NCBI GenBank assembly: GCA_012838805.1
Contig: DUON01000017.1
Location: 1 to 64,000 of the forward strand
From: Clostridiales bacterium
GTDB lineage: Bacteria; Bacillota; Clostridia; Christensenellales; DTU072
Direction of reading: 5' to 3'
DNA length: 64,000 bases
The position numbers and the translations under genes are program-made. The notes beneath the pieces are model-generated. The model searched no databases. It saw only the letters and a program-made list of their open reading frames with translations, and was not told where the DNA came from. Shown one piece after another: positions 1 to 64,000 of the stretch. Each line of letters opens with the position of its first letter. Positions within the stretch are counted from its first letter, which is position 1.

Positions 1-879
1 AACAGCTTCATCAAAACCATTTTTTTTAAGCAGTTTCAATATTCTATCGCCATAACCGCCTTTGACAAATATCACCATTCTTCCTTCACTAGCTAGATAT
101 AGAGGGTCTATACCTAAGATGTTGTTAATTGCCATTACTTTATCTTTAATAGGTATTGATTGTTCAGTAATTTCAATGCCTACCTTCTCGCTCGGAGCTA
201 TTTCGTTCAAAATAGTAGCAAGCCCTCCCCTTGTTGGGTCTTTCATTAGCTTTACATATTTGATATCTTCACCGAGAATATTTATTATACCATTCAAAGG
301 CATGCAATCGCTGATTAAATCTGTGGTAAATTTCATAGCTAGTCTGTCTAACATTATCGCTGATTCGTGTTCTGCTATTCCGCCTGTTATTATAATCTCA
401 TCACCTAATTCTAAATTCTGATATGAGAAATGCTCGCTTACCTGCCCTATGCCTGAAGTATTTATATACAGACCATCAACAGAACCCTTTTCCACAACTT
501 TTGTATCACCTGTCACAATTTGAGCGCCAGTCTTATCACAAATTTCTTTCATTGATTTCACTATTCTCTTCAAATTATATATGCTAAAACCTTCTTCAAT
601 AACAAAACCTGCGCTAATATATAGAGGTGATGCGCCAACTGTTGCAAGGTCATTAATCGTTCCGCATATGGATAATTTCCCTATATCACCGCCTCTGAAA
701 AACAAGGGTTTTACTACAAAACTGTCAGTTGTGAAAGCTAGCTTGTTTGCATTATTAAAAATATAGGAATCCAAACTTATACTTTTGGGATTATAAAGAT
801 AAGAACTGAAAATATCTTGAATAAGTTTAGAGGTATGATAACCGCCATCGCCATGTGATAAAAGAATTTTATCTTCCAT
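1..879 (-). CDS. hypE: HypE, hydrogenase maturation (carbamoyl dehydratase), C-terminus cut by window edge
   Basis: HypE dehydrates the thiocarboxamide that HypF builds on its C-terminal cysteine, making the thiocyanate that becomes the cyanide ligand of the [NiFe] active site. I translated it from the minus strand starting at ATG 877-879. The N-terminus reads MEDKILLSHGDGGYHTSK, followed by the AIR-synthase-like ATP-binding features FTTDSFVVKPLFFRGGDIG and a later DPTRGGLATILNEIAP segment. About 293 codons are present against a usual 330-340, so the last 40 or so residues, including the catalytic terminal Cys, lie outside the window. The start overlaps the end of hypD by 11 bases, so translation is probably coupled. 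It is the last visible gene of the minus-strand hyp operon. The identification is secure; the C-terminal Cys cannot be checked. Confidence 0.95.
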   Translation of the reverse strand, partial: MEDKILLSHGDGGYHTSKLIQDIFSSYLYNPKSISLDSYIFNNANKLAFTTDSFVVKPLFFRGGDIGKLSICGTINDLATVGASPLYISAGFVIEEGFSIYNLKRIVKSMKEICDKTGAQIVTGDTKVVEKGSVDGLYINTSGIGQVSEHFSYQNLELGDEIIITGGIAEHESAIMLDRLAMKFTTDLISDCMPLNGIINILGEDIKYVKLMKDPTRGGLATILNEIAPSEKVGIEITEQSIPIKDKVMAINNILGIDPLYLASEGRMVIFVKGGYGDRILKLLKKNGFDEAV

Positions 880-1921
880 ATGAATCTCCATATTTATAAT
901 AAGCTGCGCATGCGCCTTCAGATGTCACCATACAAGGGCCAATGGGTTTATCCGGAGTGCATTCTTTGCCAAAGAAAACACATTGTTTAGGAGATTTCAA
1001 TCCTAATAGTATTTCTGAACACTTACACTCATAACTTTCAACATTTTTTAGCTGTATGCCTAATCTTTTCATTGCGTTATACTCATCATACTCTTGTCTT
1101 ATGGTTAATCCGGATTGTTCAATTACTCCTATTCCACGCCAAAAACCCTCAGCCTTTTCAAAAACCTTATTCATAACGGAAAGGGCTTTTGTGTTGCCTT
1201 CCTTTCTAACACATCTTTGGTATAAATTGTTTAATTTGAAGTCTTTTTCGGTAATTTGTTTTAATAGCATTGTTATTCCCGAAATTATATCTAAACTTTC
1301 AAAACCGCATATTACCGATGGGATATTATAATCCTCACTTACAAAATTAAAGTGATTTGAGCCTGTTATCGTTGCGACATGTCCTGGCAATATTAGTGCA
1401 TTTATCTTGTTTAATTTATTATCTAATATATATCTTAATACCGGTTCCATAACCTTTAAAGCTGTAAGAAAAGTTATATTATTGATATTTTTACTTTGTG
1501 CTTCAATAACTAAAGATGCTATTATTGGCGCAGTGGTTTCAAAGCCGAAGGCGGCAAAAACAATTAGTTTATCCTTATTTTCGTTTGCAATGTTAAGCGC
1601 TTCTTTAGGCGAATAAGCAATACTGATGTTATTATGAGAATTCTCTTTTATTCTATAGTTTATAATATCGCCGAAGCTAACCAAAATGATATTGTTATCT
1701 CTTGATATGTCCATTAATAAATCTATATAAGAATCATCAGTCACGCAAACAGGACAACCAGGCCCTGAAATCAATGATATATTTTCAGAGAGAAGCTGTT
1801 TTATACCAGATTTAGCTATAGCTCTTGTATGCGTTCCGCATACTTCCATAATCTTTATTTCAAGTTCAGAGGCTTTGGATATGTAAATATTAAGATACTC
1901 CAGCATTTCTTTATTTATCAT
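869..1921 (-). CDS. hypD: HypD, hydrogenase maturation Fe-S scaffold
   Basis: HypD works with HypC as the scaffold on which the Fe(CN)2CO unit of [NiFe]-hydrogenase is assembled. At 350 aa it has the family's usual length. The conserved redox and iron-binding motifs are visible: CGTH at about residues 28-31, SGPGCPVC at 52-59, GFETTAP near 127, and LPGHV. The C-terminal [4Fe-4S] cysteines appear as CKCSEILLG, QCVFFGKEC and GPCMVTSEGACAAY. The gene overlaps both neighbours by 11 bases (hypC upstream, hypE downstream), the tight packing expected of a co-translated maturation operon. No key residue is missing, so I expect a working protein. Confidence 0.97.
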   Translation of the reverse strand: MINKEMLEYLNIYISKASELEIKIMEVCGTHTRAIAKSGIKQLLSENISLISGPGCPVCVTDDSYIDLLMDISRDNNIILVSFGDIINYRIKENSHNNISIAYSPKEALNIANENKDKLIVFAAFGFETTAPIIASLVIEAQSKNINNITFLTALKVMEPVLRYILDNKLNKINALILPGHVATITGSNHFNFVSEDYNIPSVICGFESLDIISGITMLLKQITEKDFKLNNLYQRCVRKEGNTKALSVMNKVFEKAEGFWRGIGVIEQSGLTIRQEYDEYNAMKRLGIQLKNVESYECKCSEILLGLKSPKQCVFFGKECTPDKPIGPCMVTSEGACAAYYKYGDSYGR

Positions 1922-2138
1922 TTTCAGCCTTTAGTTCTTTTAAATAAAAATCAGAAAGAAAATGGTAATAATTCATATCTATCTTTTCTATTGCATAACC
2001 AGCATGAACAATAACCATATCATTGATGCAAGGCTCTTCTAATAAAGAGATATCTATTTTTTGCCTTATTCCCATAATATCGGCTATTGCATAATTGTCT
2101 TCAATGTCGATTAATTTAGCGGGTATTGCAAGGCACAT
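1911..2138 (-). CDS. hypC: HypC, hydrogenase maturation chaperone
   Basis: HypC (75 aa) binds HypD and the large-subunit precursor and shuttles the iron centre. The N-terminus MCLAIPAKL carries the essential Cys2 that remains after Met removal, and the hallmark VHAGYAIEKID lies near residues 44-54. It overlaps hypF by 23 bases and hypD by 11 bases on the same strand. Length and motifs are normal for the HypC/HybG family. One HypC is seen, so it probably serves whichever [NiFe] enzyme the genome encodes. Confidence 0.95.
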   Translation of the reverse strand: MCLAIPAKLIDIEDNYAIADIMGIRQKIDISLLEEPCINDMVIVHAGYAIEKIDMNYYHFLSDFYLKELKAENDK

Positions 2139-4161
2139 TTTTCGCCTCCTTCAATCTTGCTGCTGCGACAGCTATTTGACCTAATGATATTCCGCCGTCA
2201 TTTATAGGTGTTTGTGTATTATAATAAACGTCATATCCATCCTTAATAAGACCCTTTGATATTCCTGAGAGAAGATAAGTGTTTTCAAAAACTCCACCGC
2301 TTAAAATCACTTTTTTTATTCCGCTTTCTGAGGATATCTTTTTCACCAATTCAAGGGTAGAATTAATGATTGTATTGTGAAACTTGGCTGATATTACTGA
2401 ACGGTCTATATCTTTATCAATATCTTCCACAATTCCCATAAGTATTTTTTTATAATCTATTCTATATGTATTGCCAGTAATAATTTCATATTGGTAACAA
2501 CCTGAAACTCTTTTATCAATAATGCTTTCTAATTCAATAGCCGCTTGGGCATCGTAAGAGACTGTATGGATCTGTTTCACGAGCGCAGAAACGCAATCAA
2601 ATAAGCGGCCCATACTTGAAGACGCTGTGCAATTTATACTGTTATTGATAGCAGATTCTAATATCTTGAAATCAGCTAAGTTTATACCTTTAATATATTT
2701 TTCCGAAGATATTTTAATAGAATATAGATAAGAAAAGGCGCATCTCCAAATTTTCTTAACCGCTTTATCATACCCTTGTATATTTACATAACTCCAATGA
2801 CCCGCTCTTTTAAAATTAGATCTGTTACCTACTAGAAACTCACCACCCCAAACAGCGTTATCCAAGCCTAAACCCGTGCCGTCATAAATTACGCCAATTA
2901 CTTCTTCGTCCAAATTGATTTCCGCCATGCAGCTTGCCATATGCGCATGATGATGTTGTACAAAAATTCTTTCTTGTGACATATCTCTTGCTATAATGCT
3001 TGTTGAATAACCGGTGTGAATATCACAAACAACATAATCCGATTTGACATTATAAAATCTTAGCATTCTAGCTATGGTATCAAGATAATCTTTTCTGCTC
3101 TTTAGATTATCGACTGCGTTAAAATATTGGCTTAAATGAGCATATCCTTTATGCAATAAGCAAAATGAAACTTTCTGTTCTGCTCCTAAAGCAAGTATTT
3201 TTTCCTCTGAATCCAGCGCTATATCAAAAGGCGCTATGCCTCGTGCTAGTCTTGATACCATTACTTCGTTACATACAACCTTAACAACGGAGTCATCTAT
3301 GGGTGTAGTTATCTCTCTGTTGTTATAAAGAAAATAATCAGCAATTCCCTTTAATCTGTCAAAGGCATAATCGTCTTCATAACATATGCCTTCTCCGCTA
3401 ATGTTTCCGCTTGTCATTACCAGATATTTAATATCGGAATCAAAAAATAGATAGTCCAGCGCAGAATTTGGAAGCATTAGTCCAAGTATGTTAAGGTTTG
3501 GGGCAAGGATATAAGGCAAGCTTATTTCTTGTTTCTTATCCAATAACACAATGGGTCTAATATGACTTTTCAGCGCTTGTTCTTCTTGTTCGTTTACATA
3601 GCATATTTCTTTTATGCTATCAATGTTCTCTGCCATAACCGCCAAAGGCTTATGGGGTCTTTTTTTTCTATCTCTTAATATGCTTATGGCTTTTTCATTC
3701 TCCGCGTTGCATACAAGATGGTATCCGCCAATCCCCTTAACGGCGATGATTTTTCCTTCTTTCAAGTATATTCTAGACATTTCTATGAGATTGCCAGATA
3801 AAGTTTTGCCACTATTATCAATTAGCTTAAGAACAGGTCCGCAATTGGGACAGCAATTTGTTTGCGCATAAAATCTTCTGTTTATATTATTAACATATTC
3901 ATCTTTACACATCTTACATTGAGCATACTTATTCATTGTAGTGTTTTCCCTGTCGTAGGGAAAATCATTTATTATTGAGTATCTAGGACCGCAGTATGAG
4001 CAATTTGTAAAAGGGTAATTATGCCTTCTATTATTTTTGTCCTTTAATTCCTCAAGGCATCTCTCGCATAAGGCTATATCTTTAGGAATATTACCTTTAT
4101 TTTTGTTATCAGGTATGCCTTTCAATTTTGAAATCTTCATAATAGAGATAATTTGCATCAA
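2116..4161 (-). CDS. hypF: HypF carbamoyltransferase, main part, in a different frame from its N-terminal domain
   Basis: This frame holds the zinc-finger, YrdC-like and Kae1-like parts of HypF, which makes carbamoyl-adenylate from carbamoyl phosphate and passes it to HypE. Zinc-finger cysteines are visible as CERCLEEL, CSYCGPRYSI, CKMCKDEY and CCPNCGP. The YrdC domain (GKIIAVKGIGGYHLVC) follows, then the Kae1-like VQHHHAHMASCMAE with its metal-binding histidines. The N-terminal acylphosphatase domain is missing here and lies just upstream in another frame (4109-4393). The homologous protein would join at about 4109-4115, where the upstream frame ends in TGA. The residues between 4161 and about 4110 in this frame are therefore probably not native. 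Either HypF is made by +1 frameshifting, or the gene is broken, or the base is an assembly error. Confidence 0.9.
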   Translation of the reverse strand: MMQIISIMKISKLKGIPDNKNKGNIPKDIALCERCLEELKDKNNRRHNYPFTNCSYCGPRYSIINDFPYDRENTTMNKYAQCKMCKDEYVNNINRRFYAQTNCCPNCGPVLKLIDNSGKTLSGNLIEMSRIYLKEGKIIAVKGIGGYHLVCNAENEKAISILRDRKKRPHKPLAVMAENIDSIKEICYVNEQEEQALKSHIRPIVLLDKKQEISLPYILAPNLNILGLMLPNSALDYLFFDSDIKYLVMTSGNISGEGICYEDDYAFDRLKGIADYFLYNNREITTPIDDSVVKVVCNEVMVSRLARGIAPFDIALDSEEKILALGAEQKVSFCLLHKGYAHLSQYFNAVDNLKSRKDYLDTIARMLRFYNVKSDYVVCDIHTGYSTSIIARDMSQERIFVQHHHAHMASCMAEINLDEEVIGVIYDGTGLGLDNAVWGGEFLVGNRSNFKRAGHWSYVNIQGYDKAVKKIWRCAFSYLYSIKISSEKYIKGINLADFKILESAINNSINCTASSSMGRLFDCVSALVKQIHTVSYDAQAAIELESIIDKRVSGCYQYEIITGNTYRIDYKKILMGIVEDIDKDIDRSVISAKFHNTIINSTLELVKKISSESGIKKVILSGGVFENTYLLSGISKGLIKDGYDVYYNTQTPINDGGISLGQIAVAAARLKEAKNVPCNTR

Positions 4162-4393
4162 TAATATCTAACTTTTCTATATTTGAGCCTGCTAAGTTAA
4201 TGTTTTTCAGCTCGTTAATAAACTTCTCTAAACTATGTTTTGAACCAATAATATCTATAATAACAGTAGTTGCGGCATTACAAACTTTTCCTTTTAAATC
4301 AAGTGACAATGCGAGATTATATATATAAGGTCGCATTCCTACGCCCTGAACCGCGCCTGTAAGATATACTATTTTTCTTATAACATTTGTCAC
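4109..4393 (-). CDS. hypF: Acylphosphatase domain of HypF (separated N-terminal piece)
   Basis: This 94-aa frame is the acylphosphatase domain that normally forms the first 90 residues of HypF and hydrolyses carbamoyl phosphate. The motif GAVQGVGMRPYIYNLA near residues 13-28 carries the phosphate-binding loop and the catalytic Arg. The start is GTG at 4393, overlapping the TAG stop of the short hypA by one base (TAGTG). The frame ends FKIERHT then TGA at 4109-4111. Reading one base further on continues as DNKNKGNIPKDIALC, which restores the spacing seen in intact HypF proteins (about 11 residues between the end of the domain and IPxDxAxC). Free-standing acylphosphatases exist, but the position and spacing show this is a HypF piece. 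Confidence 0.85.
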   Translation of the reverse strand: MTNVIRKIVYLTGAVQGVGMRPYIYNLALSLDLKGKVCNAATTVIIDIIGSKHSLEKFINELKNINLAGSNIEKLDIIDANYLYYEDFKIERHT

Positions 4394-4641
4394 TATTGAC
4401 CTTCTACTTCTTTTATTACAGCGACTAAAGGCTCCAGCTCTGTTCTTTCAATAATTATTGAAGTATTCTCTGTTATCAATTCGCATTGCCTTGAAATAAA
4501 AATATCCTGCAAAGACTTATCATTAACATGGCTGTCTGTATTTACTTCAATTACTATTTTGTCTACTTGCTGTATATCCTTTTCCGTACATAGGCTTTTT
4601 ATTCCTTCATATAATCTCTCTATTAAAAACGTATCATGCAT
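4393..4641 (-). CDS. Short HypA-like nickel chaperone without zinc ribbon
   Basis: This 82-aa protein begins MHDTFLIERLYEGI. HypA proteins also begin Met-His-Glu/Asp; His2 and the acidic third residue bind nickel. The middle (VNDKSLQDIF, then SIIIERTELEP) follows the HypA alpha/beta fold, and the end (LVAVIKEVEGQ) matches the last HypA strand (in other HypA proteins roughly LxVKEIEVE). What is missing is the roughly 35-residue zinc hairpin with two CxxC motifs that is standard in HypA/HybF; there is no CxxC anywhere. It sits exactly where hypA would be expected, between the maturation peptidase (8-base overlap) and hypF (1-base overlap). A close copy, about 47 of 82 residues identical by eye, lies at 19367-19615. 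That it delivers nickel is inferred from the N-terminus and the context. Confidence 0.7.
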   Translation of the reverse strand: MHDTFLIERLYEGIKSLCTEKDIQQVDKIVIEVNTDSHVNDKSLQDIFISRQCELITENTSIIIERTELEPLVAVIKEVEGQ

Positions 4642-5098
4642 TTACAAAACCCTCCGATATAGCTTTAATTATTTTTTCTATCTCATTACATAAATCTATG
4701 AATTTTTTTGTCAGCTCATTACTTAAACCCAGACCAAAATTAATCTCTTCCACTTTTATGCCAATAAGATATCCTTTAATGTTTTTGTTATATAGTCGGC
4801 ATAAATGCAATACATCACTATCATGATTTGTCTTATTAGAAAATGTGTTTTTTGATATATCTTCAAGATTATAAACCTTTATATAGCCTATTTCTTCATC
4901 CTGAATTATCGCATCAACTAGAATTATTATATCTTGGTCAGAAATCTGATTGTAAGCGTACATTGCATCTGTTTCGGCTATAATATATTCAATATGAGAT
5001 TCATTATTAATTGCTCTTTTTGTCAATTCTCTAACAACGTATACTGCTACGCCATCATCTGTCATCAGCGTATTTCCAATAGCTAATACTTTAATCAT
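4634..5098 (-). CDS. [NiFe]-hydrogenase maturation peptidase (HycI/HyaD family)
   Basis: Members of this family cut the C-terminal tail from the hydrogenase large subunit once the metal centre is in place. At 154 aa the length is normal. The N-terminus IKVLAIGNTLMTDDGVAVYV carries the family motif GNxLxxDDG, with the acidic nickel-sensing residue shifted to Asp. ILVDAI supplies the second ligand (Asp, about residue 61), and NHDSDVLHL supplies the His region near residue 95. GIKVEEINFGLGLSNEL matches the usual GI-P-x-x-I-x-x-G-x-x-LS block. It overlaps the radical SAM gene upstream by 4 bases (ATGA type) and the short hypA downstream. Its presence implies that a tail-bearing large subunit is encoded elsewhere. 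Confidence 0.9.
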   Translation of the reverse strand: MIKVLAIGNTLMTDDGVAVYVVRELTKRAINNESHIEYIIAETDAMYAYNQISDQDIIILVDAIIQDEEIGYIKVYNLEDISKNTFSNKTNHDSDVLHLCRLYNKNIKGYLIGIKVEEINFGLGLSNELTKKFIDLCNEIEKIIKAISEGFVNA

Positions 5099-6300
5099 TC
5101 TAAAGCCTTCAAGTAGTCACGGTTATTTTCTATTATATGTTTATTTTGAAGAGGATAAGGAAGGTTTTCCACTACTGTTTTAGTTAAATTATGGGATAAC
5201 ATTATTCCCTTATTGGTCAATTTATTCTTTTTTATAAAGCCACATATTCTTAATATCAACAAATACGTTTTCATATAGAATGGTAGCTTTATGTTATTAT
5301 TGATTTCTAAATCATACAACATTCTGGAGAAATGTCTCCAGATGTCCGTATTTTTATCCTTTATGGATATCAACGCATAATGTTTGTTTTCATTATGGTT
5401 TTTTAAATATACAGATAATTCAGGGTTTACTACCTTATAATTATCATATGTGGAAAATGCGGCTGGACCAAATCCAATATAATCTTCAATTAGTTCATCT
5501 CTTGAAGAGTCATAAATGTCATCTTCAATTGTGAATGTCCATATGCCAGACCTCTTGTAGCCTATAGCCTTCAAAATTGTCCAAGCTTTCTCTATTAGTT
5601 GAAACTGTTCTGATTCTTTCATCTTTGAAGAATTTGAATTTGAACCTATCATCATATAAGGATATATTGTTATCTGGCTAGGTTTTTCAATTGAAAGGTT
5701 TTTAACATCATTAAGAAATGATTCAGCAGTTTGATTAGCAAGTCCTACCATAAGATCAATATTTACAAACAGTTTAAGCTTTTTGCTTTCAGATATCAAT
5801 TTAATAATTTTATTATCTTCAGCAATCAATCTTTGAGTATTACTAATAACTTCCTTAGCCATACTTTCAATGCCTAAGCTGATTTTGTTAAAGCCTATTT
5901 CAACTAATCCTTTTAGATATTCATTTGTTAATATTGAGGGCAACAATTCTATGCCAAGACTTTGAGTCTCAACCTTCTCTTTTACCTTTGTGATTATGTC
6001 TGATAAATCTTTCAAGGAAAGCGTGTTAGGTGTTCCTCCGCCTATGTACATCCATTTGGCGTTGCCTTTAATATCTTTGCATTCTATTTCGTTTGATAAC
6101 GCTTTAACATATCGGTTTTTTTGTTTCTCATTAAATATTTCTTTATAGAAAGGACAGAAATTACATTTGCTATAACAGAAAGGCACATGTATATATATTC
6201 CGAACTCGCCTTTTATTTTATAGTCAGGAACCTGTTCATACCTATATGTAACACCTGAGAAAGCTTTTTTCATTAATTCATTACTTTTTTCTATAATCAT
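5095..6300 (-). CDS. Radical SAM protein, HemW / coproporphyrinogen-oxidase-like, first gene of the hyp operon
   Basis: This 401-aa protein belongs to the HemN/HemW branch of radical SAM enzymes. GIYIHVPFCYSKCNFCPFYK at about residues 34-53 holds the CX3CX2C cluster (C42, C46, C49), and MYIGGGTPNTLS at about 85-96 is the SAM-binding GGGTP. A HemW-type C-terminal domain follows (YIGFGPAAFSTYDNYKVVN, then a winged-helix-like tail). The usual HemW aromatic step after the third Cys is Pro here. It is unlikely to be the general haem chaperone, because it heads an operon of hydrogenase maturation genes and overlaps the next gene by 4 bases. A role in hydrogenase assembly is inferred from position only. 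The ribosome site before ATG 6300 is weak. Confidence 0.8.
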   Translation of the reverse strand: MIIEKSNELMKKAFSGVTYRYEQVPDYKIKGEFGIYIHVPFCYSKCNFCPFYKEIFNEKQKNRYVKALSNEIECKDIKGNAKWMYIGGGTPNTLSLKDLSDIITKVKEKVETQSLGIELLPSILTNEYLKGLVEIGFNKISLGIESMAKEVISNTQRLIAEDNKIIKLISESKKLKLFVNIDLMVGLANQTAESFLNDVKNLSIEKPSQITIYPYMMIGSNSNSSKMKESEQFQLIEKAWTILKAIGYKRSGIWTFTIEDDIYDSSRDELIEDYIGFGPAAFSTYDNYKVVNPELSVYLKNHNENKHYALISIKDKNTDIWRHFSRMLYDLEINNNIKLPFYMKTYLLILRICGFIKKNKLTNKGIMLSHNLTKTVVENLPYPLQNKHIIENNRDYLKALE

Positions 6301-6366
6301 TTCAATATTCTACTCTTATATGTTTTTTTATTATTATATTCTTTATAAAAAACTATAGACCCTATT

Positions 6367-6404
6367 AAAAAAAAGAGTGACAAGGTTCTACCCTCGTCGC
6401 TCTT
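6367..6404 (-). terminator. Strong terminator-type hairpin upstream of the hyp operon
   Basis: Read on the minus strand, arms AAGAGCGAC (6404-6396) and GTCACTCTT (6381-6373) pair with one G.U, extended by AGG/CCT around a 6-base loop, and are followed by eight T residues (6374-6367). No minus-strand gene is seen just upstream, and the hyp operon starts 67 bases downstream at 6300. It may be a leader attenuator or the terminator of a lost gene. Confidence 0.65.
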
Positions 6405-6420
6405 ATCCTTATTTTTACTC

Positions 6421-6507
6421 ACGCCGGATGGCGAACATTCGCATGCTGTGTGCGTAACCGGTGACAGTCTGGAAGCCATCGTGCGGGATGTCTTTAAAAA
6501 CTTATAG
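6421..6507 (+). pseudogene. C-terminal fragment of an unrecognised gene
   Basis: From 6421 the plus strand reads TPDGEHSHAVCVTGDSLE followed by AIVRDVFKNL and a TAG stop at 6505. The stretch is clearly richer in G+C than the hyp operon beside it and looks like the end of a real protein, but no start or upstream body exists: the frame runs back into the hairpin at 6367-6404. A ribosome-site-like TAGGAGGAAA follows directly, then a stub ending EVNVNKLEE and TGA at 6549-6551. I do not recognise the family. It is best read as leftover 3' ends of a small operon after a deletion. Confidence 0.4.
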
Positions 6508-6555
6508 GAGGAAACAGACCTGGAAGTAAACGTTAATAAACTGGAGGAATGAGTG

Positions 6556-6794
6556 ATGGACATATTTACTAGTTTTGCACATGAGGAAACTATAAAGAAA
6601 ATTGAATTCAACGGCAAAGAAATAGCTATGGTAAAAAGCGATGAGATTATAAGTTCAGTAAAAAATCAGAATAGCAACCGCCAATGTATTTGCTGAATAG
6701 CAAACAGGGAAAGGAAATCAAGTCTGCTTCTGATGTCCTTTTCTATCTCTTGAAAAAAACATTTTACGCCTTAAAATACCATACCTTGCCATAG
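6556..6794 (+). pseudogene. Small frameshifted gene of unknown function
   Basis: Behind a good ribosome site (CTGGAGG, 6541-6547) ATG 6556 opens MDIFTSFAHEETIKKIEFNG and continues to KNQNSNRQCIC with TGA at 6694. In the next frame a protein-like sequence carries straight on from about 6684 as MYLLNSKQGKEIKSASDVLF YLLKK and stops at 6794. The two halves look like one protein of about 75 residues broken by a one-base indel near 6680. The family is not recognised. It lies in the 541-base stretch between the hyp operon and the esterase gene, which otherwise holds only the hairpin, another fragment and a promoter. Confidence 0.4.
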
Positions 6795-6814
6795 GCGTTT
6801 TTTTGCTGTAAAAT
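6786..6814 (+). promoter_or_regulatory. SigA-type promoter of the exported esterase
   Basis: TTGCCA (6786-6791), a 17-base spacer and TAAAAT (6809-6814) lie 27 bases before ATG 6842. GAGGT at 6831-6835 is the ribosome site. The spacer overlaps an ACGCCT/AGGCGT hairpin with seven T residues (6767-6803) that could terminate transcription of the decayed gene upstream. Confidence 0.6.
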
Positions 6815-6841
6815 GGTAATATCATTTATTGAGGTATCGTT

Positions 6842-8992
6842 ATGCAAATCTTAAGGAACAAAAGATTTTTATTTATTGGATTTATTACAATTATTCTATT
6901 AACCGCTTTGGCTTTGGCTTCTATTGCTTTTGTCTTTTCTTCGACAGAAGTTTCTGTGGAAATATGCGACAAAGTAAGACCTGAAGATTTTTCTATCGAA
7001 GACGGGGTTATTTTAATAAAGCATAGGGGCGATATAGTCAAAAAAATTGATGTCAAAAAGAATATGCTTTCCTCAGAAGATTTGAAAAAACTATCAACCC
7101 CCGGCAGACACACCGTAACGATAAATTATAAGAAAAATAAAAGCGTGCGTACTCAAGTCAATTTGCTGCGCAGCACTTCAAAGGAAGTTGTGATTGATAA
7201 AATACTTGCGGGATTACAAAAAACTGCCGTTTATAACAACATTAACGGAGAATTGGAGCTATCGGCATATTTTCAAAAGTTCAACCAGCCGAGAAAGGAC
7301 TTTACCCTCTCTTTGAAATTTACGCTTGATGTCGACCAAGATGGAGGGGCGGAAAACTATCTTGGAGTGGAGTTAACCCAAGATGGCGGTGTCTTATTGG
7401 GGATATATTATAAGGACGACACTGAATCACGCCCTTATCTTTACCTTAAGTCTGACGGACCTTTTATACCTATAATGGATAAGACACAAAACAAATTATT
7501 AAGTGTTTCGGCGGATGAATATTTTGGCGTGGCAAAAGAGCCTAATGAGGGCGAATATTGGACATATAAAGGTGTTATGGATACCTTGATGTCTTTTATT
7601 GACGATAAAATGACCGTATCATTAGTGAAAACAGCTTTGAACCTGCTTCTTACCGATGCTGCGGTGGCGGATGACGGAACGGCGGCTACAATTAACATTA
7701 ATTTCAAAAAGATTCTGGAATGGCTGCCGATAGCGGCGCTTGTGCCCGGTGTGGCGGATATGGCAAATGATTTTTTGAACTCTATTGACGCAGGCTTTAA
7801 TTTTGTAGAGGCTGTGAGCGGTATAAAAGAACCTCCGCTGTTGCGGATAAAAGCTCTTTTTGAAAATGGGGAGTTAAGGTCTATTGATATGACTGATCTA
7901 AAAAATAATAGCAAAGTAAGCAATGCTTTGAGCTTGGATATAGACGATAAAATTCAAGCAGGCTTTAATGTGGAGAAAATCAGCATAAAAGCAGATGACA
8001 CATGGTTCTCGCTGCCCAAAGACAAGGGACTGGAAAAATGGCAAGAAGGCGATGTGTCATTCGAGAGATGGGTGCTTTTGCAGTATCGCCGTATTTTGGG
8101 AGAGCCCGCAAAGCCTCCTAAGCGTCAAGGAATTGAGGAATACCTTGATATCGACTATATCGGCGACGGCAGCCCTTTTCATAAATTAGATATATACCGC
8201 CCCGAAATCGCCTTGGGAGAAAAATTGCCGACTATTATACATATCCACGGCGGTGGCTGGGTGCATGGCAGAAAAGAAGACACTTATAGTTATTGTCAAT
8301 ATTTAGCTCTACAAGGTTTTACTGTTGTCAACATAAACTATCATCTCTTGCCGTATGAGGTCTTGCCAGAGCCCATGCAGGATATTTTTGCGGTCTTTGA
8401 TTTTGTTATGGACCCCCAAAATTCCGAAATTTATGGTATCGATAGAGAGAATTTATTCTTAACAGGCGATTCGGCGGGCGGACATTATGCGATGCTTGCA
8501 CTTTCAATTCTTGCAGACGATAAGCTCTTAGAGCTATATGGCGTTGAAAGCGATATTAAATTTAATGCAGCGGGCGTCAGCAGTACTGGATTTACATTTA
8601 CTGAGATATTGAAACTGCCCATACCATTCGCTCATTTTTATGTCAATCAATTCTTTTGCGACGACTTGCCTTATACGGCATATAAAGATGATCCAAGATA
8701 CAAGGATATGGCAAAAACGCTGAACCTTGAGAACAACAAAATTGAAAAATTCCCGCCGATGTTCGTATCCTCCGCTCATGGAGATATATTCAAGAGCCAT
8801 TCGGAAAGGCTGGTTGCGGAGCTTGACAAACACGGAGTGGAGTATGTGTACGATTTCCGTAAGAGCGGAGACAAAGACAACCCCGAAAACTTTCTTTTGG
8901 GACACGACTTCAACATCTCCGCTCCAGATTGGACGGCAAGCCGTGCTGTCAATAATAAAATGTGCGATTTCTTTAAGAAATATATAGTGTAG
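6842..8992 (+). CDS. Membrane-anchored or secreted alpha/beta-hydrolase (esterase) with a large novel N-terminal region
   Basis: This 716-aa protein starts with a strong hydrophobic segment (residues 9-31, FLFIGFITIILLTALALASI), so it is exported or anchored. Residues about 35-430 match no family I recognise and contain a possible beta-rich, lipid-binding-like region. Residues about 440-716 form a hormone-sensitive-lipase type esterase: oxyanion HGGGW (469-473), nucleophile GDSAGG (Ser544), and acid and base Asp648 (SAHGDIF) and His688 (LLGHDF). Such enzymes hydrolyse acyl or carbohydrate esters. The second esterase in the window (21271-22188) shares the same catalytic core but has no N-terminal extension. 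The gene stands alone with its own promoter at 6786. Confidence 0.85.
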   Translation: MQILRNKRFLFIGFITIILLTALALASIAFVFSSTEVSVEICDKVRPEDFSIEDGVILIKHRGDIVKKIDVKKNMLSSEDLKKLSTPGRHTVTINYKKNKSVRTQVNLLRSTSKEVVIDKILAGLQKTAVYNNINGELELSAYFQKFNQPRKDFTLSLKFTLDVDQDGGAENYLGVELTQDGGVLLGIYYKDDTESRPYLYLKSDGPFIPIMDKTQNKLLSVSADEYFGVAKEPNEGEYWTYKGVMDTLMSFIDDKMTVSLVKTALNLLLTDAAVADDGTAATININFKKILEWLPIAALVPGVADMANDFLNSIDAGFNFVEAVSGIKEPPLLRIKALFENGELRSIDMTDLKNNSKVSNALSLDIDDKIQAGFNVEKISIKADDTWFSLPKDKGLEKWQEGDVSFERWVLLQYRRILGEPAKPPKRQGIEEYLDIDYIGDGSPFHKLDIYRPEIALGEKLPTIIHIHGGGWVHGRKEDTYSYCQYLALQGFTVVNINYHLLPYEVLPEPMQDIFAVFDFVMDPQNSEIYGIDRENLFLTGDSAGGHYAMLALSILADDKLLELYGVESDIKFNAAGVSSTGFTFTEILKLPIPFAHFYVNQFFCDDLPYTAYKDDPRYKDMAKTLNLENNKIEKFPPMFVSSAHGDIFKSHSERLVAELDKHGVEYVYDFRKSGDKDNPENFLLGHDFNISAPDWTASRAVNNKMCDFFKKYIV

Positions 8993-9148
8993 CGAACTTA
9001 AACAACACTGATAATAAAAAAGCGACTGTTTTTGTTTATTAGTATTTGTGATGCAATAAGAGCTTGGAATAAGAGCTTTTAATGTGTGATATCGTATTAA
9101 TATTACTATATTTTCACCCAAATGCCTCATACTTGCACAAATGAGTAT

Positions 9149-9198
9149 TTGACACCCATTTTTTTATGTGTTAAACTTTTATTGAGACTTATGTCTCA
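9149..9198 (+). promoter_or_regulatory. Promoter and palindromic operator of the SOS-type operon
   Basis: TTGACA (9149-9154), a 17-base spacer and TAAACT (9172-9177) form a near-consensus promoter. The perfect inverted repeat TGAGACTTATGTCTCA (9183-9198) lies right at the expected transcription start. A repressor bound there would block initiation, so autorepression by the LexA-like product of the first gene is likely. The sequence differs from the Bacillus (GAAC-N4-GTTC) and E. coli (CTGT-N8-ACAG) LexA boxes. The ribosome site AAAGGAG follows at 9205-9211. Confidence 0.7.
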
Positions 9199-9221
9199 TT
9201 TAGAAAAAGGAGCTTATCAGA

Positions 9222-9830
9222 ATGAGAACTAAGAATCTGAAGCTATTGGAAGAGATAGTGGAGTTTGTGGACTCCTATTATGAGAAGAATCGCAAGACGC
9301 CGACCATTGATGAGATAGCCGATAAGACGAGGGTATATAGGGCTACGGCACATAGGTATTTGATTGAGTTGGATAAAATGGGCAAAATCAGGTACTTTGG
9401 CAAGCAAGGCATAGAGACCCCGAGAATTGCCAAGATGAAAAGCGGTGCCATAAATGTGGCGCTTGTGGGCTCTATTAGCTGTGGGAAACCCGTATTCGCC
9501 GAAGAAAATATAGAGGAGTACTTCAGCCTGCCCGAAAGCTTGGTCGGCAAGGGAAGGTTTTTTCTATTGAGGGCTGAAGGCGACAGCATGATTGACGCCG
9601 GCATAAACGACGGCGACTTGGTACTTATAAGACAGCAAAATTATGCCAATTCAGGGGATATTGTGGTGGCTTTGATAGAGGACTGTGAAGCGACCTTGAA
9701 AAGGTTTTATCCCGAACCGAATAAAAAAAGAATCCGTCTACATCCCGAAAACAGCGGTATGAAAGACATATATGTGGACAATTGTGTTGTGCAGGGCGTT
9801 GCCGTAAAGGTGCTTAAAGATTTGACATAG
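9222..9830 (+). CDS. LexA/UmuD-like self-cleaving repressor
   Basis: This 202-aa protein has a winged-helix DNA-binding half (TPTIDEIADKTRVYRATAHR YLIELDKMGKIRYFG, about residues 26-65) and an S24 peptidase half. The predicted self-cleavage site is Cys87-Gly88 in GSISCGKPVF; LexA usually has Ala-Gly and UmuD has Cys-Gly. The catalytic Ser122 (EGDSMIDAGI) and Lys160 (ATLKRFY) are present. On DNA damage RecA filaments would trigger cleavage and release the operon. It lies 2 bases upstream of a Y-family polymerase gene and behind an operator palindrome, so it is probably the dedicated repressor of this mutagenesis cassette; it could also be the genome's main LexA, as the window cannot exclude that. 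Confidence 0.85.
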   Translation: MRTKNLKLLEEIVEFVDSYYEKNRKTPTIDEIADKTRVYRATAHRYLIELDKMGKIRYFGKQGIETPRIAKMKSGAINVALVGSISCGKPVFAEENIEEYFSLPESLVGKGRFFLLRAEGDSMIDAGINDGDLVLIRQQNYANSGDIVVALIEDCEATLKRFYPEPNKKRIRLHPENSGMKDIYVDNCVVQGVAVKVLKDLT

Positions 9831-9832
9831 GT

Positions 9833-11095
9833 ATGAAAGAAAAAAGGATATATTTTTGTATCGATATGAAGGCTTTCTTCGCTTCTGTGGAATGCGCTGA
9901 GCGGGGCTATAATCCATTTGAGGTTAATCTCGTGGTGGCGGATAAGACAAGAGGCAGGGGGGCTTTATGTCTTGCCGTCAGTCCTAAGATGAAGTCCCTT
10001 GGTGTCAAAAACAGGTGTCGTCTGTTTGAAATACCTAAGGACATAGAATACGAAATAGCCAAGCCCAGAATGAGCAAATATATTGAATACACGGCGGATA
10101 TCTATGAGATTTATTTAAATTACATCTCCAAGGACGATATACATGTCTATTCAATAGACGAATCGTTTATAGACGCCACCGATTACTTAAAACTATATAA
10201 CCTAAGCCCCAAGCAATTTGCGTCTAAGCTTATGAATGAGATAGCCGACAAAAAGCATATTCCGTCCACGGTGGGAATAGGAACAAACCTATATCTTGCC
10301 AAAGTGGCGCTGGACATTACGGCAAAGAGCGCCAAAGACCATATCGGATATCTGGACGAGGAGCTTTATCGCAAAACTCTATGGCGGCATGAGCCATTGA
10401 CGGACTTTTGGCAAATAGGCAGAGGCATAGCCAACAGATTGAAAAGGTACGATATAACCAATATGAAAGGCATAGCCGAGGCGCCCAAGGAGCTTATGTA
10501 TAAGATTTTTGGTATCAATGCCGAACTTCTCATAGACCATGCTTGGGGTAAGGAAAGCTGCACCATGGAAGATATAAAAAACTATAAGAATAAGAGTAGG
10601 TCAATCTCAAATTCGCAAATACTTTTAGAAGACTATACCTTTGAGAAAGCGGCGATTGTCATTAATGAAATGGCATTAAGCGGATGTCAGGAGATGATGA
10701 AACAGCGCTTGATAACAAATCATGTGGGGATTGGCGTAGGGTATTCCAAAGACCTTATCCCTCCCACCGGCGGCAATGTGAGGATGAGCCAAACCACAAA
10801 TGTATTTTCCATAATCAGCAAGTATGTTAAGGATTTGTTCGAGAGGACGACGGCAAGGAATGTCCCAATCAGAAGGCTTGCCATATGGTTTAATAACTTA
10901 TGCGACGAGGGGTGCGAGGGATATGACTTGTTCACCAATTTTGAACTGGTGGAAAAAGAAAAAAGAGTAGAGCAAGCCGCCTTGGAAATAAAGAAAAAAT
11001 TCGGCAAGAACGCCATGCTTAGAGGTATGGACTTGCAAGAGGGAGCGACAGCGATAATAAGAAACAAGCAAATAGGAGGGCATAACAGTGAATAA
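9833..11095 (+). CDS. Y-family translesion DNA polymerase (UvrX/UmuC type)
   Basis: This 420-aa polymerase copies across damaged template with low fidelity. The catalytic signature IDMKAFFASVE lies at residues 10-20 (Asp11) and YSIDESFIDATDYL supplies Asp109 and Glu110. A thumb and little finger follow (IGRGIANRLKRYDITNMKGIAEA, then LLEDYTFEKA). The set fits the Gram-positive UvrX/UmuC-like group, usually found next to a YolD-like gene on chromosomes, plasmids and prophages. ATG 9833 comes 2 bases after the repressor's TAG, so translation is coupled. The gene overlaps the next one by 8 bases. Confidence 0.92.
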   Translation: MKEKRIYFCIDMKAFFASVECAERGYNPFEVNLVVADKTRGRGALCLAVSPKMKSLGVKNRCRLFEIPKDIEYEIAKPRMSKYIEYTADIYEIYLNYISKDDIHVYSIDESFIDATDYLKLYNLSPKQFASKLMNEIADKKHIPSTVGIGTNLYLAKVALDITAKSAKDHIGYLDEELYRKTLWRHEPLTDFWQIGRGIANRLKRYDITNMKGIAEAPKELMYKIFGINAELLIDHAWGKESCTMEDIKNYKNKSRSISNSQILLEDYTFEKAAIVINEMALSGCQEMMKQRLITNHVGIGVGYSKDLIPPTGGNVRMSQTTNVFSIISKYVKDLFERTTARNVPIRRLAIWFNNLCDEGCEGYDLFTNFELVEKEKRVEQAALEIKKKFGKNAMLRGMDLQEGATAIIRNKQIGGHNSE

Positions 11096-11405
11096 GGCAA
11101 ACAGAGCTGCGCAGTTCGCGCCGTTTGACGCGCTGAAAGGTCTTAACGAGGCGCTGAGAAAAAAAGAGGAAAAACTCTCAAGAGTGGAAAAAATCGAACT
11201 ATCCGAAGAAATGTCGGAGGAACTGTCCCATAAACTTATAAAACTGGAAAAAGGGCAAAGAATAAAAATAACCTTTTATTGTTATGGGCGGTATATCACA
11301 ACGCATGGAATAGTTACCCAAAAGAACCAAGCGTACAAGTTTTTAACGCTGAACGACCAAAAAATTTATTTTGACGATATCTATGATTTGAGATTAGATT
11401 TATAA
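11088..11405 (+). CDS. YolD-like protein
   Basis: This 105-aa protein begins NRAAQFAPFDALKGLNEALR, the recurrent N-terminal motif of YolD-like proteins that accompany UvrX-type polymerases in Gram-positive bacteria. The C-terminal half is a small beta-barrel-like region (KGQRIKITFYCYGRYITTHG). The start is GTG 11088 behind a perfect AGGAGGG (11074-11080), overlapping the polymerase stop by 8 bases. The biochemical role of YolD is not known; it is thought to help or limit the polymerase. It closes the three-gene SOS operon. Confidence 0.85.
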   Translation: MNKANRAAQFAPFDALKGLNEALRKKEEKLSRVEKIELSEEMSEELSHKLIKLEKGQRIKITFYCYGRYITTHGIVTQKNQAYKFLTLNDQKIYFDDIYDLRLDL

Positions 11406-11595
11406 AAAACGGTTTGAAAAGAACTATAATCGCCATGGCACGGCATATAGCCATACCAATAGCATAATTTTCTTTCGGGCGAAAATTATATATGGACGCC
11501 AGCATATTTCTGACGCCCATAAGATTATTTTTGAAAACGATATTCAAATACCCCGTTTGAGAATATGAACTTATAAAAATTCCAAAACCTATCAG
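11406..11595 (-). other. Possible remnant of a membrane-protein gene between yolD and a lipoprotein gene
   Basis: On the minus strand, after the lipoprotein stop, an open frame reads LIGFGIFISSYSQTGYLNIV and continues FKNNLMGVRNMLASIYNFRP then KENYAIGMAICRAMAIIVLF. It looks like real protein with two hydrophobic stretches, but it has no clear start; TTG 11547 is preceded only by GGGG. It then runs into the antisense of yolD. I do not recognise the family and consider it a decayed gene end. Confidence 0.25.
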
Positions 11596-12392
11596 CTATT
11601 TTCTCTAAGCTCATAGTCGTCGGTAGACGGGAGCTTGATACTTTTTATATTATAGGTGAAGACATGGGTTATAGAGTAGATTTCTATGGTTTTGCCGTCC
11701 TCTTCTGAAGTAACCGTTGTCAAAATCTTGTTTATCCTATCCTTTGTGAAGTCAATGTTCATGTTATAAGTTACTTCTTCTTCGGTATAGGATAAGGTCA
11801 AAGCCATGTTTTTGAATGACTTTGTGGCGGTAATTTTCGCATCTTCCAATTCCAATAATTCAGCGAAAGAATATTTTAGGACTTTGAAAAAGTTTTTAAA
11901 GATAGTGTCTTGAAAATCAGCGGATTCTTCCAAAAATTCGCTTTCTTCAACAATTTCATATTCTTTCTCGCTTTTATTGCTTTTCAATTCGCCTTGCTGG
12001 TATTCGTTATCTTCAACGGTCAAGAAATAATAATACTTATCGCCTGCCTTTCCAAAATAAATCTCTCCTATATTTTGGGAATAGCTTTTTTTGTCGGGAC
12101 TGGTTATATCCCTACTGTCCATTTTGTAATATACTTTTTTGTTTTCTTGTTCACCGCTTGACTTAAGGATATAGGAATTCTCTATCGCCGAATAATCTTC
12201 TTCATCGTCATTTATTAATGAAAAAGTCTGTGTTTCAAGCTGAAAGTCCTTTAGGGCGTTCAAATCTTTTAAGATTTTCAAAACGGTTTCCTTGGCTTGT
12301 TGAGAGTCCATTTCTCTATTACAGGCACTTAATAAGACAATGGATAAAACCATAATGATAATTAATAAAATTGTGAGAAAACTTTTCTTCAT
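11592..12392 (-). CDS. Lipoprotein of unknown function
   Basis: The product has a signal peptide with lipobox LLSAC (MKKSFLTILLIIIMVLSIVL, then LSAC), so it is anchored to the outer face of the membrane. The mature part, about 240 aa, is acidic, with repeated beta-strand-like segments (YKMDSRDITS, YYFLTVEDNEYQ, SYTEEEVTYNMNIDF) similar in style to LolA/LppX-type or DUF-class clostridial lipoproteins; I cannot name a family. I place the start at ATG 12392 because AAGGGG stands 8 bases before it; the in-frame TTG 12398 would be too close. The promoter region at 12414-12443 contains two identical 8-base palindromes. Confidence 0.75.
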   Translation of the reverse strand: MKKSFLTILLIIIMVLSIVLLSACNREMDSQQAKETVLKILKDLNALKDFQLETQTFSLINDDEEDYSAIENSYILKSSGEQENKKVYYKMDSRDITSPDKKSYSQNIGEIYFGKAGDKYYYFLTVEDNEYQQGELKSNKSEKEYEIVEESEFLEESADFQDTIFKNFFKVLKYSFAELLELEDAKITATKSFKNMALTLSYTEEEVTYNMNIDFTKDRINKILTTVTSEEDGKTIEIYSITHVFTYNIKSIKLPSTDDYELRENS

Positions 12393-12413
12393 AATCAAAA
12401 CCCCTTATTATTT

Positions 12414-12443
12414 TGATATCATAATGATATCATTTTATTTCAA
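12414..12443 (-). promoter_or_regulatory. Lipoprotein promoter with tandem palindromic operator
   Basis: On the minus strand TTGAAA (12443-12438), 16 bases and TGATAT (12421-12416) form a plausible promoter. Two copies of the perfect palindrome TGATATCA (12414-12421 and 12425-12432), centred 11 bases apart (one helical turn), overlap the -10 region, the layout of a repressor that binds as two dimers on the same DNA face. Confidence 0.45.
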
Positions 12444-12527
12444 TTTGTTAACCAGCCAATTCATGCAGCTCATAACTTAATGAATGCTCTTTATATGTAG
12501 TTTATTCCTATATGAAAAAAAGATAAA

Positions 12528-13240
12528 CTATAAATTGCTAAAAACGCTTATCATATCTTGATTTATTACCAGGTCAGCGAAACCGTCTTTGGGGGTGGAT
12601 GTTCCATTTATTATGACAAGGTTTTCGCCATTATAATTATGTATCAAGGAAGCCGCAGGATATACTGACAGCGAAGTGCCGACAATAAGAAGAGTATCGG
12701 CAGCGGAGATTGCTTGTTCTGATTTTCTTATCGCTTCAGAGCTTAAAGCTTCGCCGTATAACACCACATCAGGTTTGATTACTCCGCCACAATGGCATTT
12801 TGGGATACCTTCGCTTTCTAAAATGTATCCCAAATTATACTTCTTAGAGCAATTCATGCAAAAGTTCCTATATACGCTGCCATGCAGTTCCACCACATTT
12901 CTACTGCCGGCTTTTTGGTGCAAATTATCGATATTTTGAGTGACGACGGCAAGGAGCTTATTTTCTTTTTCCCATTCAGCGGCTTTTTATGAGCTATGTT
13001 GGGCTTGGCGTCAGGGTATAGCATTTGGCTTTTGTAGTAGTCATAAAATTCTTTGGTATAGTTTATGAAGTAATTATGGCTTAAAATAATCTCGGAAGGA
13101 ACGGCAGTCTTTTGGTTATATAATCCCTCATTGGACCTAAAGTCGGGGATACCGCTCCCCGTGGACACACCCGCTCCGCTAAAAAAGACAATTCTTTTAC
13201 TGCTGTTGATGATTTCTCTTAATTTATTGATTTTATCCAA
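12528..13240 (-). pseudogene. Sir2-family NAD-dependent deacylase, broken by a frameshift
   Basis: The first frame (TTG start 13240) carries the NAD-binding motif FFSGAGVSTGSGIPDFRS. It is followed, after a shift, by the rest: AVVTQNIDNLHQKAGS, VVELHGSV, zinc cysteines CMNC and CHC, GVIKPDVVLYGE and LIVGTSLSVYPAASL. Every catalytic element of a sirtuin is present, including the NID and HG motifs, but the reading frame breaks in the A-run at 12984-12988 (five T on the plus strand). Adding one A, or removing two, restores PNIAHK-AEWEKENKLLAVV. As it stands the protein would be truncated before the catalytic His. The enzyme would remove acyl or ADP-ribosyl groups from lysines using NAD. It could be a real pseudogene or a sequencing error in a homopolymer. 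Confidence 0.8.
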
Positions 13241-13328
13241 TTTATCTTATCTCTCCTTATCTAAATATCTCTATTATATAATTATATAACAAACATCCCA
13301 TTTTTTCAAAAGCTGAAGCTTTCCAATC

Positions 13329-13360
13329 AAAAAAAGGAAGAAAAGCTCTTCCTTTTTTTT
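13329..13360 (-). terminator. Terminator of the lipoprotein/SGNH operon
   Basis: GGAAGA and TCTTCC arms (13336-13341 and 13347-13352) enclose a short loop and are flanked by A7 and T8, so the structure can terminate in both directions. It lies 28 bases past the stop of the minus-strand gene at 13388. Confidence 0.75.
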
Positions 13361-13387
13361 AGATGCAATTAAGAATTTAGTTAAAGC

Positions 13388-15988
13388 TTATTCAGTCAAC
13401 ATTTTATGGTACATTCCCATCCAGAACGGCAGGGTATAGGTTGTAGAGCCTTCCATACTGTTGGGATTGTAGTGGGTGTGCAGATTATAGGTATTTCCGT
13501 TATACTTATGAAGCGCCCTTTCGTCGGGAGCAGCGACAGCCCATTTTAGGTTTGGACCTTCAGTAATTGCAGATAGTATACCCAAGTTCGCCTTAAACTT
13601 CCCATCTTCGGATATATCATAAGATAAAATAGCACTGTCTTCAATTCCAAATTCCTTAAAGCTGAATTCAGCAATATCGTCTCGGTTGGGGTTGGATGCG
13701 GACAATTTTCTTAAATCTATGGGATGACGCGACAAAGACCATGCGGCTGTCTCCAGGATATTATTGCCGTAGGCGTCTGTGATTTCTTTGTCGGGATAAG
13801 CCAATTGATAGATATAGTACCAAAGCGGATTCTCGCTGTATTTGATAGATATCCACCATTGGTCTATGGCTTCGTGATAGTATTCCAAAAGCTCCTTATC
13901 TTTTTCCATTTGGAACAAAAGGTAGAACGCAAGCATCGCCATTTCTTCGTCCGAATAGTTTAAGAACATTCTAATAAGCATTTCGGAGGTAGGGGAGCCG
14001 TAATCAAGATGTTCGTCAAAAACCACTCTTAATTGGGGGGATAGAAATTGATCTAAGGTTGTTATCATTAAGAAATGGCATTGTTTATGGTACTGTGTCA
14101 TTATTTTAGCATATTCATAAGAGGGATGCAGCGCCGCCATGCGGTATTCGTCATCCCATCTTTGATATCCAGTGACGTAATGGGCAAGCTTAAAGATGCA
14201 TAGGGCTACCGAAGCGGTAAGGGGCGCTCCGCCCAGCTGTGAACTGTTATAAAAGAATTCGCGGTTGAACTTGCTCCAAGTTCCCGGCTGACCCACGCCG
14301 TCCACCATCATATAGCCGTTGTCCACAATATGGCGGGCAAATCTGTCCATGGTGTTCGTTATAATCTCTTTAAGCTCCTTATCTTCAGGTCCTAATATGT
14401 CAAAAGCCAGTTTATAAAGGAACAAATGTCCAATAATCTCATCCGAACTGGTATCGCCCTTATAGACGATATCTTCAATGCTGTAACCCTCGCCGATAAG
14501 GTCGTCCCAAAGCCTTTGGGGAATTTCGCCCGAAGCGTCCACTTTGACGCCGCGCTGATTTTCACCATTTATGTAATAGCCCAAAGAATCTTCGGTTTTG
14601 CTGGAGACGCCTGTGGCTGTGCCGTCGTCGTTAAACGACCAATACATAAATCCGTCCACGGGGTTGTTTTCTTCCCTAAAAGAATAGGTGCGGGCTATAT
14701 AGCCTTCAAGGTTTCTTACTCTTTTGGCATATTCGCCTTCCTCTTCTCTCGGATCAGCCCAGCTGTCCTTGTCAAAGGGGAACATATAGTCTTCAACCAT
14801 GAAATAAGTCTTTACACCATGATTGATATACTGGTCATATACTTCTTCAAATACAGCGGCGGGACTTTTTGCGGGTATATTCAAAGAATAATCTCCGCCT
14901 TTTTTCAAAGCGACCTCGGAATAGTACCTGCCGTTCGCAGGGTCAAACATAGCGTTGGGCTGGTATCTGACATACGCTTCAACTGTGCCTTTCCGCATGC
15001 TGATATTGGAAAGCAGCAAGACCGCTTCGGTGGATATGGTCGCGCTTCTGCGTGCGGCTTCGACTTCTTCTTTGGATACCGAAGGGTCGTTTTTAAGCAC
15101 GCTGTAACGCATTACTTCACCAGCGGCGTACATCGATGTCCAAAGTCCGTCATTGTCGGTTTCTTGGGGTCTCCATTTTCCGTCTTCTAAGGTAGCTCCG
15201 GATACCATTCCGCGGCGGGAAACATATTCATTTGTCATGTTGCTCATCAATATTGCCTTTTCAATACCGCTCATTTGAACCATTCGGATATGGGTCACAC
15301 CTTCTTCCATAATAGTCCATATGCCGTTCTCTCCGTCGTCCACGATAGCAAGTAGGGTGCCGTCTTTGTCGTAAAAATACCTATCTCCCATAAATCTCTG
15401 CTGGGCATCTCTGGAATTGGGGGCGTTTTCGTCTTGCCTCAAGACGCCGTATTCAGTGATTGTCCACACAGCTCCGTCGTCCGTCGTTACGGTTTGGTAA
15501 GGCTGATAGTTCTGGCTGTCAATAATGGCTCTAACAGAGGCGGGAATGGCTTCGTGGTCAATTTCGTAATAAGATACGAGTTTCTGATAGGTGCTGTTAA
15601 GGGAGACCGCCGTTCCGCGATAGTCTTGGATGATAGCTTTTGTGCCGTCGCTCTTTATTTTTTTGACGATTCTAAGCTTCACAGTATCTTTATAGCCGTC
15701 AGAAGTCTTGGCTTTTATCCAAGCCCAGCCAGCTTTTTTTGCGGTGACCCTGCCCCATTCGTCCACAGACGCATTGGCTTTGGGAAAGACGCTCCAAGTA
15801 AGCTTTCTATTGGTTATGTTCTCCCCAAAAGCATAGTCTACCGAACGCGAATCGCCGATTTCCATTCTCCATTTTTCGGGAACTATTAAGGTAAAATCCG
15901 ATTCCTTAGTCTTACAGCTGCTTAAGGCTGATGCAGTAAGCAAAGACAAAGCGATAACTAACAATACGACCAATACTTTTCTCTTCAT
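13388..15988 (-). CDS. Large lipoprotein with Ig-like and alpha/alpha-toroid-like regions
   Basis: The 866-aa product starts at ATG 15988: AGGAG lies directly before it and inside the first codons of the longer frame from 16003, which rules that start out. The signal peptide MKRKVLVVLLVIALSLLTAS ends in lipobox ALSSC. Residues about 30-110 resemble a Big_2 bacterial Ig-like domain (WSVFPKANASVDEWGRVTAK then KAGWAWIKAK). The rest has features of six-hairpin glycosidase-like proteins (DNDGLWTSMYAAGEVMRYSV, WSKFNREFFYNSSQLGGAPL), and helical repeats near YHEAIDQWWISIKY. A catalytic residue cannot be assigned with confidence. It is the second gene of a unit whose first gene encodes an SGNH hydrolase. 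Together they suggest surface processing of a glycan or ester-modified polymer; that is inference. Confidence 0.75.
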   Translation of the reverse strand: MKRKVLVVLLVIALSLLTASALSSCKTKESDFTLIVPEKWRMEIGDSRSVDYAFGENITNRKLTWSVFPKANASVDEWGRVTAKKAGWAWIKAKTSDGYKDTVKLRIVKKIKSDGTKAIIQDYRGTAVSLNSTYQKLVSYYEIDHEAIPASVRAIIDSQNYQPYQTVTTDDGAVWTITEYGVLRQDENAPNSRDAQQRFMGDRYFYDKDGTLLAIVDDGENGIWTIMEEGVTHIRMVQMSGIEKAILMSNMTNEYVSRRGMVSGATLEDGKWRPQETDNDGLWTSMYAAGEVMRYSVLKNDPSVSKEEVEAARRSATISTEAVLLLSNISMRKGTVEAYVRYQPNAMFDPANGRYYSEVALKKGGDYSLNIPAKSPAAVFEEVYDQYINHGVKTYFMVEDYMFPFDKDSWADPREEEGEYAKRVRNLEGYIARTYSFREENNPVDGFMYWSFNDDGTATGVSSKTEDSLGYYINGENQRGVKVDASGEIPQRLWDDLIGEGYSIEDIVYKGDTSSDEIIGHLFLYKLAFDILGPEDKELKEIITNTMDRFARHIVDNGYMMVDGVGQPGTWSKFNREFFYNSSQLGGAPLTASVALCIFKLAHYVTGYQRWDDEYRMAALHPSYEYAKIMTQYHKQCHFLMITTLDQFLSPQLRVVFDEHLDYGSPTSEMLIRMFLNYSDEEMAMLAFYLLFQMEKDKELLEYYHEAIDQWWISIKYSENPLWYYIYQLAYPDKEITDAYGNNILETAAWSLSRHPIDLRKLSASNPNRDDIAEFSFKEFGIEDSAILSYDISEDGKFKANLGILSAITEGPNLKWAVAAPDERALHKYNGNTYNLHTHYNPNSMEGSTTYTLPFWMGMYHKMLTE

Positions 15989-16033
15989 AATTTCTCCTAT
16001 CATCTATATTTTTTTTGGCATACGATGAGCTTT

Positions 16034-17695
16034 TTAATTCTCCGCATAAAGCGTGATTTTGGACACTTCAATTGAGGTCTCTATCCATTGTGAGCCGTCC
16101 TCTTGGGTATGAAGAATGGCGAAAAGGAAAGGATATCCGTTTTGGGAAACATTCCCCACCGCCATATTTATGTTTGTGAACTCGCCCACTTGTTCTATGA
16201 AATAATATCCCTTTATCTCAAAAGAAATATTGTTGGGGAGGGCAAAGGTTTTTGGGATTACCAAATTCATCTCCATGGAGTCCATAAGCTCTTTCATGGC
16301 TGGACTGTCATAGTCCAAGCCGTCTATGTAAAGTCCGATGCTTGTCAACAGCTCTATGCTCTCTTTTATCTTGCGAAGGTCAAAACCCGGGAAGACGCCT
16401 TTAAGGTAGGTTTCAAGGTCGGTTCCAAAACCTATGGGCCCCATATTCGATAAATCTATATCATTCTCTTGACTCATAAGAAAGATATTTGCCGTAAGAG
16501 TCAAGAAGTTTGAGGGAACAAGTTTAATGGAGAAAGTTCCGTCCTTGCGGTACTCCACATAACATTTGTCCTTATTAAAGAATGTGGACAGTTCCTTGGA
16601 GTCCATTTTAATGGAAGACAACTTAAATATTTTATCTTCCTTAAAGAGCTTTCCCTTTCTCACAGAAATAGGTTTATTTATGTAAATAGGAGTCACGCCC
16701 CTCACCGCCGAAAGGTATGTTTCTGATATCTGCTGGCAGGATTTAGCGGAAGAGATAGATGATTTTATGGATGCGATATCAAGCGATGTATCGGCGTATA
16801 GCCTCTCCAGCTGTTCGATACGCATTGCCTTATCTCTGGATACCGCTTTTTGGGGATCGGCAAGCCCTTTTTCTTCCAGCTTTTCTTGGATTAAATTAGC
16901 AATTACTGCATGCCCTTCGTTAGAGGGGTGCAGCCAATCGCCGTATATGAGATGACCGCAAAATTCTTCGGTATATCTTTCATCGAATGCGGTATAGGCG
17001 TCAATGATTTCATAGGCGTTTGGATGGTCGTCCAAATAGTCATAAATTATCTTATTGAGTCTTCCAACAAGCCTTGCTCCGACAATACGGATTTGAGACG
17101 GGTCTTCCGCTATTTGCATAAATTCGTCTTTTTGCTCTTGTGTGAGCAAAGTCGTCTGGGGAGCCAAGGGATTGTATAAGGTGTTTACTAATATCAAGAC
17201 ATCGGGATTAAGCTCTTGTATTCTTTGAATGGACTGGGCGAAGTATCCAGCCGCTTGATTTAATTTAAGGTCTATATCCTCATAATCGTTTTGCAAAGCG
17301 TAAATGGCTGTTTGTCCGATATCGCCGCCCAAAAGGTCGTTTCCCAAAATCGATATATGTACTATATCCGCTTGTGAAACCCAATACTGGCGTTCCTTGT
17401 CCACACTATTATCGCTTGTAAGCCGATTATACATAAGTTTTGCGGTATCGCCGGATACAGATCTGTCCACATAACGATAATTGTTTCGTCTTCCAACAAT
17501 TGCATAATAACAATTGCTGTCCCGTTCTGAAAAGGGAGATGACCCAAGTATCCCTTCACAAATCGAATCGCCTAAATAAACAATGGTTTTGTCATAACTT
17601 TGATTGGATTGATAACCCGTAGCGACCACAGCTAAAACACCCGCGACAAAGAAACATACCACTACATAAATCAATACTTTACCGAATTTCCGCAT
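16034..17695 (-). CDS. Membrane-anchored SGNH/GDSL hydrolase with C-terminal extension
   Basis: This 553-aa protein has an N-terminal membrane segment (residues 7-28, VLIYVVVCFFVAGVLAVVAT) and a GDSL esterase domain (about 36-275). The catalytic Ser44 lies in VYLGDSICEG, block II Gly82 in SVSGDT, block III Asn119 in ILGNDL, and block V Asp253 and His256 in GDWLHPSNEGH. It probably removes acetyl or other acyl groups from a carbohydrate or lipid outside the cell. Residues about 290-553 are an extra, mostly beta region of unknown function. The gene starts 200 bases from the divergent phosphoesterase at 17896 and runs into the lipoprotein gene at 15988 (45-base gap). Confidence 0.88.
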   Translation of the reverse strand: MRKFGKVLIYVVVCFFVAGVLAVVATGYQSNQSYDKTIVYLGDSICEGILGSSPFSERDSNCYYAIVGRRNNYRYVDRSVSGDTAKLMYNRLTSDNSVDKERQYWVSQADIVHISILGNDLLGGDIGQTAIYALQNDYEDIDLKLNQAAGYFAQSIQRIQELNPDVLILVNTLYNPLAPQTTLLTQEQKDEFMQIAEDPSQIRIVGARLVGRLNKIIYDYLDDHPNAYEIIDAYTAFDERYTEEFCGHLIYGDWLHPSNEGHAVIANLIQEKLEEKGLADPQKAVSRDKAMRIEQLERLYADTSLDIASIKSSISSAKSCQQISETYLSAVRGVTPIYINKPISVRKGKLFKEDKIFKLSSIKMDSKELSTFFNKDKCYVEYRKDGTFSIKLVPSNFLTLTANIFLMSQENDIDLSNMGPIGFGTDLETYLKGVFPGFDLRKIKESIELLTSIGLYIDGLDYDSPAMKELMDSMEMNLVIPKTFALPNNISFEIKGYYFIEQVGEFTNINMAVGNVSQNGYPFLFAILHTQEDGSQWIETSIEVSKITLYAEN

Positions 17696-17730
17696 AGCTG
17701 TTTCCTTTTTTTAAAATAATTTTCATTTAT

Positions 17731-17759
17731 AATATACCATACATCCTACAATTAATCAA
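17731..17759 (-). promoter_or_regulatory. Promoter of the SGNH hydrolase operon
   Basis: On the minus strand TTGATT (17759-17754), 17 bases and TATATT (17736-17731) lie 36 bases before ATG 17695, with AAGGAAA as ribosome site. Confidence 0.55.
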
Positions 17760-17829
17760 TATTCATTTTTTATGGCAATTAAAGAGTTTTTTATCTATAA
17801 CAACAAGAGCGATTTGTCTTTATATGGTA

Positions 17830-17866
17830 TTGCAAAATTGAAGAATTTATTGTAATATTATAATAT
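17830..17866 (+). promoter_or_regulatory. Promoter(s) of the secreted phosphoesterase
   Basis: Two overlapping options exist: TTGCAA (17830-17835)-17-TAATAT (17853-17858) and TTGAAG (17838-17843)-17-TAATAT (17861-17866). GGGGAG precedes ATG 17896. The intergenic region with 17731-17759 is a divergent promoter region, and I see no extended palindrome in it. Confidence 0.55.
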
Positions 17867-17895
17867 GTAAAAAATTCAATGAATGGGGAGTTCCT

Positions 17896-19215
17896 ATGAA
17901 AAAAATTATTCCCACAACAATAATTGTACTTATATGCTTTTTAATTATATTCATTCTTGCGTCAGGATTTTTTTATCAAAATACAGATTATGAGTTTTCG
18001 GAAGACTTTTTCAAAATCTCCGTATCGTTTTTTGGAGATGCGTCTTCTTCAAGGGCGTTTAGCTTTTTCACACGGGACGAAAGCTATAAGGATATATGCA
18101 ATATCCAGCTTGACCCCGCCGAAGAGAACGAGCAAACGCCCAATTTCAGGGATCGGGACAATATAATAATCAAAGCCGAGTCTCACAATACATATATGCT
18201 CTATCCCTCACAATTAAGGCATTATGGGGTAGCGGACAGTTTGGAAAAGGGCACAAAATATTTCTATCGTGTGGGTTCACAGCAAAAGAGAGCTTGGAGC
18301 GCGTGGGGATATTTTGTTACAGACGACCAAGATAGCGATTTTATGTTCTTTCATATTACGGATTCCCAATCAAAAGAAGAGGCTGAATTTGAAGCATATA
18401 GGGAGTCCTTATCAAAGGCTTACCAAACGGCGGGAATTCCTGAATTTATCATAACCACAGGCGATCTTGTGGAAACGGGTCTGAATACTCAAGAGTGGGA
18501 CTTATTTTTTGACAAGACCCAAGATTTTATGTTTAAGACCACCTTTGCTCCCGCAAACGGCAACCATGAGCTATTATCCACTCCAATATACTACCACTTT
18601 CACCTGGATACGCCAAAAAATCAAATAAGATATTCCTTTGAGTACGGCAACGCACTTTTTATCATATTGGAAAGCAATACATTAGATTATAAAAACCAGT
18701 CGGCATGGATGCAAGAAGTCTTTGCAGCAAGCGATAAGGAATTTAAGATTGTGGCTTTTCATAAAGCGCCTTTTTCCAGCGGCAACCATGCGGCACAAAA
18801 GGATGTCACCGCAATCAGAAACCAAGTTGTACCCTTTCTTTATGAACACGGCGTGGACTTGGTTCTCAACGGGCACGACCACATATATTGCAGAACCTAT
18901 CCGCTCATAAATGATGAGGTGGGCAGCTGGGATTCAAGAACACAAACCAAAGTGGGCGATGCCTCAAAAATCACATATAAAAACCCCAATGGCGTCATAT
19001 ATTCAATCAATAGAAGCATAGGCTCAAAGTTCTACACCAAATCCAAGACTATGAATGACCACCTTATCGAATTCGGAGACCAAGAAAGAGTCTTAAAGCC
19101 CGTCTTTTCAAAAGTAATCATAAAAGACAACACCTTAAACTACATATCTTATGAGTACGATAGGGGCGATACCGACGAAGTCAGGATTATAGATTGGTTT
19201 GAAATAGAAAAATAA
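17896..19215 (+). CDS. Secreted purple-acid-phosphatase-type metallophosphoesterase
   Basis: The 439-aa product starts with a signal or anchor segment (IVLICFLIIFILASGFFYQN). A fibronectin-like N-terminal domain (GTKYFYRVGSQQKRAWSAWG, about residues 110-155) precedes the calcineurin-like phosphoesterase fold. The metal ligands are HITDSQ, ITTGDLVETG, NGNHE, AFHKAPF and NGHDHIY. The first motif is DSQ instead of the more common DxH, as is often seen in this group. It would release phosphate from extracellular phosphoesters. It faces the SGNH hydrolase gene across a divergent promoter region, so the two may work on the same envelope polymer; that link is inferred. Confidence 0.88.
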   Translation: MKKIIPTTIIVLICFLIIFILASGFFYQNTDYEFSEDFFKISVSFFGDASSSRAFSFFTRDESYKDICNIQLDPAEENEQTPNFRDRDNIIIKAESHNTYMLYPSQLRHYGVADSLEKGTKYFYRVGSQQKRAWSAWGYFVTDDQDSDFMFFHITDSQSKEEAEFEAYRESLSKAYQTAGIPEFIITTGDLVETGLNTQEWDLFFDKTQDFMFKTTFAPANGNHELLSTPIYYHFHLDTPKNQIRYSFEYGNALFIILESNTLDYKNQSAWMQEVFAASDKEFKIVAFHKAPFSSGNHAAQKDVTAIRNQVVPFLYEHGVDLVLNGHDHIYCRTYPLINDEVGSWDSRTQTKVGDASKITYKNPNGVIYSINRSIGSKFYTKSKTMNDHLIEFGDQERVLKPVFSKVIIKDNTLNYISYEYDRGDTDEVRIIDWFEIEK

Positions 19216-19298
19216 TAAAAACACCTCTATTATCAAGGAAAACCGCCTACTATGAAGAAAGGCGATATTCTGTTATGAAGTTCTAAGTACCGCTATCC

Positions 19299-19326
19299 TT
19301 GAATATATCAAAATTCTTTCTAATAT
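19299..19326 (+). promoter_or_regulatory. Possible promoter of the second short hypA
   Basis: TTGAAT (19299-19304), 16 bases and TAATAT (19321-19326) stand 40 bases before the MHD start. The 150-base gap after the phosphoesterase gene holds nothing else I recognise apart from a weak CGCCT/AGGCG repeat near 19250-19264. Confidence 0.4.
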
Positions 19327-19366
19327 AATAACAATATTAAAGAGAATTTGATAATGAGATGCTTTT

Positions 19367-19615
19367 ATGCATGATACTTTTCTTATTGAGAGACTGTATA
19401 AGGCAATAAAATGTCTGTGTGCCGAAAAGGATATAAGTCTGATAAGAAAGACAATAATCGAAGTCAATGAGAACAGCCGTGTCAATGAAGAATCCCTAAT
19501 CTCTTTTTTTAAGGACATGAATTCGCAATTAGTGGATGATAAAACGATGTTTACCATAGAGAGAACCGACTTGGAACCTCTGATTGCGGTCATAAAGGTA
19601 ATTGAAGGGCAATAG
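19367..19615 (+). CDS. Second short HypA-like protein without zinc ribbon
   Basis: This 82-aa protein begins MHDTFLIERLYKAIKCLCAE and ends IERTDLEPLIAVIKVIEGQ. It is a paralogue of the protein at 4393-4641, with the same length and no indels; by eye about 47 of 82 positions are identical. Met-His-Asp at the N-terminus matches the nickel site of HypA, and again no CxxC pair is present; the CLC here is in the first helix. No hydrogenase gene is near: its neighbours are a phosphoesterase and a broken acetyltransferase. It may be an old duplicate or a chaperone for another nickel enzyme. ATG 19367 is chosen because His2 is the functional residue; the ribosome site (GAGATG) is weak. Confidence 0.65.
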   Translation: MHDTFLIERLYKAIKCLCAEKDISLIRKTIIEVNENSRVNEESLISFFKDMNSQLVDDKTMFTIERTDLEPLIAVIKVIEGQ

Positions 19616-19629
19616 ATTGGAGAAATCTT

Positions 19630-20055
19630 ATGATTATAAGAAAATACAATCCCAAATTAGATGAAGACCAATTGATGAACTTATTAGAAGAACAAGGGGC
19701 GGAATGGTCATGCTGTTGGGGGCAGAAAAAACAGGGAAAAATATAAAGAAGCTTTGAAAAAGTCCATAACCTATGTAGCATATGAAGGGCATGACTTATG
19801 CGGATATTCCCGCTCCCTTGACGACTGCGGGTTTTATATTTATGTTTTTGACCTCTTGGTGAAAGCTGAGCATAGAGGCAAAAATATCGGGCCAAAGCTC
19901 ATGGAATGTATTTATGACGATTATGCCGATAGGACGGTATATGTCATGTCGGATGTTGACGAATACACCCAAAAAGGGGTTATCGTAAAGAGAGGTCGAT
20001 TTTTGAAGTAAAAAATAAAACAGCACTTACTCATTTTTGGTTTTCATATCAATAA
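19630..20055 (+). pseudogene. GNAT-family N-acetyltransferase with two frameshifts
   Basis: The first frame (ATG 19630 behind GGAG) reads MIIRKYNPKLDEDQLMNLLE and stops at 19746. The next frame supplies the GNAT core YKEALKKSITYVAYEGHDLC, FDLLVKAEHRGKNIGPKLME (the acetyl-CoA-binding RGxxIG) and YVMSDVDEY, then breaks again at 19971-19979 (A5G4). The third frame restores GYRKERSIFEV, the normal end of this family. Breaks fall at A-runs (19737-19741 and 19971-19975). Two independent shifts make a true pseudogene more likely than one sequencing slip. It lies 14 bases after the short hypA and was probably co-transcribed with it. Confidence 0.75.
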
Positions 20056-20062
20056 AAGGGCA

Positions 20063-20121
20063 AAAATTGACTTCTTTTATCAATTTTCATGATTGACATG
20101 CTATATGTTTGTGTGTATAAT
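20063..20121 (+). promoter_or_regulatory. Consensus promoter with upstream inverted repeat
   Basis: TTGACA (20093-20098), exactly 17 bases and TATAAT (20116-20121) is a perfect SigA promoter 38 bases before ATG 20159. AAAATTGA and TCAATTTT (20063-20070, 20080-20087) form an inverted repeat just upstream of the -35; this may be an activator site or a weak terminator of the preceding pseudogene. Confidence 0.8.
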
Positions 20122-20158
20122 ATATTATATATAGAAAAGGTGCATTCAAGGAGCTGTT

Positions 20159-20479
20159 ATGAAAAAAGAATATAAGGAAAATGCATTATCCCAGCAAGAG
20201 AGCGGCTTTTCTCTTCCTCCTGAAACATTGCAAGCTTATTATAGAGACGCTTATATGAGGGAAAGAGAAAGGTTCAATTCCATGTTCGGAACTTTAGACT
20301 ATAATCCGCCTTATGAAGAGCCTATTTGTAAGGAAAAGGCAGAGGAGCCCCAAGAAGAAATGGTGCCCAAAAAGAAATATAAGAAAGCAAAAGGCGCTTT
20401 GGCTTCATTCATTGTGCTTACGGTTGTATTTCTGGCTACCACATTATTCTTTGCGGCGAAGTTTTTTGAGATTATATAG
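20159..20479 (+). CDS. Small tail-anchored membrane protein of unknown function
   Basis: This 106-aa product has a charged cytoplasmic part rich in Glu and Lys (AYYRDAYMRERERFNSMFG, KKKYKKAKG) and one membrane segment at the C-terminus (residues about 80-103, LASFIVLTVVFLATTLFFAA). It has no signal peptide, so it is probably tail-anchored. I recognise no family. Its promoter is the strongest kind in the window, so it may be abundant. A long hairpin follows immediately. Confidence 0.65.
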   Translation: MKKEYKENALSQQESGFSLPPETLQAYYRDAYMRERERFNSMFGTLDYNPPYEEPICKEKAEEPQEEMVPKKKYKKAKGALASFIVLTVVFLATTLFFAAKFFEII

Positions 20480-20517
20480 CTAAGAGAACACCAATATATT
20501 TGCTTTTTGAGCTTAGG

Positions 20518-20566
20518 ACCATAGACTGTTTATGAAAGTCATAAATGGTTTATGGTTTAATTTTTT
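20518..20566 (+). terminator. Long 18-bp hairpin terminator
   Basis: ACCATAGACTGTTTATGA (20518-20535) pairs over all 18 bases, counting G.U pairs, with the 18 bases after the AAG loop (20539-20556), and TTAATTTTTT follows. It ends the small membrane protein gene and stands 16 bases before the next gene, which has no promoter of its own that I can see; leaky termination could set the ratio of the two products. Confidence 0.8.
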
Positions 20567-20582
20567 ATAGACAAGGAGAAAA

Positions 20583-21209
20583 ATGTTCAGAGCCGAAGTT
20601 GATATAAACAAAAAAGACTATCTTTGGTGCAGCATGTTCTATATCAGAAAATACCTTTCGTTAAGGGAACTGATTCTTCTGGGCGTGCTGCTTTTTGCGG
20701 GGCTGTTGTTTTGGTTTACTTTAGAAAATATCCTTATCCTCATTATGTTTTTGGTGGTTCTGGTTTTAATGGGTTTTGCGGTAGTATTGTTCATAACTAC
20801 AGCTATTGCCGGATACGCAAGCGACTATGCCAAACGAGGTATCGTCAAACATATCTTTACTTTTGACAAACAAGGCTTTGATTGCGAAAGCATAGATAAA
20901 AACGGTGAAAGGGTTTTTAAGGAAAGAATAGACTTTAAGAATGTGGAAAAGGCGGCTTTAAGAAAAGACAGAGTGTATATCTATGCGGGCGTGGCGATGC
21001 CTTTTTATTTCTTCCCAGAACATATCACACAAGGCGATTATCAAGAATTTAGATTGTTTTTAATAGACCATATCGATAAATCAAAATTTAAGATGAAAAC
21101 CAAGTTCAGAAGTTTTCCGCATTATCCCAAAAGAAAATTCGATCAGGACTTGGCGGAGAAAATTGATAAGATAGACTCCAATCAGCCCGAGGACAATCAA
21201 AAATATTGA
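20583..21209 (+). CDS. Membrane protein with YcxB-like C-terminal domain
   Basis: This 208-aa protein has two membrane segments (residues about 29-50 and 53-76) followed by a cytoplasmic beta-rich region (HIFTFDKQGFDCESIDKNGE, then RIDFKNVEKAALRKDRVYIY). That arrangement matches YcxB-like proteins, whose function is unknown. The C-terminal 40 residues are very basic (KTKFRSFPHYPKRKF). AAGGAG at 20574-20579 is the ribosome site, though it stands close to ATG 20583. It lies directly after a strong terminator hairpin. Confidence 0.65.
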   Translation: MFRAEVDINKKDYLWCSMFYIRKYLSLRELILLGVLLFAGLLFWFTLENILILIMFLVVLVLMGFAVVLFITTAIAGYASDYAKRGIVKHIFTFDKQGFDCESIDKNGERVFKERIDFKNVEKAALRKDRVYIYAGVAMPFYFFPEHITQGDYQEFRLFLIDHIDKSKFKMKTKFRSFPHYPKRKFDQDLAEKIDKIDSNQPEDNQKY

Positions 21210-21220
21210 TTTTAGGATAT

Positions 21221-21249
21221 AAAAAAAGGCTTGCGGACAAGCCTTTTTT
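21221..21249. terminator. Bidirectional terminator between convergent genes
   Basis: GGCTTG (21228-21233) and CAAGCC (21238-21243) pair around CGGA, flanked by A7 and T6. It serves the YcxB-like gene on the plus strand and the esterase gene on the minus strand. Confidence 0.85.
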
Positions 21250-21270
21250 AATGTGTACTTAAAATAACAA

Positions 21271-22188
21271 TTAACTTTCTTTAATGATATTCAAAAATTC
21301 CTCTACTTTCTTATAGCACTCTTTGGCTTTTGATCTATACATATCTAAGTGATAGCAATGGTTGTCCAACAGCCTTGTGGTGTGGTGGCTGTATACGGGT
21401 ATATTGTTCTTTTCAAGAGCCTCTATAAACCTTTCGCCTTGTCCCGGACAAAAGATATCTTTTTGGGCATAGGAAACAAAGGTAGGACACCAGTCGCCGT
21501 TGACATAATTGATTGAAGAGACCTCTTTTATATGAGGATATTCATGGATATTGGAAAAGTCCCTTTTCAAATCCATTCCTAAGAAGCACTTTCCAACATC
21601 CCATCCGAATCCAAAGGGAATTTTTACATCGATAGCGGATATCACATCATATAAGCCGCAAAAAGCCATAAGTCCAGCGACTTTAACTTCAGGTTCGGGA
21701 AGCTCCAATTTTTTTCTCAATTCTTCATTATGTACTGCGGCGACTATGTATGTGGCAAAATAGGCTCCCGCCGAGTCGCCGGTAACAACGACCTTGTCTA
21801 AGTCAAGGTTGTATTTTTGCTCAAGAGTTTTCAAAAAATTCAAAGCTTTTATACAATCAGAATTTCCCGAGGGGAAAGGGTACATAGGGCTTAAGCGGTA
21901 GTTTATGTTAAAAACCAGCCAGCCTTTATCCGCATAATAAGAGCTTAAGCTCTTTCGATGTTTTTTGTCTCCGCCCACATATCCGCCGCCGTGGATGTTT
22001 AGGATAACGGGATACTTGCCCTTGTCTTGGAATTTCTTATTGTAATAAATATCGCCTTTGGCGGCGTATGGATATTTTTCGTCATAAACAAGGTCTTTTT
22101 CTATAGTTATATCGGGAAAGTGTTTATAGTTTTGGGGCAGATGCATTAGGTAATCAATGGTCTTAAAAAGAATTTCAGATCTTGTCAT
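21271..22188 (-). CDS. Cytoplasmic alpha/beta-hydrolase (HSL/BD-FAE-type esterase)
   Basis: This 305-aa enzyme has the oxyanion motif NIHGGGYVGG (HGGG 66-69), nucleophile Ser139 in VTGDSAGAY, likely acid Asp244 (AQKDIF) and base His280 (NHCYHLD). No signal peptide is present. The product probably removes acyl groups from small sugars or other imported esters. I start it at ATG 22188 because GGAGG lies just before it; a longer frame from TTG 22200 would contain that ribosome site inside its first codons. It lies next to tRNA-Arg on the same strand. Confidence 0.88.
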   Translation of the reverse strand: MTRSEILFKTIDYLMHLPQNYKHFPDITIEKDLVYDEKYPYAAKGDIYYNKKFQDKGKYPVILNIHGGGYVGGDKKHRKSLSSYYADKGWLVFNINYRLSPMYPFPSGNSDCIKALNFLKTLEQKYNLDLDKVVVTGDSAGAYFATYIVAAVHNEELRKKLELPEPEVKVAGLMAFCGLYDVISAIDVKIPFGFGWDVGKCFLGMDLKRDFSNIHEYPHIKEVSSINYVNGDWCPTFVSYAQKDIFCPGQGERFIEALEKNNIPVYSHHTTRLLDNHCYHLDMYRSKAKECYKKVEEFLNIIKES

Positions 22189-22217
22189 AAAAACCTCCAA
22201 AATCTTGTTCTAAAATT

Positions 22218-22294
22218 TGGCGTACCCGGAGGGACTCGAACCCCCAGCCTTCTGATCCGTAGTCAGATGCTCTATCCAATTGAGCCACGGGTAC
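22218..22294 (-). tRNA. tRNA-Arg (anticodon ACG)
   Basis: The minus strand folds as a cloverleaf: acceptor GTACCCG with CGGGTAC, anticodon loop CTACGGA in a TCTGA/TCAGA stem, T-loop TTCGAGT, discriminator G and encoded CCA. ACG is read as ICG after deamination of the first base, so a TadA enzyme is expected elsewhere. Confidence 0.95.
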
Positions 22295-22309
22295 TTGAAC
22301 AGCTCTATT

Positions 22310-22338
22310 ATTATAAGTTTACATTTATTAATTGTCAA
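22310..22338 (-). promoter_or_regulatory. Consensus promoter of tRNA-Arg
   Basis: On the minus strand TTGACA (22338-22333), 17 bases and TATAAT (22315-22310) match the SigA consensus at every position, 16 bases before the mature 5' end. Confidence 0.85.
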
Positions 22339-22480
22339 TTAAAAAAGAGCTATGAAAATTTTCCTACCCCATATGCTCAATCAGCCTTTGGTAGGGGAAT
22401 CCCGCCGTGATTTTTATCAGGTATATTATATAACTTTTTTCCAATCTTTGCAACATAAGATTCTACATGGACTTTACAGA

Positions 22481-22509
22481 TTGCTTTAATGGGCTGAAAT
22501 TGTTATAAT
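22481..22509 (+). promoter_or_regulatory. Promoter of recX placed for a leaderless transcript
   Basis: TTGCTT (22481-22486), 17 bases and TATAAT (22504-22509) end 6 bases before ATG 22516, which would thus be at or next to the transcription start. No ribosome site is visible. Upstream, 22355-22400 contains a CCTACC/GGTAGG pairing of unknown meaning; otherwise I see nothing in 22339-22480. Confidence 0.65.
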
Positions 22510-22515
22510 TATCTT

Positions 22516-23106
22516 ATGAAAATAGACAAAATCATATGCCATAGGAACAAAACCCTACTTGTTTATAACGGCAAGGAATATGAATTCAGCAAAGACATAA
22601 TCTATAAAGAGAATCTTTTTGAAGAAAAGGAAATCCCGCCCAAGGAGTTTTTTGAAATAAAGCAAAAGAGCGACTGTCTGCTTGCCCAAAACTATCTTTT
22701 TAGGCTGTTGTCCACAAGGCTTAAAAGCCAAAAGGAAGCAGAAATAAAACTTAGGGAAAAGGGTTTTTTTTCTTCTGCAATAAAGTTCGCAATCGACAAG
22801 GCGAAGGAATACAGACTGCTTGACGACGACAACTATGCAAGGGCATATGTCAATACGCATTTGAAAAACAAGGGCTCAAAGCTGATAAGATACGAGCTTG
22901 TGGGCAAAGGAATTTCTGAACATACTATAGACAAATATTTAGAGGACACATGGGAATTTGAAAAGCAAAGGGCAATGGAACACGCCTCAAAATATCTTAA
23001 GGCAAAGGGCGAGAAAGCAACCAAAGAAAAATTATATAGAAGACTCTATTCAAAAGGGTATAGCAACGATTTGATAATGGAAGTCCTATCCAATATTTTT
23101 GAGTAA
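22516..23106 (+). CDS. recX: RecX, RecA modulator
   Basis: RecX binds RecA filaments and limits or reshapes them during recombination and SOS induction. The 196-aa product has three-helix repeats typical of the family: LLSTRLKSQKEAEIKLREKG, then AIDKAKEYRLLDDDNYARAYV with the signature LDDDxYA, and LYSKGYSNDLIMEVL. The N-terminal 60 residues are more variable. The next gene starts 3 bases after the stop. The -10 hexamer directly before the ATG suggests a leaderless mRNA. RecX fits functionally with the SOS operon at 9222-11405. Confidence 0.9.
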   Translation: MKIDKIICHRNKTLLVYNGKEYEFSKDIIYKENLFEEKEIPPKEFFEIKQKSDCLLAQNYLFRLLSTRLKSQKEAEIKLREKGFFSSAIKFAIDKAKEYRLLDDDNYARAYVNTHLKNKGSKLIRYELVGKGISEHTIDKYLEDTWEFEKQRAMEHASKYLKAKGEKATKEKLYRRLYSKGYSNDLIMEVLSNIFE

Positions 23107-23108
23107 AG

Positions 23109-23837
23109 ATGAGAAATGACAAATTAGATAATTTAACAATAAAAGAGGAATTTTCAAAAAAAGGCTTGGAGCTTGATTTTGTTTTGGGTTCTTTCCCGTC
23201 AACCCAAAAATATGCCAAAACCCTCAATCCCCAAAAGGATACGGTCATAATATCCTTAAGCCAAACCCAAGGCATGGGAAGACAAGGAAGAAGCTTTTTA
23301 TCCAATGAGGGGGGATGTTATTTCAGCATTATCAAAAACGCCGAAAAGGATGTTTTGAGAGACATACCTTTGATGTCGGTAGCCCTAAGTCGTGTTTTAG
23401 AGAAATACGGATGCGCTTGTCAAATCAAATGGCCCAACGATATACTCATAAAAGGCAAAAAAATATGCGGCATGCTCTGCGATGTATCGGGAGGGAAAAG
23501 CGTACTTGGTGTGGGGATAAATGTCTATAACGATATATCGCCTCTCGCGGATATAGCAACAAGTCTTTATGCTGAAGAAATATATGATGTTACAAGAAGC
23601 CGTTTGATAGCCCAAGTGATTTATGAATATTATCTTTTGAGAGAAGAAGATTTTTCTATTATAAGAGATGAGTATCAAAGCCGTTTAAGCGTCATGGGGA
23701 AAGAAATCAAGTTAGTTTGGAATTCAAAAGCTTATCAGGGCAAGGTGAAGGGAATAACAAAAGAGGGTTTCTTGATTATAGACACCTCAAAAGGCGAGAC
23801 CATTTTTATGAATGGCGAAGTTGAGATTGTTAAGTAA
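23109..23837 (+). CDS. birA: Biotin-protein ligase (BirA, catalytic type without DNA-binding domain)
   Basis: The 242-aa enzyme activates biotin with ATP and attaches it to carboxylase carrier domains. Motifs: [11 protein letters not shown] at the start, the biotinyl-AMP loop [30 protein letters not shown] with the catalytic Lys, and GVGINVYND. It lacks the N-terminal helix-turn-helix of bifunctional BirA, so it cannot repress genes. The C-terminal SH3-like part ([15 protein letters not shown]) is present. It overlaps the convergent mazF gene by 8 bases at the stop codons. Confidence 0.92.
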
Positions 23838-24171
23838 AAAAGCCCAAACTTATCATAAGCGCCGCATTGACTTTTTGCATGATGTTTTCGTCTACCGTAC
23901 CAATCTTGTCCATAAGGCGTTTTTTGTCCAGAGTCCGAATCTGTTCCGTAAGTACAACCGAATCTTTAGGCAATCCGCATGTGGTGTCAAGTTCAATATG
24001 TGTAGGCAGTTTTGCCTTGTTCATTTGTGATGTAATCGCCGCGGCTATGATTGTGGGGGAGTGCCTGTTGCCGATATCGTTTTGTACTATTAAGACCGGG
24101 CGCACTCCGCCTTGTTCGCTGCCGACGACAGGGCTTAAATCGGCATAGTATAAATCCCCTCTTTTTATCAT
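23830..24171 (-). CDS. ndoA: MazF/EndoA-type mRNA interferase
   Basis: This 113-aa protein starts [32 protein letters not shown] and matches the B. subtilis EndoA (NdoA, PemK/MazF) type, which cuts single-stranded RNA at short sites. The Arg and Thr catalytic region ([14 protein letters not shown]) and [15 protein letters not shown] are intact. The usual antitoxin gene (EndoAI, a small ribbon-helix-helix protein just upstream) is absent: the 239 bases between here and metG hold only promoters. The antitoxin must be elsewhere, or the toxin is controlled in another way. GGTAGGAAAG at about 24176-24185 gives a moderate ribosome site. Confidence 0.93.
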
Positions 24172-24344
24172 ATCTTTCCTACCAGTAATTCAAAAATTTT
24201 ATCCCTTTCATTGCATTATATTAAAAACAGCAAAAAGGGGTTCAAAAATAAGGATATCCATTTGTTTTGATCTTATACTTATCGTATGGCTACATGCTCA
24301 AATGGCTATACTAAATGAAGAAAAAATACAGACATTGATTTTGT

Positions 24345-24373
24345 TTTACATTTTTAGCGATAAGGTATATAAT
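24345..24373 (+). promoter_or_regulatory. Promoter of the metG operon
   Basis: TTTACA (24345-24350), 17 bases and TATAAT (24368-24373) precede ATG 24411, with AAGAGG as ribosome site. The leader is about 30 bases, too short for a T-box or SAM riboswitch. Confidence 0.65.
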
Positions 24374-24410
24374 ATAACTCAAAAACAAATATTAAGAGGC
24401 AAATTTTATT

Positions 24411-26348
24411 ATGAAAGAAAAATTCTATATTACTACGCCTATTTATTATCCAAGCGGGAAATGGCACTTGGGGACATGCTATACTACAGTAGTATGCGAC
24501 GCCCTTGCAAGGTTTAAGAGAATGCAGGGATATGATGTATTTTATCTCACCGGCACCGACGAACACGGTCAGAAAATAGAAAAAGTCGCCCAGTCTCATG
24601 GAATGCCCACAAAAAAATTTGTAGACAAGCAAGTGGAATCGCTTAAAAAGATATGGAAACTGCTCAATATCTCATATGATAAATTCATTAGGACGACGGA
24701 CGAATATCATCAAAAAGCGGTTCAAAAGATTTTCCAAAAGCTCTATGACAAAGGCGACATCTATAAAAGCGAATATGAGGGCTGGTACTGTACTCCATGT
24801 GAAGCTTTTTGGACCGAAAAGCAGCTCAAAGAGAACAAATGCCCCGATTGCGGCAGGGAAGTGGAATTGACAAAGGAAAGCAGCTATTTCTTCAGATTAA
24901 GCAAATATCAAGACAGGCTGATTGAGCTGATAGAAAACAACCCCGAATTTTTACAGCCCAAGTCCCGACAGAACGAGATGTTAAATAACTTCTTAAGAGC
25001 CGGACTTCAGGACCTTGCGGTATCCCGAACCTCTTTCAAATGGGGAGTGCCTGTACCTTTTGACAAAGACCATGTGATTTATGTATGGATTGACGCCTTA
25101 AGCAACTATATTACGGCTTTGGGATACATGGGAGAAGACGACAGCTTGTTCAAAAAATTCTGGCCCGCCGACATACATATGATGGGCAAAGAAATCATAA
25201 GGTTTCATTCTATCATATGGCCGGCTATTCTCATGGCGCTTGATGTGGAACTTCCCAAAAAGGTATACGGCCATGGCTGGCTTTTGTTTGGAAGCGACAA
25301 GATAAGTAAATCCAAGGGCAATATCATAGACCCGATTATTCTGTCCGAAAGGTATAAGGTAGACGCGGTAAGATACTATTTGCTGAGAGAAATTCCGTTT
25401 GGACAAGACGGCGCTTTCAGCAATTATGCGTTTTTGTCGCGCATTAATGCCGACCTTTGCAACAGTTTGGGGAACTTATTAAGCCGTACTACCGCCATGG
25501 TGAATCAGTATTTTGACGGCATTCTTCCCAAGAGCAAAAAGAAAGGGGAACACGACAGCGAGCTTATAGAAATCGCCGACAATGTCTTTGAAAAAGTAAA
25601 AGACAATGTAGATAAGCTTTTGATACCCGAGGCGCTGACAGAAATTTGGAATCTTATCAATAGGTCAAATAAATATATCGACGAGACACAGCCTTGGATA
25701 TTAGGCAAGGATGAGGCGCAAAAAGACAGGCTTTCTACGATACTTTATAATCTTGTGGAATGCTTGAGAATATCTGCTACCTTATTAAAACCCTTTTTAC
25801 CCGACACCGCTCAAAGAATTCTCTCTGACTTATCTTTGCAAGATGTCAATGAGTTCTCAGAAAATACAAAGTTTGGGTACTTAAAGGGCGGAGAAAAGAT
25901 TACCAAATCTCAACCTTTGTTCCCAAGAATAAATATCAATAAAGAGCTTGAAGAAATGGATAAGCTTGCCTCCATGCTTGAAAAAAAGAATGAGCTTGGC
26001 AAGGGAACCAACGAAATCAAGAAGCCTGAAATCGAATTCGACGACTTTTCCAAGCTTGACTTAAAGGTAGGGACGGTCAAGGCATGCGAAAGGATACCAA
26101 AAAGCGCCAAACTCCTAAAACTCACCGTTGAGATAGGCGACGAGGAAAGAACGATAGTCAGCGGCATAGCCAAATCCTTTGAGCCTGACGACCTTGTAGG
26201 CAAACAAGTGGTTGTCGTCACTAACCTTAAGCCGGTGAAGCTTTGCGGAGTAGAGAGTCAAGGAATGGTGCTTTGTACGGAAGACGAAAACGGCATTGTG
26301 CTTATCAGTCCTCAAAGGGATGTTCCTTCGGGGAGCGTGGTCAACTGA
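24411..26348 (+). CDS. metG: Methionyl-tRNA synthetase
   Basis: MetRS charges tRNA-Met. The 645-aa product has the class I signature PSGKWHLG (His19) and KISKS (297-301), and a zinc knuckle CTPCEAFW ... CPDCGR (about residues 128-148). The anticodon-binding helical domain is followed by a C-terminal Trbp111-like dimerisation domain (LDLKVGTVKACERIPKSAKL, then LVGKQVVVVTNLKP), typical of Gram-positive MetRS. The TGA stop shares its A with the ATG of tatD, so the two are coupled. Confidence 0.97.
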   Translation: MKEKFYITTPIYYPSGKWHLGTCYTTVVCDALARFKRMQGYDVFYLTGTDEHGQKIEKVAQSHGMPTKKFVDKQVESLKKIWKLLNISYDKFIRTTDEYHQKAVQKIFQKLYDKGDIYKSEYEGWYCTPCEAFWTEKQLKENKCPDCGREVELTKESSYFFRLSKYQDRLIELIENNPEFLQPKSRQNEMLNNFLRAGLQDLAVSRTSFKWGVPVPFDKDHVIYVWIDALSNYITALGYMGEDDSLFKKFWPADIHMMGKEIIRFHSIIWPAILMALDVELPKKVYGHGWLLFGSDKISKSKGNIIDPIILSERYKVDAVRYYLLREIPFGQDGAFSNYAFLSRINADLCNSLGNLLSRTTAMVNQYFDGILPKSKKKGEHDSELIEIADNVFEKVKDNVDKLLIPEALTEIWNLINRSNKYIDETQPWILGKDEAQKDRLSTILYNLVECLRISATLLKPFLPDTAQRILSDLSLQDVNEFSENTKFGYLKGGEKITKSQPLFPRININKELEEMDKLASMLEKKNELGKGTNEIKKPEIEFDDFSKLDLKVGTVKACERIPKSAKLLKLTVEIGDEERTIVSGIAKSFEPDDLVGKQVVVVTNLKPVKLCGVESQGMVLCTEDENGIVLISPQRDVPSGSVVN

Positions 26349-27127
26349 TGCTGATAGATTCTCACGCACATCTTAACGATAAAAGGCTCATCGACGAAGT
26401 CGAGGATATCGTTAGGGATATGCCCAAGGACAATTTGGAAGCGATAATAAATGTAGGGTATGACTATGAATCCAGCAAGGTCTCCGTGGAGCTTGCGAAC
26501 AGATTTTCAAATGTATATGCTGCGGTAGGCATTCATCCCCATGACGCCAAGTATGCGGCAAAGTCCCATTATGAATTCTTTGAAAAAGCGGTCAAGGACG
26601 AGAAAGTATTGGCAATCGGCGAGATTGGCTTGGATTTTTATTATGACCATTCGCCAAGAGATATCCAAGAAAAGGTGTTCTTGGAGCAGCTGGATTTGGC
26701 ACATTCCCTAAAAAAACCTGCGATTATACATTTAAGGGACGCCTATCGACCTATGTATAATCTTTTGAAGGAAAATATCCATAAATTAGAATATGGAGCT
26801 ATACTTCACTGTTATAGCGGCAGTGCCGAGATGCTCAAAGAATTTGCAAAGCTTGGGCTTTATTTCTCCTTTGGCGGAGCGATTACTTTTAAGAACGCGA
26901 AGAACAAACCCGAAGTAATTAGACAAACGCCTATCGACAAGCTGTTATTGGAAACCGACTGTCCCTATATGACGCCAGAACCATATAGAGGAAAGACAAA
27001 TTATCCCAAGTATATTTCTTTGGTCGCAAGGCGGGTGGCGGAGATTTTGGGCAAGGATTATGATGATATAGTAAGAACAACAAATGAAAATACCAAAAGA
27101 TTTTTTGGGCCAAAATTAAGGAAATAA
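26348..27127 (+). CDS. tatD: TatD-family metal-dependent deoxyribonuclease
   Basis: The product (259 aa) is a TIM-barrel hydrolase with 3'-5' DNase activity in characterised relatives. Ligands: DSHAHLND at the start, IGEIGLDFYYDHS with the catalytic Glu, IIHLRDA, LHCYSGS and LLLETDCPYM. ATG 26348 is chosen because it overlaps the metG stop (TGATG) and gives the normal N-terminus MLIDSHAHL; the longer frame from 26243 lies inside metG. The metG-tatD order is conserved in many Firmicutes. Here the RNase M5 gene often found between tatD and rsmA is replaced by a radical SAM gene. Confidence 0.96.
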   Translation: MLIDSHAHLNDKRLIDEVEDIVRDMPKDNLEAIINVGYDYESSKVSVELANRFSNVYAAVGIHPHDAKYAAKSHYEFFEKAVKDEKVLAIGEIGLDFYYDHSPRDIQEKVFLEQLDLAHSLKKPAIIHLRDAYRPMYNLLKENIHKLEYGAILHCYSGSAEMLKEFAKLGLYFSFGGAITFKNAKNKPEVIRQTPIDKLLLETDCPYMTPEPYRGKTNYPKYISLVARRVAEILGKDYDDIVRTTNENTKRFFGPKLRK

Positions 27128-27129
27128 AA

Positions 27130-27738
27130 ATGAAGAAACAGACGATAGTATACCACTACAAGGATAAGATTTATATTAATCTGACTAATAAGTGTTCCAA
27201 TAATTGCGAATTTTGCATAAGGAACGGCAAAGAAAAGTTCTATGACTACTATTTATGGCTGGACAAAGAGCCCACCGCTCAAGAGACGATAAAAGAACTT
27301 GAAAAATATATGGACTACCAGAATTTTGTATTTTGCGGATTTGGAGAGCCCCTTTACGCCTTGGACACAATCATTGAGGCGGCAAAATACCTTAAGCGCA
27401 ACAACAAACACACACGCTTAAACACAAACGGACAGGCTGACTTAATTCATAAAGGCTTTTCCAGTGATGAGATAGCCAAGAAAATTGCAGGCATTATTGA
27501 CGAAGTCAGCATTTCGCTTAACGCCGCGGATGCTGAAAGTTATCAGAAGATATGTCACTCAGAATTTGGGATAGAGGGATATGCTTCTATGCTGAGATTT
27601 GCTAAAGCATGCAAAGAAAACGGTATAAAAGTAATACTTACTATTGTGGACTGCATGGGCGAGGAACAGATAGAAAAAGCCTCATTAATTGCCAAGAAAC
27701 TGGGAGCTGAATTTAGAGTAAGAAGATATGAGAAATAG
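27130..27738 (+). CDS. TatD-linked radical SAM protein
   Basis: This 202-aa protein has the radical SAM cluster motif in LTNKCSNNCEFCIRNGK (CX3CX2C) and SAM-binding FCGFGEPL, and the shortened barrel ends with VRRYEK. It matches the radical SAM family that travels next to tatD in Clostridia; the substrate is unknown. It starts 3 bases after the tatD stop and was surely transcribed with it. The terminator-like hairpin at 27741 ends the unit. The consistent pairing suggests that its product or substrate is a nucleic-acid-related compound, but this is inference. Confidence 0.88.
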   Translation: MKKQTIVYHYKDKIYINLTNKCSNNCEFCIRNGKEKFYDYYLWLDKEPTAQETIKELEKYMDYQNFVFCGFGEPLYALDTIIEAAKYLKRNNKHTRLNTNGQADLIHKGFSSDEIAKKIAGIIDEVSISLNAADAESYQKICHSEFGIEGYASMLRFAKACKENGIKVILTIVDCMGEEQIEKASLIAKKLGAEFRVRRYEK

Positions 27739-27740
27739 AA

Positions 27741-27799
27741 AAAGGATAAAATTTTTTGGGGTTTTATCTTTTGTACATCAGAAATTTTATCTTTTGTAC
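27741..27799 (+). terminator. Terminator-type hairpin and 15-base direct repeat after the metG-tatD-rSAM unit
   Basis: AAAGGATAAAA (27741-27751) pairs with TTTTATCTTTT (27762-27772) around TTTTTTGGGG. The sequence TTTTATCTTTTGTAC occurs twice, at 27762-27776 and 27785-27799, 23 bases apart. The stem is A+T-rich and hence weak. Confidence 0.5.
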
Positions 27800-27809
27800 T
27801 CCCTGGGTT

Positions 27810-27838
27810 TTGTCCTTCGTTCTATCTGATAGTATAAC
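27810..27838 (+). promoter_or_regulatory. Promoter of rsmA
   Basis: TTGTCC (27810-27815), 17 bases and TATAAC (27833-27838) are the best promoter match before rsmA. Confidence 0.5.
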
Positions 27839-27890
27839 TTAAAAATCCCCGTTTTTAACTGGTAAAAAATGGAAAAGAGTGTATAAGCGT

Positions 27891-28718
27891 ATGAATATAA
27901 GAGAAATACTAAAAAAACACGGGTTTCATTACAAAAAAAGTCTGGGTCAGAATTTTATTACGGACTCCAATCTTTTGGCGAGTATAGTCAACGACTCAAA
28001 AACCCAAAAAAACGATACTGTGTTGGAGATAGGCGCAGGGGCTGGCACGCTGACAAGGGCTCTTAGCGCTAAAGCCAATAGGGTGGTGTCGTTTGAAAAA
28101 GATAAATCTTTGGAGCCCGTATTAAATGAGATCTTAAAAGATTGTGAAAACACCCAAATTTTTTTTCAAGATATTAAAAAAGTTTCGGACGAGGCTTTGC
28201 AAGGCATGCTGGGCGACGGTTTTAAGGTAGTGGCTAATCTACCTTATTATATCACCACGCCTCTTATTATGCGGTTTTTGGAAAGCGAGATTTTGCAACC
28301 CAAGAGTTTGACCTTTATGGCGCAAAAAGAAGTGGCGAAGAGGTTGACGGCGGAGGTAGGCTCTCCCGATTATTCCGCGATTACTCTTGCAGTAAAACTT
28401 CGAGGAAGCGCTCAAATAACCAGATTTGTGGATAAGAAATTATTTTTCCCCGCTCCCAAAGTAGATTCAGCCGTCATTCATATCGAAGTCCAGCCAAATA
28501 GTCTGTCAAAGAATCCAACTGTCTTAAAACTGATAAGGACAGCTTTTAGTATGAGACGAAAGACATTATTGAATAATTTAATAAATGGAATAAGCATGTC
28601 CCGTGAAGACGCTTTGAAAGCCCTAAAAAAAGCGGGCTTAAGCGAACATGTTCGAGGAGAGGAGCTTTCTCTTGAACAATTTGTCATTCTTTCAGACATA
28701 ATTAATAAATATCTATAA
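27891..28718 (+). CDS. rsmA: 16S rRNA dimethyladenosine transferase (RsmA/KsgA)
   Basis: RsmA dimethylates two adenines in the 3' hairpin of 16S rRNA. The product (275 aa) begins MNIREILKKHGFHYKKSLGQ NFI, the family N-terminus. The SAM site LEIGAGAGTLTRAL and the catalytic NLPYYITTPL are intact, and the C-terminal domain includes RTAFSMRRKTLLNNL. I prefer ATG 27891 over the in-frame GTG 27879 because it gives the conserved start; neither has a strong ribosome site. It follows the tatD unit, as in many Firmicutes, but with its own promoter. Confidence 0.95.
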   Translation: MNIREILKKHGFHYKKSLGQNFITDSNLLASIVNDSKTQKNDTVLEIGAGAGTLTRALSAKANRVVSFEKDKSLEPVLNEILKDCENTQIFFQDIKKVSDEALQGMLGDGFKVVANLPYYITTPLIMRFLESEILQPKSLTFMAQKEVAKRLTAEVGSPDYSAITLAVKLRGSAQITRFVDKKLFFPAPKVDSAVIHIEVQPNSLSKNPTVLKLIRTAFSMRRKTLLNNLINGISMSREDALKALKKAGLSEHVRGEELSLEQFVILSDIINKYL

Positions 28719-28751
28719 ATAATTTTTTTACTTTTCTTTTATAATTCATTG

Positions 28752-28780
28752 TTGCAATCGGCACTCATATATAATATAAT
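28752..28780 (+). promoter_or_regulatory. Promoter of the giant Ig/GLUG protein
   Basis: TTGCAA (28752-28757), 17 bases and TATAAT (28775-28780) precede ATG 28823, with GGGGAGGGAG (28808-28817) as a strong ribosome site. Confidence 0.7.
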
Positions 28781-28822
28781 ATTATTGGTAGTGACATGTT
28801 CAAGTAAGGGGAGGGAGTCTTT

Positions 28823-31800
28823 ATGAAAACATATAGGAATATGCATAAGGATAGAAAAAGTTCTCTTCTGTTTATAACGGCAATTTTTGCCATTATAGTA
28901 TTGTCTTTAGCATTTGCGGCAAGCGATATCTTTTCCGTAAAGGAAGGGACCCCCGCCGCAGAGGCGGCTTATTATGCCGGTCAGAAGATTGTCAATAATG
29001 TGACGCTTGGCTCACACAGAACATCCAGTGAAGCGGTGTTTAGCAAGACTTACACCCTTACGGGCATCTATGCAGATTTCTATCGCAGAGGCATGCTCAA
29101 TATAGTTTACAACCTTGATTGGACTGCATATGGCGCCTATCATGATTTTGGCTCAATGGCATTAAAGGCACCGGGAATAAATCTATCGCAATCATGGGAT
29201 AGGCAAGGCTCGACCACTAAAACGCTCAGCGCCAACAGTCCAGACATGGGCGGAACTGGCAATATTACTATAACATACGAAGCCAAGGCATGGGAAGAAA
29301 TGACCTGGTGGCCTCCTGCTATGGGTTCTATTGACACTAATTTCAAGATTAGAACCACAATAACATTGCTATCCGATACCAAAGCCCCTACTTTTAAAGT
29401 AACAAATATAAAAGATGAAAATACTTGGACACAAAGTAAGGAAATCACATTCAGTATCACAGACGACAAAATCGGCGTTGATGCGAATACTATCAAAGTG
29501 AATGGCGTCTTTCCGGATACTCCCGGTACTGAGAATGGCAGAACGGTCGAAGGAATTAAATATACCCTAATGCAAGGCGGAAATAATAATCTTACGGTTA
29601 CTTTCGCTGACCATTTTGGCAATAGCGCTACCGAAACCAAAACTATACCAAAAATCGACACCACCAACCCCATAGTTACACAAGAACTTTATGCCGAGTC
29701 TACCAATTGGACAAATCAACCAATCAAATTAATTGCCAGAGCAAGAGACGCGGATTCCGGTCTCAAGACATTCGCAATTGGAACTGACCTTGAGGAATAT
29801 GCAGTCGGGACCACTGCTGAGAAAACTCATTATATTTATGTTGAAGCGAATGGTAATTATTCGGGATATGTGGTAGACCATGTTAATAGAAGAGTAAACC
29901 TTACTCCTTATAATGTTTGGTTTTATGACAATGTTAAACCAACCATAAATAAGGTTTATTATGACGACACTTGGGTAAATACCGATGTCACACTATACAT
30001 AAAAGCGGGGGACGCTTTAAGCGGTGTGGACAAGGTCAAGATTTATTATGAAAATAGGGAGTCGGAGGCTGAAAAGATAACTGGCGAATACACCCATAGA
30101 TTTGTTATGCCAGCATCTTATGCAAGAACCCAATATACTATTAGAGTTTATGACAAAGCTGGAAACGCCAGCAACGATGTTAAGGTAACACCTAATATCG
30201 ATATTACTCCTCCTGTCATCAGTTCCCCTAACTTAATAGGCAAAAACTTTGATGGCGATCTCGTGAACGCCGCCAGTCAATATTCATATAGCAATATCGA
30301 TGTCAGAGTGAGCTTTTTCGATAGCGGCGGAAGCGGACTTCACAGGATAAAATTGGCTGACCAAGAGTATCCCGTTCTGGGCGATACTCAAGAATTCCTC
30401 AATGTCATCACCGCCAATACGATAGATCAGGCAGAGTATACCATATACTTATGGGATAAAGCCGGCAATAGGTCGTCACTGGTCATTAAACCTTTGAAAG
30501 ACGATACCACCCCCGAAATCGAGGCGATAGGATTGAACGATTGGAGTCGAGAATCCCAAAATATCCAGGCAAAGTATTGGGTTGGCTTAAGCGGCGGCGC
30601 TATTCATATGAAAACGACATCTCTGGATCTCTCAATGGATGACAAACTAAAACATTCCGAAAACAGCAATATTCATTTAATACCAATACATGAGCGTTTT
30701 TATGATTCTAATTTTCAAAAAGTATACCAATATTATACACGAACCAACATTAGTGGCGATGGCGAACGATTTTATCACTTTAAGATAGTAAGCGGTTCTG
30801 GCGTCAGCACTCCGTGGTTAGGTATTAACGGAGCTGTGGAATCTACCAAATTTATAGAAACAGCAAACAACGCACTCATAGAAAGTACGGGGGCAAGGAC
30901 CAGAATAGACATTACCGCTCCCGCCGTAACAGTAAATAGATATTTATCAAACAGCGTAGAAATAACTGAAGACGACTTTAATAAAAATACTTGGATTCGA
31001 GATCGGGTCATTGCCTATTATAATATAAACGACGGCAGAACAATCATAGGCAATCGAACTGACGGTCTTGACAGTTCGGGCATAGCCTCAATTAAATATA
31101 CCGTTGACGACGGAGACGAGATTACTCTTTCGTTATCATCTACAAAGTATTATGGCGATCCGTTGGAAGGTAACAGCTCCAAGGGCACATTTTCCATTCT
31201 GTTCACAAATAACTTACAATATACTGGCGAAAGCTATGTCCCGACCTACAGAATATGGGTAACTGACAATGTCGGAAATGTAAGCGAACACGTTGTAATA
31301 AACCCTAAAGTAGACGAGAGGCCTCCTACCATAGAATTGGTATCGGTTGAGGAAAGAATTGACCCACAAACCACAATTCCTTATGATTGGACAAGAGAAC
31401 ATCAATGGACTAATAATGCGATAGAATTTACATTTAATATAACTTGCGGGCATAGCGGCGTTTATATCGCGTACTATATCGACGAGGCAAAAGGCATCTA
31501 TCCGCCTCAACTTACAGGTAAAGAGTGGGTAAGGGATTATGCCACCTCTACGGGTCCATTATTTCCTCAGACTCAAACTCAAACGATAGTTATTCCCAAA
31601 GTAAAAAGCTATGATGCCGTAGTATTTTTCAGTGTGCTTAGCGGAGCCAAGAGACCAGACGAGAACGAGACAAGGCTACAAGTAACTTTGGGCGACCGTT
31701 TCTTTATAGCTATGGATAATGACAATCCTAAGATAGATGGTTATGAGTATAGAGACGCTGGAGGCGCTGTTATCGACATTAATGCTTGGTCCCCTTCGGA

Positions 31801-34800
31801 TGTATCGCTTATTGCCTATACTAGCGATAAATCCGAACATGGCGCTGAAGGTTCGGGCGTAAGAGAAGTATACAGCACCATAACCGGCAATGTTTCGATT
31901 GTTGAAGTCACGGTGTCGGCGGGAGGCGAAGAACAGACTTTTGATGTCAACTTCATGGTCAATAATTATTCTAAGGTTATTTACTTTGAAATGATTGCCA
32001 AAGATGAGTGGAAAATAGACAATCTTCTAAGCAGTATAAAAAGCGCTCTATTGGAAGACAGTTCTTTCTTAAATTCCGCCGTTTTGAACGAATTAAATAG
32101 TCTTATTCAAACAGATTATCCCGACATAAAATCTTTTATCGGCGGTAGAGATTATTCTTTGACAGCGGCGGATATTGGTTTAATCAATATGATCACCGTA
32201 AGACTTGAAAATATAGACAATGTGGGACTCAGAATCCTTCCGCCCATATCGGCTTTCATTCCAAGAATCGATTTGATTAAGCCCAAATTCACGTCGGTCA
32301 TTTCTCAAAACTATGAAAACGATAAAGGTCATTTCGACGAACACGAAGTATGGATAGACGCTAAACCCATGAATCAGCGCGACGGCGTCAGAATAAGGGT
32401 GTCTTCTGAAATAATAGCCTCGGGCGGAAGACTATATGTCATAAAAAGAAGTGTGGAGAAGTTTATTGATGAACGGCTATCTATGGAATATAAGCCGGGA
32501 TATGTCATGCTTACAAAAGAAATGGTATATGACCTTTGCGGCGGCGAAAACGGATATTTTGAATCTATAATTCCCAATCAGGCATTTAATGCCAATATCT
32601 ATATAGGACGGGATGTTGACCTTGAAAATGTGGGAGTAGATTTTGTCATCATTTCTGGTGCGGGGCATATTTCGCATATAGCGTATGGCGCTGTCTTTGT
32701 AGACAAACAAGCCCCTCAATTGAATGTCGATCAGATTATATACAAGAGGGAAGACGGCGGGGACGCTTCGGGAGTTATTTTTGGAGAGGGCTCTGTGGGA
32801 GAATGGACCAACTCTAATCTAACAATTCATATGTATCTGACCGATAACGAGGGCGCAGGCATTAATGAAAGCAGCGTCTATATTTCCGTAGCAGGCAATA
32901 GAATAAATCCAGCATCGACTGATGTGGACGAGAACGGGAACGGATACTACATCTTTGAGGGCATCGACAGATGCGAATCCCACACACTTTACTTTAATGA
33001 CAAACCGGGAAATAGCAATAATTATAGGTTTACTCCGCTTATCGATAGGGACCCCGGAAAGCCGGCTATAAGCCTATTTGCTGAAACCGCAGATCTTAAG
33101 CCATATAACATCAACCCCAACATAGGCGGGGGAGTAAAATACATCGATAAAGATATCGTCATAATAATTGAACTCCAGCTTGGTCCAAGCAGTTTTGATA
33201 TAACCAATCAATCATACAGAAAAGGCGACGAGCTTTACAGCCTAATATATAGCGTGGACGGAGTAGAGTTTAATATTACCGAAGAAATGGGAAGAGCCGA
33301 AGTTTGGTATAACGAATATGACCAGAATGTATTTAGGCTTGAGTATCACGATAGGTCAATGGCGATTTACAAAATGGAACTCATCCAAGACCAAAATAGA
33401 GTATTCAGCTTTAAGGTCAAAAACGGCGTCAAGGACCATAATGCGATTGAGCATCCCGATTATCCCACATGTGTGGAATTGGATTATAACCCCGAAGTCA
33501 AGATTGACCAAACTCCTCCCGAAATAAGGAATGTGTCTTATGATAAGGCTTTGGATATTTGGACAGCTGACGATATTACCGTTTCTTTTGAACTATATGA
33601 CCAATTCTCAGGCATAAGGCACGACGATGTAGACAGTGCGGAATTGAAGTCTGTTGTTGTGGTCATAAGAGACACAACCATAAATCAAAACGAAATAGAA
33701 AGATATCCCTTGACCCCGATGGGCGGAGTGTATTCATTCTCAATGAATTCCCATTTGAACTATTATATTGAGTTTGAAGACCAGATAGGAAATGGCGCCG
33801 CCGACGAATACTATTCGGTGGTCAATGGAGTAGTGATTGGAAAGGAAGACGGGATTTTCGGACCAATCAAGCCATATATCGACAAACATCAGCCCGACTT
33901 TAAGAAAGACGGCGACGAGATTGTCTATTCCTTAATCAGCGCCAATCAAAAATATGAGGGTGATTGGACGAACACCGACGTATACCTGACTTTGACTACA
34001 TCAGTGGGCATAAGCGGACAGAAACTGCAATATCAATGGAAGAGCCTGACAGCCAGCAATTGGCCGTCCGAAGAAGACAGTCCTACCGGCTGGACTGATA
34101 TTATTGGCGAGAGCGAATATAACGGAATAATAGAACCTTTCTCTGGATTGACCGAAAAATCGACCAGAATGGACTTTATAAACAATCAGGCAAGAATTTA
34201 TCGGTTTAGAATAATCAGCGGAGCGGGGCTATACAGTATTTTTGAAGAGATTCAGATTAAAATAGACAATGTTCAGCCCGAGATTATCGTTACATCAGAC
34301 TATACCCCCGGAGAATGGGCGAATAACAATGTAGAAATCAATATACAAGCGATATGCGGTGAAAGCGGGGCGACCATTGAATATTCTATCGACTCTGTGA
34401 CATGGACCAGTGCGGGCGACCGTTATAGAGGCTTCTTGCAACCTATACAAGGAGAGAACAATAAAGTTAGACTTAACATCACAGAAAGTACAACGGCTAC
34501 CCTGCCTCCCGTTATCTACTACTTCAGAGTAGTAAACGGAGCCAAGGTTGATGTCACATTTACTTTTGGCGAAGTCAAAATCGACAGAATAGCCCCCAGC
34601 ATAACAAATATCCGAAGCAGCGTGAGCGCGATCGCGCCCGAGAATGTCGTATACTATCCGGGCACCAATGAAGTCAATTATGCAAGCACTTGGGAAAGAG
34701 CGACTCCTATTTCGTTCGGCAATTGGACAAAAGGCTATGTGATTATACGGCTTCAGTCTGTAATAGGTCCCAGCGGCGGCAAGGTGTATTATTCTACCAA

Positions 34801-37800
34801 TGTCGACGGCGAAGAAGTGATTTGGCAACAAGACCTTATTTATAACAGTTCCATAACAGTTGACAACAACCTATCCTATATACTTTTGACTGAGGACCAA
34901 AACAACAATTACAGCTTTAGAATAATCTCCAACAGCAGCCTTGTCGCGACCGTATACACAAATCAGAATGAAAATATAATGATAGACAACACCATTCCCA
35001 CCATGGATTTAACGATTGAGGGACAAAAGTCCGTCAAATGGACAGACGACGGTGTTGAAGATTTGCACAAGTGGTATACAAGCGCCCCAATTATTACCTT
35101 TAACGTTGAATATCCTATTAGCGGTGCTAAGGTGTACTATTCCTATGGTGGCGAAGAATGGGATGACAGATATATCCTGAACAACAGTATGGGCGGCAAA
35201 GCCCCGACCTATACGGTGAGCCAGAACGGTATCCATAATCTAAGATTTAAGGTAGTGTCCGGAGCGGGCAACGAATTCATCCTTGATGAGGTATATAAAA
35301 TTCAAATAGACACTACCGACTACCATATAGACATCGAGCAATGGATAAAGGGATACGGCAGTCTTCCCGGCGTCAATTTAAGCGAAATGGCAGACTTGGT
35401 CTTGACAATTAACCAAAAAGCCCAAGCAGAAGTGCCTATTGTCGCTACGGATGCCTATACGGGATATATCGCCAAGAAAGGCGACAGCATAAGCCTTGAA
35501 ATTATCCCCAAAGCATACGAGGGATACCAGTACCACTTCAAGAGAGCGGTATTCGCTGGACAAGAATATGACTCTGAAATTGGGGAATACATTGATAAGG
35601 ACTATGTATATGAAATCACCGCATTTGATTTTGAGATATTTGATAAGGATTATTCAATAATGGCGTATTTCGCCAAAGAAATTGAGATAGTGTATCATAA
35701 CCTGTATCAAATAAAACAAATCAGTGAAATAAAGGCAGTGGAAATAACTACCGACTATGCCGTAGAAGAGCTTGAGTTTACCGTATACTATAACGGCTCC
35801 ACCGTTGCCCCGACAGAGATAGGTCTGTATTCTATCGTTGTCGCCACCCAAAACGACGACCCCAATGATCCCAATTATATTATCAACAACCCCGACGGAA
35901 ACGACTTGATTATTGTATACTTCAAAGACTATGGCGAAGATTTGCCTTTATATCATGTCGGGAACTATACGGATTTAAGTTATATCGGCATATACAGCGA
36001 TCCCAATCCCGTATACAATTTCTTGGGACCCAACCGAATCGTAAGCTCCTATCTGCAAGTCTCTAATTTTGAGATAGGCAACGAATTCCAACCCGTTTAT
36101 GGCGACTTTAAGGGCTCATATAACGGCAACAATTTTGAAATCTACCTAAGAGACCAAGACGCCATTCATACATCTGGTATCTTTGGAATATTCGAGAGCG
36201 TGCAAGGCGTCATCCGCAACCTTGGCATAAAGCTTGACACCGTTATTATCGATAACGCCATGACCGCCGGATTCTTGGCGGCACAAGCCGACGGTGCTGA
36301 AATCTCCCATGTATACGCTATCGGTGAGTTCATTATCAGCGGCGAGAATTCCAATATCGGCGGACTTATCGGTCATACTATCCGTCAAACAATAGTACAA
36401 AACTGCTATACCGACATAGCCATATCTAACAAAGGCAATCAGCTCTCAGGAAATGTAGGCGGACTCCTTGGGCTTATGGACGATACCGCCTTGAAATTTT
36501 CATATTCGCTGGGAGCAATGGAAGCTTATTATATACAAGCCCATGAGCTGAATATCGGTCAAATAGGCGGAAGCATCCTTTCCATAATGGACGGACAGAA
36601 CACCTTATACGGCAACAAGTTCCTTGAAAGAAACCTCTTCGTAAATGACCAGATTAAGAATATAGCCTTTGGATATGTGGAAAGCGGTTTGACGATAACG
36701 CCGTCTGCGGTGGAAGCGCTGTACTTTGCCCGCTTTGTGGACGAAAGGTCTTATCTTGATGTCCCCGGGGCAGATAATATAGCCATGGTGAGCATAGCCA
36801 GCAGATTAATTAAAGACCTTGCCATAGGCAGAATAAGAGATTTGGGAATGGAAGAAGGTCTTGGCTTGCCCAGTGAGCCCTTCATAATAAAAGACAGCGT
36901 GGGTCTTGCCTTTATAGACAAATATGTATGGGCAAACTATATCCAAGCCAATGAGATTAATCTTGAAAGCGGATTTAAGACCATAGCCGCTCATAAGGTA
37001 TTCATCGGAACTTATAACGGCAACATGCACAGAATAAACAACTTAGTTATCGATTCCCAAGAGAACATCACAGGCTTTATTGGAACAATCGCCGGCATGT
37101 TTAGGAATGTGGACATAAGAGGTATCGATATTACCGTCAATTATACGGGAACCGACCAAATATATGTGGGCGGAATTGCCGGAAGAATCTTGTCGGGAGC
37201 TACCGTTCATACCGTATACGCTTTAGGAAATGTCAAGGCATATTCGCCTTATACCAAGATTTATATCGGCGGTATCAGCGGATATATTGAAGACGCCACT
37301 ATTGTGGATATTTTGAGCTTGGCAAATGTCAGAACAGACGAGAATTCATATTCTGTGGATATCGGCGGTACGGCAGGATTTATAAAAAATGTCGCTATCA
37401 ATACCGCATTCAGCTTAGCCCGAGTGCAAGGCAACTATCAAGGCGTGGGTTCAGTAGGAGCGGCGATAGGAACCGTCAGCGGAACGAATACTATCGACAA
37501 TCTCTATGCGCTTATCGGAAATACTTTTGCCCATGGTCAGAGCTATGACTACTTGGCGGGATATGTCGCAGGTTCTGGTCTTAGCGAGAACTTAATTCAG
37601 CCCGGCGATAACAACAATCAATATATCGATTTTGAAACCTTAAGAGGAAGCCCGCTGCGCTTTGATTCGTCCTCCAAGACACTTAACGAAGTTCTTTCGG
37701 ATATATATCCGCTTGACGGATCGGGTACGGGAACTGACCCCTTCCAGGTGAGAACGGTAGAAGACTTCAGCTATATCAACGACTTCCTATACGCCCACTA

Positions 37801-38515
37801 TCGCATAAAAGCCAATATTGACTTCACCGGACATGAATTCACTACCATAGGCATAAACGCCAAGTTCTCTGGCAGCATAAGCGGAGCTATGACTCACCAA
37901 GAATATCAAGAACATCTTGAGAACGGCGGCACGGGTAGAACCTTTAGATTAAGCGGACTTACCGACGCTTTGATTTATCACCTTGGCGAGATAGGAACGA
38001 TAAGAGATCTAAGACTACAAATAAACTATAACAAAGTCTCCAATACAGATTTGGTTTTCGGCGCTGTGGCTATATACAACAGTGGAACGATACAAAGCGT
38101 CAATTCCGAAGGGTATATTTCGGTCAGGGTATTGGGAAATAAGACCGCTATTGTAGGCGGATTCGTGGGCATAGACCTTGGCGGATATTATATCCAAGGA
38201 GAACAAGGCGAAGAGTATCAAGTGCCCAGCCGTGAACTTAGCTCTATCAATAACACAGTCCTTTCCATAGCGGCAAGCACCATAAACGTCGGAGGCTTCG
38301 TTGGAAGAGTGGTCGGACCTACAGAGCTTAGCTATATTATCAGCGATGCGGATATCATCTGTACAGGCGGTTCTATAAGTGCTGGAACAATAGCGGGCAC
38401 GGTATTGAGTGGCGGAGTGACCTATGACCACCAGATTGAAGACACCGCAGCAAGAGTTTATATCAATGGTATAGAGAATACCAAACAATACGGCTTCAAT
38501 ATCAACGACTTATAA
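28823..38515 (+). CDS. Giant secreted protein with Ig-like repeats, an MBG-like part and GLUG repeats (3230 aa)
   Basis: Residues about 14-33 form a signal peptide or membrane anchor (LLFITAIFAIIVLSLAFAAS). From about residue 184 to 2160 there are roughly 16 modules of 85-140 residues. Each begins with Asp-x-x-x-Pro (DTKAPTF, DTTNPIV, DNVKPTI, DITPPVI and so on) and contains a Trp-Thr/Ile strand (WTQSKEITF, WTNNAIEFT) and often a Ser-Gly turn; these are Ig-like folds of secreted adhesins. Residues about 2180-2370 resemble an MBG-type domain (YNGSTVAPTEIGLYSIVVAT). Residues about 2410-3200 contain GLUG-type repeats (GGLIGH, GGLLGL, GGIAGR, GGISGY). The C-terminus has no LPXTG, S-layer homology or other anchor. 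A role in adhesion or glycan binding is inferred. The frame is intact over 9.7 kb. Confidence 0.85.
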   Translation: MKTYRNMHKDRKSSLLFITAIFAIIVLSLAFAASDIFSVKEGTPAAEAAYYAGQKIVNNVTLGSHRTSSEAVFSKTYTLTGIYADFYRRGMLNIVYNLDWTAYGAYHDFGSMALKAPGINLSQSWDRQGSTTKTLSANSPDMGGTGNITITYEAKAWEEMTWWPPAMGSIDTNFKIRTTITLLSDTKAPTFKVTNIKDENTWTQSKEITFSITDDKIGVDANTIKVNGVFPDTPGTENGRTVEGIKYTLMQGGNNNLTVTFADHFGNSATETKTIPKIDTTNPIVTQELYAESTNWTNQPIKLIARARDADSGLKTFAIGTDLEEYAVGTTAEKTHYIYVEANGNYSGYVVDHVNRRVNLTPYNVWFYDNVKPTINKVYYDDTWVNTDVTLYIKAGDALSGVDKVKIYYENRESEAEKITGEYTHRFVMPASYARTQYTIRVYDKAGNASNDVKVTPNIDITPPVISSPNLIGKNFDGDLVNAASQYSYSNIDVRVSFFDSGGSGLHRIKLADQEYPVLGDTQEFLNVITANTIDQAEYTIYLWDKAGNRSSLVIKPLKDDTTPEIEAIGLNDWSRESQNIQAKYWVGLSGGAIHMKTTSLDLSMDDKLKHSENSNIHLIPIHERFYDSNFQKVYQYYTRTNISGDGERFYHFKIVSGSGVSTPWLGINGAVESTKFIETANNALIESTGARTRIDITAPAVTVNRYLSNSVEITEDDFNKNTWIRDRVIAYYNINDGRTIIGNRTDGLDSSGIASIKYTVDDGDEITLSLSSTKYYGDPLEGNSSKGTFSILFTNNLQYTGESYVPTYRIWVTDNVGNVSEHVVINPKVDERPPTIELVSVEERIDPQTTIPYDWTREHQWTNNAIEFTFNITCGHSGVYIAYYIDEAKGIYPPQLTGKEWVRDYATSTGPLFPQTQTQTIVIPKVKSYDAVVFFSVLSGAKRPDENETRLQVTLGDRFFIAMDNDNPKIDGYEYRDAGGAVIDINAWSPSDVSLIAYTSDKSEHGAEGSGVREVYSTITGNVSIVEVTVSAGGEEQTFDVNFMVNNYSKVIYFEMIAKDEWKIDNLLSSIKSALLEDSSFLNSAVLNELNSLIQTDYPDIKSFIGGRDYSLTAADIGLINMITVRLENIDNVGLRILPPISAFIPRIDLIKPKFTSVISQNYENDKGHFDEHEVWIDAKPMNQRDGVRIRVSSEIIASGGRLYVIKRSVEKFIDERLSMEYKPGYVMLTKEMVYDLCGGENGYFESIIPNQAFNANIYIGRDVDLENVGVDFVIISGAGHISHIAYGAVFVDKQAPQLNVDQIIYKREDGGDASGVIFGEGSVGEWTNSNLTIHMYLTDNEGAGINESSVYISVAGNRINPASTDVDENGNGYYIFEGIDRCESHTLYFNDKPGNSNNYRFTPLIDRDPGKPAISLFAETADLKPYNINPNIGGGVKYIDKDIVIIIELQLGPSSFDITNQSYRKGDELYSLIYSVDGVEFNITEEMGRAEVWYNEYDQNVFRLEYHDRSMAIYKMELIQDQNRVFSFKVKNGVKDHNAIEHPDYPTCVELDYNPEVKIDQTPPEIRNVSYDKALDIWTADDITVSFELYDQFSGIRHDDVDSAELKSVVVVIRDTTINQNEIERYPLTPMGGVYSFSMNSHLNYYIEFEDQIGNGAADEYYSVVNGVVIGKEDGIFGPIKPYIDKHQPDFKKDGDEIVYSLISANQKYEGDWTNTDVYLTLTTSVGISGQKLQYQWKSLTASNWPSEEDSPTGWTDIIGESEYNGIIEPFSGLTEKSTRMDFINNQARIYRFRIISGAGLYSIFEEIQIKIDNVQPEIIVTSDYTPGEWANNNVEINIQAICGESGATIEYSIDSVTWTSAGDRYRGFLQPIQGENNKVRLNITESTTATLPPVIYYFRVVNGAKVDVTFTFGEVKIDRIAPSITNIRSSVSAIAPENVVYYPGTNEVNYASTWERATPISFGNWTKGYVIIRLQSVIGPSGGKVYYSTNVDGEEVIWQQDLIYNSSITVDNNLSYILLTEDQNNNYSFRIISNSSLVATVYTNQNENIMIDNTIPTMDLTIEGQKSVKWTDDGVEDLHKWYTSAPIITFNVEYPISGAKVYYSYGGEEWDDRYILNNSMGGKAPTYTVSQNGIHNLRFKVVSGAGNEFILDEVYKIQIDTTDYHIDIEQWIKGYGSLPGVNLSEMADLVLTINQKAQAEVPIVATDAYTGYIAKKGDSISLEIIPKAYEGYQYHFKRAVFAGQEYDSEIGEYIDKDYVYEITAFDFEIFDKDYSIMAYFAKEIEIVYHNLYQIKQISEIKAVEITTDYAVEELEFTVYYNGSTVAPTEIGLYSIVVATQNDDPNDPNYIINNPDGNDLIIVYFKDYGEDLPLYHVGNYTDLSYIGIYSDPNPVYNFLGPNRIVSSYLQVSNFEIGNEFQPVYGDFKGSYNGNNFEIYLRDQDAIHTSGIFGIFESVQGVIRNLGIKLDTVIIDNAMTAGFLAAQADGAEISHVYAIGEFIISGENSNIGGLIGHTIRQTIVQNCYTDIAISNKGNQLSGNVGGLLGLMDDTALKFSYSLGAMEAYYIQAHELNIGQIGGSILSIMDGQNTLYGNKFLERNLFVNDQIKNIAFGYVESGLTITPSAVEALYFARFVDERSYLDVPGADNIAMVSIASRLIKDLAIGRIRDLGMEEGLGLPSEPFIIKDSVGLAFIDKYVWANYIQANEINLESGFKTIAAHKVFIGTYNGNMHRINNLVIDSQENITGFIGTIAGMFRNVDIRGIDITVNYTGTDQIYVGGIAGRILSGATVHTVYALGNVKAYSPYTKIYIGGISGYIEDATIVDILSLANVRTDENSYSVDIGGTAGFIKNVAINTAFSLARVQGNYQGVGSVGAAIGTVSGTNTIDNLYALIGNTFAHGQSYDYLAGYVAGSGLSENLIQPGDNNNQYIDFETLRGSPLRFDSSSKTLNEVLSDIYPLDGSGTGTDPFQVRTVEDFSYINDFLYAHYRIKANIDFTGHEFTTIGINAKFSGSISGAMTHQEYQEHLENGGTGRTFRLSGLTDALIYHLGEIGTIRDLRLQINYNKVSNTDLVFGAVAIYNSGTIQSVNSEGYISVRVLGNKTAIVGGFVGIDLGGYYIQGEQGEEYQVPSRELSSINNTVLSIAASTINVGGFVGRVVGPTELSYIISDADIICTGGSISAGTIAGTVLSGGVTYDHQIEDTAARVYINGIENTKQYGFNINDL

Positions 38516-38539
38516 AAAATTATGAAAAATTCTTAAATA

Positions 38540-38580
38540 AAATGTGGATAATTGAGTTTATAAGATTATCCACATTTTTT
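38540..38580 (+). terminator. Terminator whose stem contains two DnaA-box sequences
   Basis: AATGTGGATAA (38541-38551) pairs perfectly with TTATCCACATT (38566-38576) across a 14-base loop and is followed by T6. The stem arms read TTATCCACA, the consensus DnaA box, in both orientations. Confidence 0.85.
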
Positions 38581-38594
38581 CTTATAGGAGGGGT

Positions 38595-39197
38595 ATGAAA
38601 CATATCACAATTGGACGCCAATTTGGTAGCGGGGGCAGGAGTATAGGAAAGAAAGTCGCCGAAAGGCTGGGGATGCCTTTTTATGATAGGGAGCTTATTA
38701 TGCTTGCGTCTCAAAAAAGCGGAGTGTCCGCAAAATATATTGAATCCCTTGACGAAAAGGGCACAGCCAGCTTCTTTCACTCTCTTGTATTGAACGCCAC
38801 GCCGGCGGGGGCGATTATGCCCAATTATTTCAATATTTCGACAAACGATCAATTATTTATTCTGCAAAGCGAAATCATAAAAGAGCTTGCGAAAAAGACC
38901 TCTTCAATTTTTATTGGAAGATGTGCGGACTATGTCTTAGAGGGCGAAAATATTCTAAATGTCTTTATCCATGCTCCGCATAACTTTCGGCTTCAAAACA
39001 TAGCGCGAAGATACTCTATTTCGCATAAAGAGGCGGAGTACAGGCTTAACAAGATTGATAAAAAAAGAAAGGCTTATTACAACCATTATACAAGCAGAAA
39101 ATGGGGCAATGTAGAGAACTATCATTTGGCGATAGACTCATCCAAGATACCCGAGGACAAAATAGTAGAAATTATCATTAATGCCTATAAAGGCTAA
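38595..39197 (+). CDS. Cytidylate-kinase-like protein
   Basis: This 200-aa protein belongs to the AAK-type cytidylate-kinase-like family common in Clostridia. The P-loop is IGRQFGSGGRSIGKKVAERL, and the N-terminal FYDRELIMLAS matches the family. FIGRCADYVLEGE and a LID-type region (RRYSISHKEAEYRLNKIDKK) follow. True Cmk is larger and shares only the P-loop and LID, so the substrate is uncertain. TATAGGAGG (38583-38591) is the ribosome site, directly after the terminator hairpin. No promoter was found, so it may rely on readthrough. Confidence 0.85.
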   Translation: MKHITIGRQFGSGGRSIGKKVAERLGMPFYDRELIMLASQKSGVSAKYIESLDEKGTASFFHSLVLNATPAGAIMPNYFNISTNDQLFILQSEIIKELAKKTSSIFIGRCADYVLEGENILNVFIHAPHNFRLQNIARRYSISHKEAEYRLNKIDKKRKAYYNHYTSRKWGNVENYHLAIDSSKIPEDKIVEIIINAYKG

Positions 39198-39208
39198 GGG
39201 AAAATACG

Positions 39209-39237
39209 TTAATACTATTTTAAGTTTGAAGTATTAA
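39209..39237 (+). promoter_or_regulatory. Inverted repeat before the two-component system
   Basis: TTAATACT (39209-39216) and AGTATTAA (39230-39237) form a perfect 8-base inverted repeat with 13 bases between, ending 23 bases before the response regulator ATG. It could be a regulator-binding site. Confidence 0.4.
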
Positions 39238-39260
39238 ATTATACTAAGGACGGTATAGGT

Positions 39261-39938
39261 ATGAAATTGTTACTCATTGAAGACGAAAAAAACTTATCCG
39301 AAGCTCTTCAGCATATTTTCAAAAAAGAAAAGTATTCTGTGGACGCTGTATATGACGGAGAAAGCGGTTTGGATTATGGCTTGAGCGGAATATACGATGT
39401 TATAATCCTTGACCTTATGCTCCCCAAAAAAAGCGGCATGGATGTTTTGAAACAATTAAGGGAGAACGGTATAACCACTCCCATACTTATTCTTACCGCA
39501 AAGGGCAGTATCAGCGACAAGGTAGAAGGTCTGGACAGCGGAGCAGACGACTATCTTGCCAAGCCTTTCTCTACGCCCGAGCTTTTGGCGAGAGTAAGGG
39601 CTCTTTTAAGAAGAAAAACCGAAAGCATCAATGAAGATATCTTAAGCTATGGGGACATAGAACTCAATTTGTCGAGCTATGAGCTTGTATGCGGAGAAAA
39701 AAGCGTCAAGGTATCGCTTAAAGAATGCGAGATTATGAGATACCTTTTGCAAAGACCAAAGTTTGTTGTGACCAAGGACGAGCTTATTATTAAGCTATGG
39801 GGATATGATTCGGAGGCCGAATACAATAACATAGAGGTCTATATATCCTTTTTGAGAAAGAAACTTCAATTCTTAGAGACAAAAACCGAAATAGTAACTG
39901 TAAGAGGAGCGGGTTATAAATTAGTTCACAATGTTTAA
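39261..39938 (+). CDS. OmpR/PhoB-type response regulator
   Basis: The 225-aa protein has a receiver domain with phosphoacceptor Asp in VIILDLMLPKKSGMD (about residue 51), Thr in ILILTAKG and Lys in YLAKPFS. A winged-helix DNA-binding domain follows (LKECEIMRYLLQRPKFVVTK, then VYISFLRKKLQF and VRGAGYKL). It overlaps the histidine kinase gene by 8 bases and would be its partner. No target genes can be named from the window. Confidence 0.95.
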   Translation: MKLLLIEDEKNLSEALQHIFKKEKYSVDAVYDGESGLDYGLSGIYDVIILDLMLPKKSGMDVLKQLRENGITTPILILTAKGSISDKVEGLDSGADDYLAKPFSTPELLARVRALLRRKTESINEDILSYGDIELNLSSYELVCGEKSVKVSLKECEIMRYLLQRPKFVVTKDELIIKLWGYDSEAEYNNIEVYISFLRKKLQFLETKTEIVTVRGAGYKLVHNV

Positions 39939-41163
39939 ACGGCTAAGAAAAAAGATGATAATAAGCAATATGGTGCTTTTCGGGGTGCTGGTCTTGGCTT
40001 TGCTTGGTACGGTATTCGGGTTATCATACGCCAGAATGACAAGACAAATAGACGTCGCGCTGGAAAAGATAATACTATCCGCAAGAAACAGCTCTTTTTT
40101 ATTGCCCACGATTATGCAAGACGAGATTTTAGAACCCAACAGCCTTATAGTATTTGTGGATATCTCTAAAGAGGAAATAGGATATATATCTGATACTTCT
40201 TATTATTCAAGGGATTTTTTGGAGAAAATGACCAAAAAAATCCTTGATCAAACAAAACCTCAAGGCAGAGTAAAGGTAGAGGACAGGCATATAGCTTATG
40301 ACCTCTATTGTTTTTTTAATACCGCAAGAATAGCCGTCTATGACTATACGATGCTTCAGCAAAGCATCACCAATTTACTCTTGATACTGTCTGGAGCTTT
40401 TTTTATTAGTTTGGTCTTTCTGTTTTTTATATTTCGAATTTATGCGATAAAGGCAATAGAGCCTATCGAGGACGCTTTTTATAAGCAAAAAGAGCTGGTC
40501 ACCAATGCCTCCCACGAACTCAAAACGCCTTTGACCATAATTTCCACAAGTATGTCAATCATCAATTCCAATAAGGACGACAAGGTAGAGAACCAAAAGA
40601 AATGGTTTGACAATATAAATCTGCAAACACAGAGAATGTCAAACCTTATTAATGATATGCTGGATTTGGCGAAGGTGGACAGCTTTAAGGATGATAAGAG
40701 CGTCCTATTCGAAATTAATCTAAGCGAACTTTTGCAAGGCGCTCTTTTGGGAATGGAACTGGTGCTTTATGAAAACGGCATAAACCTGCAAACAGATATT
40801 GCGGAGTCCTTAAAGATTAAAGGCAACAAGGAGAATGTAGAAAAGCTTTTATATATATTCATAGACAATGCCGTCAAGTATACCCCCAGAGACGGAACGG
40901 TATGGGTGAGTCTTAAGCAAGAGAAACGAAAAATTGTGTTCAGAATAAAAAATTCTGGAGAGGGCATTCCCAAAGACAAGATGAACAAGCTCTTTGACCG
41001 TTTTTATAGAATAGACGAGGCACGCACCCAAAGGGGCGTTCAAAGTTTTGGCTTAGGTCTTTCAATTGCCAAATCCATAATAGACAGTATGGGCGCATCC
41101 ATAAATGTGGAAAGCAAAGCCAATGAATATACTGAATTTATTATTACCTTCAAGACAGCTTAA
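39931..41163 (+). CDS. Membrane sensor histidine kinase
   Basis: This 410-aa kinase has two membrane segments (about residues 10-30 and 145-170) flanking an extracellular sensor region of about 110 residues. The H-box NASHELKTPLTI holds the phosphorylated His, and the ATPase domain has the N-box (FIDNAVKYTP) and G-box (FGLGLSIAKSII). There is no HAMP-like linker that I can define. It forms a two-component pair with the gene at 39261. Its TAA stop overlaps the stop of the convergent transporter gene within the palindrome TTAA. Confidence 0.94.
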   Translation: MFKRLRKKMIISNMVLFGVLVLALLGTVFGLSYARMTRQIDVALEKIILSARNSSFLLPTIMQDEILEPNSLIVFVDISKEEIGYISDTSYYSRDFLEKMTKKILDQTKPQGRVKVEDRHIAYDLYCFFNTARIAVYDYTMLQQSITNLLLILSGAFFISLVFLFFIFRIYAIKAIEPIEDAFYKQKELVTNASHELKTPLTIISTSMSIINSNKDDKVENQKKWFDNINLQTQRMSNLINDMLDLAKVDSFKDDKSVLFEINLSELLQGALLGMELVLYENGINLQTDIAESLKIKGNKENVEKLLYIFIDNAVKYTPRDGTVWVSLKQEKRKIVFRIKNSGEGIPKDKMNKLFDRFYRIDEARTQRGVQSFGLGLSIAKSIIDSMGASINVESKANEYTEFIITFKTA

Positions 41164-42626
41164 GCCTTATTTGCAAGTTCTGCTCTTCTTTCATTGAGTT
41201 CTTTTGTAATTTGTTCTTTTTTCTTACCCACAAGGTTATAAAAGAAAATTGGAATTATTGAAAGTAAAAAGCCTATGGCGGGGAATATGGTCACCAGCGA
41301 AAACATGCTTATTTGTATGGAAGATGTTATGGCGACGGCTTCTTCCACATATTCTATTGGATTGAGATGTATTAGAGAATACATTAACACAATAAACGAT
41401 GTGGCGAAAGCGTTTCCAAGCTTGTTTATAAATGTCTGACATGCGCTTGCGAGACCGTCAAGCCTTATGCCCGACTTCCATTCCATATAGTCTATGCTGT
41501 CGGCAATCATCGCAAAGGACACCACATTATAGACGCCCAAGGGAATACCCGACAGCACGAGGAAGGGGATAAGGATATAAAGTATATTTGGATTGTCGAG
41601 TAGCCTAAATCCGATAAAGAACATTATTATATCCACCACAAATCCCATGATACCTGAGAATATGACGATTTGCTTATAGTTGAATTTTTTGAAGGTCTTG
41701 GGCAAAAACAACATTGCTCCGAACATGCCCGCGCCGACGGCTATTCCAAATAACAACAAAGTCTGACTTATGGACACATTGACAAAAGAGTATCTTGCCA
41801 CATGAATAGCGCCCGCTTGTATCATATATCTTGTAAAGCTCAACACACCCATAATCACGACAAGCAAAAGCGGCTTGTTTGATTTCATCGCCTTGACTAC
41901 TTCCTTGAAAGGAACTTTTTCTTTATTAATGGGTTGTATTCTTTCTTTGGCGTGGAAAAAATATCTGGAAAACAACGCCATGCCTATGACTGATACGATT
42001 ATTGCAGAGATAAGATAGGTTATTCTGTATTGGTTCCATTTATAAGCTGTTCCAGAAACGCCTTCTTTAGATAAGAAAAAAGGTATGACTATCATAAACG
42101 CCTGAGGGAGCGCCGCCCCTATGCCATTTACTGTTCTGCCTATGGAGATTACTTTTCCCCTTTCTTTCGGATTCGGGGTGGTTAGGTTTACTATCGACCA
42201 AAAGGGCACATCCGAAACGGTGTATATCATGCCCCATAATACATAAGTTATGGCGGCATAGACCATTTTTGCAGTTGTGCTGATATTGGGCACATAAAAC
42301 AATAATATGGTCAGAATGGCTATGGGAACGGGCGTCAATATTATGTAAGGTCTCATTTTCCCCCATCGGGTCTGGGTCTTATCCACAATTATGCCCATAA
42401 TTGGGTCGTTTATGGCGTCCCATATTCTGGCGCCAAGCATAAGCGCGAACACAAACAGCGGCGGAACCAAAAGGATATTGGTATAAAAGTCGGAGATATA
42501 AGAGCTCATTATGGCATACACCATTCCTTGACCTCCGGCTGCTATGGCAAAGGAACGAAGCTCCTTTTTTTCCATATAATTTTTTTCCGTGACGCTTTCT
42601 TGGGGAATTTGACCTTGTTCTATCAT
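41160..42626 (-). CDS. GPH-family sugar:cation symporter
   Basis: This 488-aa protein has about 12 membrane segments and the glycoside-pentoside-hexuronide (MFS_2) signatures: ARIWDAINDPIMGIIVDKTQ TRWGKMRPYII near residues 47-77, and SDVPFWSIVNLTTPNPKERG. GPH porters import glycosides or uronides with Na+ or H+. It lies by itself on the minus strand between the kinase and metH, with its own promoter and an inverted repeat. Function with the GH2 glycosidase at 55246 is possible but not shown by adjacency. Confidence 0.9.
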   Translation of the reverse strand: MIEQGQIPQESVTEKNYMEKKELRSFAIAAGGQGMVYAIMSSYISDFYTNILLVPPLFVFALMLGARIWDAINDPIMGIIVDKTQTRWGKMRPYIILTPVPIAILTILLFYVPNISTTAKMVYAAITYVLWGMIYTVSDVPFWSIVNLTTPNPKERGKVISIGRTVNGIGAALPQAFMIVIPFFLSKEGVSGTAYKWNQYRITYLISAIIVSVIGMALFSRYFFHAKERIQPINKEKVPFKEVVKAMKSNKPLLLVVIMGVLSFTRYMIQAGAIHVARYSFVNVSISQTLLLFGIAVGAGMFGAMLFLPKTFKKFNYKQIVIFSGIMGFVVDIIMFFIGFRLLDNPNILYILIPFLVLSGIPLGVYNVVSFAMIADSIDYMEWKSGIRLDGLASACQTFINKLGNAFATSFIVLMYSLIHLNPIEYVEEAVAITSSIQISMFSLVTIFPAIGFLLSIIPIFFYNLVGKKKEQITKELNERRAELANKA

Positions 42627-42662
42627 GGAATACTCTCCTTTAACGAATAAATCAACTCAAAT

Positions 42663-42692
42663 ATTATACTATAACAGCTATACCGCTGTAAA
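42663..42692 (-). promoter_or_regulatory. Promoter and operator-like repeat of the GPH transporter
   Basis: On the minus strand TTTACA (42692-42687), 18 bases and TATAAT (42668-42663) enclose the inverted repeat ACAGC-N6-GCTGT (42674-42689), placed where a LacI-type or similar repressor would block the polymerase. The region starts 30 bases before the transporter ATG. Confidence 0.55.
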
Positions 42693-42695
42693 GTT

Positions 42696-45068
42696 CTATT
42701 TTTTTTGGAAGACCTGTTTGGCGATTTTGACGGCTTGATTGGCGTCCTTTGCATAGAAATCAGCCTTTATGCTTTTTGCAAATTCAGGAGAGATAACGGC
42801 GCCCCCGACCATAACTTTGCAATCCAAATTGTGTTTTCGAATTGCTTCAACGGTTTTTTGCATATTGACAGCGGTCGTGGTCATAAGAGCGCTGAGCCCC
42901 GCAAGCTTGATGTTCTTTTCCCTTATGGTGTCCACAATAATCTTGGGGTCTACATCCTTGCCTAAATCAATGATATTATAGCCATAGTTCTCCAATACGA
43001 CCTTAACTATGTTCTTGCCGATATCGTGTATATCGCCTTTTACAGTCGCAAGAAGAATATCGTGTCCTTTTTGTGATGCGTTTTTGCCCTTTAGGTTACT
43101 TTTTATCTCCTCAAATCCGACTTTCGCCGTTTCAGCACTCATAATGAGCTGGGGCAAAAACAACACTCCTTGTTCATATAGGGCGCCCACTTTATCCAAA
43201 GCAGGGATAAGGTGCTTGTTCACCACATCTAAAGGAGACATCTGTTTTAATAAGTTCTTGACGATTTTACGGCATTCTTTTTTTAAGCCGTTCAATATTG
43301 AATATTCTAAGCTGTCAGAAGTAATTTTTGGCACCTTATTTTCATTCAAGACATCTTTTTCTTTGTATGCCGAAATAAATTCTGAACAGTTTGTGTCATG
43401 AGCGTATAGGACATTGAAAGCCCTTATCGCGTCCATGTTCCTTTGGTTATTGGGATTAATGATCGGTAAAGTCAAGCCCTCATTTAAGGCGCACAACAAA
43501 AACGATGAATTGATTAAATCACGGTTTGGTAAACCAAATGAAATATTTGAGATACCCAAAACGGTGTTATATCCCATGACATCATTTATATATCTAATCG
43601 TTTCAAGAGTGATTTTCGCTTGGTCTTGTTCAGCACTTACGGTGAGCGTCAAGGGGTCGATAAATATATCCCTTGAGGGGATGTGGTGGTCCTTTGCTCT
43701 TTTTATTATCTTTTCGGCAATTCTAATACGCTGTTCTTTTGTTTTGGGAATGCCGTCTTTGTCCAGCGTCAGCCCAATGACGGCAGCGCCGTATTTTTTT
43801 ACTATAGGTAGGATACTGTCCAACACTTCGTCGTCGCCGTTTACGCTGTTGACTATGGCTTTCCCGTTATAATACCTAAGAGCGTCTTCAATAACTTCGC
43901 GATTGGTGGAATCTATTTGCAAAGGTGTATCGGTCACGGACTGAAGCAATTTGACTATTTGGGTCATAGTCTTTTTTTCGTCGATTTGGGGTAGTCCGCA
44001 ATTTATGTCCAGAATATCCGCCCCAGCGTTTATCTGTTCTATTGCCTGATTGACTATATAATCGCTATCATTATTCAATAAAGCCTCTTTCATGGCTTTT
44101 TTCCCGGTAGGATTCAGCCTTTCTCCAATAATCCTTACTTTCTTTATGTCTACAAACTTTGAAGGGGTGCAGACAGCGGACGGCAGTTCTATCTTTCTTT
44201 CCGTTCTTTTCATTCCATTGAATTGCGACAGTTCTTTGATGTAATCTGGAGTAGTCCCGCAACATCCCCCTACAATGCTGACGCCCAGCTTTATGAATTT
44301 TTTATAGGAGCTTATAAAGCTGTCTATATCATGTGTAAAACCCTGATTGACATCGGGAAGTCCAGCGTTTACTTTTATTACGACGGGAAGCGTTGTATGG
44401 TCTAAGAGCTCTTCCACAAGAGGCAAAAGTTTGTCGGCAGGGAAGGAGCAATTTATACCCACAGCGTCTACGCCTAAACCCTCAAGGGTATACGCCATGG
44501 ACTTGATATCACAGCCCATAAAAGTCCTTAAGGTGTCTTGCTCAAAGGTCATGGTGGCGATAATAGGCAGGTCGCTGTTTTCTTTTGCGGCAAGAACAGC
44601 GGTTTTCATTTCATAGAGGTCAGATATCGTTTCCAGCACTATCAAGTCCACATTGTTCTTTACTCCGCATTTTATTTGGCGGGAAAAGATATCGTAAGCT
44701 TGGTCAAAGGTCAGCTTTCCAAGGGGTTCCATAAGTTCCCCAATAGAGCCTATATCCAAAGCGATCAAGCATCCTGTGTTTTGGGAGGCTTTCTTGGCGA
44801 TTTTTATCGCTGCCGTTATGATTTCTTCATCGTCATAGTCCTTGGGAAGCTTTTTGATATTCGCACCAAAAGTATTGGTATAAATGATTTGAGCGCCTGC
44901 TTTAATATACCTTCTATGGATATCTTCTATTATTTCGGGATGTGTTAGGTTCAAGACCTCAACGGCTTTTACGGACTTTAACAAGTCCTTGGGTATCATT
45001 GTACCCATGGCGCCGTCCAACACTATCACTTTTTCGTTAAGAAGTTTTCTTACATCCATTTTATTCAC
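42696..45068 (-). CDS. metH: Cobalamin-dependent methionine synthase, without reactivation domain
   Basis: MetH moves the methyl group of methyltetrahydrofolate to homocysteine through cobalamin. The 790-aa product has the homocysteine-binding barrel with zinc cysteines (GINCSFP and VGGCCGTTP), the pterin-binding barrel (IIGERLNPTGKKAMKEAL, ADILDINCGLP), the cap region and the B12 domain (KGDIHDIGKNIVKVVL with the DxHxxG His ligand). The reactivation domain that completes E. coli MetH (1227 aa) is absent and encoded by the separate gene at 45106-45696. A good ribosome site AGAGGTG precedes ATG 45068. Confidence 0.96.
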   Translation of the reverse strand: MNKMDVRKLLNEKVIVLDGAMGTMIPKDLLKSVKAVEVLNLTHPEIIEDIHRRYIKAGAQIIYTNTFGANIKKLPKDYDDEEIITAAIKIAKKASQNTGCLIALDIGSIGELMEPLGKLTFDQAYDIFSRQIKCGVKNNVDLIVLETISDLYEMKTAVLAAKENSDLPIIATMTFEQDTLRTFMGCDIKSMAYTLEGLGVDAVGINCSFPADKLLPLVEELLDHTTLPVVIKVNAGLPDVNQGFTHDIDSFISSYKKFIKLGVSIVGGCCGTTPDYIKELSQFNGMKRTERKIELPSAVCTPSKFVDIKKVRIIGERLNPTGKKAMKEALLNNDSDYIVNQAIEQINAGADILDINCGLPQIDEKKTMTQIVKLLQSVTDTPLQIDSTNREVIEDALRYYNGKAIVNSVNGDDEVLDSILPIVKKYGAAVIGLTLDKDGIPKTKEQRIRIAEKIIKRAKDHHIPSRDIFIDPLTLTVSAEQDQAKITLETIRYINDVMGYNTVLGISNISFGLPNRDLINSSFLLCALNEGLTLPIINPNNQRNMDAIRAFNVLYAHDTNCSEFISAYKEKDVLNENKVPKITSDSLEYSILNGLKKECRKIVKNLLKQMSPLDVVNKHLIPALDKVGALYEQGVLFLPQLIMSAETAKVGFEEIKSNLKGKNASQKGHDILLATVKGDIHDIGKNIVKVVLENYGYNIIDLGKDVDPKIIVDTIREKNIKLAGLSALMTTTAVNMQKTVEAIRKHNLDCKVMVGGAVISPEFAKSIKADFYAKDANQAVKIAKQVFQKK

Positions 45069-45105
45069 CTCTAATTCCTATCTAACAGCCCTTGCTCATA
45101 CAAAC

Positions 45106-45696
45106 TTAACTATGAAGAGTTTTTATTCCCGTTATGGCGGTTATGGTCTTGGAAGGACTCATAAGAAGGCTGTCGTTTATCATTATGCCATATCTCTTGG
45201 TAAGGTTATATTTTTCTATTATATCTTTATTTGTCTGTATTGGAAAATCCTTAAAGCCCGGGCTAAACCTTTTTGTAACGGCGTTTTCGCCGTATTCTTT
45301 TATTAACCCTTTATGAAGAGTCTCTGCTGCAAGTTCGGCAAGTGCGGACGCCGCAGCGTTCATAACAAGCGCCTTGGAGGGAGACTGCTTTTGTAAGCTC
45401 ATTATTATTTTGTCGGCTTGATATCCAATAGTGACCGCTATTATGACTGCAAGGTCACTTTCTTTCAAATGTTTTGATATAGCTTTCCCGCTAAAAACCA
45501 GACCGTTTTTCAAAATGACAGCATTATCGCCTTTTGAAATGATAGGCTGTTTGTCAATAAGACTTTTTATTTGGCTGTTTTTTTCTACTTCCAAAATACA
45601 TTCTTCAATTATTTCTTCAAAACCGCTTATATCTTGATTTTTATAGTTCAAAAAGCTTAGGACATGCTTTTTTGTCAACTTGATAAGATTATTCAC
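45106..45696 (-). CDS. Stand-alone MetH reactivation-domain protein
   Basis: This 196-aa protein matches the activation domain of MetH, which binds SAM and re-methylates cobalamin after accidental oxidation. Recognisable parts are VIIAVTIGYQADKIIMSLQK, ALVMNAAASALAELAAETLH and RFSPGFKDFPIQTNKDII, then LTKRYGIMINDSLLMSPSKT. It lies between metF (8-base overlap) and metH (38-base gap), which fits the split form of the enzyme known from some anaerobes. An electron donor would be needed and is not in the window. Confidence 0.88.
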   Translation of the reverse strand: MNNLIKLTKKHVLSFLNYKNQDISGFEEIIEECILEVEKNSQIKSLIDKQPIISKGDNAVILKNGLVFSGKAISKHLKESDLAVIIAVTIGYQADKIIMSLQKQSPSKALVMNAAASALAELAAETLHKGLIKEYGENAVTKRFSPGFKDFPIQTNKDIIEKYNLTKRYGIMINDSLLMSPSKTITAITGIKTLHS

Positions 45697-46567
45697 GGTT
45701 TATACCTTCCAATAAGTGAGAGATATTTTTTATTATATCCTTTGCCAGCTGAGCATTGTTCATTATATAAAGGTGAATTCCTTGAACATTGTTTTTCAAT
45801 AAATCGATTATTTGTTCTGTGGCGTATTCCACACCCGCCGCCCTCATCATTTCGTCGTCATGTCCGTATTTGGTTATAAGCTTTGAGAACTTGGAGGGGA
45901 GCTTGACGCCGGACAAGAAAACTATGTTCTCTATCTGCTTTTTCTTGACTATGGGCATAATCCCCGCTTGAATGGGGACATTTATGCCTTTTTTCCTTGC
46001 CTTTTCTAAAAAGCAATAAAAGTCTTGATTGTCAAAAAACAGCTGGGTGTTGAGGTGAGTCACGCCGCTGTCTACCTTTTTTTTCAGAAAGTCCAAATCC
46101 TTGTCCAAATTTGCGCTTTCGAAATGACCCTCGGGATAGCAAGCACCTGAGATATTGAAGTTTCCATTCTGTAATATAAACTTAACCAAATCGCTTGCAT
46201 AGCGGAAATCTTTGGAAACGGGGTGCCCCTCTTTTATATCTCCTCTTAGGGCAAGGATATTATTTATATTTTTTTCTTTTAATTCATTTAATAGATGGAG
46301 AATGTCCTCTTTGCTTGAATGAATAGCGGTAAGGTGAGCAAGAGGTTCGATTTTGTACTTATTTTTGACCAAGCTTGCAAGCTCCACTGTGCGGTTGCTT
46401 ATAACGGAGCCTCCTGCGCCGTATGTAATGCTTATGTAATCGGGCATAAGCCCTCTTAAAGCCTCAAGGGTGTCATAGATTTTTTCTATTGGGCTTGTTG
46501 CCTTTGGGGGGAAGATTTCAAAGCTGACGACAGCTTTTTTCTTGACAAAAAGGTCTTTGATGTTCAT
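45689..46567 (-). CDS. metF: 5,10-Methylenetetrahydrofolate reductase
   Basis: MetF makes the methyltetrahydrofolate used by MetH. The 292-aa product has the catalytic start VSFEIFPPKATSP (Glu near residue 18), SITYGAGG, HLTAIHSS, LRGDIKEG and the C-terminal HLYIMNNAQLAKDI. It heads the metF / reactivation / metH operon on the minus strand and overlaps the reactivation gene by 8 bases. No partner MetV gene is seen. Confidence 0.95.
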   Translation of the reverse strand: MNIKDLFVKKKAVVSFEIFPPKATSPIEKIYDTLEALRGLMPDYISITYGAGGSVISNRTVELASLVKNKYKIEPLAHLTAIHSSKEDILHLLNELKEKNINNILALRGDIKEGHPVSKDFRYASDLVKFILQNGNFNISGACYPEGHFESANLDKDLDFLKKKVDSGVTHLNTQLFFDNQDFYCFLEKARKKGINVPIQAGIMPIVKKKQIENIVFLSGVKLPSKFSKLITKYGHDDEMMRAAGVEYATEQIIDLLKNNVQGIHLYIMNNAQLAKDIIKNISHLLEGINRE

Positions 46568-46597
46568 AGGTTTGGCTCCAAAAATAAAATTTATTTA

Positions 46598-46626
46598 AGT
46601 ATACTACCATTTTACAAAAAAAGCAA
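46598..46626 (-). promoter_or_regulatory. Promoter of the methionine operon
   Basis: On the minus strand TTGCTT (46626-46621), 17 bases and TATACT (46603-46598) lie 31 bases before ATG 46567; TTGGAGCC provides the ribosome site. The leader is too short for a SAM riboswitch or T-box. Confidence 0.65.
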
Positions 46627-46706
46627 CTTATGAACAAGAAAGTGCGAGTCTATCTTAATATAATAATTTTATATAATTAAAAATTAAAACAAAAAATATT
46701 TTGCTC

Positions 46707-46735
46707 TTGATTTTTCTTAATGCATATGTTATATT
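46707..46735 (+). promoter_or_regulatory. Promoter of the giant BspA-type gene
   Basis: TTGATT (46707-46712), 17 bases and TATATT (46730-46735), with GCGGAGG before ATG 46808. The divergent region between this and the met promoter (46627-46706) is very A+T-rich and shows no clear motif. Confidence 0.55.
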
Positions 46736-46807
46736 TGTTATGTCTATATTTTTGAATTTTAGATACAGACAAATTGGTTAAATCTTTGGCAGAAGCGGAG
46801 GTCCATA

Positions 46808-49800
46808 ATGAAAAATCATACCACACAGGGAAGGACATCAAAATTTTCAGTCTTGCTGATACTGATTTTCCTTGTTTCCCTGTTCCTGCTCACTTTTTCG
46901 GCGTGCGACAATCAAGTCGATGTAGCGTCCATAAGTGTAATAGAGGAATCTATACCGCAGAATGTGAGGGTAAGCGAGTTTGATATCACAAAAGTGCAGC
47001 TGAGAATAGTCGATTCACAAGGTAACGAGAGTTCTATTTACGCAACGCCCGTGATGCTGACCACAGACTCAAGGAACAAGCTGACTCAAGACGGCGATCA
47101 CAGCATTACTTTGAGATATCAAGGAAAGCTTGCCAGCTTTACTGTCAGGCTCTTTAACGACGAAGCGGAACTTGTCACCATAACCTTCAAAGACCATAAC
47201 GGCAATGTCATCCAAACAGTCGTCGAAGAAAAGGGCGGCAGCGTCACGCCTCCTCCGCACCCCGTCCGAGAGGGATACATCGCCGACGGATGGATAGACG
47301 CCTCCAACCAAAATGTCAGTTTTGGCTCCATAGAGCAATCAATCGAAGTTAGAGCAAAATATAAAGAAGATGTTATGCCTTGTACGGTTACTTTTAAGGA
47401 CTATAAAGGTATAAAATTGGGTACTGTACAAGTGCCCAAGGGAAACAAAATCCCCGAAACAGTTTCTTATGACCAGCCCCCTGAAGTGGCGAGCTATGAA
47501 TGGTACTATGGCAACAATAAACTTAATATAGAGACCTTTACCGTAACGCAAGATATCACCATAGAAATGAGAGTGGAATTTGTCCACCACACAATTACAT
47601 ATCAATTTATTGATAGAAACAATAGAGTCCAAATCTTAGGCGAAGAGAGCGTAAGATATGGCTATTCCCCGAACGGCGCCAACGACGCCATAAACAAGCT
47701 TTTGGGATTGGGGTATGAATTCAAGGGCTGGGATAGGCTGCCTGATGTTGTCAGAAGTAATGTTACTGTCACCGCTCAAGCGGAAATGTATAAGTATAGG
47801 CTGGAATTCAGGTCCTATAATCAAGTCACCTATAAGGAAGTCTTTCATGGCGAAAATGTCACCCCCGAAAGTGCTCAGACCAAACCCGGTTATAATTTTG
47901 TGGGCTGGGACAAATCCTTAGAGAATATCACCCAAGACATGGTTATTAATGCAATTTACGCTCCCAAAGAATTTACCATTACTGTTCATGACGGCGACAT
48001 ATTCGAGAATAAAACAATGCCATATGACTATGTAATCACCGCCGAGAACCTCAATGACCTTAAAAATAAAGGCGAGGATTATATCTTATTAGGTATATAT
48101 CAAGACCCCGAATTAGAAAAGGCGATTGAACTGCCTTACAGAATAACAGGAACTGCCGCTTTTTATACCAAGTGGATAAATAAGAATGACGGAAACGACG
48201 AATTGGAATTCATAAGCGGTCCGGACGACAGCTACAAAATCCTTAATGGTTACAGCGGAAATGACACCATAATATACATACCTTCCACAAAGGAAGGAAA
48301 ACCCGTCCAAAAAATCGCTAACGGCGTATTCGAAAATAAAAATATCGCCATGGTCTATTTTGGCGGCAGCAACCTTGAAAGCATAGGCGACAACGCTTTT
48401 GCCAATACAAAATTAAACGGCAGGATCGAGCTTCCTGAAGGGCTTAAGGAAATAGGAGAGCGCGCTTTCAGCGGTTGCGAGGATATAACGGAAATAGTCC
48501 TTCCCCAGACATTGAATACTATATTGGAAGGAGCTTTTGAAAATTGCTCAAGCTTAATAAGTGTGGTTTTTGACGAAGAAAGCGCCTTAACTGAAATCGA
48601 AAACAGCGTCTTTAAGGGCTGTTCGGGACTTAAAAACATAATTCTTCCCGCAAGCGTTCAGAAAATTGGACAAAGTGCTTTTGAGGCTTCAGGTATCGAG
48701 AGCATAAGCCTTTTGGGCATAGAGGAAATAGGCGAAAAAGCTTTTATTGACTCCAGCCTTGCTTTAGTTTCGGATACCGATGACTTGACGAAGATAGGAC
48801 GAAGGGCTTTTGAAAATACATCGCTTGTTGAGATTAGTCTTTTATCAGTAACCCAAATGGGAGAATACGCTTTTGCAAATAACAAAAATCTTCAGAGCGT
48901 GATTATTGGAGCGGCGCTAAGCGAGCTTAAGTCATACACATTTATGAATTGCGGCTCCTTAACCCAAATCGATTTTGAAACGGAAATTGTTGAGGAAGAG
49001 CTTAAAGGCATACAGACTATTGAGAGTTTCGCCTTTTTGAACTGCAACAATTTGAGCACTATCAGCTTGCCAAGCACGCTTAGCTTAATTACTCCCTTGG
49101 CTTTTGAGGGAGCGTATAAATTAGAAGAAATTATTGTCGACGACGAAAACGAGACTTTTGAAACCTTAGACGGTGTATTGTTCTTAAAGGGTGAGGGAGC
49201 TTCATTGTTCTTCTATCCGTCGGGCAAAGTGCTTGACACCTATGAAATACCCGAGGAAACCGTAGCTATATCATCCAATGCCTTTAATGATGCGAATATC
49301 GCCAATATTATTGTTCCTGAATCATTGACGATATTGGAAAACTATGCATTTAATTCAAGGGCGATATCCACAATAAGGTTCTTAGGCGATGTTCCGCAAG
49401 AAATCGGCGGCATTCTCTTCCATGAATCCTTACTTAAGATATATGTAGACAGCGAATATTTAGACAACTATATCGCCGCGGGATTTGAAAAAGCCGAAGC
49501 TTATTCAGACACTTCAGAGTTTGGCGTATATGACGAACAAAGCGGACTTATTTATACGATAGTAGGCGATTCGGTGAGAATCATCTCCGCCAATCGTTCC
49601 TTTACATCCATAACAGTTCCCGCAACGATTGAACAAAAGACGGTCACTCACATAAACGACTTTGCTTTTGAAAATTGTGACTCTCTTGAAAGTATTCAAA
49701 TCAACGCTGTGCTTGTTGAGCTTGGAGAATACGCTTTCAAGGGTTGTGTCTCCTTAACTACAATTAATTTTGCGGCGATACAAAGAGACGGCGAAACCAC

Positions 49801-52800
49801 ACAAGCCACAATAATAAATCTCAACGCATTTGAGGACACCCCATGGTATCAATTGAGCGAATTGGTTGTAATTGCCGATACGGCGTTTGAATATAAGCTC
49901 CTATTGGACGACGAAGGAAACCCCATTGAAAAGACTTCCCTTGTTGTTCCCAACGGAGTGCAGGTCTTAAAGAACAATCTATTTGAGGATTCGGCGTTAG
50001 AAGAGATAATATTGCCCCAAAGCTTGGAAGTGATAGGCGACTATGCTTTTAAGAATACAGCCATATCCCAAATTACAATACCTTCATCGGTATACAGCTT
50101 AGGCGAAGGCACTTTTGAAAACTGCGTTAATCTTGATACCGTGAATATCTTAACCAATTCGTTAAGAAACCTTAATGCCAAAACATTCAAAGGATGCGAA
50201 AGCCTTAAGCAAATCAGCATTCCCGATTCTATAAGAGTAATAGGCGAAGAAGCCTTTATGGATTGCTACTCTTTAGCTAAAGTAAATATCTCCAACTCCG
50301 CATTCCTTACCAAGATAGGCGCCAGGGCGTTTATGAATTGTGTTTCGCTTCCCGTTATGACCATACCCGTCAATGTGGGCACTGGGCTTGCTACGGGAGA
50401 AGAAGCTATTGAGGACGAGGCATTCAAGGGCTGTGACAGTCTTGTATACATAAGGATATGGAACAAGAAACCGTTCGCATTAGGTCTTGATGTTTTCGAG
50501 CCTATTTCAATTCTATATGTAGACGACAGCGAGGGACAAAGCATTTATTGGGATTATTACAATGCTTGGACGGATTATCAAAGTCAGATTGAGGAACAGT
50601 CGGATACTCCCGAGATTACTTTTGAAACAAATAAAGACGCTGAAGGAAATGTTGTTGCGGCACTTGACCATATAATTATAGAAAAGCAAAGAACTGCGGC
50701 ACTGTATACCGCTCCTATATTGCCTTATGTCGAGGGGTATCAATTTGTATGCTGGACGGCACAAGAGGGTACGGAATGGGTTCCGATTGAATTCCCATTC
50801 TATACCAGAACGAACGCCACCTTAAGAGCAAGATGGTTAAGAACCGACCAAGGCTCATTATCAAGAGATGACCTTGTGGAAGTCGAGGACGGCTATAAGC
50901 TTATCGGCTACAACGGCTGGCAAACGATAGTTGTCATTCCTGCTTACTACGGAAATCTGCCGATTATGGAAATCGGAGAGGGAGCTTTTGCAGGAAGAGA
51001 TGACATCACAGAAATCAGAATAGCTCAAAACAGCCAGATTGCTTTGATAGGCAGATACGCTTTTGAAGATATGATAAGTCTTATCAGCATAAATATACCT
51101 TCATCTGTCAAAGAAATTGAAGAGGGCGCATTCGCAGGATGTGTATCCCTTGAACAAATAACCATTCCCAACAGCGTTGAAAGGATTGGGGAGAACACAT
51201 TTGACAACTGTACAAACCTTGACATTACTTTCCAAGCCCAGTCCACGCTGAAGTATGCGTCCATTAACAGTTTTGAAGATACCAAATGGTATCAGACCCA
51301 AAAAGACAGCGATTCAGACTTTGTTATTGCAGGAAATCTTTTGATAGAATATCTCTCCAAAGACCAATATCTTGTCACACTTCCCGCAGAGGTCACCGCT
51401 ATTAGAGAAGAAGTCTTTATGAACGATTCGGATATCGTCACCGTAGAAATCCACAGCAATATCAAGTTCATAGGCGACAGAGCGTTCTATAATTGTTCGT
51501 CCTTAATCAATATTGACTTCGAGGATGCAGAATTTAGCGATATCGAATATGTAGGCGAGGACGCTTTTGCCTTAACGCCGTGGATGGAATTTAGGGAAAA
51601 ATATGTAATAGCCGGAACAGTGCTCATAAAATATGTGGGCGTGGAAACCCAAATAGACGATATTCCCAATTATATTACCATAATAGACGAGGGAGCTTTC
51701 GCTTATAACTCTATGGAAGAGATTACTCTACCAAATTCATTGAAAAAGATAAATGCGGGAGCTTTCGCTTATTGCAACAATCTCCAAAGAATCGTCATCC
51801 CCAACAATGGTACCTATATTGGAGAAGACGCTTTTAGAAATTGTACCAGCTTAAAATCCGTTGTATTCCAAGGCAATGCGCTCAACGAGATAGGACCGAG
51901 AGCTTTCATGGGCTGTTCGGCTTTGGGAACGGATGTCCAAAACCTAACGCTTGTTCTTCCCTCATCCTTAAGGGAGCTTGGAGAGCAAGCTTTCGAGGGC
52001 TGCGGTTCGTTGACAAAAGCCGATTTGTCGAACACCAAGCTCACTAAGCTCAATACAAGAACTTTCTATGGCTTAAGCAGCCTGAATGAAATCATATTGC
52101 CGACTTCATTGGTTGAAATCGACGAAGAAGCGTTCGGCAACTGTATCACCCTTGGCAGGATTCAATTAGACCTTAACAGCGCTTTAACTTATATAGCCGA
52201 GGATGCTCTTACGGATACCCTATGGTATAATAGAGAGCTTTTGGAAGATGAAGACGACATCATAATATATTTAGGAAATGTGCTCTTGAAATACAGGCAT
52301 AAGGCGGACAGCGATTTTAGACCTGATGTCGTCATTCCTTTGAATATCAAGTATATTGCCAAACAAGCTTTTATGGGAAGCTTAATAGCTTCTGTAGCTT
52401 TTCCGAGCGGTCTCTTGACCATAGGGGAATCGGCGTTTGAGGGATGTACCTTCTTAAACAATGTGATTATTCCCGACAGCGTGGAAAGCATAGGAACAAG
52501 AGCGTTTAGAAACTGCGTGGCTTTAGACAACATTGAACTGGGCAGGGGACTTCTTAGGATAGAAGAAAAAGCCTTTGAAAACAGCATTAATTTAAGCAAA
52601 ATCATCTTAAAGAGAATAAGCTATGGCGAACTCACTGTCGAGCAAGAAAGCCAGATAGAAAACGCTATTAGGAACGAAACCTTAAAGGCTTGGCTGGAGG
52701 CCAATCCCGCTGTTTTCCAAGGTACGGAGATTGCCAATACAAATGCCTTCAATAACACTTCGGATTTCTTAAGAATCTATGTTTTGACAGATTCCAGAAA

Positions 52801-55183
52801 TATAAACATTGAGATATATAAGGTCAAGTGGGAGGGCAAAAAAGACAATCTTTATAACTATGGTGAATTGCCCACAGTTGAATTTATTACAATAGGCAAC
52901 GCCACAAGAATAAACCCAATAAGCGTGGAGTGGTTGCTTGAAGAGCATACCCGCACCGAATATAAGGACCATACCTTGCTTGGTTGGGAAATAGTCGGCG
53001 AAGAGGGCGAACTGATTACATTCCCGTTCAGAGTGCTTAGGGATATCGAACTTAATCCTATCTGGATAAGCAACAACAGACCCATAAACGACCCCGACTT
53101 AGGGCTCAATTATGATACGGTGAATTCGTCTTATGTCATATACGCCTTTAATCCCGCCACAATGCTGGTCAGCGATACGCTTGTCATAGCCTCTATGGTC
53201 AGCAAGCTGTCTCTTACGGGCATAAACGAGGGCGTATTCACTCAGTCAAACACCCAAGGCATAACAAAAGTTCTGTTTACTAAGAAAGATAATTTAACGG
53301 TTATGCAAAGCAATATGTTTAAAAACTTTGTCGACCTTGAGCAGTTCGTCATAGAGGGCGACCGCTCTAACTATACGGTAATAGACGGAGTGCTTTATAC
53401 CGCTGACCTAAAAACGCTTGTGGCATATCCAAGAGCAAGAAAAGTCGACGGCGAAATAGCCAAGACATTCACCATTCCCAACAGTGTCACAACTATTCTT
53501 GCCTATGCTTTTGCGGGATGTGCTCTTGAAGAGCTGAACATCCCAAGCAGTGTGAAATTTATTGGCGAGGGAGCTTTCGACAATACCGCATATTTAGAAG
53601 ATATTAATTTTGCTGAAGATAGCGAATTTGAGGAAGTAGCATATGGCGCTTTTGACGGAAGCAAGTGGTATCAAGATATCTCTGATGCTTTCCGTATCGC
53701 AGGTTCATATCTGTTGAGTTACTTTGGTTCCCAAAGCACGGTCACCGTTCCCCAAGAAGTAAAGGTCATTGGCGAGAGAGCCTTTGAGAATAACGGATTG
53801 AACAACATCGAGGAATTGATTATTCCCGCAAGCGTCGTCCGAATCAATCAAGATGCCTTTATCAATTGTTCTGAAATAGAGTCTATCATTTTCCAAGGCG
53901 ACAGTCAGCTCATGTATGTTGCGAACGAAGTCTTTAACGCCACTTCATGGATAGACAAGATCGACCCTGAAATGAATACATTCATTATCGCCGGAAATAT
54001 TCTTATTAAGTATAATGGCAAAAATACCCACCTTACACTTCCCGCTGGCATCAAAGTAATAGGTTACGAGGCGTTCTCCAATGCCACATTCTCCACAATA
54101 ACCTTGCAAGACGGCTTGCAGAGGATTGACGAGAGCGCATTCTTTGGAGCCAATAACCTCACTTCCATAACTATACCCTCATCGGTAACGGTTATTGGAG
54201 ATGACGCGTTCTATAATAATGTTGGACTTAAGACAGTTACTTTTGCTGAGAACAGCCAGCTTAGATATATAGGCAACAGCGCTTTTGCGAATTCCTATAG
54301 TCTTGAATCAATCACAATTCCCAATAGCGTCAAGACGATAGGAAACAGCGCTTTTGAATATTGTAGGGAACTCAAAACAGTTCAAATATCCCAAAACAGC
54401 GAGCTTGAAGTCATTGGTGAAAAAGCATTTAAGGATTCCAAAATCATAGAAATCTATATTCCCAACGGCCTTAGAGAAATCAAGACATCGACTTTCGAGA
54501 ACTGCTCTTCGCTTTTGAGGGTAAGCTTCTCCGAGAATAACAAGAGGCTCGCCAAAATAGGACAGAACGCTTTCAGAAACTGTATCTCTTTGGGTTCAGA
54601 CCTTGAGGGAAGAGAAGACCTTTTGACAGTAGAGCTTCCCGACAATGTGACCATTATCGATAACGGAGCGTTTTATGGATGCAGCTCAATGTACGGCATA
54701 AGGCTGGAAGAAGTTATCACCTATATAGGAGAGGAGGCTTTTAGAAACTGTTCGGCTCTTGCCAACATTACTATAAGAACCGCACAGCCTCCGACCACTG
54801 AATCAAGCTCATTTACTAATGTCCACCCCAATGTGAGAATTTATGTCAACTCCAGCAAAGAGCAAAGTGTCTTAAGCGATTATAGGGCTCAATGGGGCAA
54901 TGAAATAGTCGCCAAGTCCAATTTCATACAAGAAAGAGGAGAAACGAACTATCCGCTTGTGGAGATTTATGACATAGTCGGCGGAGAAGAGACGCTTATC
55001 GATTCTTTCCGTGCGGAGTTCCTCACACAGCAAAGACTTCCTCAACTGAGCGACCCAATCAAAGGAATGTCTACAGGCTATCGTAAGGATACTCCCAACG
55101 GCGTTGAGATATGCACGCCCTCAGCCCCATATGAAATCATTAGGGCGGAAAGCATTAAACTCTTCGTGATATGGGGCATCTAA
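46808..55183 (+). CDS. Giant BspA-type leucine-rich-repeat lipoprotein (2791 aa)
   Basis: The signal peptide SVLLILIFLVSLFLLTFSAC ends in lipobox FSAC, so the protein is lipid-anchored at its N-terminus. Residues about 115-460 contain InlB-type B-repeats (VTFKDHNGNVIQTVVEEKGG, GYNFVGWDKSLENIT). Then come three blocks of LRR_5 repeats (about 475-1225, 1360-1945, 2110-2680; for example IPSSVKEIEEGAFAGCVSLE and IPNSVKTIGNSAFEYCRELK). They are separated by further B-repeat-like segments near 1271-1350 and 2020-2090. The last 80 residues look like a partial B-repeat. BspA-like proteins bind host or surface ligands. The frame is open over 8.4 kb. No transporter or glycan-binding motif was recognised. 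Confidence 0.9.
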   Translation: MKNHTTQGRTSKFSVLLILIFLVSLFLLTFSACDNQVDVASISVIEESIPQNVRVSEFDITKVQLRIVDSQGNESSIYATPVMLTTDSRNKLTQDGDHSITLRYQGKLASFTVRLFNDEAELVTITFKDHNGNVIQTVVEEKGGSVTPPPHPVREGYIADGWIDASNQNVSFGSIEQSIEVRAKYKEDVMPCTVTFKDYKGIKLGTVQVPKGNKIPETVSYDQPPEVASYEWYYGNNKLNIETFTVTQDITIEMRVEFVHHTITYQFIDRNNRVQILGEESVRYGYSPNGANDAINKLLGLGYEFKGWDRLPDVVRSNVTVTAQAEMYKYRLEFRSYNQVTYKEVFHGENVTPESAQTKPGYNFVGWDKSLENITQDMVINAIYAPKEFTITVHDGDIFENKTMPYDYVITAENLNDLKNKGEDYILLGIYQDPELEKAIELPYRITGTAAFYTKWINKNDGNDELEFISGPDDSYKILNGYSGNDTIIYIPSTKEGKPVQKIANGVFENKNIAMVYFGGSNLESIGDNAFANTKLNGRIELPEGLKEIGERAFSGCEDITEIVLPQTLNTILEGAFENCSSLISVVFDEESALTEIENSVFKGCSGLKNIILPASVQKIGQSAFEASGIESISLLGIEEIGEKAFIDSSLALVSDTDDLTKIGRRAFENTSLVEISLLSVTQMGEYAFANNKNLQSVIIGAALSELKSYTFMNCGSLTQIDFETEIVEEELKGIQTIESFAFLNCNNLSTISLPSTLSLITPLAFEGAYKLEEIIVDDENETFETLDGVLFLKGEGASLFFYPSGKVLDTYEIPEETVAISSNAFNDANIANIIVPESLTILENYAFNSRAISTIRFLGDVPQEIGGILFHESLLKIYVDSEYLDNYIAAGFEKAEAYSDTSEFGVYDEQSGLIYTIVGDSVRIISANRSFTSITVPATIEQKTVTHINDFAFENCDSLESIQINAVLVELGEYAFKGCVSLTTINFAAIQRDGETTQATIINLNAFEDTPWYQLSELVVIADTAFEYKLLLDDEGNPIEKTSLVVPNGVQVLKNNLFEDSALEEIILPQSLEVIGDYAFKNTAISQITIPSSVYSLGEGTFENCVNLDTVNILTNSLRNLNAKTFKGCESLKQISIPDSIRVIGEEAFMDCYSLAKVNISNSAFLTKIGARAFMNCVSLPVMTIPVNVGTGLATGEEAIEDEAFKGCDSLVYIRIWNKKPFALGLDVFEPISILYVDDSEGQSIYWDYYNAWTDYQSQIEEQSDTPEITFETNKDAEGNVVAALDHIIIEKQRTAALYTAPILPYVEGYQFVCWTAQEGTEWVPIEFPFYTRTNATLRARWLRTDQGSLSRDDLVEVEDGYKLIGYNGWQTIVVIPAYYGNLPIMEIGEGAFAGRDDITEIRIAQNSQIALIGRYAFEDMISLISINIPSSVKEIEEGAFAGCVSLEQITIPNSVERIGENTFDNCTNLDITFQAQSTLKYASINSFEDTKWYQTQKDSDSDFVIAGNLLIEYLSKDQYLVTLPAEVTAIREEVFMNDSDIVTVEIHSNIKFIGDRAFYNCSSLINIDFEDAEFSDIEYVGEDAFALTPWMEFREKYVIAGTVLIKYVGVETQIDDIPNYITIIDEGAFAYNSMEEITLPNSLKKINAGAFAYCNNLQRIVIPNNGTYIGEDAFRNCTSLKSVVFQGNALNEIGPRAFMGCSALGTDVQNLTLVLPSSLRELGEQAFEGCGSLTKADLSNTKLTKLNTRTFYGLSSLNEIILPTSLVEIDEEAFGNCITLGRIQLDLNSALTYIAEDALTDTLWYNRELLEDEDDIIIYLGNVLLKYRHKADSDFRPDVVIPLNIKYIAKQAFMGSLIASVAFPSGLLTIGESAFEGCTFLNNVIIPDSVESIGTRAFRNCVALDNIELGRGLLRIEEKAFENSINLSKIILKRISYGELTVEQESQIENAIRNETLKAWLEANPAVFQGTEIANTNAFNNTSDFLRIYVLTDSRNINIEIYKVKWEGKKDNLYNYGELPTVEFITIGNATRINPISVEWLLEEHTRTEYKDHTLLGWEIVGEEGELITFPFRVLRDIELNPIWISNNRPINDPDLGLNYDTVNSSYVIYAFNPATMLVSDTLVIASMVSKLSLTGINEGVFTQSNTQGITKVLFTKKDNLTVMQSNMFKNFVDLEQFVIEGDRSNYTVIDGVLYTADLKTLVAYPRARKVDGEIAKTFTIPNSVTTILAYAFAGCALEELNIPSSVKFIGEGAFDNTAYLEDINFAEDSEFEEVAYGAFDGSKWYQDISDAFRIAGSYLLSYFGSQSTVTVPQEVKVIGERAFENNGLNNIEELIIPASVVRINQDAFINCSEIESIIFQGDSQLMYVANEVFNATSWIDKIDPEMNTFIIAGNILIKYNGKNTHLTLPAGIKVIGYEAFSNATFSTITLQDGLQRIDESAFFGANNLTSITIPSSVTVIGDDAFYNNVGLKTVTFAENSQLRYIGNSAFANSYSLESITIPNSVKTIGNSAFEYCRELKTVQISQNSELEVIGEKAFKDSKIIEIYIPNGLREIKTSTFENCSSLLRVSFSENNKRLAKIGQNAFRNCISLGSDLEGREDLLTVELPDNVTIIDNGAFYGCSSMYGIRLEEVITYIGEEAFRNCSALANITIRTAQPPTTESSSFTNVHPNVRIYVNSSKEQSVLSDYRAQWGNEIVAKSNFIQERGETNYPLVEIYDIVGGEETLIDSFRAEFLTQQRLPQLSDPIKGMSTGYRKDTPNGVEICTPSAPYEIIRAESIKLFVIWGI

Positions 55184-55197
55184 ACCAAAAAAGACCC

Positions 55198-55227
55198 AAA
55201 GGGGCAGATGCTTTCTGCCCCTTTTTT
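55198..55227 (+). terminator. Terminator of the BspA-type gene
   Basis: GGGGCAG (55201-55207) and CTGCCCC (55215-55221) pair around ATGCTTT, followed by T6. Confidence 0.9.
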
Positions 55228-55245
55228 ATGTAGAGAGGTGATTAT

Positions 55246-56976
55246 ATGAAAAAAATGCTCACGCCGTTTGGCGAAAAGATTGATAGGAATTGTCCGCTTA
55301 GCGAATATCCCAGACCGCAGCTGAAAAGGGACAGCTATTTATGCTTGAATGGGGAATGGGACTATGCCATTTTGCCCAAAGAAGAACAGCTGAAATCATA
55401 CCAAGGCAAAATCTTAGTTCCGTTTTCGCCCGAAAGCGTCCTTTCAGGAGTGGAAAGGACTGTAACCGACAAGGATAAGCTCTATTACAGAAGATATTTT
55501 GAGCTTAAAGAGGAATTTATTAAAGGGAGAGTGCTGCTAAATTTCGGCGCTGTTGACTACATTTGTCAGGTGAGCATAAACGGAAAGTTCATAGGTGAGA
55601 ATAGAGGCGGATACTATCCTTTCACATTTGATATTACTAATCTAATAAAGATTGGCAAGAACGAGATTACCGTTACGGTCACCGACCCTACGGAAAAAGG
55701 CGTTCAAGCAAGGGGCAAGCAGACCTTCAAAAGAGGCGGAATCTGGTATACCCCGCAATCGGGAATTTGGCAAACGGTATGGTTGGAGAGCGTACCCGAA
55801 AGCTATATCAAGAGCATAAAATTAACTCCCAATATAGACAAAGATATATTGAGCGTGGAGATATCTTATAACAAAGACATCACCAAAGCTAAGATAACGA
55901 TTTATGACAATCAAAAAGAGATAATAAAAACAGATATAACGGGGAACAAGGCGGACATCAAGCTTAAGGACTATAAGCTATGGAGTCCCGAAAACCCTTA
56001 TCTATATTCGTTGAAAATCGAGGCGGGAGAGGACACTGTTGAGTCATATTTCGGTATGCGGAAGTTTTCAATGGGCAAGGACGAAAAAGGCATACCCCGC
56101 CTTATGCTCAACAACAAACCCTATTTCCATAATGGTATCTTAGACCAAGGATATTGGTCTGACGGAATGTATACCGCACCAAGCGACGAAGCTTTGATTT
56201 ATGATATCACTTTGATGAAAGAAATGGGCTTTAATATGCTACGCAAACACATCAAGATTGAGCCATTAAGGTGGTACTATCACTGTGATAGATTGGGCAT
56301 GCTGGTTTGGCAGGATATGATAAACGGCGGAGGGAAATATAATATGTTCACTATCGCCATTGCGCCGTTTATTGGAATTAAGTTAAAAGACAACAAATAT
56401 AGGCTTTTTGCCTGCCAAGATAAAGAGTGGCGAGAGGAGTACTATAAGGATTCGAAAAGAATGGTTGAAGCGCTATATAACTGTGTATCTATCGCCATGT
56501 GGGTGCCTTTTAACGAGGCATGGGGACAGTTTGATAGCAAAAAGGCGTATGACTTTTATAAGGAGCTTGACCAGACCAGAACAATTGACCACGCCAGCGG
56601 TTGGCACGATCAGGGCATGGGGGATGTGAAGAGCGTACATATCTATTTCAGACCCATAACAATGAAGCGTGATGACAGACCTTTTGTCCTTAGCGAATTC
56701 GGCGGATATTCCCTTAAAACAAAAGGACATATGTATAATGAAAATAAATTTTTCGGATACAGAAAGTATTACGATAAAGAAAGCTATCAAAAGGCTTTCA
56801 TAAAGCTGTATGAGAATCAGATTTTGCCGCTTATCTCCAAGGGCTTATGCGCTACGGTCTATACCGAGCTTAGCGATGTGGAAGACGAGTGCAACGGAAT
56901 AGTGACCTATGATAGAAAGATAGTAAAATTTGACAAAGACGCCGTTAAATCGCTTAACCAAAAGCTCAAATTGTAA
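55246..56976 (+). CDS. Glycoside hydrolase family 2 enzyme
   Basis: This 576-aa protein has the GH2 sugar-binding, Ig-like and TIM-barrel domains. The acid/base is Glu424 in PFNEAWGQF, and the nucleophile is Glu484 in FVLSEFGGYS. GH2 members cleave beta-galactosides, beta-mannosides or beta-glucuronides; the substrate cannot be told here. No signal peptide is present, so it acts on imported oligosaccharides. It is shorter than E. coli LacZ. It stands 19 bases after a terminator and 27 bases before an ABC exporter pair. AGAGAGGTG gives the ribosome site. Confidence 0.9.
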   Translation: MKKMLTPFGEKIDRNCPLSEYPRPQLKRDSYLCLNGEWDYAILPKEEQLKSYQGKILVPFSPESVLSGVERTVTDKDKLYYRRYFELKEEFIKGRVLLNFGAVDYICQVSINGKFIGENRGGYYPFTFDITNLIKIGKNEITVTVTDPTEKGVQARGKQTFKRGGIWYTPQSGIWQTVWLESVPESYIKSIKLTPNIDKDILSVEISYNKDITKAKITIYDNQKEIIKTDITGNKADIKLKDYKLWSPENPYLYSLKIEAGEDTVESYFGMRKFSMGKDEKGIPRLMLNNKPYFHNGILDQGYWSDGMYTAPSDEALIYDITLMKEMGFNMLRKHIKIEPLRWYYHCDRLGMLVWQDMINGGGKYNMFTIAIAPFIGIKLKDNKYRLFACQDKEWREEYYKDSKRMVEALYNCVSIAMWVPFNEAWGQFDSKKAYDFYKELDQTRTIDHASGWHDQGMGDVKSVHIYFRPITMKRDDRPFVLSEFGGYSLKTKGHMYNENKFFGYRKYYDKESYQKAFIKLYENQILPLISKGLCATVYTELSDVEDECNGIVTYDRKIVKFDKDAVKSLNQKLKL

Positions 56977-57002
56977 TATATTAAAACTTCGGAGAATGCT
57001 GT

Positions 57003-59087
57003 TTGTTTAAGTTATTAAAAGTTCTTAAGCCTTATAGAGGATTGATTGTATTAATAATTATTATGGTTGCGGGAGTGTCTTTGGCGACTCTTTATCTTCC
57101 CGACCGAATGAGCCGAATTATTGCCGAGGGCATAGTCGTTGAAGTCGAGTATGAAAAAACCCCCGACGGCGAGATTATTTATGTTTTTGACGAGACTTCG
57201 CAATTTGAAGCGCCTCTTCCCAAATTGATATATGAAAATGAGGGCAAGCTGGTAACCCAGTATATTGACGGCAAACACTATGCCGTCATAATCGGCGTTG
57301 AAATGGATAACGGCGAAGTTATCAAATTTATTAATCCCGAGACAGGCGATGTTATGCCCGTTCCAATGTTTTTAAGGACTGTGGACGGGCTTAAAGACTC
57401 TCCGCCCAAACAAGGCAAGCTAGTGCTTGACAAAAACGGCAGCCCCCAAGTCAAGCTCATCCAAAAAAGCGACTTATCCATAATCTTCAGAAACGGTTTG
57501 ATTATGCTGGGCGTGACGCTGGCTTCTTCAATTTTGTCGATATTCATAGCTCTATATTCTTCAAAAGTGGGCATGGCATTTGGACGGGACATAAGAAAAA
57601 ATCTTTTTGAAAAAGCAATTTCCCTTTCCAAAGCCCAAGAGGACAGCTTTTCCACAGCCAGCCTAATCACTCGGACGACAAACGATGTCACACAGCTTCA
57701 GAACCTTATCATAATGGCTTTAAGAATGGTCATTAATGTGCCCATAATGCTTGTGGGCGGTCTTATTATGGCGATAAGAAAGGACGCTCAAATGACCATA
57801 GTACTGCTTTTTACTATTCCCATAGTCACCTTGACAATTTTATTAATCGCAAAGAATGTCATTCCTATCTTTAAGGCGATACAAAAAAAGCTGGACCGCT
57901 TGACTATGATTGCGAGAGAGAACATAACGGGAATAAGGGTCATTAGAGCTTTTGGCGGAGATGACTATGAGGACAACAGATTTGAAAAAGCCAATAGGGA
58001 ACTCACCCAATCCAGCCTAAAGGCAGCAAGGATTATGTCCATTCTGATGCCGTTTATGACCATAATAATGAGCGGAACTTCGGTGGCGATAGTCTTTATT
58101 GGGGCATTCGCCGTAAACCGCAACCTAAGCAATAATCTATTGGACTACACTTATTTAGGCAATATGATGGCGGTCGCCCAATATATTATTCAAATAATGA
58201 TTAGCGTCATTATGCTTTCCGTTATCTTTATTATTGTGCCAAGAGCAAGCGTTTCAGCTGTCAGAATTCAAGAAGTATTGGATACTCAAGCGGACATTTT
58301 CAGCCCCCCAAACCCCGTTTCGCCACCCCGAAAAGGCATGGTGGAATTCGAGAGTGTTTATTTTTCCTATTCAAAGACCAGTAAAGAATATGTCTTAAAG
58401 GATATATCTTTCTTTGCGAAAAAAGGAAGCGTAACAGCCGTCATAGGGGGTACGGGCAGCGGTAAAAGCACTTTGATAAGCCTTATCCCAAGACTATATG
58501 ATGTCACTAAAGGAAAAGTAAAGGTTGACGAAATTGATGTCAGGGACTATTCTCTTAATGATTTAAGGTCAAGAATTGGTTTTGTCACACAGAAAGCGGC
58601 GCTTTTTAGCGGTGACATCAAAGAAAATATCCTATACGGTGCGGAGGATGACAAAAATTTTGAAAACGCTATCAAGATAAGCCAGTCCAAAAACATTATT
58701 GAGGAAAAACAAGGCGGTATTGAGGCGATTGTGGAGCAGGCGGGCAGAAATCTTTCAGGAGGGCAGAAGCAAAGAATAAGTATCGCAAGAGCTCTTGCCA
58801 AAGACCATGATATCTTGATTCTCGACGACAGTTTTTCGGCTCTTGACTTTGCAACCGACGCCAAGATAAGAAGGGAGCTTAAAGAAATAATTAAGGACAA
58901 AACGGTTATTATTGTCGCTCAGAGAATAGGCACGGTTATGGATGCGGATACCATTGTCGTACTTGACGAGGGCAGGCTTGTAGGCATAGGCAGACACCAC
59001 GATTTAATAAAGACCTGTCCCGAATATAGGGATATTGCGCTTTCTCAAATGTCTGAGGAAGAGCTGGGTCTTAAAGGAGGTCTTTAA
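57003..59087 (+). CDS. ABC exporter half-transporter, degenerate ATP site, with extracellular insertion
   Basis: This 694-aa half-transporter has a six-helix membrane domain and an ATPase domain: Walker A GGTGSGKST (Lys488), signature NLSGGQKQR, Walker B ILILDDS and switch AQR. The catalytic Glu is Asp609 and the switch His is Gln640, so this ATP site is degenerate, as in one subunit of heterodimeric exporters. Unusually, about 110 residues (about 45-157) are inserted between helices 1 and 2, where such proteins have a short loop. The start is TTG 57003 behind GGAG. The partner gene follows with the stop A shared with ATG. Substrate unknown. Confidence 0.9.
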   Translation: MFKLLKVLKPYRGLIVLIIIMVAGVSLATLYLPDRMSRIIAEGIVVEVEYEKTPDGEIIYVFDETSQFEAPLPKLIYENEGKLVTQYIDGKHYAVIIGVEMDNGEVIKFINPETGDVMPVPMFLRTVDGLKDSPPKQGKLVLDKNGSPQVKLIQKSDLSIIFRNGLIMLGVTLASSILSIFIALYSSKVGMAFGRDIRKNLFEKAISLSKAQEDSFSTASLITRTTNDVTQLQNLIIMALRMVINVPIMLVGGLIMAIRKDAQMTIVLLFTIPIVTLTILLIAKNVIPIFKAIQKKLDRLTMIARENITGIRVIRAFGGDDYEDNRFEKANRELTQSSLKAARIMSILMPFMTIIMSGTSVAIVFIGAFAVNRNLSNNLLDYTYLGNMMAVAQYIIQIMISVIMLSVIFIIVPRASVSAVRIQEVLDTQADIFSPPNPVSPPRKGMVEFESVYFSYSKTSKEYVLKDISFFAKKGSVTAVIGGTGSGKSTLISLIPRLYDVTKGKVKVDEIDVRDYSLNDLRSRIGFVTQKAALFSGDIKENILYGAEDDKNFENAIKISQSKNIIEEKQGGIEAIVEQAGRNLSGGQKQRISIARALAKDHDILILDDSFSALDFATDAKIRRELKEIIKDKTVIIVAQRIGTVMDADTIVVLDEGRLVGIGRHHDLIKTCPEYRDIALSQMSEEELGLKGGL

Positions 59088-60892
59088 TGGCGAAAGGATC
59101 TCACAGAGGCGGACCTATGGGAAGAATGGTTGAAAAGCCTCAAGATTTCAAAGGAACCTTTAAGAAACTGTTGAAGTATCTCAAACCCCACATCCATTTA
59201 TTCATAATAGTAATAGTTCTTGCGGGGATAGCAACTGTGTTTAATATAATCTCACCCAGAATACTTGCCAACGCCACCAACGCCATTCAAGCGGGCATTA
59301 TGAAAGGCAAGCTTGATATGCAATACATTGTTACGGTATTGGTTCTTGTGTCCGCTCTTTATGTATCCTCAGCGCTTTTTCATTTTCTTTCGCACTTTTT
59401 GTCCGCTGGCGTATCCCAAAGGGTAGTGTACCAAATGCGCAGGGATATTAAGGAAAAATTTAAGAAACTTCCCATAAATTATTATGACACAAACTCATCT
59501 GGAGATATCTTGTCTATAGTGACCAACGATATAGAAACCATATCCATGTCTCTTCAGCAGTCAATAACCCAAGCCATAACCAGCGTTTTGACCATAGTCG
59601 GGATATTTATTATGATGCTTACTATAAGCGGATATATGACCCTTATAGCTATTGGCAGTTTGCCTTTGTTCGCTTTGATAACATTCCTTATTGCCAAGAG
59701 ATCCCAAAAGAAATTCGTCTTTCAGCAGTCCAAATTAGGCGAACTCAACGGCTACATTGAGGAGATGTTCGCCAATAAGACGGTTATTCAGCTATACAAC
59801 AAACAGGATGATACGATAAAAAAATTCTCTAAAACAAACGAAGAACTCTATGAGGTGGGCAAGGACGCTCAATTCTTATCCGGCGTGATTATGCCTTTGT
59901 TCCAGTTTGTAAACAATCTTGCATATGTTGCGATAAGCGTCGTGGGCGGAATCCTTGCGGGCGGAAGACTGATGATAGGTAATATTCAAGCTTTTATGCA
60001 ATATTCTCACCAATTTGGACAGCCAATAATGCAGACCGCGAATATAGCCAATACTATCCAATCCACTATAGCCGCTGCAGAAAGGCTGTTTAGAATCCTT
60101 GAACAAGAAGAAGAGCCCGTTGATAAAGAGGTTATCCGCGATATATCTGAGATTAAAGGAAATGTAGAATTTATTGATGTGGATTTTTCTTATGATAAGT
60201 CCAAAGAGTTGTTGAAAAATATCAATATAGAAGTGAAAAGCGGAGGTTCTATTGCCATTGTCGGACCTACGGGAGCTGGAAAAACCACTTTGGTGAATTT
60301 GCTGTTGAGGTTTTATGAAATAGACAAGGGTAGAATAACCATTGACGATATTGATATAAAAGACATGTCAAAATCAAATTTGAGAAGCCTTTTTGGAATG
60401 GTGCTTCAGGACACTTGGCTTGAGGGGGGAACCATTAGAGAAAATATAGCTTATGCAAGTCCCGACGCCGATTTGGAAAAAGTCAAAGAAGCGGCAAAGA
60501 AAGCTCATATCCATCATTTTATAGAAACGCTGCCTCAAGGGTATGACACAGTCATTAATGAAGATGTCACCAATATTTCACAAGGCGAAAAGCAGCTGTT
60601 AACTATCGCCCGAGCTATCTATAAAGACCCGAAGATACTCATTCTTGACGAGGCGACAAGCAGCGTTGATACAAAAACCGAAAGCTATATCCAAAACGCC
60701 ATGACGACAATGATGAAGGGCAATACTTCGTTTATTATCGCCCATAGGCTGTCCACAATCCGCAACGCCAGCTTGATACTTGTCATGGACAAGGGCAGGA
60801 TAGTAGAACAAGGCACTCACGAGGAGCTCTTAAACAGAAGGGGATTCTATTATAATCTGTATAACAGCCAATTTGTTGCGCAAAATATTTGA
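59087..60892 (+). CDS. ABC exporter half-transporter, canonical ATP site
   Basis: This 601-aa protein is the partner of the preceding gene. Walker A GPTGAGKTT (Lys399), Walker B ILILDEATSSVD (Glu522) and His553 in AHRLST are intact, but the signature is NISQGEKQ, with the second Gly position Gln. In a heterodimer this signature faces the degenerate site of the partner, so exactly one site would be fully active. The type fits the multidrug or peptide exporters of the BmrCD/TM287-288 class. The stop codon overlaps the -35 hexamer of the tRNA-Gln promoter. Confidence 0.92.
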   Translation: MAKGSHRGGPMGRMVEKPQDFKGTFKKLLKYLKPHIHLFIIVIVLAGIATVFNIISPRILANATNAIQAGIMKGKLDMQYIVTVLVLVSALYVSSALFHFLSHFLSAGVSQRVVYQMRRDIKEKFKKLPINYYDTNSSGDILSIVTNDIETISMSLQQSITQAITSVLTIVGIFIMMLTISGYMTLIAIGSLPLFALITFLIAKRSQKKFVFQQSKLGELNGYIEEMFANKTVIQLYNKQDDTIKKFSKTNEELYEVGKDAQFLSGVIMPLFQFVNNLAYVAISVVGGILAGGRLMIGNIQAFMQYSHQFGQPIMQTANIANTIQSTIAAAERLFRILEQEEEPVDKEVIRDISEIKGNVEFIDVDFSYDKSKELLKNINIEVKSGGSIAIVGPTGAGKTTLVNLLLRFYEIDKGRITIDDIDIKDMSKSNLRSLFGMVLQDTWLEGGTIRENIAYASPDADLEKVKEAAKKAHIHHFIETLPQGYDTVINEDVTNISQGEKQLLTIARAIYKDPKILILDEATSSVDTKTESYIQNAMTTMMKGNTSFIIAHRLSTIRNASLILVMDKGRIVEQGTHEELLNRRGFYYNLYNSQFVAQNI

Positions 60893-60917
60893 CAGAATAA
60901 TCATAAATAATTATAAT
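60889..60917 (+). promoter_or_regulatory. Consensus promoter of tRNA-Gln
   Basis: TTGACA (60889-60894), 17 bases and TATAAT (60912-60917) match the consensus fully. The -35 hexamer overlaps the TGA stop of the ABC gene (60890-60892). Confidence 0.85.
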
Positions 60918-60928
60918 ATTAGATACGG

Positions 60929-61002
60929 TGGAGCATGGTGCAATGGTAGCACATAGGACTCTGACCCCTATGATGTAAGTTCGATTCTTACTGCTCCTGC
61001 CA
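60929..61002 (+). tRNA. tRNA-Gln (anticodon CTG)
   Basis: Cloverleaf: acceptor TGGAGCA with TGCTCCT, D-arm GTGC/GCAC, anticodon arm TAGGA-CTCTGAC-CCCTA, T-arm GTAAG/CTTAC, then G and encoded CCA. Two positions do not pair: U1-U72 and A31-C39. The anticodon CTG reads CAG; a TTG-anticodon tRNA must be elsewhere for CAA. Confidence 0.9.
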
Positions 61003-61003
61003 C

Positions 61004-61040
61004 AGGGGTTGTCTCAAAGAGACAGCCCCTTGATTTTTTT
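61004..61040 (+). terminator. Terminator of tRNA-Gln
   Basis: GGGGTTGTCTC pairs with GAGACAGCCCC around AAA with one G.U, followed by TTGATTTTTTT. It starts about 2 bases after the CCA end. Confidence 0.9.
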
Positions 61041-61052
61041 GGGAGAGACTAT

Positions 61053-61781
61053 ATGCAAAAGATTTTGGGCAAGATTAGAAAAGCAGATACGGACTATAAA
61101 ATGATATTAGAAAACGACCATATCGTCGTGGGAGTCAGCGGCGGCAAAGACAGCTTGGCACTGCTTACCGCCCTTACGGCTTACCAAAAATTTTGTCCCG
61201 CCAAGTTTAAGATAACGGCGGTGAACATAGATATGGGCTTTGAGGATACCTCAAAGGAGCAAATAGATAGATTCGATTCTTATATAAAATCTTTGGGGGT
61301 GGACTATATCAAGGTTCAAACAAATATTGCCCATATCCTTTTTGAAGATAGAAAAGAAAAATCTCCCTGCAGCCTTTGTTCTAAAATGAGAAGAGGCGCT
61401 CTGAGCACAAAAACCATAGAAATAGGTGCCAAAAAGCTGGCTTTGGGGCACCATAGTGACGATATTTTGCATACTTTTCTGTTGTCGTTTGTGTTTGAGG
61501 GAAGATTAAGCGTCTTTCAGCCTACCTCTTTCATGGATAGAACGGGCATAACCTTAATAAGACCTTTTATTTATGTAAGTGAAGCAGAAATAATATCGCT
61601 AACGAAAAGACTAAAACTTCCGATAGTCTATAATGTTTGTCCCCAAGACAAGCACACTCAAAGGGACTATATGGCAAAACTAATTGAGAAGTTAGACAAG
61701 GACTTTCCCGACGCCAAAAAAAGAATGACAAGCGCGCTTCTTAATCCCGAAAGAAACAACCTTTGGAAAAAGCCCGATTAA
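61053..61781 (+). CDS. TtcA-family tRNA thiolation enzyme
   Basis: TtcA-type enzymes activate a tRNA base with ATP and insert sulfur (2-thiocytidine at position 32 in characterised members). The 242-aa protein has the PP-loop VGVSGGKDSLALL, the cysteine pair SPCSLCSKMRRG, GHHSDDILHTFLLS and a third Cys in NVCPQDKH. Both the length and the three-Cys pattern fit this family better than TilS. It starts 13 bases past the tRNA-Gln terminator. Its stop shares the palindrome TTAA with the stop of convergent spoIIID. Confidence 0.85.
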   Translation: MQKILGKIRKADTDYKMILENDHIVVGVSGGKDSLALLTALTAYQKFCPAKFKITAVNIDMGFEDTSKEQIDRFDSYIKSLGVDYIKVQTNIAHILFEDRKEKSPCSLCSKMRRGALSTKTIEIGAKKLALGHHSDDILHTFLLSFVFEGRLSVFQPTSFMDRTGITLIRPFIYVSEAEIISLTKRLKLPIVYNVCPQDKHTQRDYMAKLIEKLDKDFPDAKKRMTSALLNPERNNLWKKPD

Positions 61782-62020
61782 CCAGACCTATATTTTCTCT
61801 TTGTGCTTTCTCCGCCACGGATATGCTTCACTTGATAATTCTTGTCTAAAATCTTCTTTACGCTGTCATACATATTGAAATCGATATCTTTTAGTCTTTG
61901 GGTCACATCGGTATGTACAGTGCTTTTCCCATAGCCCATATAAGCCGCAGTTTGCCTTACGGTAGCATTGTTTTCAATTATGTATTCCGCAGCTCTTATT
62001 GCCCTTAAAAATTTTTCCAT
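61778..62020 (-). CDS. spoIIID: SpoIIID-type sporulation regulator
   Basis: The 80-aa protein matches SpoIIID, the DNA-binding switch regulator of mother-cell gene expression during sporulation. The helix-turn-helix lies in NNATVRQTAAYMGYGKSTVH TDVTQRL, and the basic tail ends RGGESTKRKYRSG. It is slightly shorter than the B. subtilis protein (93 aa). It is the only sporulation gene in the window and suggests a spore-forming lineage, though many non-sporing Clostridia keep it. No strong ribosome site stands before ATG 62020. Confidence 0.92.
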   Translation of the reverse strand: MEKFLRAIRAAEYIIENNATVRQTAAYMGYGKSTVHTDVTQRLKDIDFNMYDSVKKILDKNYQVKHIRGGESTKRKYRSG

Positions 62021-62065
62021 ATATTACTTATATATTTATATAGAGGCTTATTTATGCCCAATTTC

Positions 62066-62731
62066 TTAGTCCAAAAGAGAACTTAAGGCAAGATGAACAA
62101 GTTTTCCGCATTTTCTTGCCATGTTGATTGTGGTTTGGTTGATGACCGTGCCTTTTTTTATATAAACGCCCGTGGTCTTGTCAATGATATCCCTTATGAC
62201 TATTCTCCCAAGCAAAAAGCTATAATCATTGACAACTTTTTCTTTTGCGACATAAGGCGAAGGTGATGTTTCTTCAGTATCCGAGCTGGGGGTTGGAGCT
62301 TGTTTTGGCTTCCTATCCGCCTTTAGACTGAAGTTTATGGTCACAATTTTTTCATTGGCTCCCGCTATGTATTTTGAGGGATAGGGCTTGTCAAACCAAA
62401 TGAGCTTGTCGCCCTTTAAGGTCATGTCTTGAAAGCAGCCAAGGTCGCTGCCGTCTTCGGTGATAGCTTTGACCTCATTTGTCAAAAGAAAATAGTCTTT
62501 TAATTCTTCGTTGTCGTATTCAAAAACGCTTTTTGAGCTGTAAACGGTTATTTTATCGGTATTTCCAGTTATCCGCCTAAAAGGAAGATAAAAAACCTTG
62601 TCATTATTTTTAAGCATCAGAGCAAAAGGTCTCTTGGTCTCTTTATCAATAAAAATGCCCTGAACTTGTCCCATATATTCCGCCTTTTTTACGGTATAAA
62701 CCTCTTTGTTATGAAAATTGCTGTATAACAT
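62066..62731 (-). CDS. PRC-barrel domain protein
   Basis: The 221-aa protein begins with a PRC-barrel-like region (YTVKKAEYMGQVQGIFIDKE, then YLPFRRITGNTDKITVYSSK, about residues 10-70) and a second similar part (GCFQDMTLKGDKLIWFDKPY). A Pro/Ser/Thr-rich linker (PKQAPTPSSDTEETSPSPY, about 140-160) joins a C-terminal module (LGRIVIRDIIDKTTGVYIKK). PRC-barrel proteins are small adaptor modules; some in Firmicutes occur near sporulation genes. It lies 45 bases upstream of spoIIID on the same strand and may be co-transcribed. GGAGGG precedes ATG 62731. Confidence 0.65.
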   Translation of the reverse strand: MLYSNFHNKEVYTVKKAEYMGQVQGIFIDKETKRPFALMLKNNDKVFYLPFRRITGNTDKITVYSSKSVFEYDNEELKDYFLLTNEVKAITEDGSDLGCFQDMTLKGDKLIWFDKPYPSKYIAGANEKIVTINFSLKADRKPKQAPTPSSDTEETSPSPYVAKEKVVNDYSFLLGRIVIRDIIDKTTGVYIKKGTVINQTTINMARKCGKLVHLALSSLLD

Positions 62732-62810
62732 ATTTCCCTCCGCATAGTATTGATATTTTATTATATTAATGATGAGTGGAATTTATTAATTTAAGGGCAG
62801 TTTGCTTTTG

Positions 62811-62885
62811 TTGACATACTTAAAATAGGTATGATATAATGAAATCTATATATTCGATAACAAAGATTAATTATCCATTTGTTAT
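62811..62885 (+). promoter_or_regulatory. Promoter and 5'-leader inverted repeat of citrate synthase
   Basis: TTGACA (62811-62816), 18 bases and TATAAT (62835-62840) are followed in the leader by ATAACAAA (62857-62864) and TTTGTTAT (62878-62885), an inverted repeat that could be an operator or an mRNA hairpin. AAAGGAGGTG (62894-62903) is a near-perfect ribosome site. Confidence 0.65.
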
Positions 62886-62906
62886 ATATATAGAAAGGAG
62901 GTGCTT

Positions 62907-64000
62907 ATGGCTGAACTTAATTTTACGGACTCTAAAATAATGGAAAAGATTAATGAATTGAGTAAAATCGCCGAACAAAGCACAATCATAGATTCTTCAT
63001 ATTATGAAAAATATGATGTCAAAAGAGGGCTTAGGGACTTGAACGGTCTTGGAATAGTAGCCGGTTTGACTGAAATCAGCGAAATACAAGGAAATAAAGA
63101 GCCCATGGAGGGTGAGCTTTATTATCGTGGCATAAACATTAAGGATTTAGTGAACGGATTTACAAAAGAGGATAGGTTTGGTTTTGAAGAAACTGTGTAC
63201 CTACTTCTCTTCGGCAATTTACCGAACAAGGAGGAACTTGACTATTTCAACCAAATCCTTGCGGATTTCAGGAAACTTCCTCTGAACTTTGTAAGAGATG
63301 TCATCATGAAAAGACCTTCATTCGATATGATGAACACTCTTGCCAAAAGCGTTTTGACATTATACTCCTATGATGACAATCCCGACGATATCTCTATCAG
63401 CAATATCTTAAGGCAAGGACTTCAGCTTATCGCCCAATTCCCGCTGCTTACGATATACGGATATCAAGTGTTTTCTCACTATCATAACGATAAAAGCTTA
63501 ATTATCCACAAACCCCGAAAGGACCTTTCCACAGCGGAGAACATCTTGCTTTTATTGAGGCAGGACAAGGAATATACCAAGCTTGAGGCTAAGCTCTTGG
63601 ATATATGCCTTGTACTTCATGCGGAACACGGCGGAGGCAACAATTCGACTTTCACCACCCATGTTGTCAGCTCTTCAGGAACGGATACATATTCTTCGGT
63701 GGCGGCATCCTTGGGTGCACTTAAAGGCCCTAAGCATGGCGGAGCCAACATTAAAGTAGTAAGAATGTTTGAGGATATGAAAAACAATCTGAAGACTTAC
63801 AGCGATTTGGAAATAAGGAACTATCTCTTGCAGCTTCTCAACAAGGAAGCGTTTGACAAATCTGGACTCATTTATGGCATGGGACACGCAGTATATTCAC
63901 TATCCGACCCCAGAGCGGTTATTTTCAAAAAGTTTGTAAAAAATCTTGCCGTAGAGAAAGGGCTTGATAGGGAATATGAGCTATACGAAAAGGTGGAGAG
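62907..64000 (+). CDS. Citrate synthase, cut by window edge
   Basis: The enzyme condenses acetyl-CoA and oxaloacetate to citrate. ATG 62907 opens MAELNFTDSKIMEKINELSK, and 364 codons are visible against about 430-450 in this long N-terminal subtype. Motifs seen: GELYYRGINIKDLV, the catalytic His regions LHAEHGGGNNSTFTTHVVSS, GPKHGGANIKVV and GMGHAVYSLSDPRA. The 3' end, with the catalytic Asp, is outside the window. It may supply precursors for glutamate in an anaerobe with an incomplete citric-acid cycle; that is inference. It has its own promoter and a hairpin-forming leader. Confidence 0.95.
   Translation, partial: MAELNFTDSKIMEKINELSKIAEQSTIIDSSYYEKYDVKRGLRDLNGLGIVAGLTEISEIQGNKEPMEGELYYRGINIKDLVNGFTKEDRFGFEETVYLLLFGNLPNKEELDYFNQILADFRKLPLNFVRDVIMKRPSFDMMNTLAKSVLTLYSYDDNPDDISISNILRQGLQLIAQFPLLTIYGYQVFSHYHNDKSLIIHKPRKDLSTAENILLLLRQDKEYTKLEAKLLDICLVLHAEHGGGNNSTFTTHVVSSSGTDTYSSVAASLGALKGPKHGGANIKVVRMFEDMKNNLKTYSDLEIRNYLLQLLNKEAFDKSGLIYGMGHAVYSLSDPRAVIFKKFVKNLAVEKGLDREYELYEKVE

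Follow-up and report, generated by a model that had tools for sequence, protein, structure and literature searches.

A HypA homologue without zinc ribbon and a proposed HypB-independent route of nickel insertion into [NiFe]-hydrogenases of Clostridia

Can a HypA protein serve the maturation of a [NiFe]-hydrogenase without its zinc domain? A zinc site built of two CxxC motifs was attributed to 'all HypA proteins' in a 2019 review (PMC7055735). The question is raised by a cluster of hydrogenase maturation (hyp) genes at the beginning of the stretch analysed here (contig DUON01000017.1, positions 1 to 64,000; the window, 64,000 nucleotides in length), which belongs to a MAG of 1.69 Mb (95% complete) of a Clostridiales bacterium. 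At 4393–4641 on the minus strand, the cluster contains an open reading frame for 82 amino acids (MHDTFLIERLYEGIKSLCTEKDIQQVDKIVIEVNTDSHVNDKSLQDIFISRQCELITENTSIIIERTELEPLVAVIKEVEGQ), which we identify, by its Pfam HypA match, signature residues and predicted fold, as a zinc-less homologue of HypA, and which we call mini-HypA. The gene has an ATG start and a GGAGG Shine-Dalgarno sequence, and overlaps by 8 bp with the upstream hycI and by 1 bp with the start codon of hypF. The encoded protein keeps an MHD N-terminus in the place of HypA's nickel site, S37-H38 and the last β strand, and contains no CxxC motif.

The genes on the minus strand are arranged in the order radical SAM protein, HycI-type protease, mini-HypA, HypF (in two frames), HypC, HypD and HypE. 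The hydrogenase maturation protease of the HycI/HyaD family (4634–5098; Pfam HycI, 42 bits; TIGR00072, 90 bits) lies directly upstream of mini-HypA. Downstream of mini-HypA, the first part of hypF, which encodes the acylphosphatase domain (4109–4393; PF00708, 60 bits), differs in frame from the main part, encoding the zinc fingers and the YrdC and Kae1-like domains (2116–4161; TIGR00143, 670 bits), and overlaps with it by 53 bp. These are followed by hypC (1911–2138; PF01455, 74 bits), hypD (869–1921; PF01924, 421 bits; also placed in the HypD tree described below) and hypE (1–879; TIGR02124, 350 bits, residues 1–291 of 332 matched), the last of which is truncated by the contig end. At the upstream end of the cluster, a gene for a HemN-like radical SAM protein (5095–6300, minus strand; PF04055, 52 bits) abuts the protease gene; its product scores under the cut-off of all named subfamilies. 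We considered this protein as a member of the module, but it is absent from the hyp operons of relatives and so probably stands outside it.

The Pfam HypA profile matched residues 1–69 of the window protein on profile positions 1–69 of 112 (E = 9.6e-6), with a score below the curated cut-off (26.0 versus 28.9 bits), as was also the case for TIGR00100 (19.1 versus 88.1 bits). Among 28 members of the family, 24 gave a Pfam HypA match at E<=0.1, and none reached the Pfam or NCBIfam HypA cut-off (best member, E = 8.1e-6 and 6.8e-5, respectively), which makes the family largely invisible to annotation. The AlphaFold2 model, predicted with the 28-member alignment, had a pLDDT of 92 and a pTM of 0.80. 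In structural alignment of this model, the six top entries were HypA (Z 9.7–10.8, rmsd 1.7–2.3 Å, 75–79 of 82 residues), the best being 5aup_H (Z 10.8, 1.7 Å over 76 of 82 residues), and the best non-HypA fold had a Z of 7.2. The ten best chains found by Foldseek were likewise all HypA. Since the aligned chain range of Thermococcus kodakarensis HypA was 1–134, superposition extends over both the N-domain and the final strand, and the intervening zinc domain is absent. The profile and fold comparisons show mini-HypA to be a HypA homologue with the zinc ribbon excised, that is, a two-helix β-sheet N-domain closed by HypA's own C-terminal strand.

A first-pass annotation, made from the sequence alone, had described the gene as a HypA without zinc ribbon that ends like HypA. 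The description was correct on both points: the protein has 82 residues, a Pfam HypA match over residues 1–69, no CxxC and homologues in other genomes, and its final strand superposes on that of HypA in the predicted structure. A prediction of an unrelated fold, which would have refuted it, did not occur, the six top matches aligning both before and after the excised zinc domain. What that annotation, having seen the zinc-less HypA, had missed were the second copy of the gene, the absence of HypB, the split of hypF and the D3/C18/H38 signature, all considered below. We also looked for the zinc domain in another frame or downstream, but there is no coding frame for one within 4393–4641 and the next genes follow directly. 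Nor does the source genome encode a normal HypA elsewhere; its remaining PF01155 matches are short and mostly to the zinc-ribbon part of the profile.

Scanning of GTDB contigs and IMG/VR with both window copies gave no matches, BLAST of 117 relatives of the source genome gave no mini-HypA, and none was found in plasmids searched with the mini-HypA of Clostridium beijerinckii as query. The family surfaced only when HypF was used as bait in GTDB (80 loci). In 26 loci with the closest HypF, a CxxC-free protein of 82–86 amino acids is encoded immediately upstream of hypF, between hycI and hypF. The exceptions among the closest loci are L083, where the contig ends before the gene, and L089 and L090, which have no HypA there; loci with a more distant HypF carry a zinc-type HypA or none. 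In L090 (9156–9750), from Clostridium sartagoforme and of the same Hyp clade, HycI is followed directly by HypF.

Altogether, other genomes yielded at least 33 further members, of which about 32 lie in hyp operons; all have lengths of about 82–92 amino acids and none has a CxxC. Their hosts include C. beijerinckii, C. bovifaecis, C. rectalis, C. guangxiense, Anaerotignum, Natronincola, Geosporobacter, Anaerosolibacter, Sedimentibacter and Oscillibacter valericigenes. The first-pass annotation had pointed to a cluster of short CxxC-free homologues linked to hyp operons as support, and to a lack of any linkage as refutation; proteins of 82–86 amino acids without CxxC are indeed linked to hyp operons in many genomes, and the refuting outcome did not occur.

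The module is ordered small subunit, large subunit, HycI, mini-HypA, HypF, HypC, HypD and HypE or, alternatively (Anaerotignum type, G576), HycI to HypE and then small and large subunit. Mini-HypA lies directly before hypF in 26 of 26 named loci, and the large subunit is present in the fetched stretch of 25. This partner large subunit keeps the four metal-binding Cys and the C-terminal tail for the protease, and the enzyme is closest to the NiFeSe-type group 1 [NiFe] hydrogenases, but with Cys. In a class-wide sample of 301 genomes, 11 carry mini-HypA (the source genome included), and 9 of 10 class-sample loci adjoin hyp genes. The named and class samples overlap in three cases (L091/G553, L102/G451 and L124/G634), and their counts are not additive unless these are removed. 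In a tree of HypD sequences (82 rows), a single clade of 36 rows (support 100/100) takes in all 34 mini-HypA loci, the remaining two rows being L083, with its contig cut before the gene, and L090, without HypA. The mini-HypA module belongs to a single monophyletic lineage.

What distinguishes mini-HypA, apart from the missing zinc ribbon, is the set of residues around the nickel site. M1, H2, D3, S37, A74 and G81 are invariant in the family (n = 28), and H38 and C18 are each present in 27 of 28 members. The residue after Met-His is Asp in 28/28 mini-HypA, whereas in zinc-type HypA (n = 35) position 3 is Glu in 35/35, position 38 is Gly, Ser or Ala in 32/35 and position 18 is Ala in 32/35. In the alignment with Helicobacter pylori HypA, position 38 lies two residues ahead of Asp40, a nickel ligand of that protein together with the N-terminal amine, His2 and Glu3 (PMC7055735). 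In the T. kodakarensis HypAB complex, binding of HypB moves His98, on the zinc-domain side of HypA, into the nickel site (PMC7055735). H38 is placed where an extra imidazole could replace the function of His98; this is read from aligned sequences, the geometry not having been measured.

Mini-HypA copies within the operon keep H2 and H38; those outside the standard module position have lost one or the other. The copy of G521 (L166, 9273–9542) starts with MGN, thus lacking MH, and has Arg in place of H38, and the second copy of G586 (L170, 12627–12905) starts with MND and has lost MH; both lie outside the standard module position. The loss of ligands in out-of-module copies can be regarded as a small natural experiment in favour of functional H2 and H38, at the level of sequence.

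We think it likely that mini-HypA acts as the nickel-delivery subunit in a form of group-1 [NiFe]-hydrogenase maturation free of both HypB and zinc. HypA homology, fold, operon linkage, a single lineage and, as described below, the absence of HypB from most hosts are established by the data, and to these the proposal adds, by inference, nickel binding, the role of H38 and direct transfer to the large subunit; no experiment shows that the protein binds nickel. In the proposed sequence of events, HypCDEF would first place Fe(CN)2CO in the large subunit. Mini-HypA would then bind Ni(II) via the N-terminal amine, the backbone and side chains of H2 and D3, and the family-specific H38, dock on the large subunit in the manner of HypA in the HyhL–HypA crystal structures and hand over the nickel, after which HycI would cut the C-terminal tail. 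H38 would thereby act as a permanent imidazole equivalent to His98, with the consequence that neither the zinc domain nor an NTPase would be needed.

Alternatively, mini-HypA may be only a docking or scaffold subunit, which, like HypA in the HyhL–HypA structure, holds the immature large subunit open while free cellular nickel enters unaided. This would fit the joint disappearance of the zinc domain and HypB, both of which belong to the nickel-acquisition cycle, and the N-domain of HypA indeed contacts the large subunit in 5yxy and 5yy0, which are among the best fold matches to mini-HypA. However, no in-operon copy deviates at H2 or D3, and a new His has become fixed next to the site, neither of which a pure scaffold would need, and we therefore regard this explanation as unlikely, though it deserves to be kept in mind.

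The second feature of the proposed nickel-delivery route is the lack of HypB, which was found neither in the source genome nor in its hyp operon. The first-pass annotation had placed mini-HypA at the exact hypA position. That is correct as far as the hyp operon goes, but in canonical loci hypA is mostly followed by hypB. A search with the HypB model at E = 1e-12 gave no match in 10 of 10 other class-sample hosts. HypB is therefore present in 0/11 mini-HypA genomes (these 10 and the source), as opposed to 57/70 zinc-type HypA genomes (Fisher p = 2e-7). The test ignores kinship; as the hosts are related, mostly Clostridia, independence is overstated and the contrast is partly phylogenetic. HypB does occur in 6 of the 26 named hosts, and exactly these encode a separate zinc-type HypA as well. 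In Calditrichales MX18-03, a second, diverged HypA occurs without HypB, and the other 19 have neither HypB nor zinc-type HypA, with one borderline HypB-like match. The distribution of HypB across hosts suggests that loss of the zinc ribbon accompanies doing without HypB. Loss of HypB is not unique to mini-HypA, since 13 of the 70 zinc-type HypA genomes are also without a recognised HypB. Excess nickel rescues hypB mutants of Escherichia coli (PMC12134894), which makes HypB-free insertion chemically reasonable.

Another GTPase, of the G3E or MeaB type, could stand in for HypB, and weak matches exist. If so, mini-HypA would still work with a GTPase, either a diverged HypB-like or a CobW/MeaB-type protein, encoded elsewhere in the genome. 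HypB in six named hosts, and weak G3E-type matches under the HypB cut-off in several others (for example, 93 bits in G1178), could be taken this way. No such gene, however, is found in any mini-HypA module, the HypB model detected nothing at the above threshold in any of the class-sample hosts, and wherever a host does have HypB, a zinc-type HypA is present as its possible partner. We consider such a partner improbable.

The window contains a second mini-HypA gene, at 19367–19615 on the plus strand, with no hyp gene adjoining. This orphan copy also encodes exactly 82 amino acids and is 57% identical to the operon copy, with a dN of about 0.27–0.32, saturated dS and identities of 67, 79 and 44% at the three codon positions. 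The 57% identity at equal length, together with saturated synonymous sites, indicates that the short form arose long ago and has been maintained by purifying selection. The two copies group as sisters in the phylogenetic tree (100/99), the branch of the orphan copy being the longer one. The latter keeps H2 and D3 and has Arg in place of H38, and has probably ceased to act as a normal nickel chaperone. A sequencing error or a recent deletion of the zinc ribbon is ruled out by this second copy, with its saturated synonymous sites, and by the homologues.

Whether the module is intact in the source organism is less clear. hypF is split at about 4109–4161 into two overlapping frames and is a single frame in the relatives checked; the split may be an assembly error or a real lesion or decay, which remains undecided, and with a frameshifted HypF the module could be broken or mis-assembled. 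A [NiFe] hydrogenase large subunit was not detected in the source genome (at 95% completeness), and the contig stops inside hypE. From the Anaerotignum-type order, in which the hydrogenase subunits come after HypE, we infer that the hydrogenase may lie beyond the contig end, which would account for its absence from the window. The G+C content of the hyp cluster (window 1–6500) is about 29–36%, versus about 33–48% for most of the remaining first 24 kb and 39.7% for the whole window, and GC3 is 0.27 in the operon copy versus 0.42 in the orphan copy. The low G+C makes a foreign origin of the cluster possible.

The split hypF, the undetected large subunit and the orphan copy without H38 might suggest that the hyp cluster of this MAG is broken and that mini-HypA is what remains of a normal HypA in decay. 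This is scarcely credible given two copies of exactly 82 amino acids with a dN of about 0.3 and saturated dS, and the recurrence of the same zinc-less length and gene place in many genomes, so that this idea is excluded for the family as a whole, though not for the source genome's own module.

Mini-HypA shares with HypA/HybF (PF01155, TIGR00100; 3a43, 5aun, 5yxy, 6g81) the N-domain fold, the Met-His start, the α-β core and the final strand, as well as the place before hypF in the hyp operon and the role beside large subunit and protease. It differs from them in the lack of zinc ribbon and CxxC, in length (82–86 versus about 113 amino acids), in Asp rather than Glu at position 3, in His38 and Cys18, in usually having no HypB partner and in scoring under every curated HypA cut-off. 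A CxxC-type zinc site is found in none of the members of 82–86 amino acids, and therefore the published definition (an N-terminal nickel site plus a zinc site) is not met and mini-HypA is not HypA in the strict sense; it is a sister family whose members probably work like HypA. No earlier description of the family was found in the open-access literature (subscription journals were outside the search).

With the HypA–HypB cycle of T. kodakarensis, E. coli and H. pylori, the mini-HypA module has in common the proposed loading of nickel into the large subunit already containing Fe(CN)2CO, before cleavage by the protease. In contrast to that cycle, the module, like most of its host genomes, is without HypB, and mini-HypA has no flexible zinc domain that would carry His98 to the nickel site.

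Another zinc-less type of HypA is found in L064 (9198–9440; G060) and L068 (9885–10136; G672). These proteins, of 80–84 amino acids, start with MHE and lack H38; HypB follows, a two-cluster 4Fe-4S protein precedes, and hypCDEF are not beside them. In the isr operon of Acetobacterium wieringae, HypA and HypB are used outside hydrogenase, in a HypA–HypB–ferredoxin module (PMC10134865). Its gene content resembles that of the G060 and G672 loci, but the isr HypAs keep both CxxC motifs, whereas the G060 and G672 proteins, likewise paired with HypB, are without the ribbon. In the latter type, the zinc ribbon seems to have been lost independently, and in a nickel module unrelated to hydrogenase.

C. 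autoethanogenum, C. ljungdahlii, C. coskatii, C. ragsdalei and AWRP have HypC, HypD, HypE and HypF but no identifiable HypA or HypB (PMC9431212). C. autoethanogenum has a group 1a [NiFe] hydrogenase, and an unreported route for nickel was suggested (PMC9431212). A mini-HypA module, if scored with the present HypA models, would be expected to appear in just this way, as HypCDEF without recognisable HypA/HypB. Mini-HypA in these acetogens would fit the gap, which is a prediction and not a result. Whether Clostridia have a distinct HypB- and zinc-independent pathway of group-1 nickel insertion, resting on a protein of 82–86 amino acids with a built-in H38, that explains why HypA/HypB are 'missing' from C. 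autoethanogenum, C. ljungdahlii and their relatives is, in our judgement, evenly balanced.

The zinc domain of HypA and NTP hydrolysis by HypB are treated as general in nickel insertion, and a monophyletic set of Clostridia appears to manage without both. Mini-HypA thus offers a minimal system, provided by nature, in which the purpose of the zinc domain and of HypB can be examined. It would also resolve a published open question on the acetogens of industrial gas fermentation, which have HypCDEF and a [NiFe] hydrogenase and no recognisable nickel-inserting pair (PMC9431212). The alignment profile (A4) allows this unannotated gene family to be named, and mini-HypA is a small chaperone that could be tried when hydrogenases are produced heterologously.
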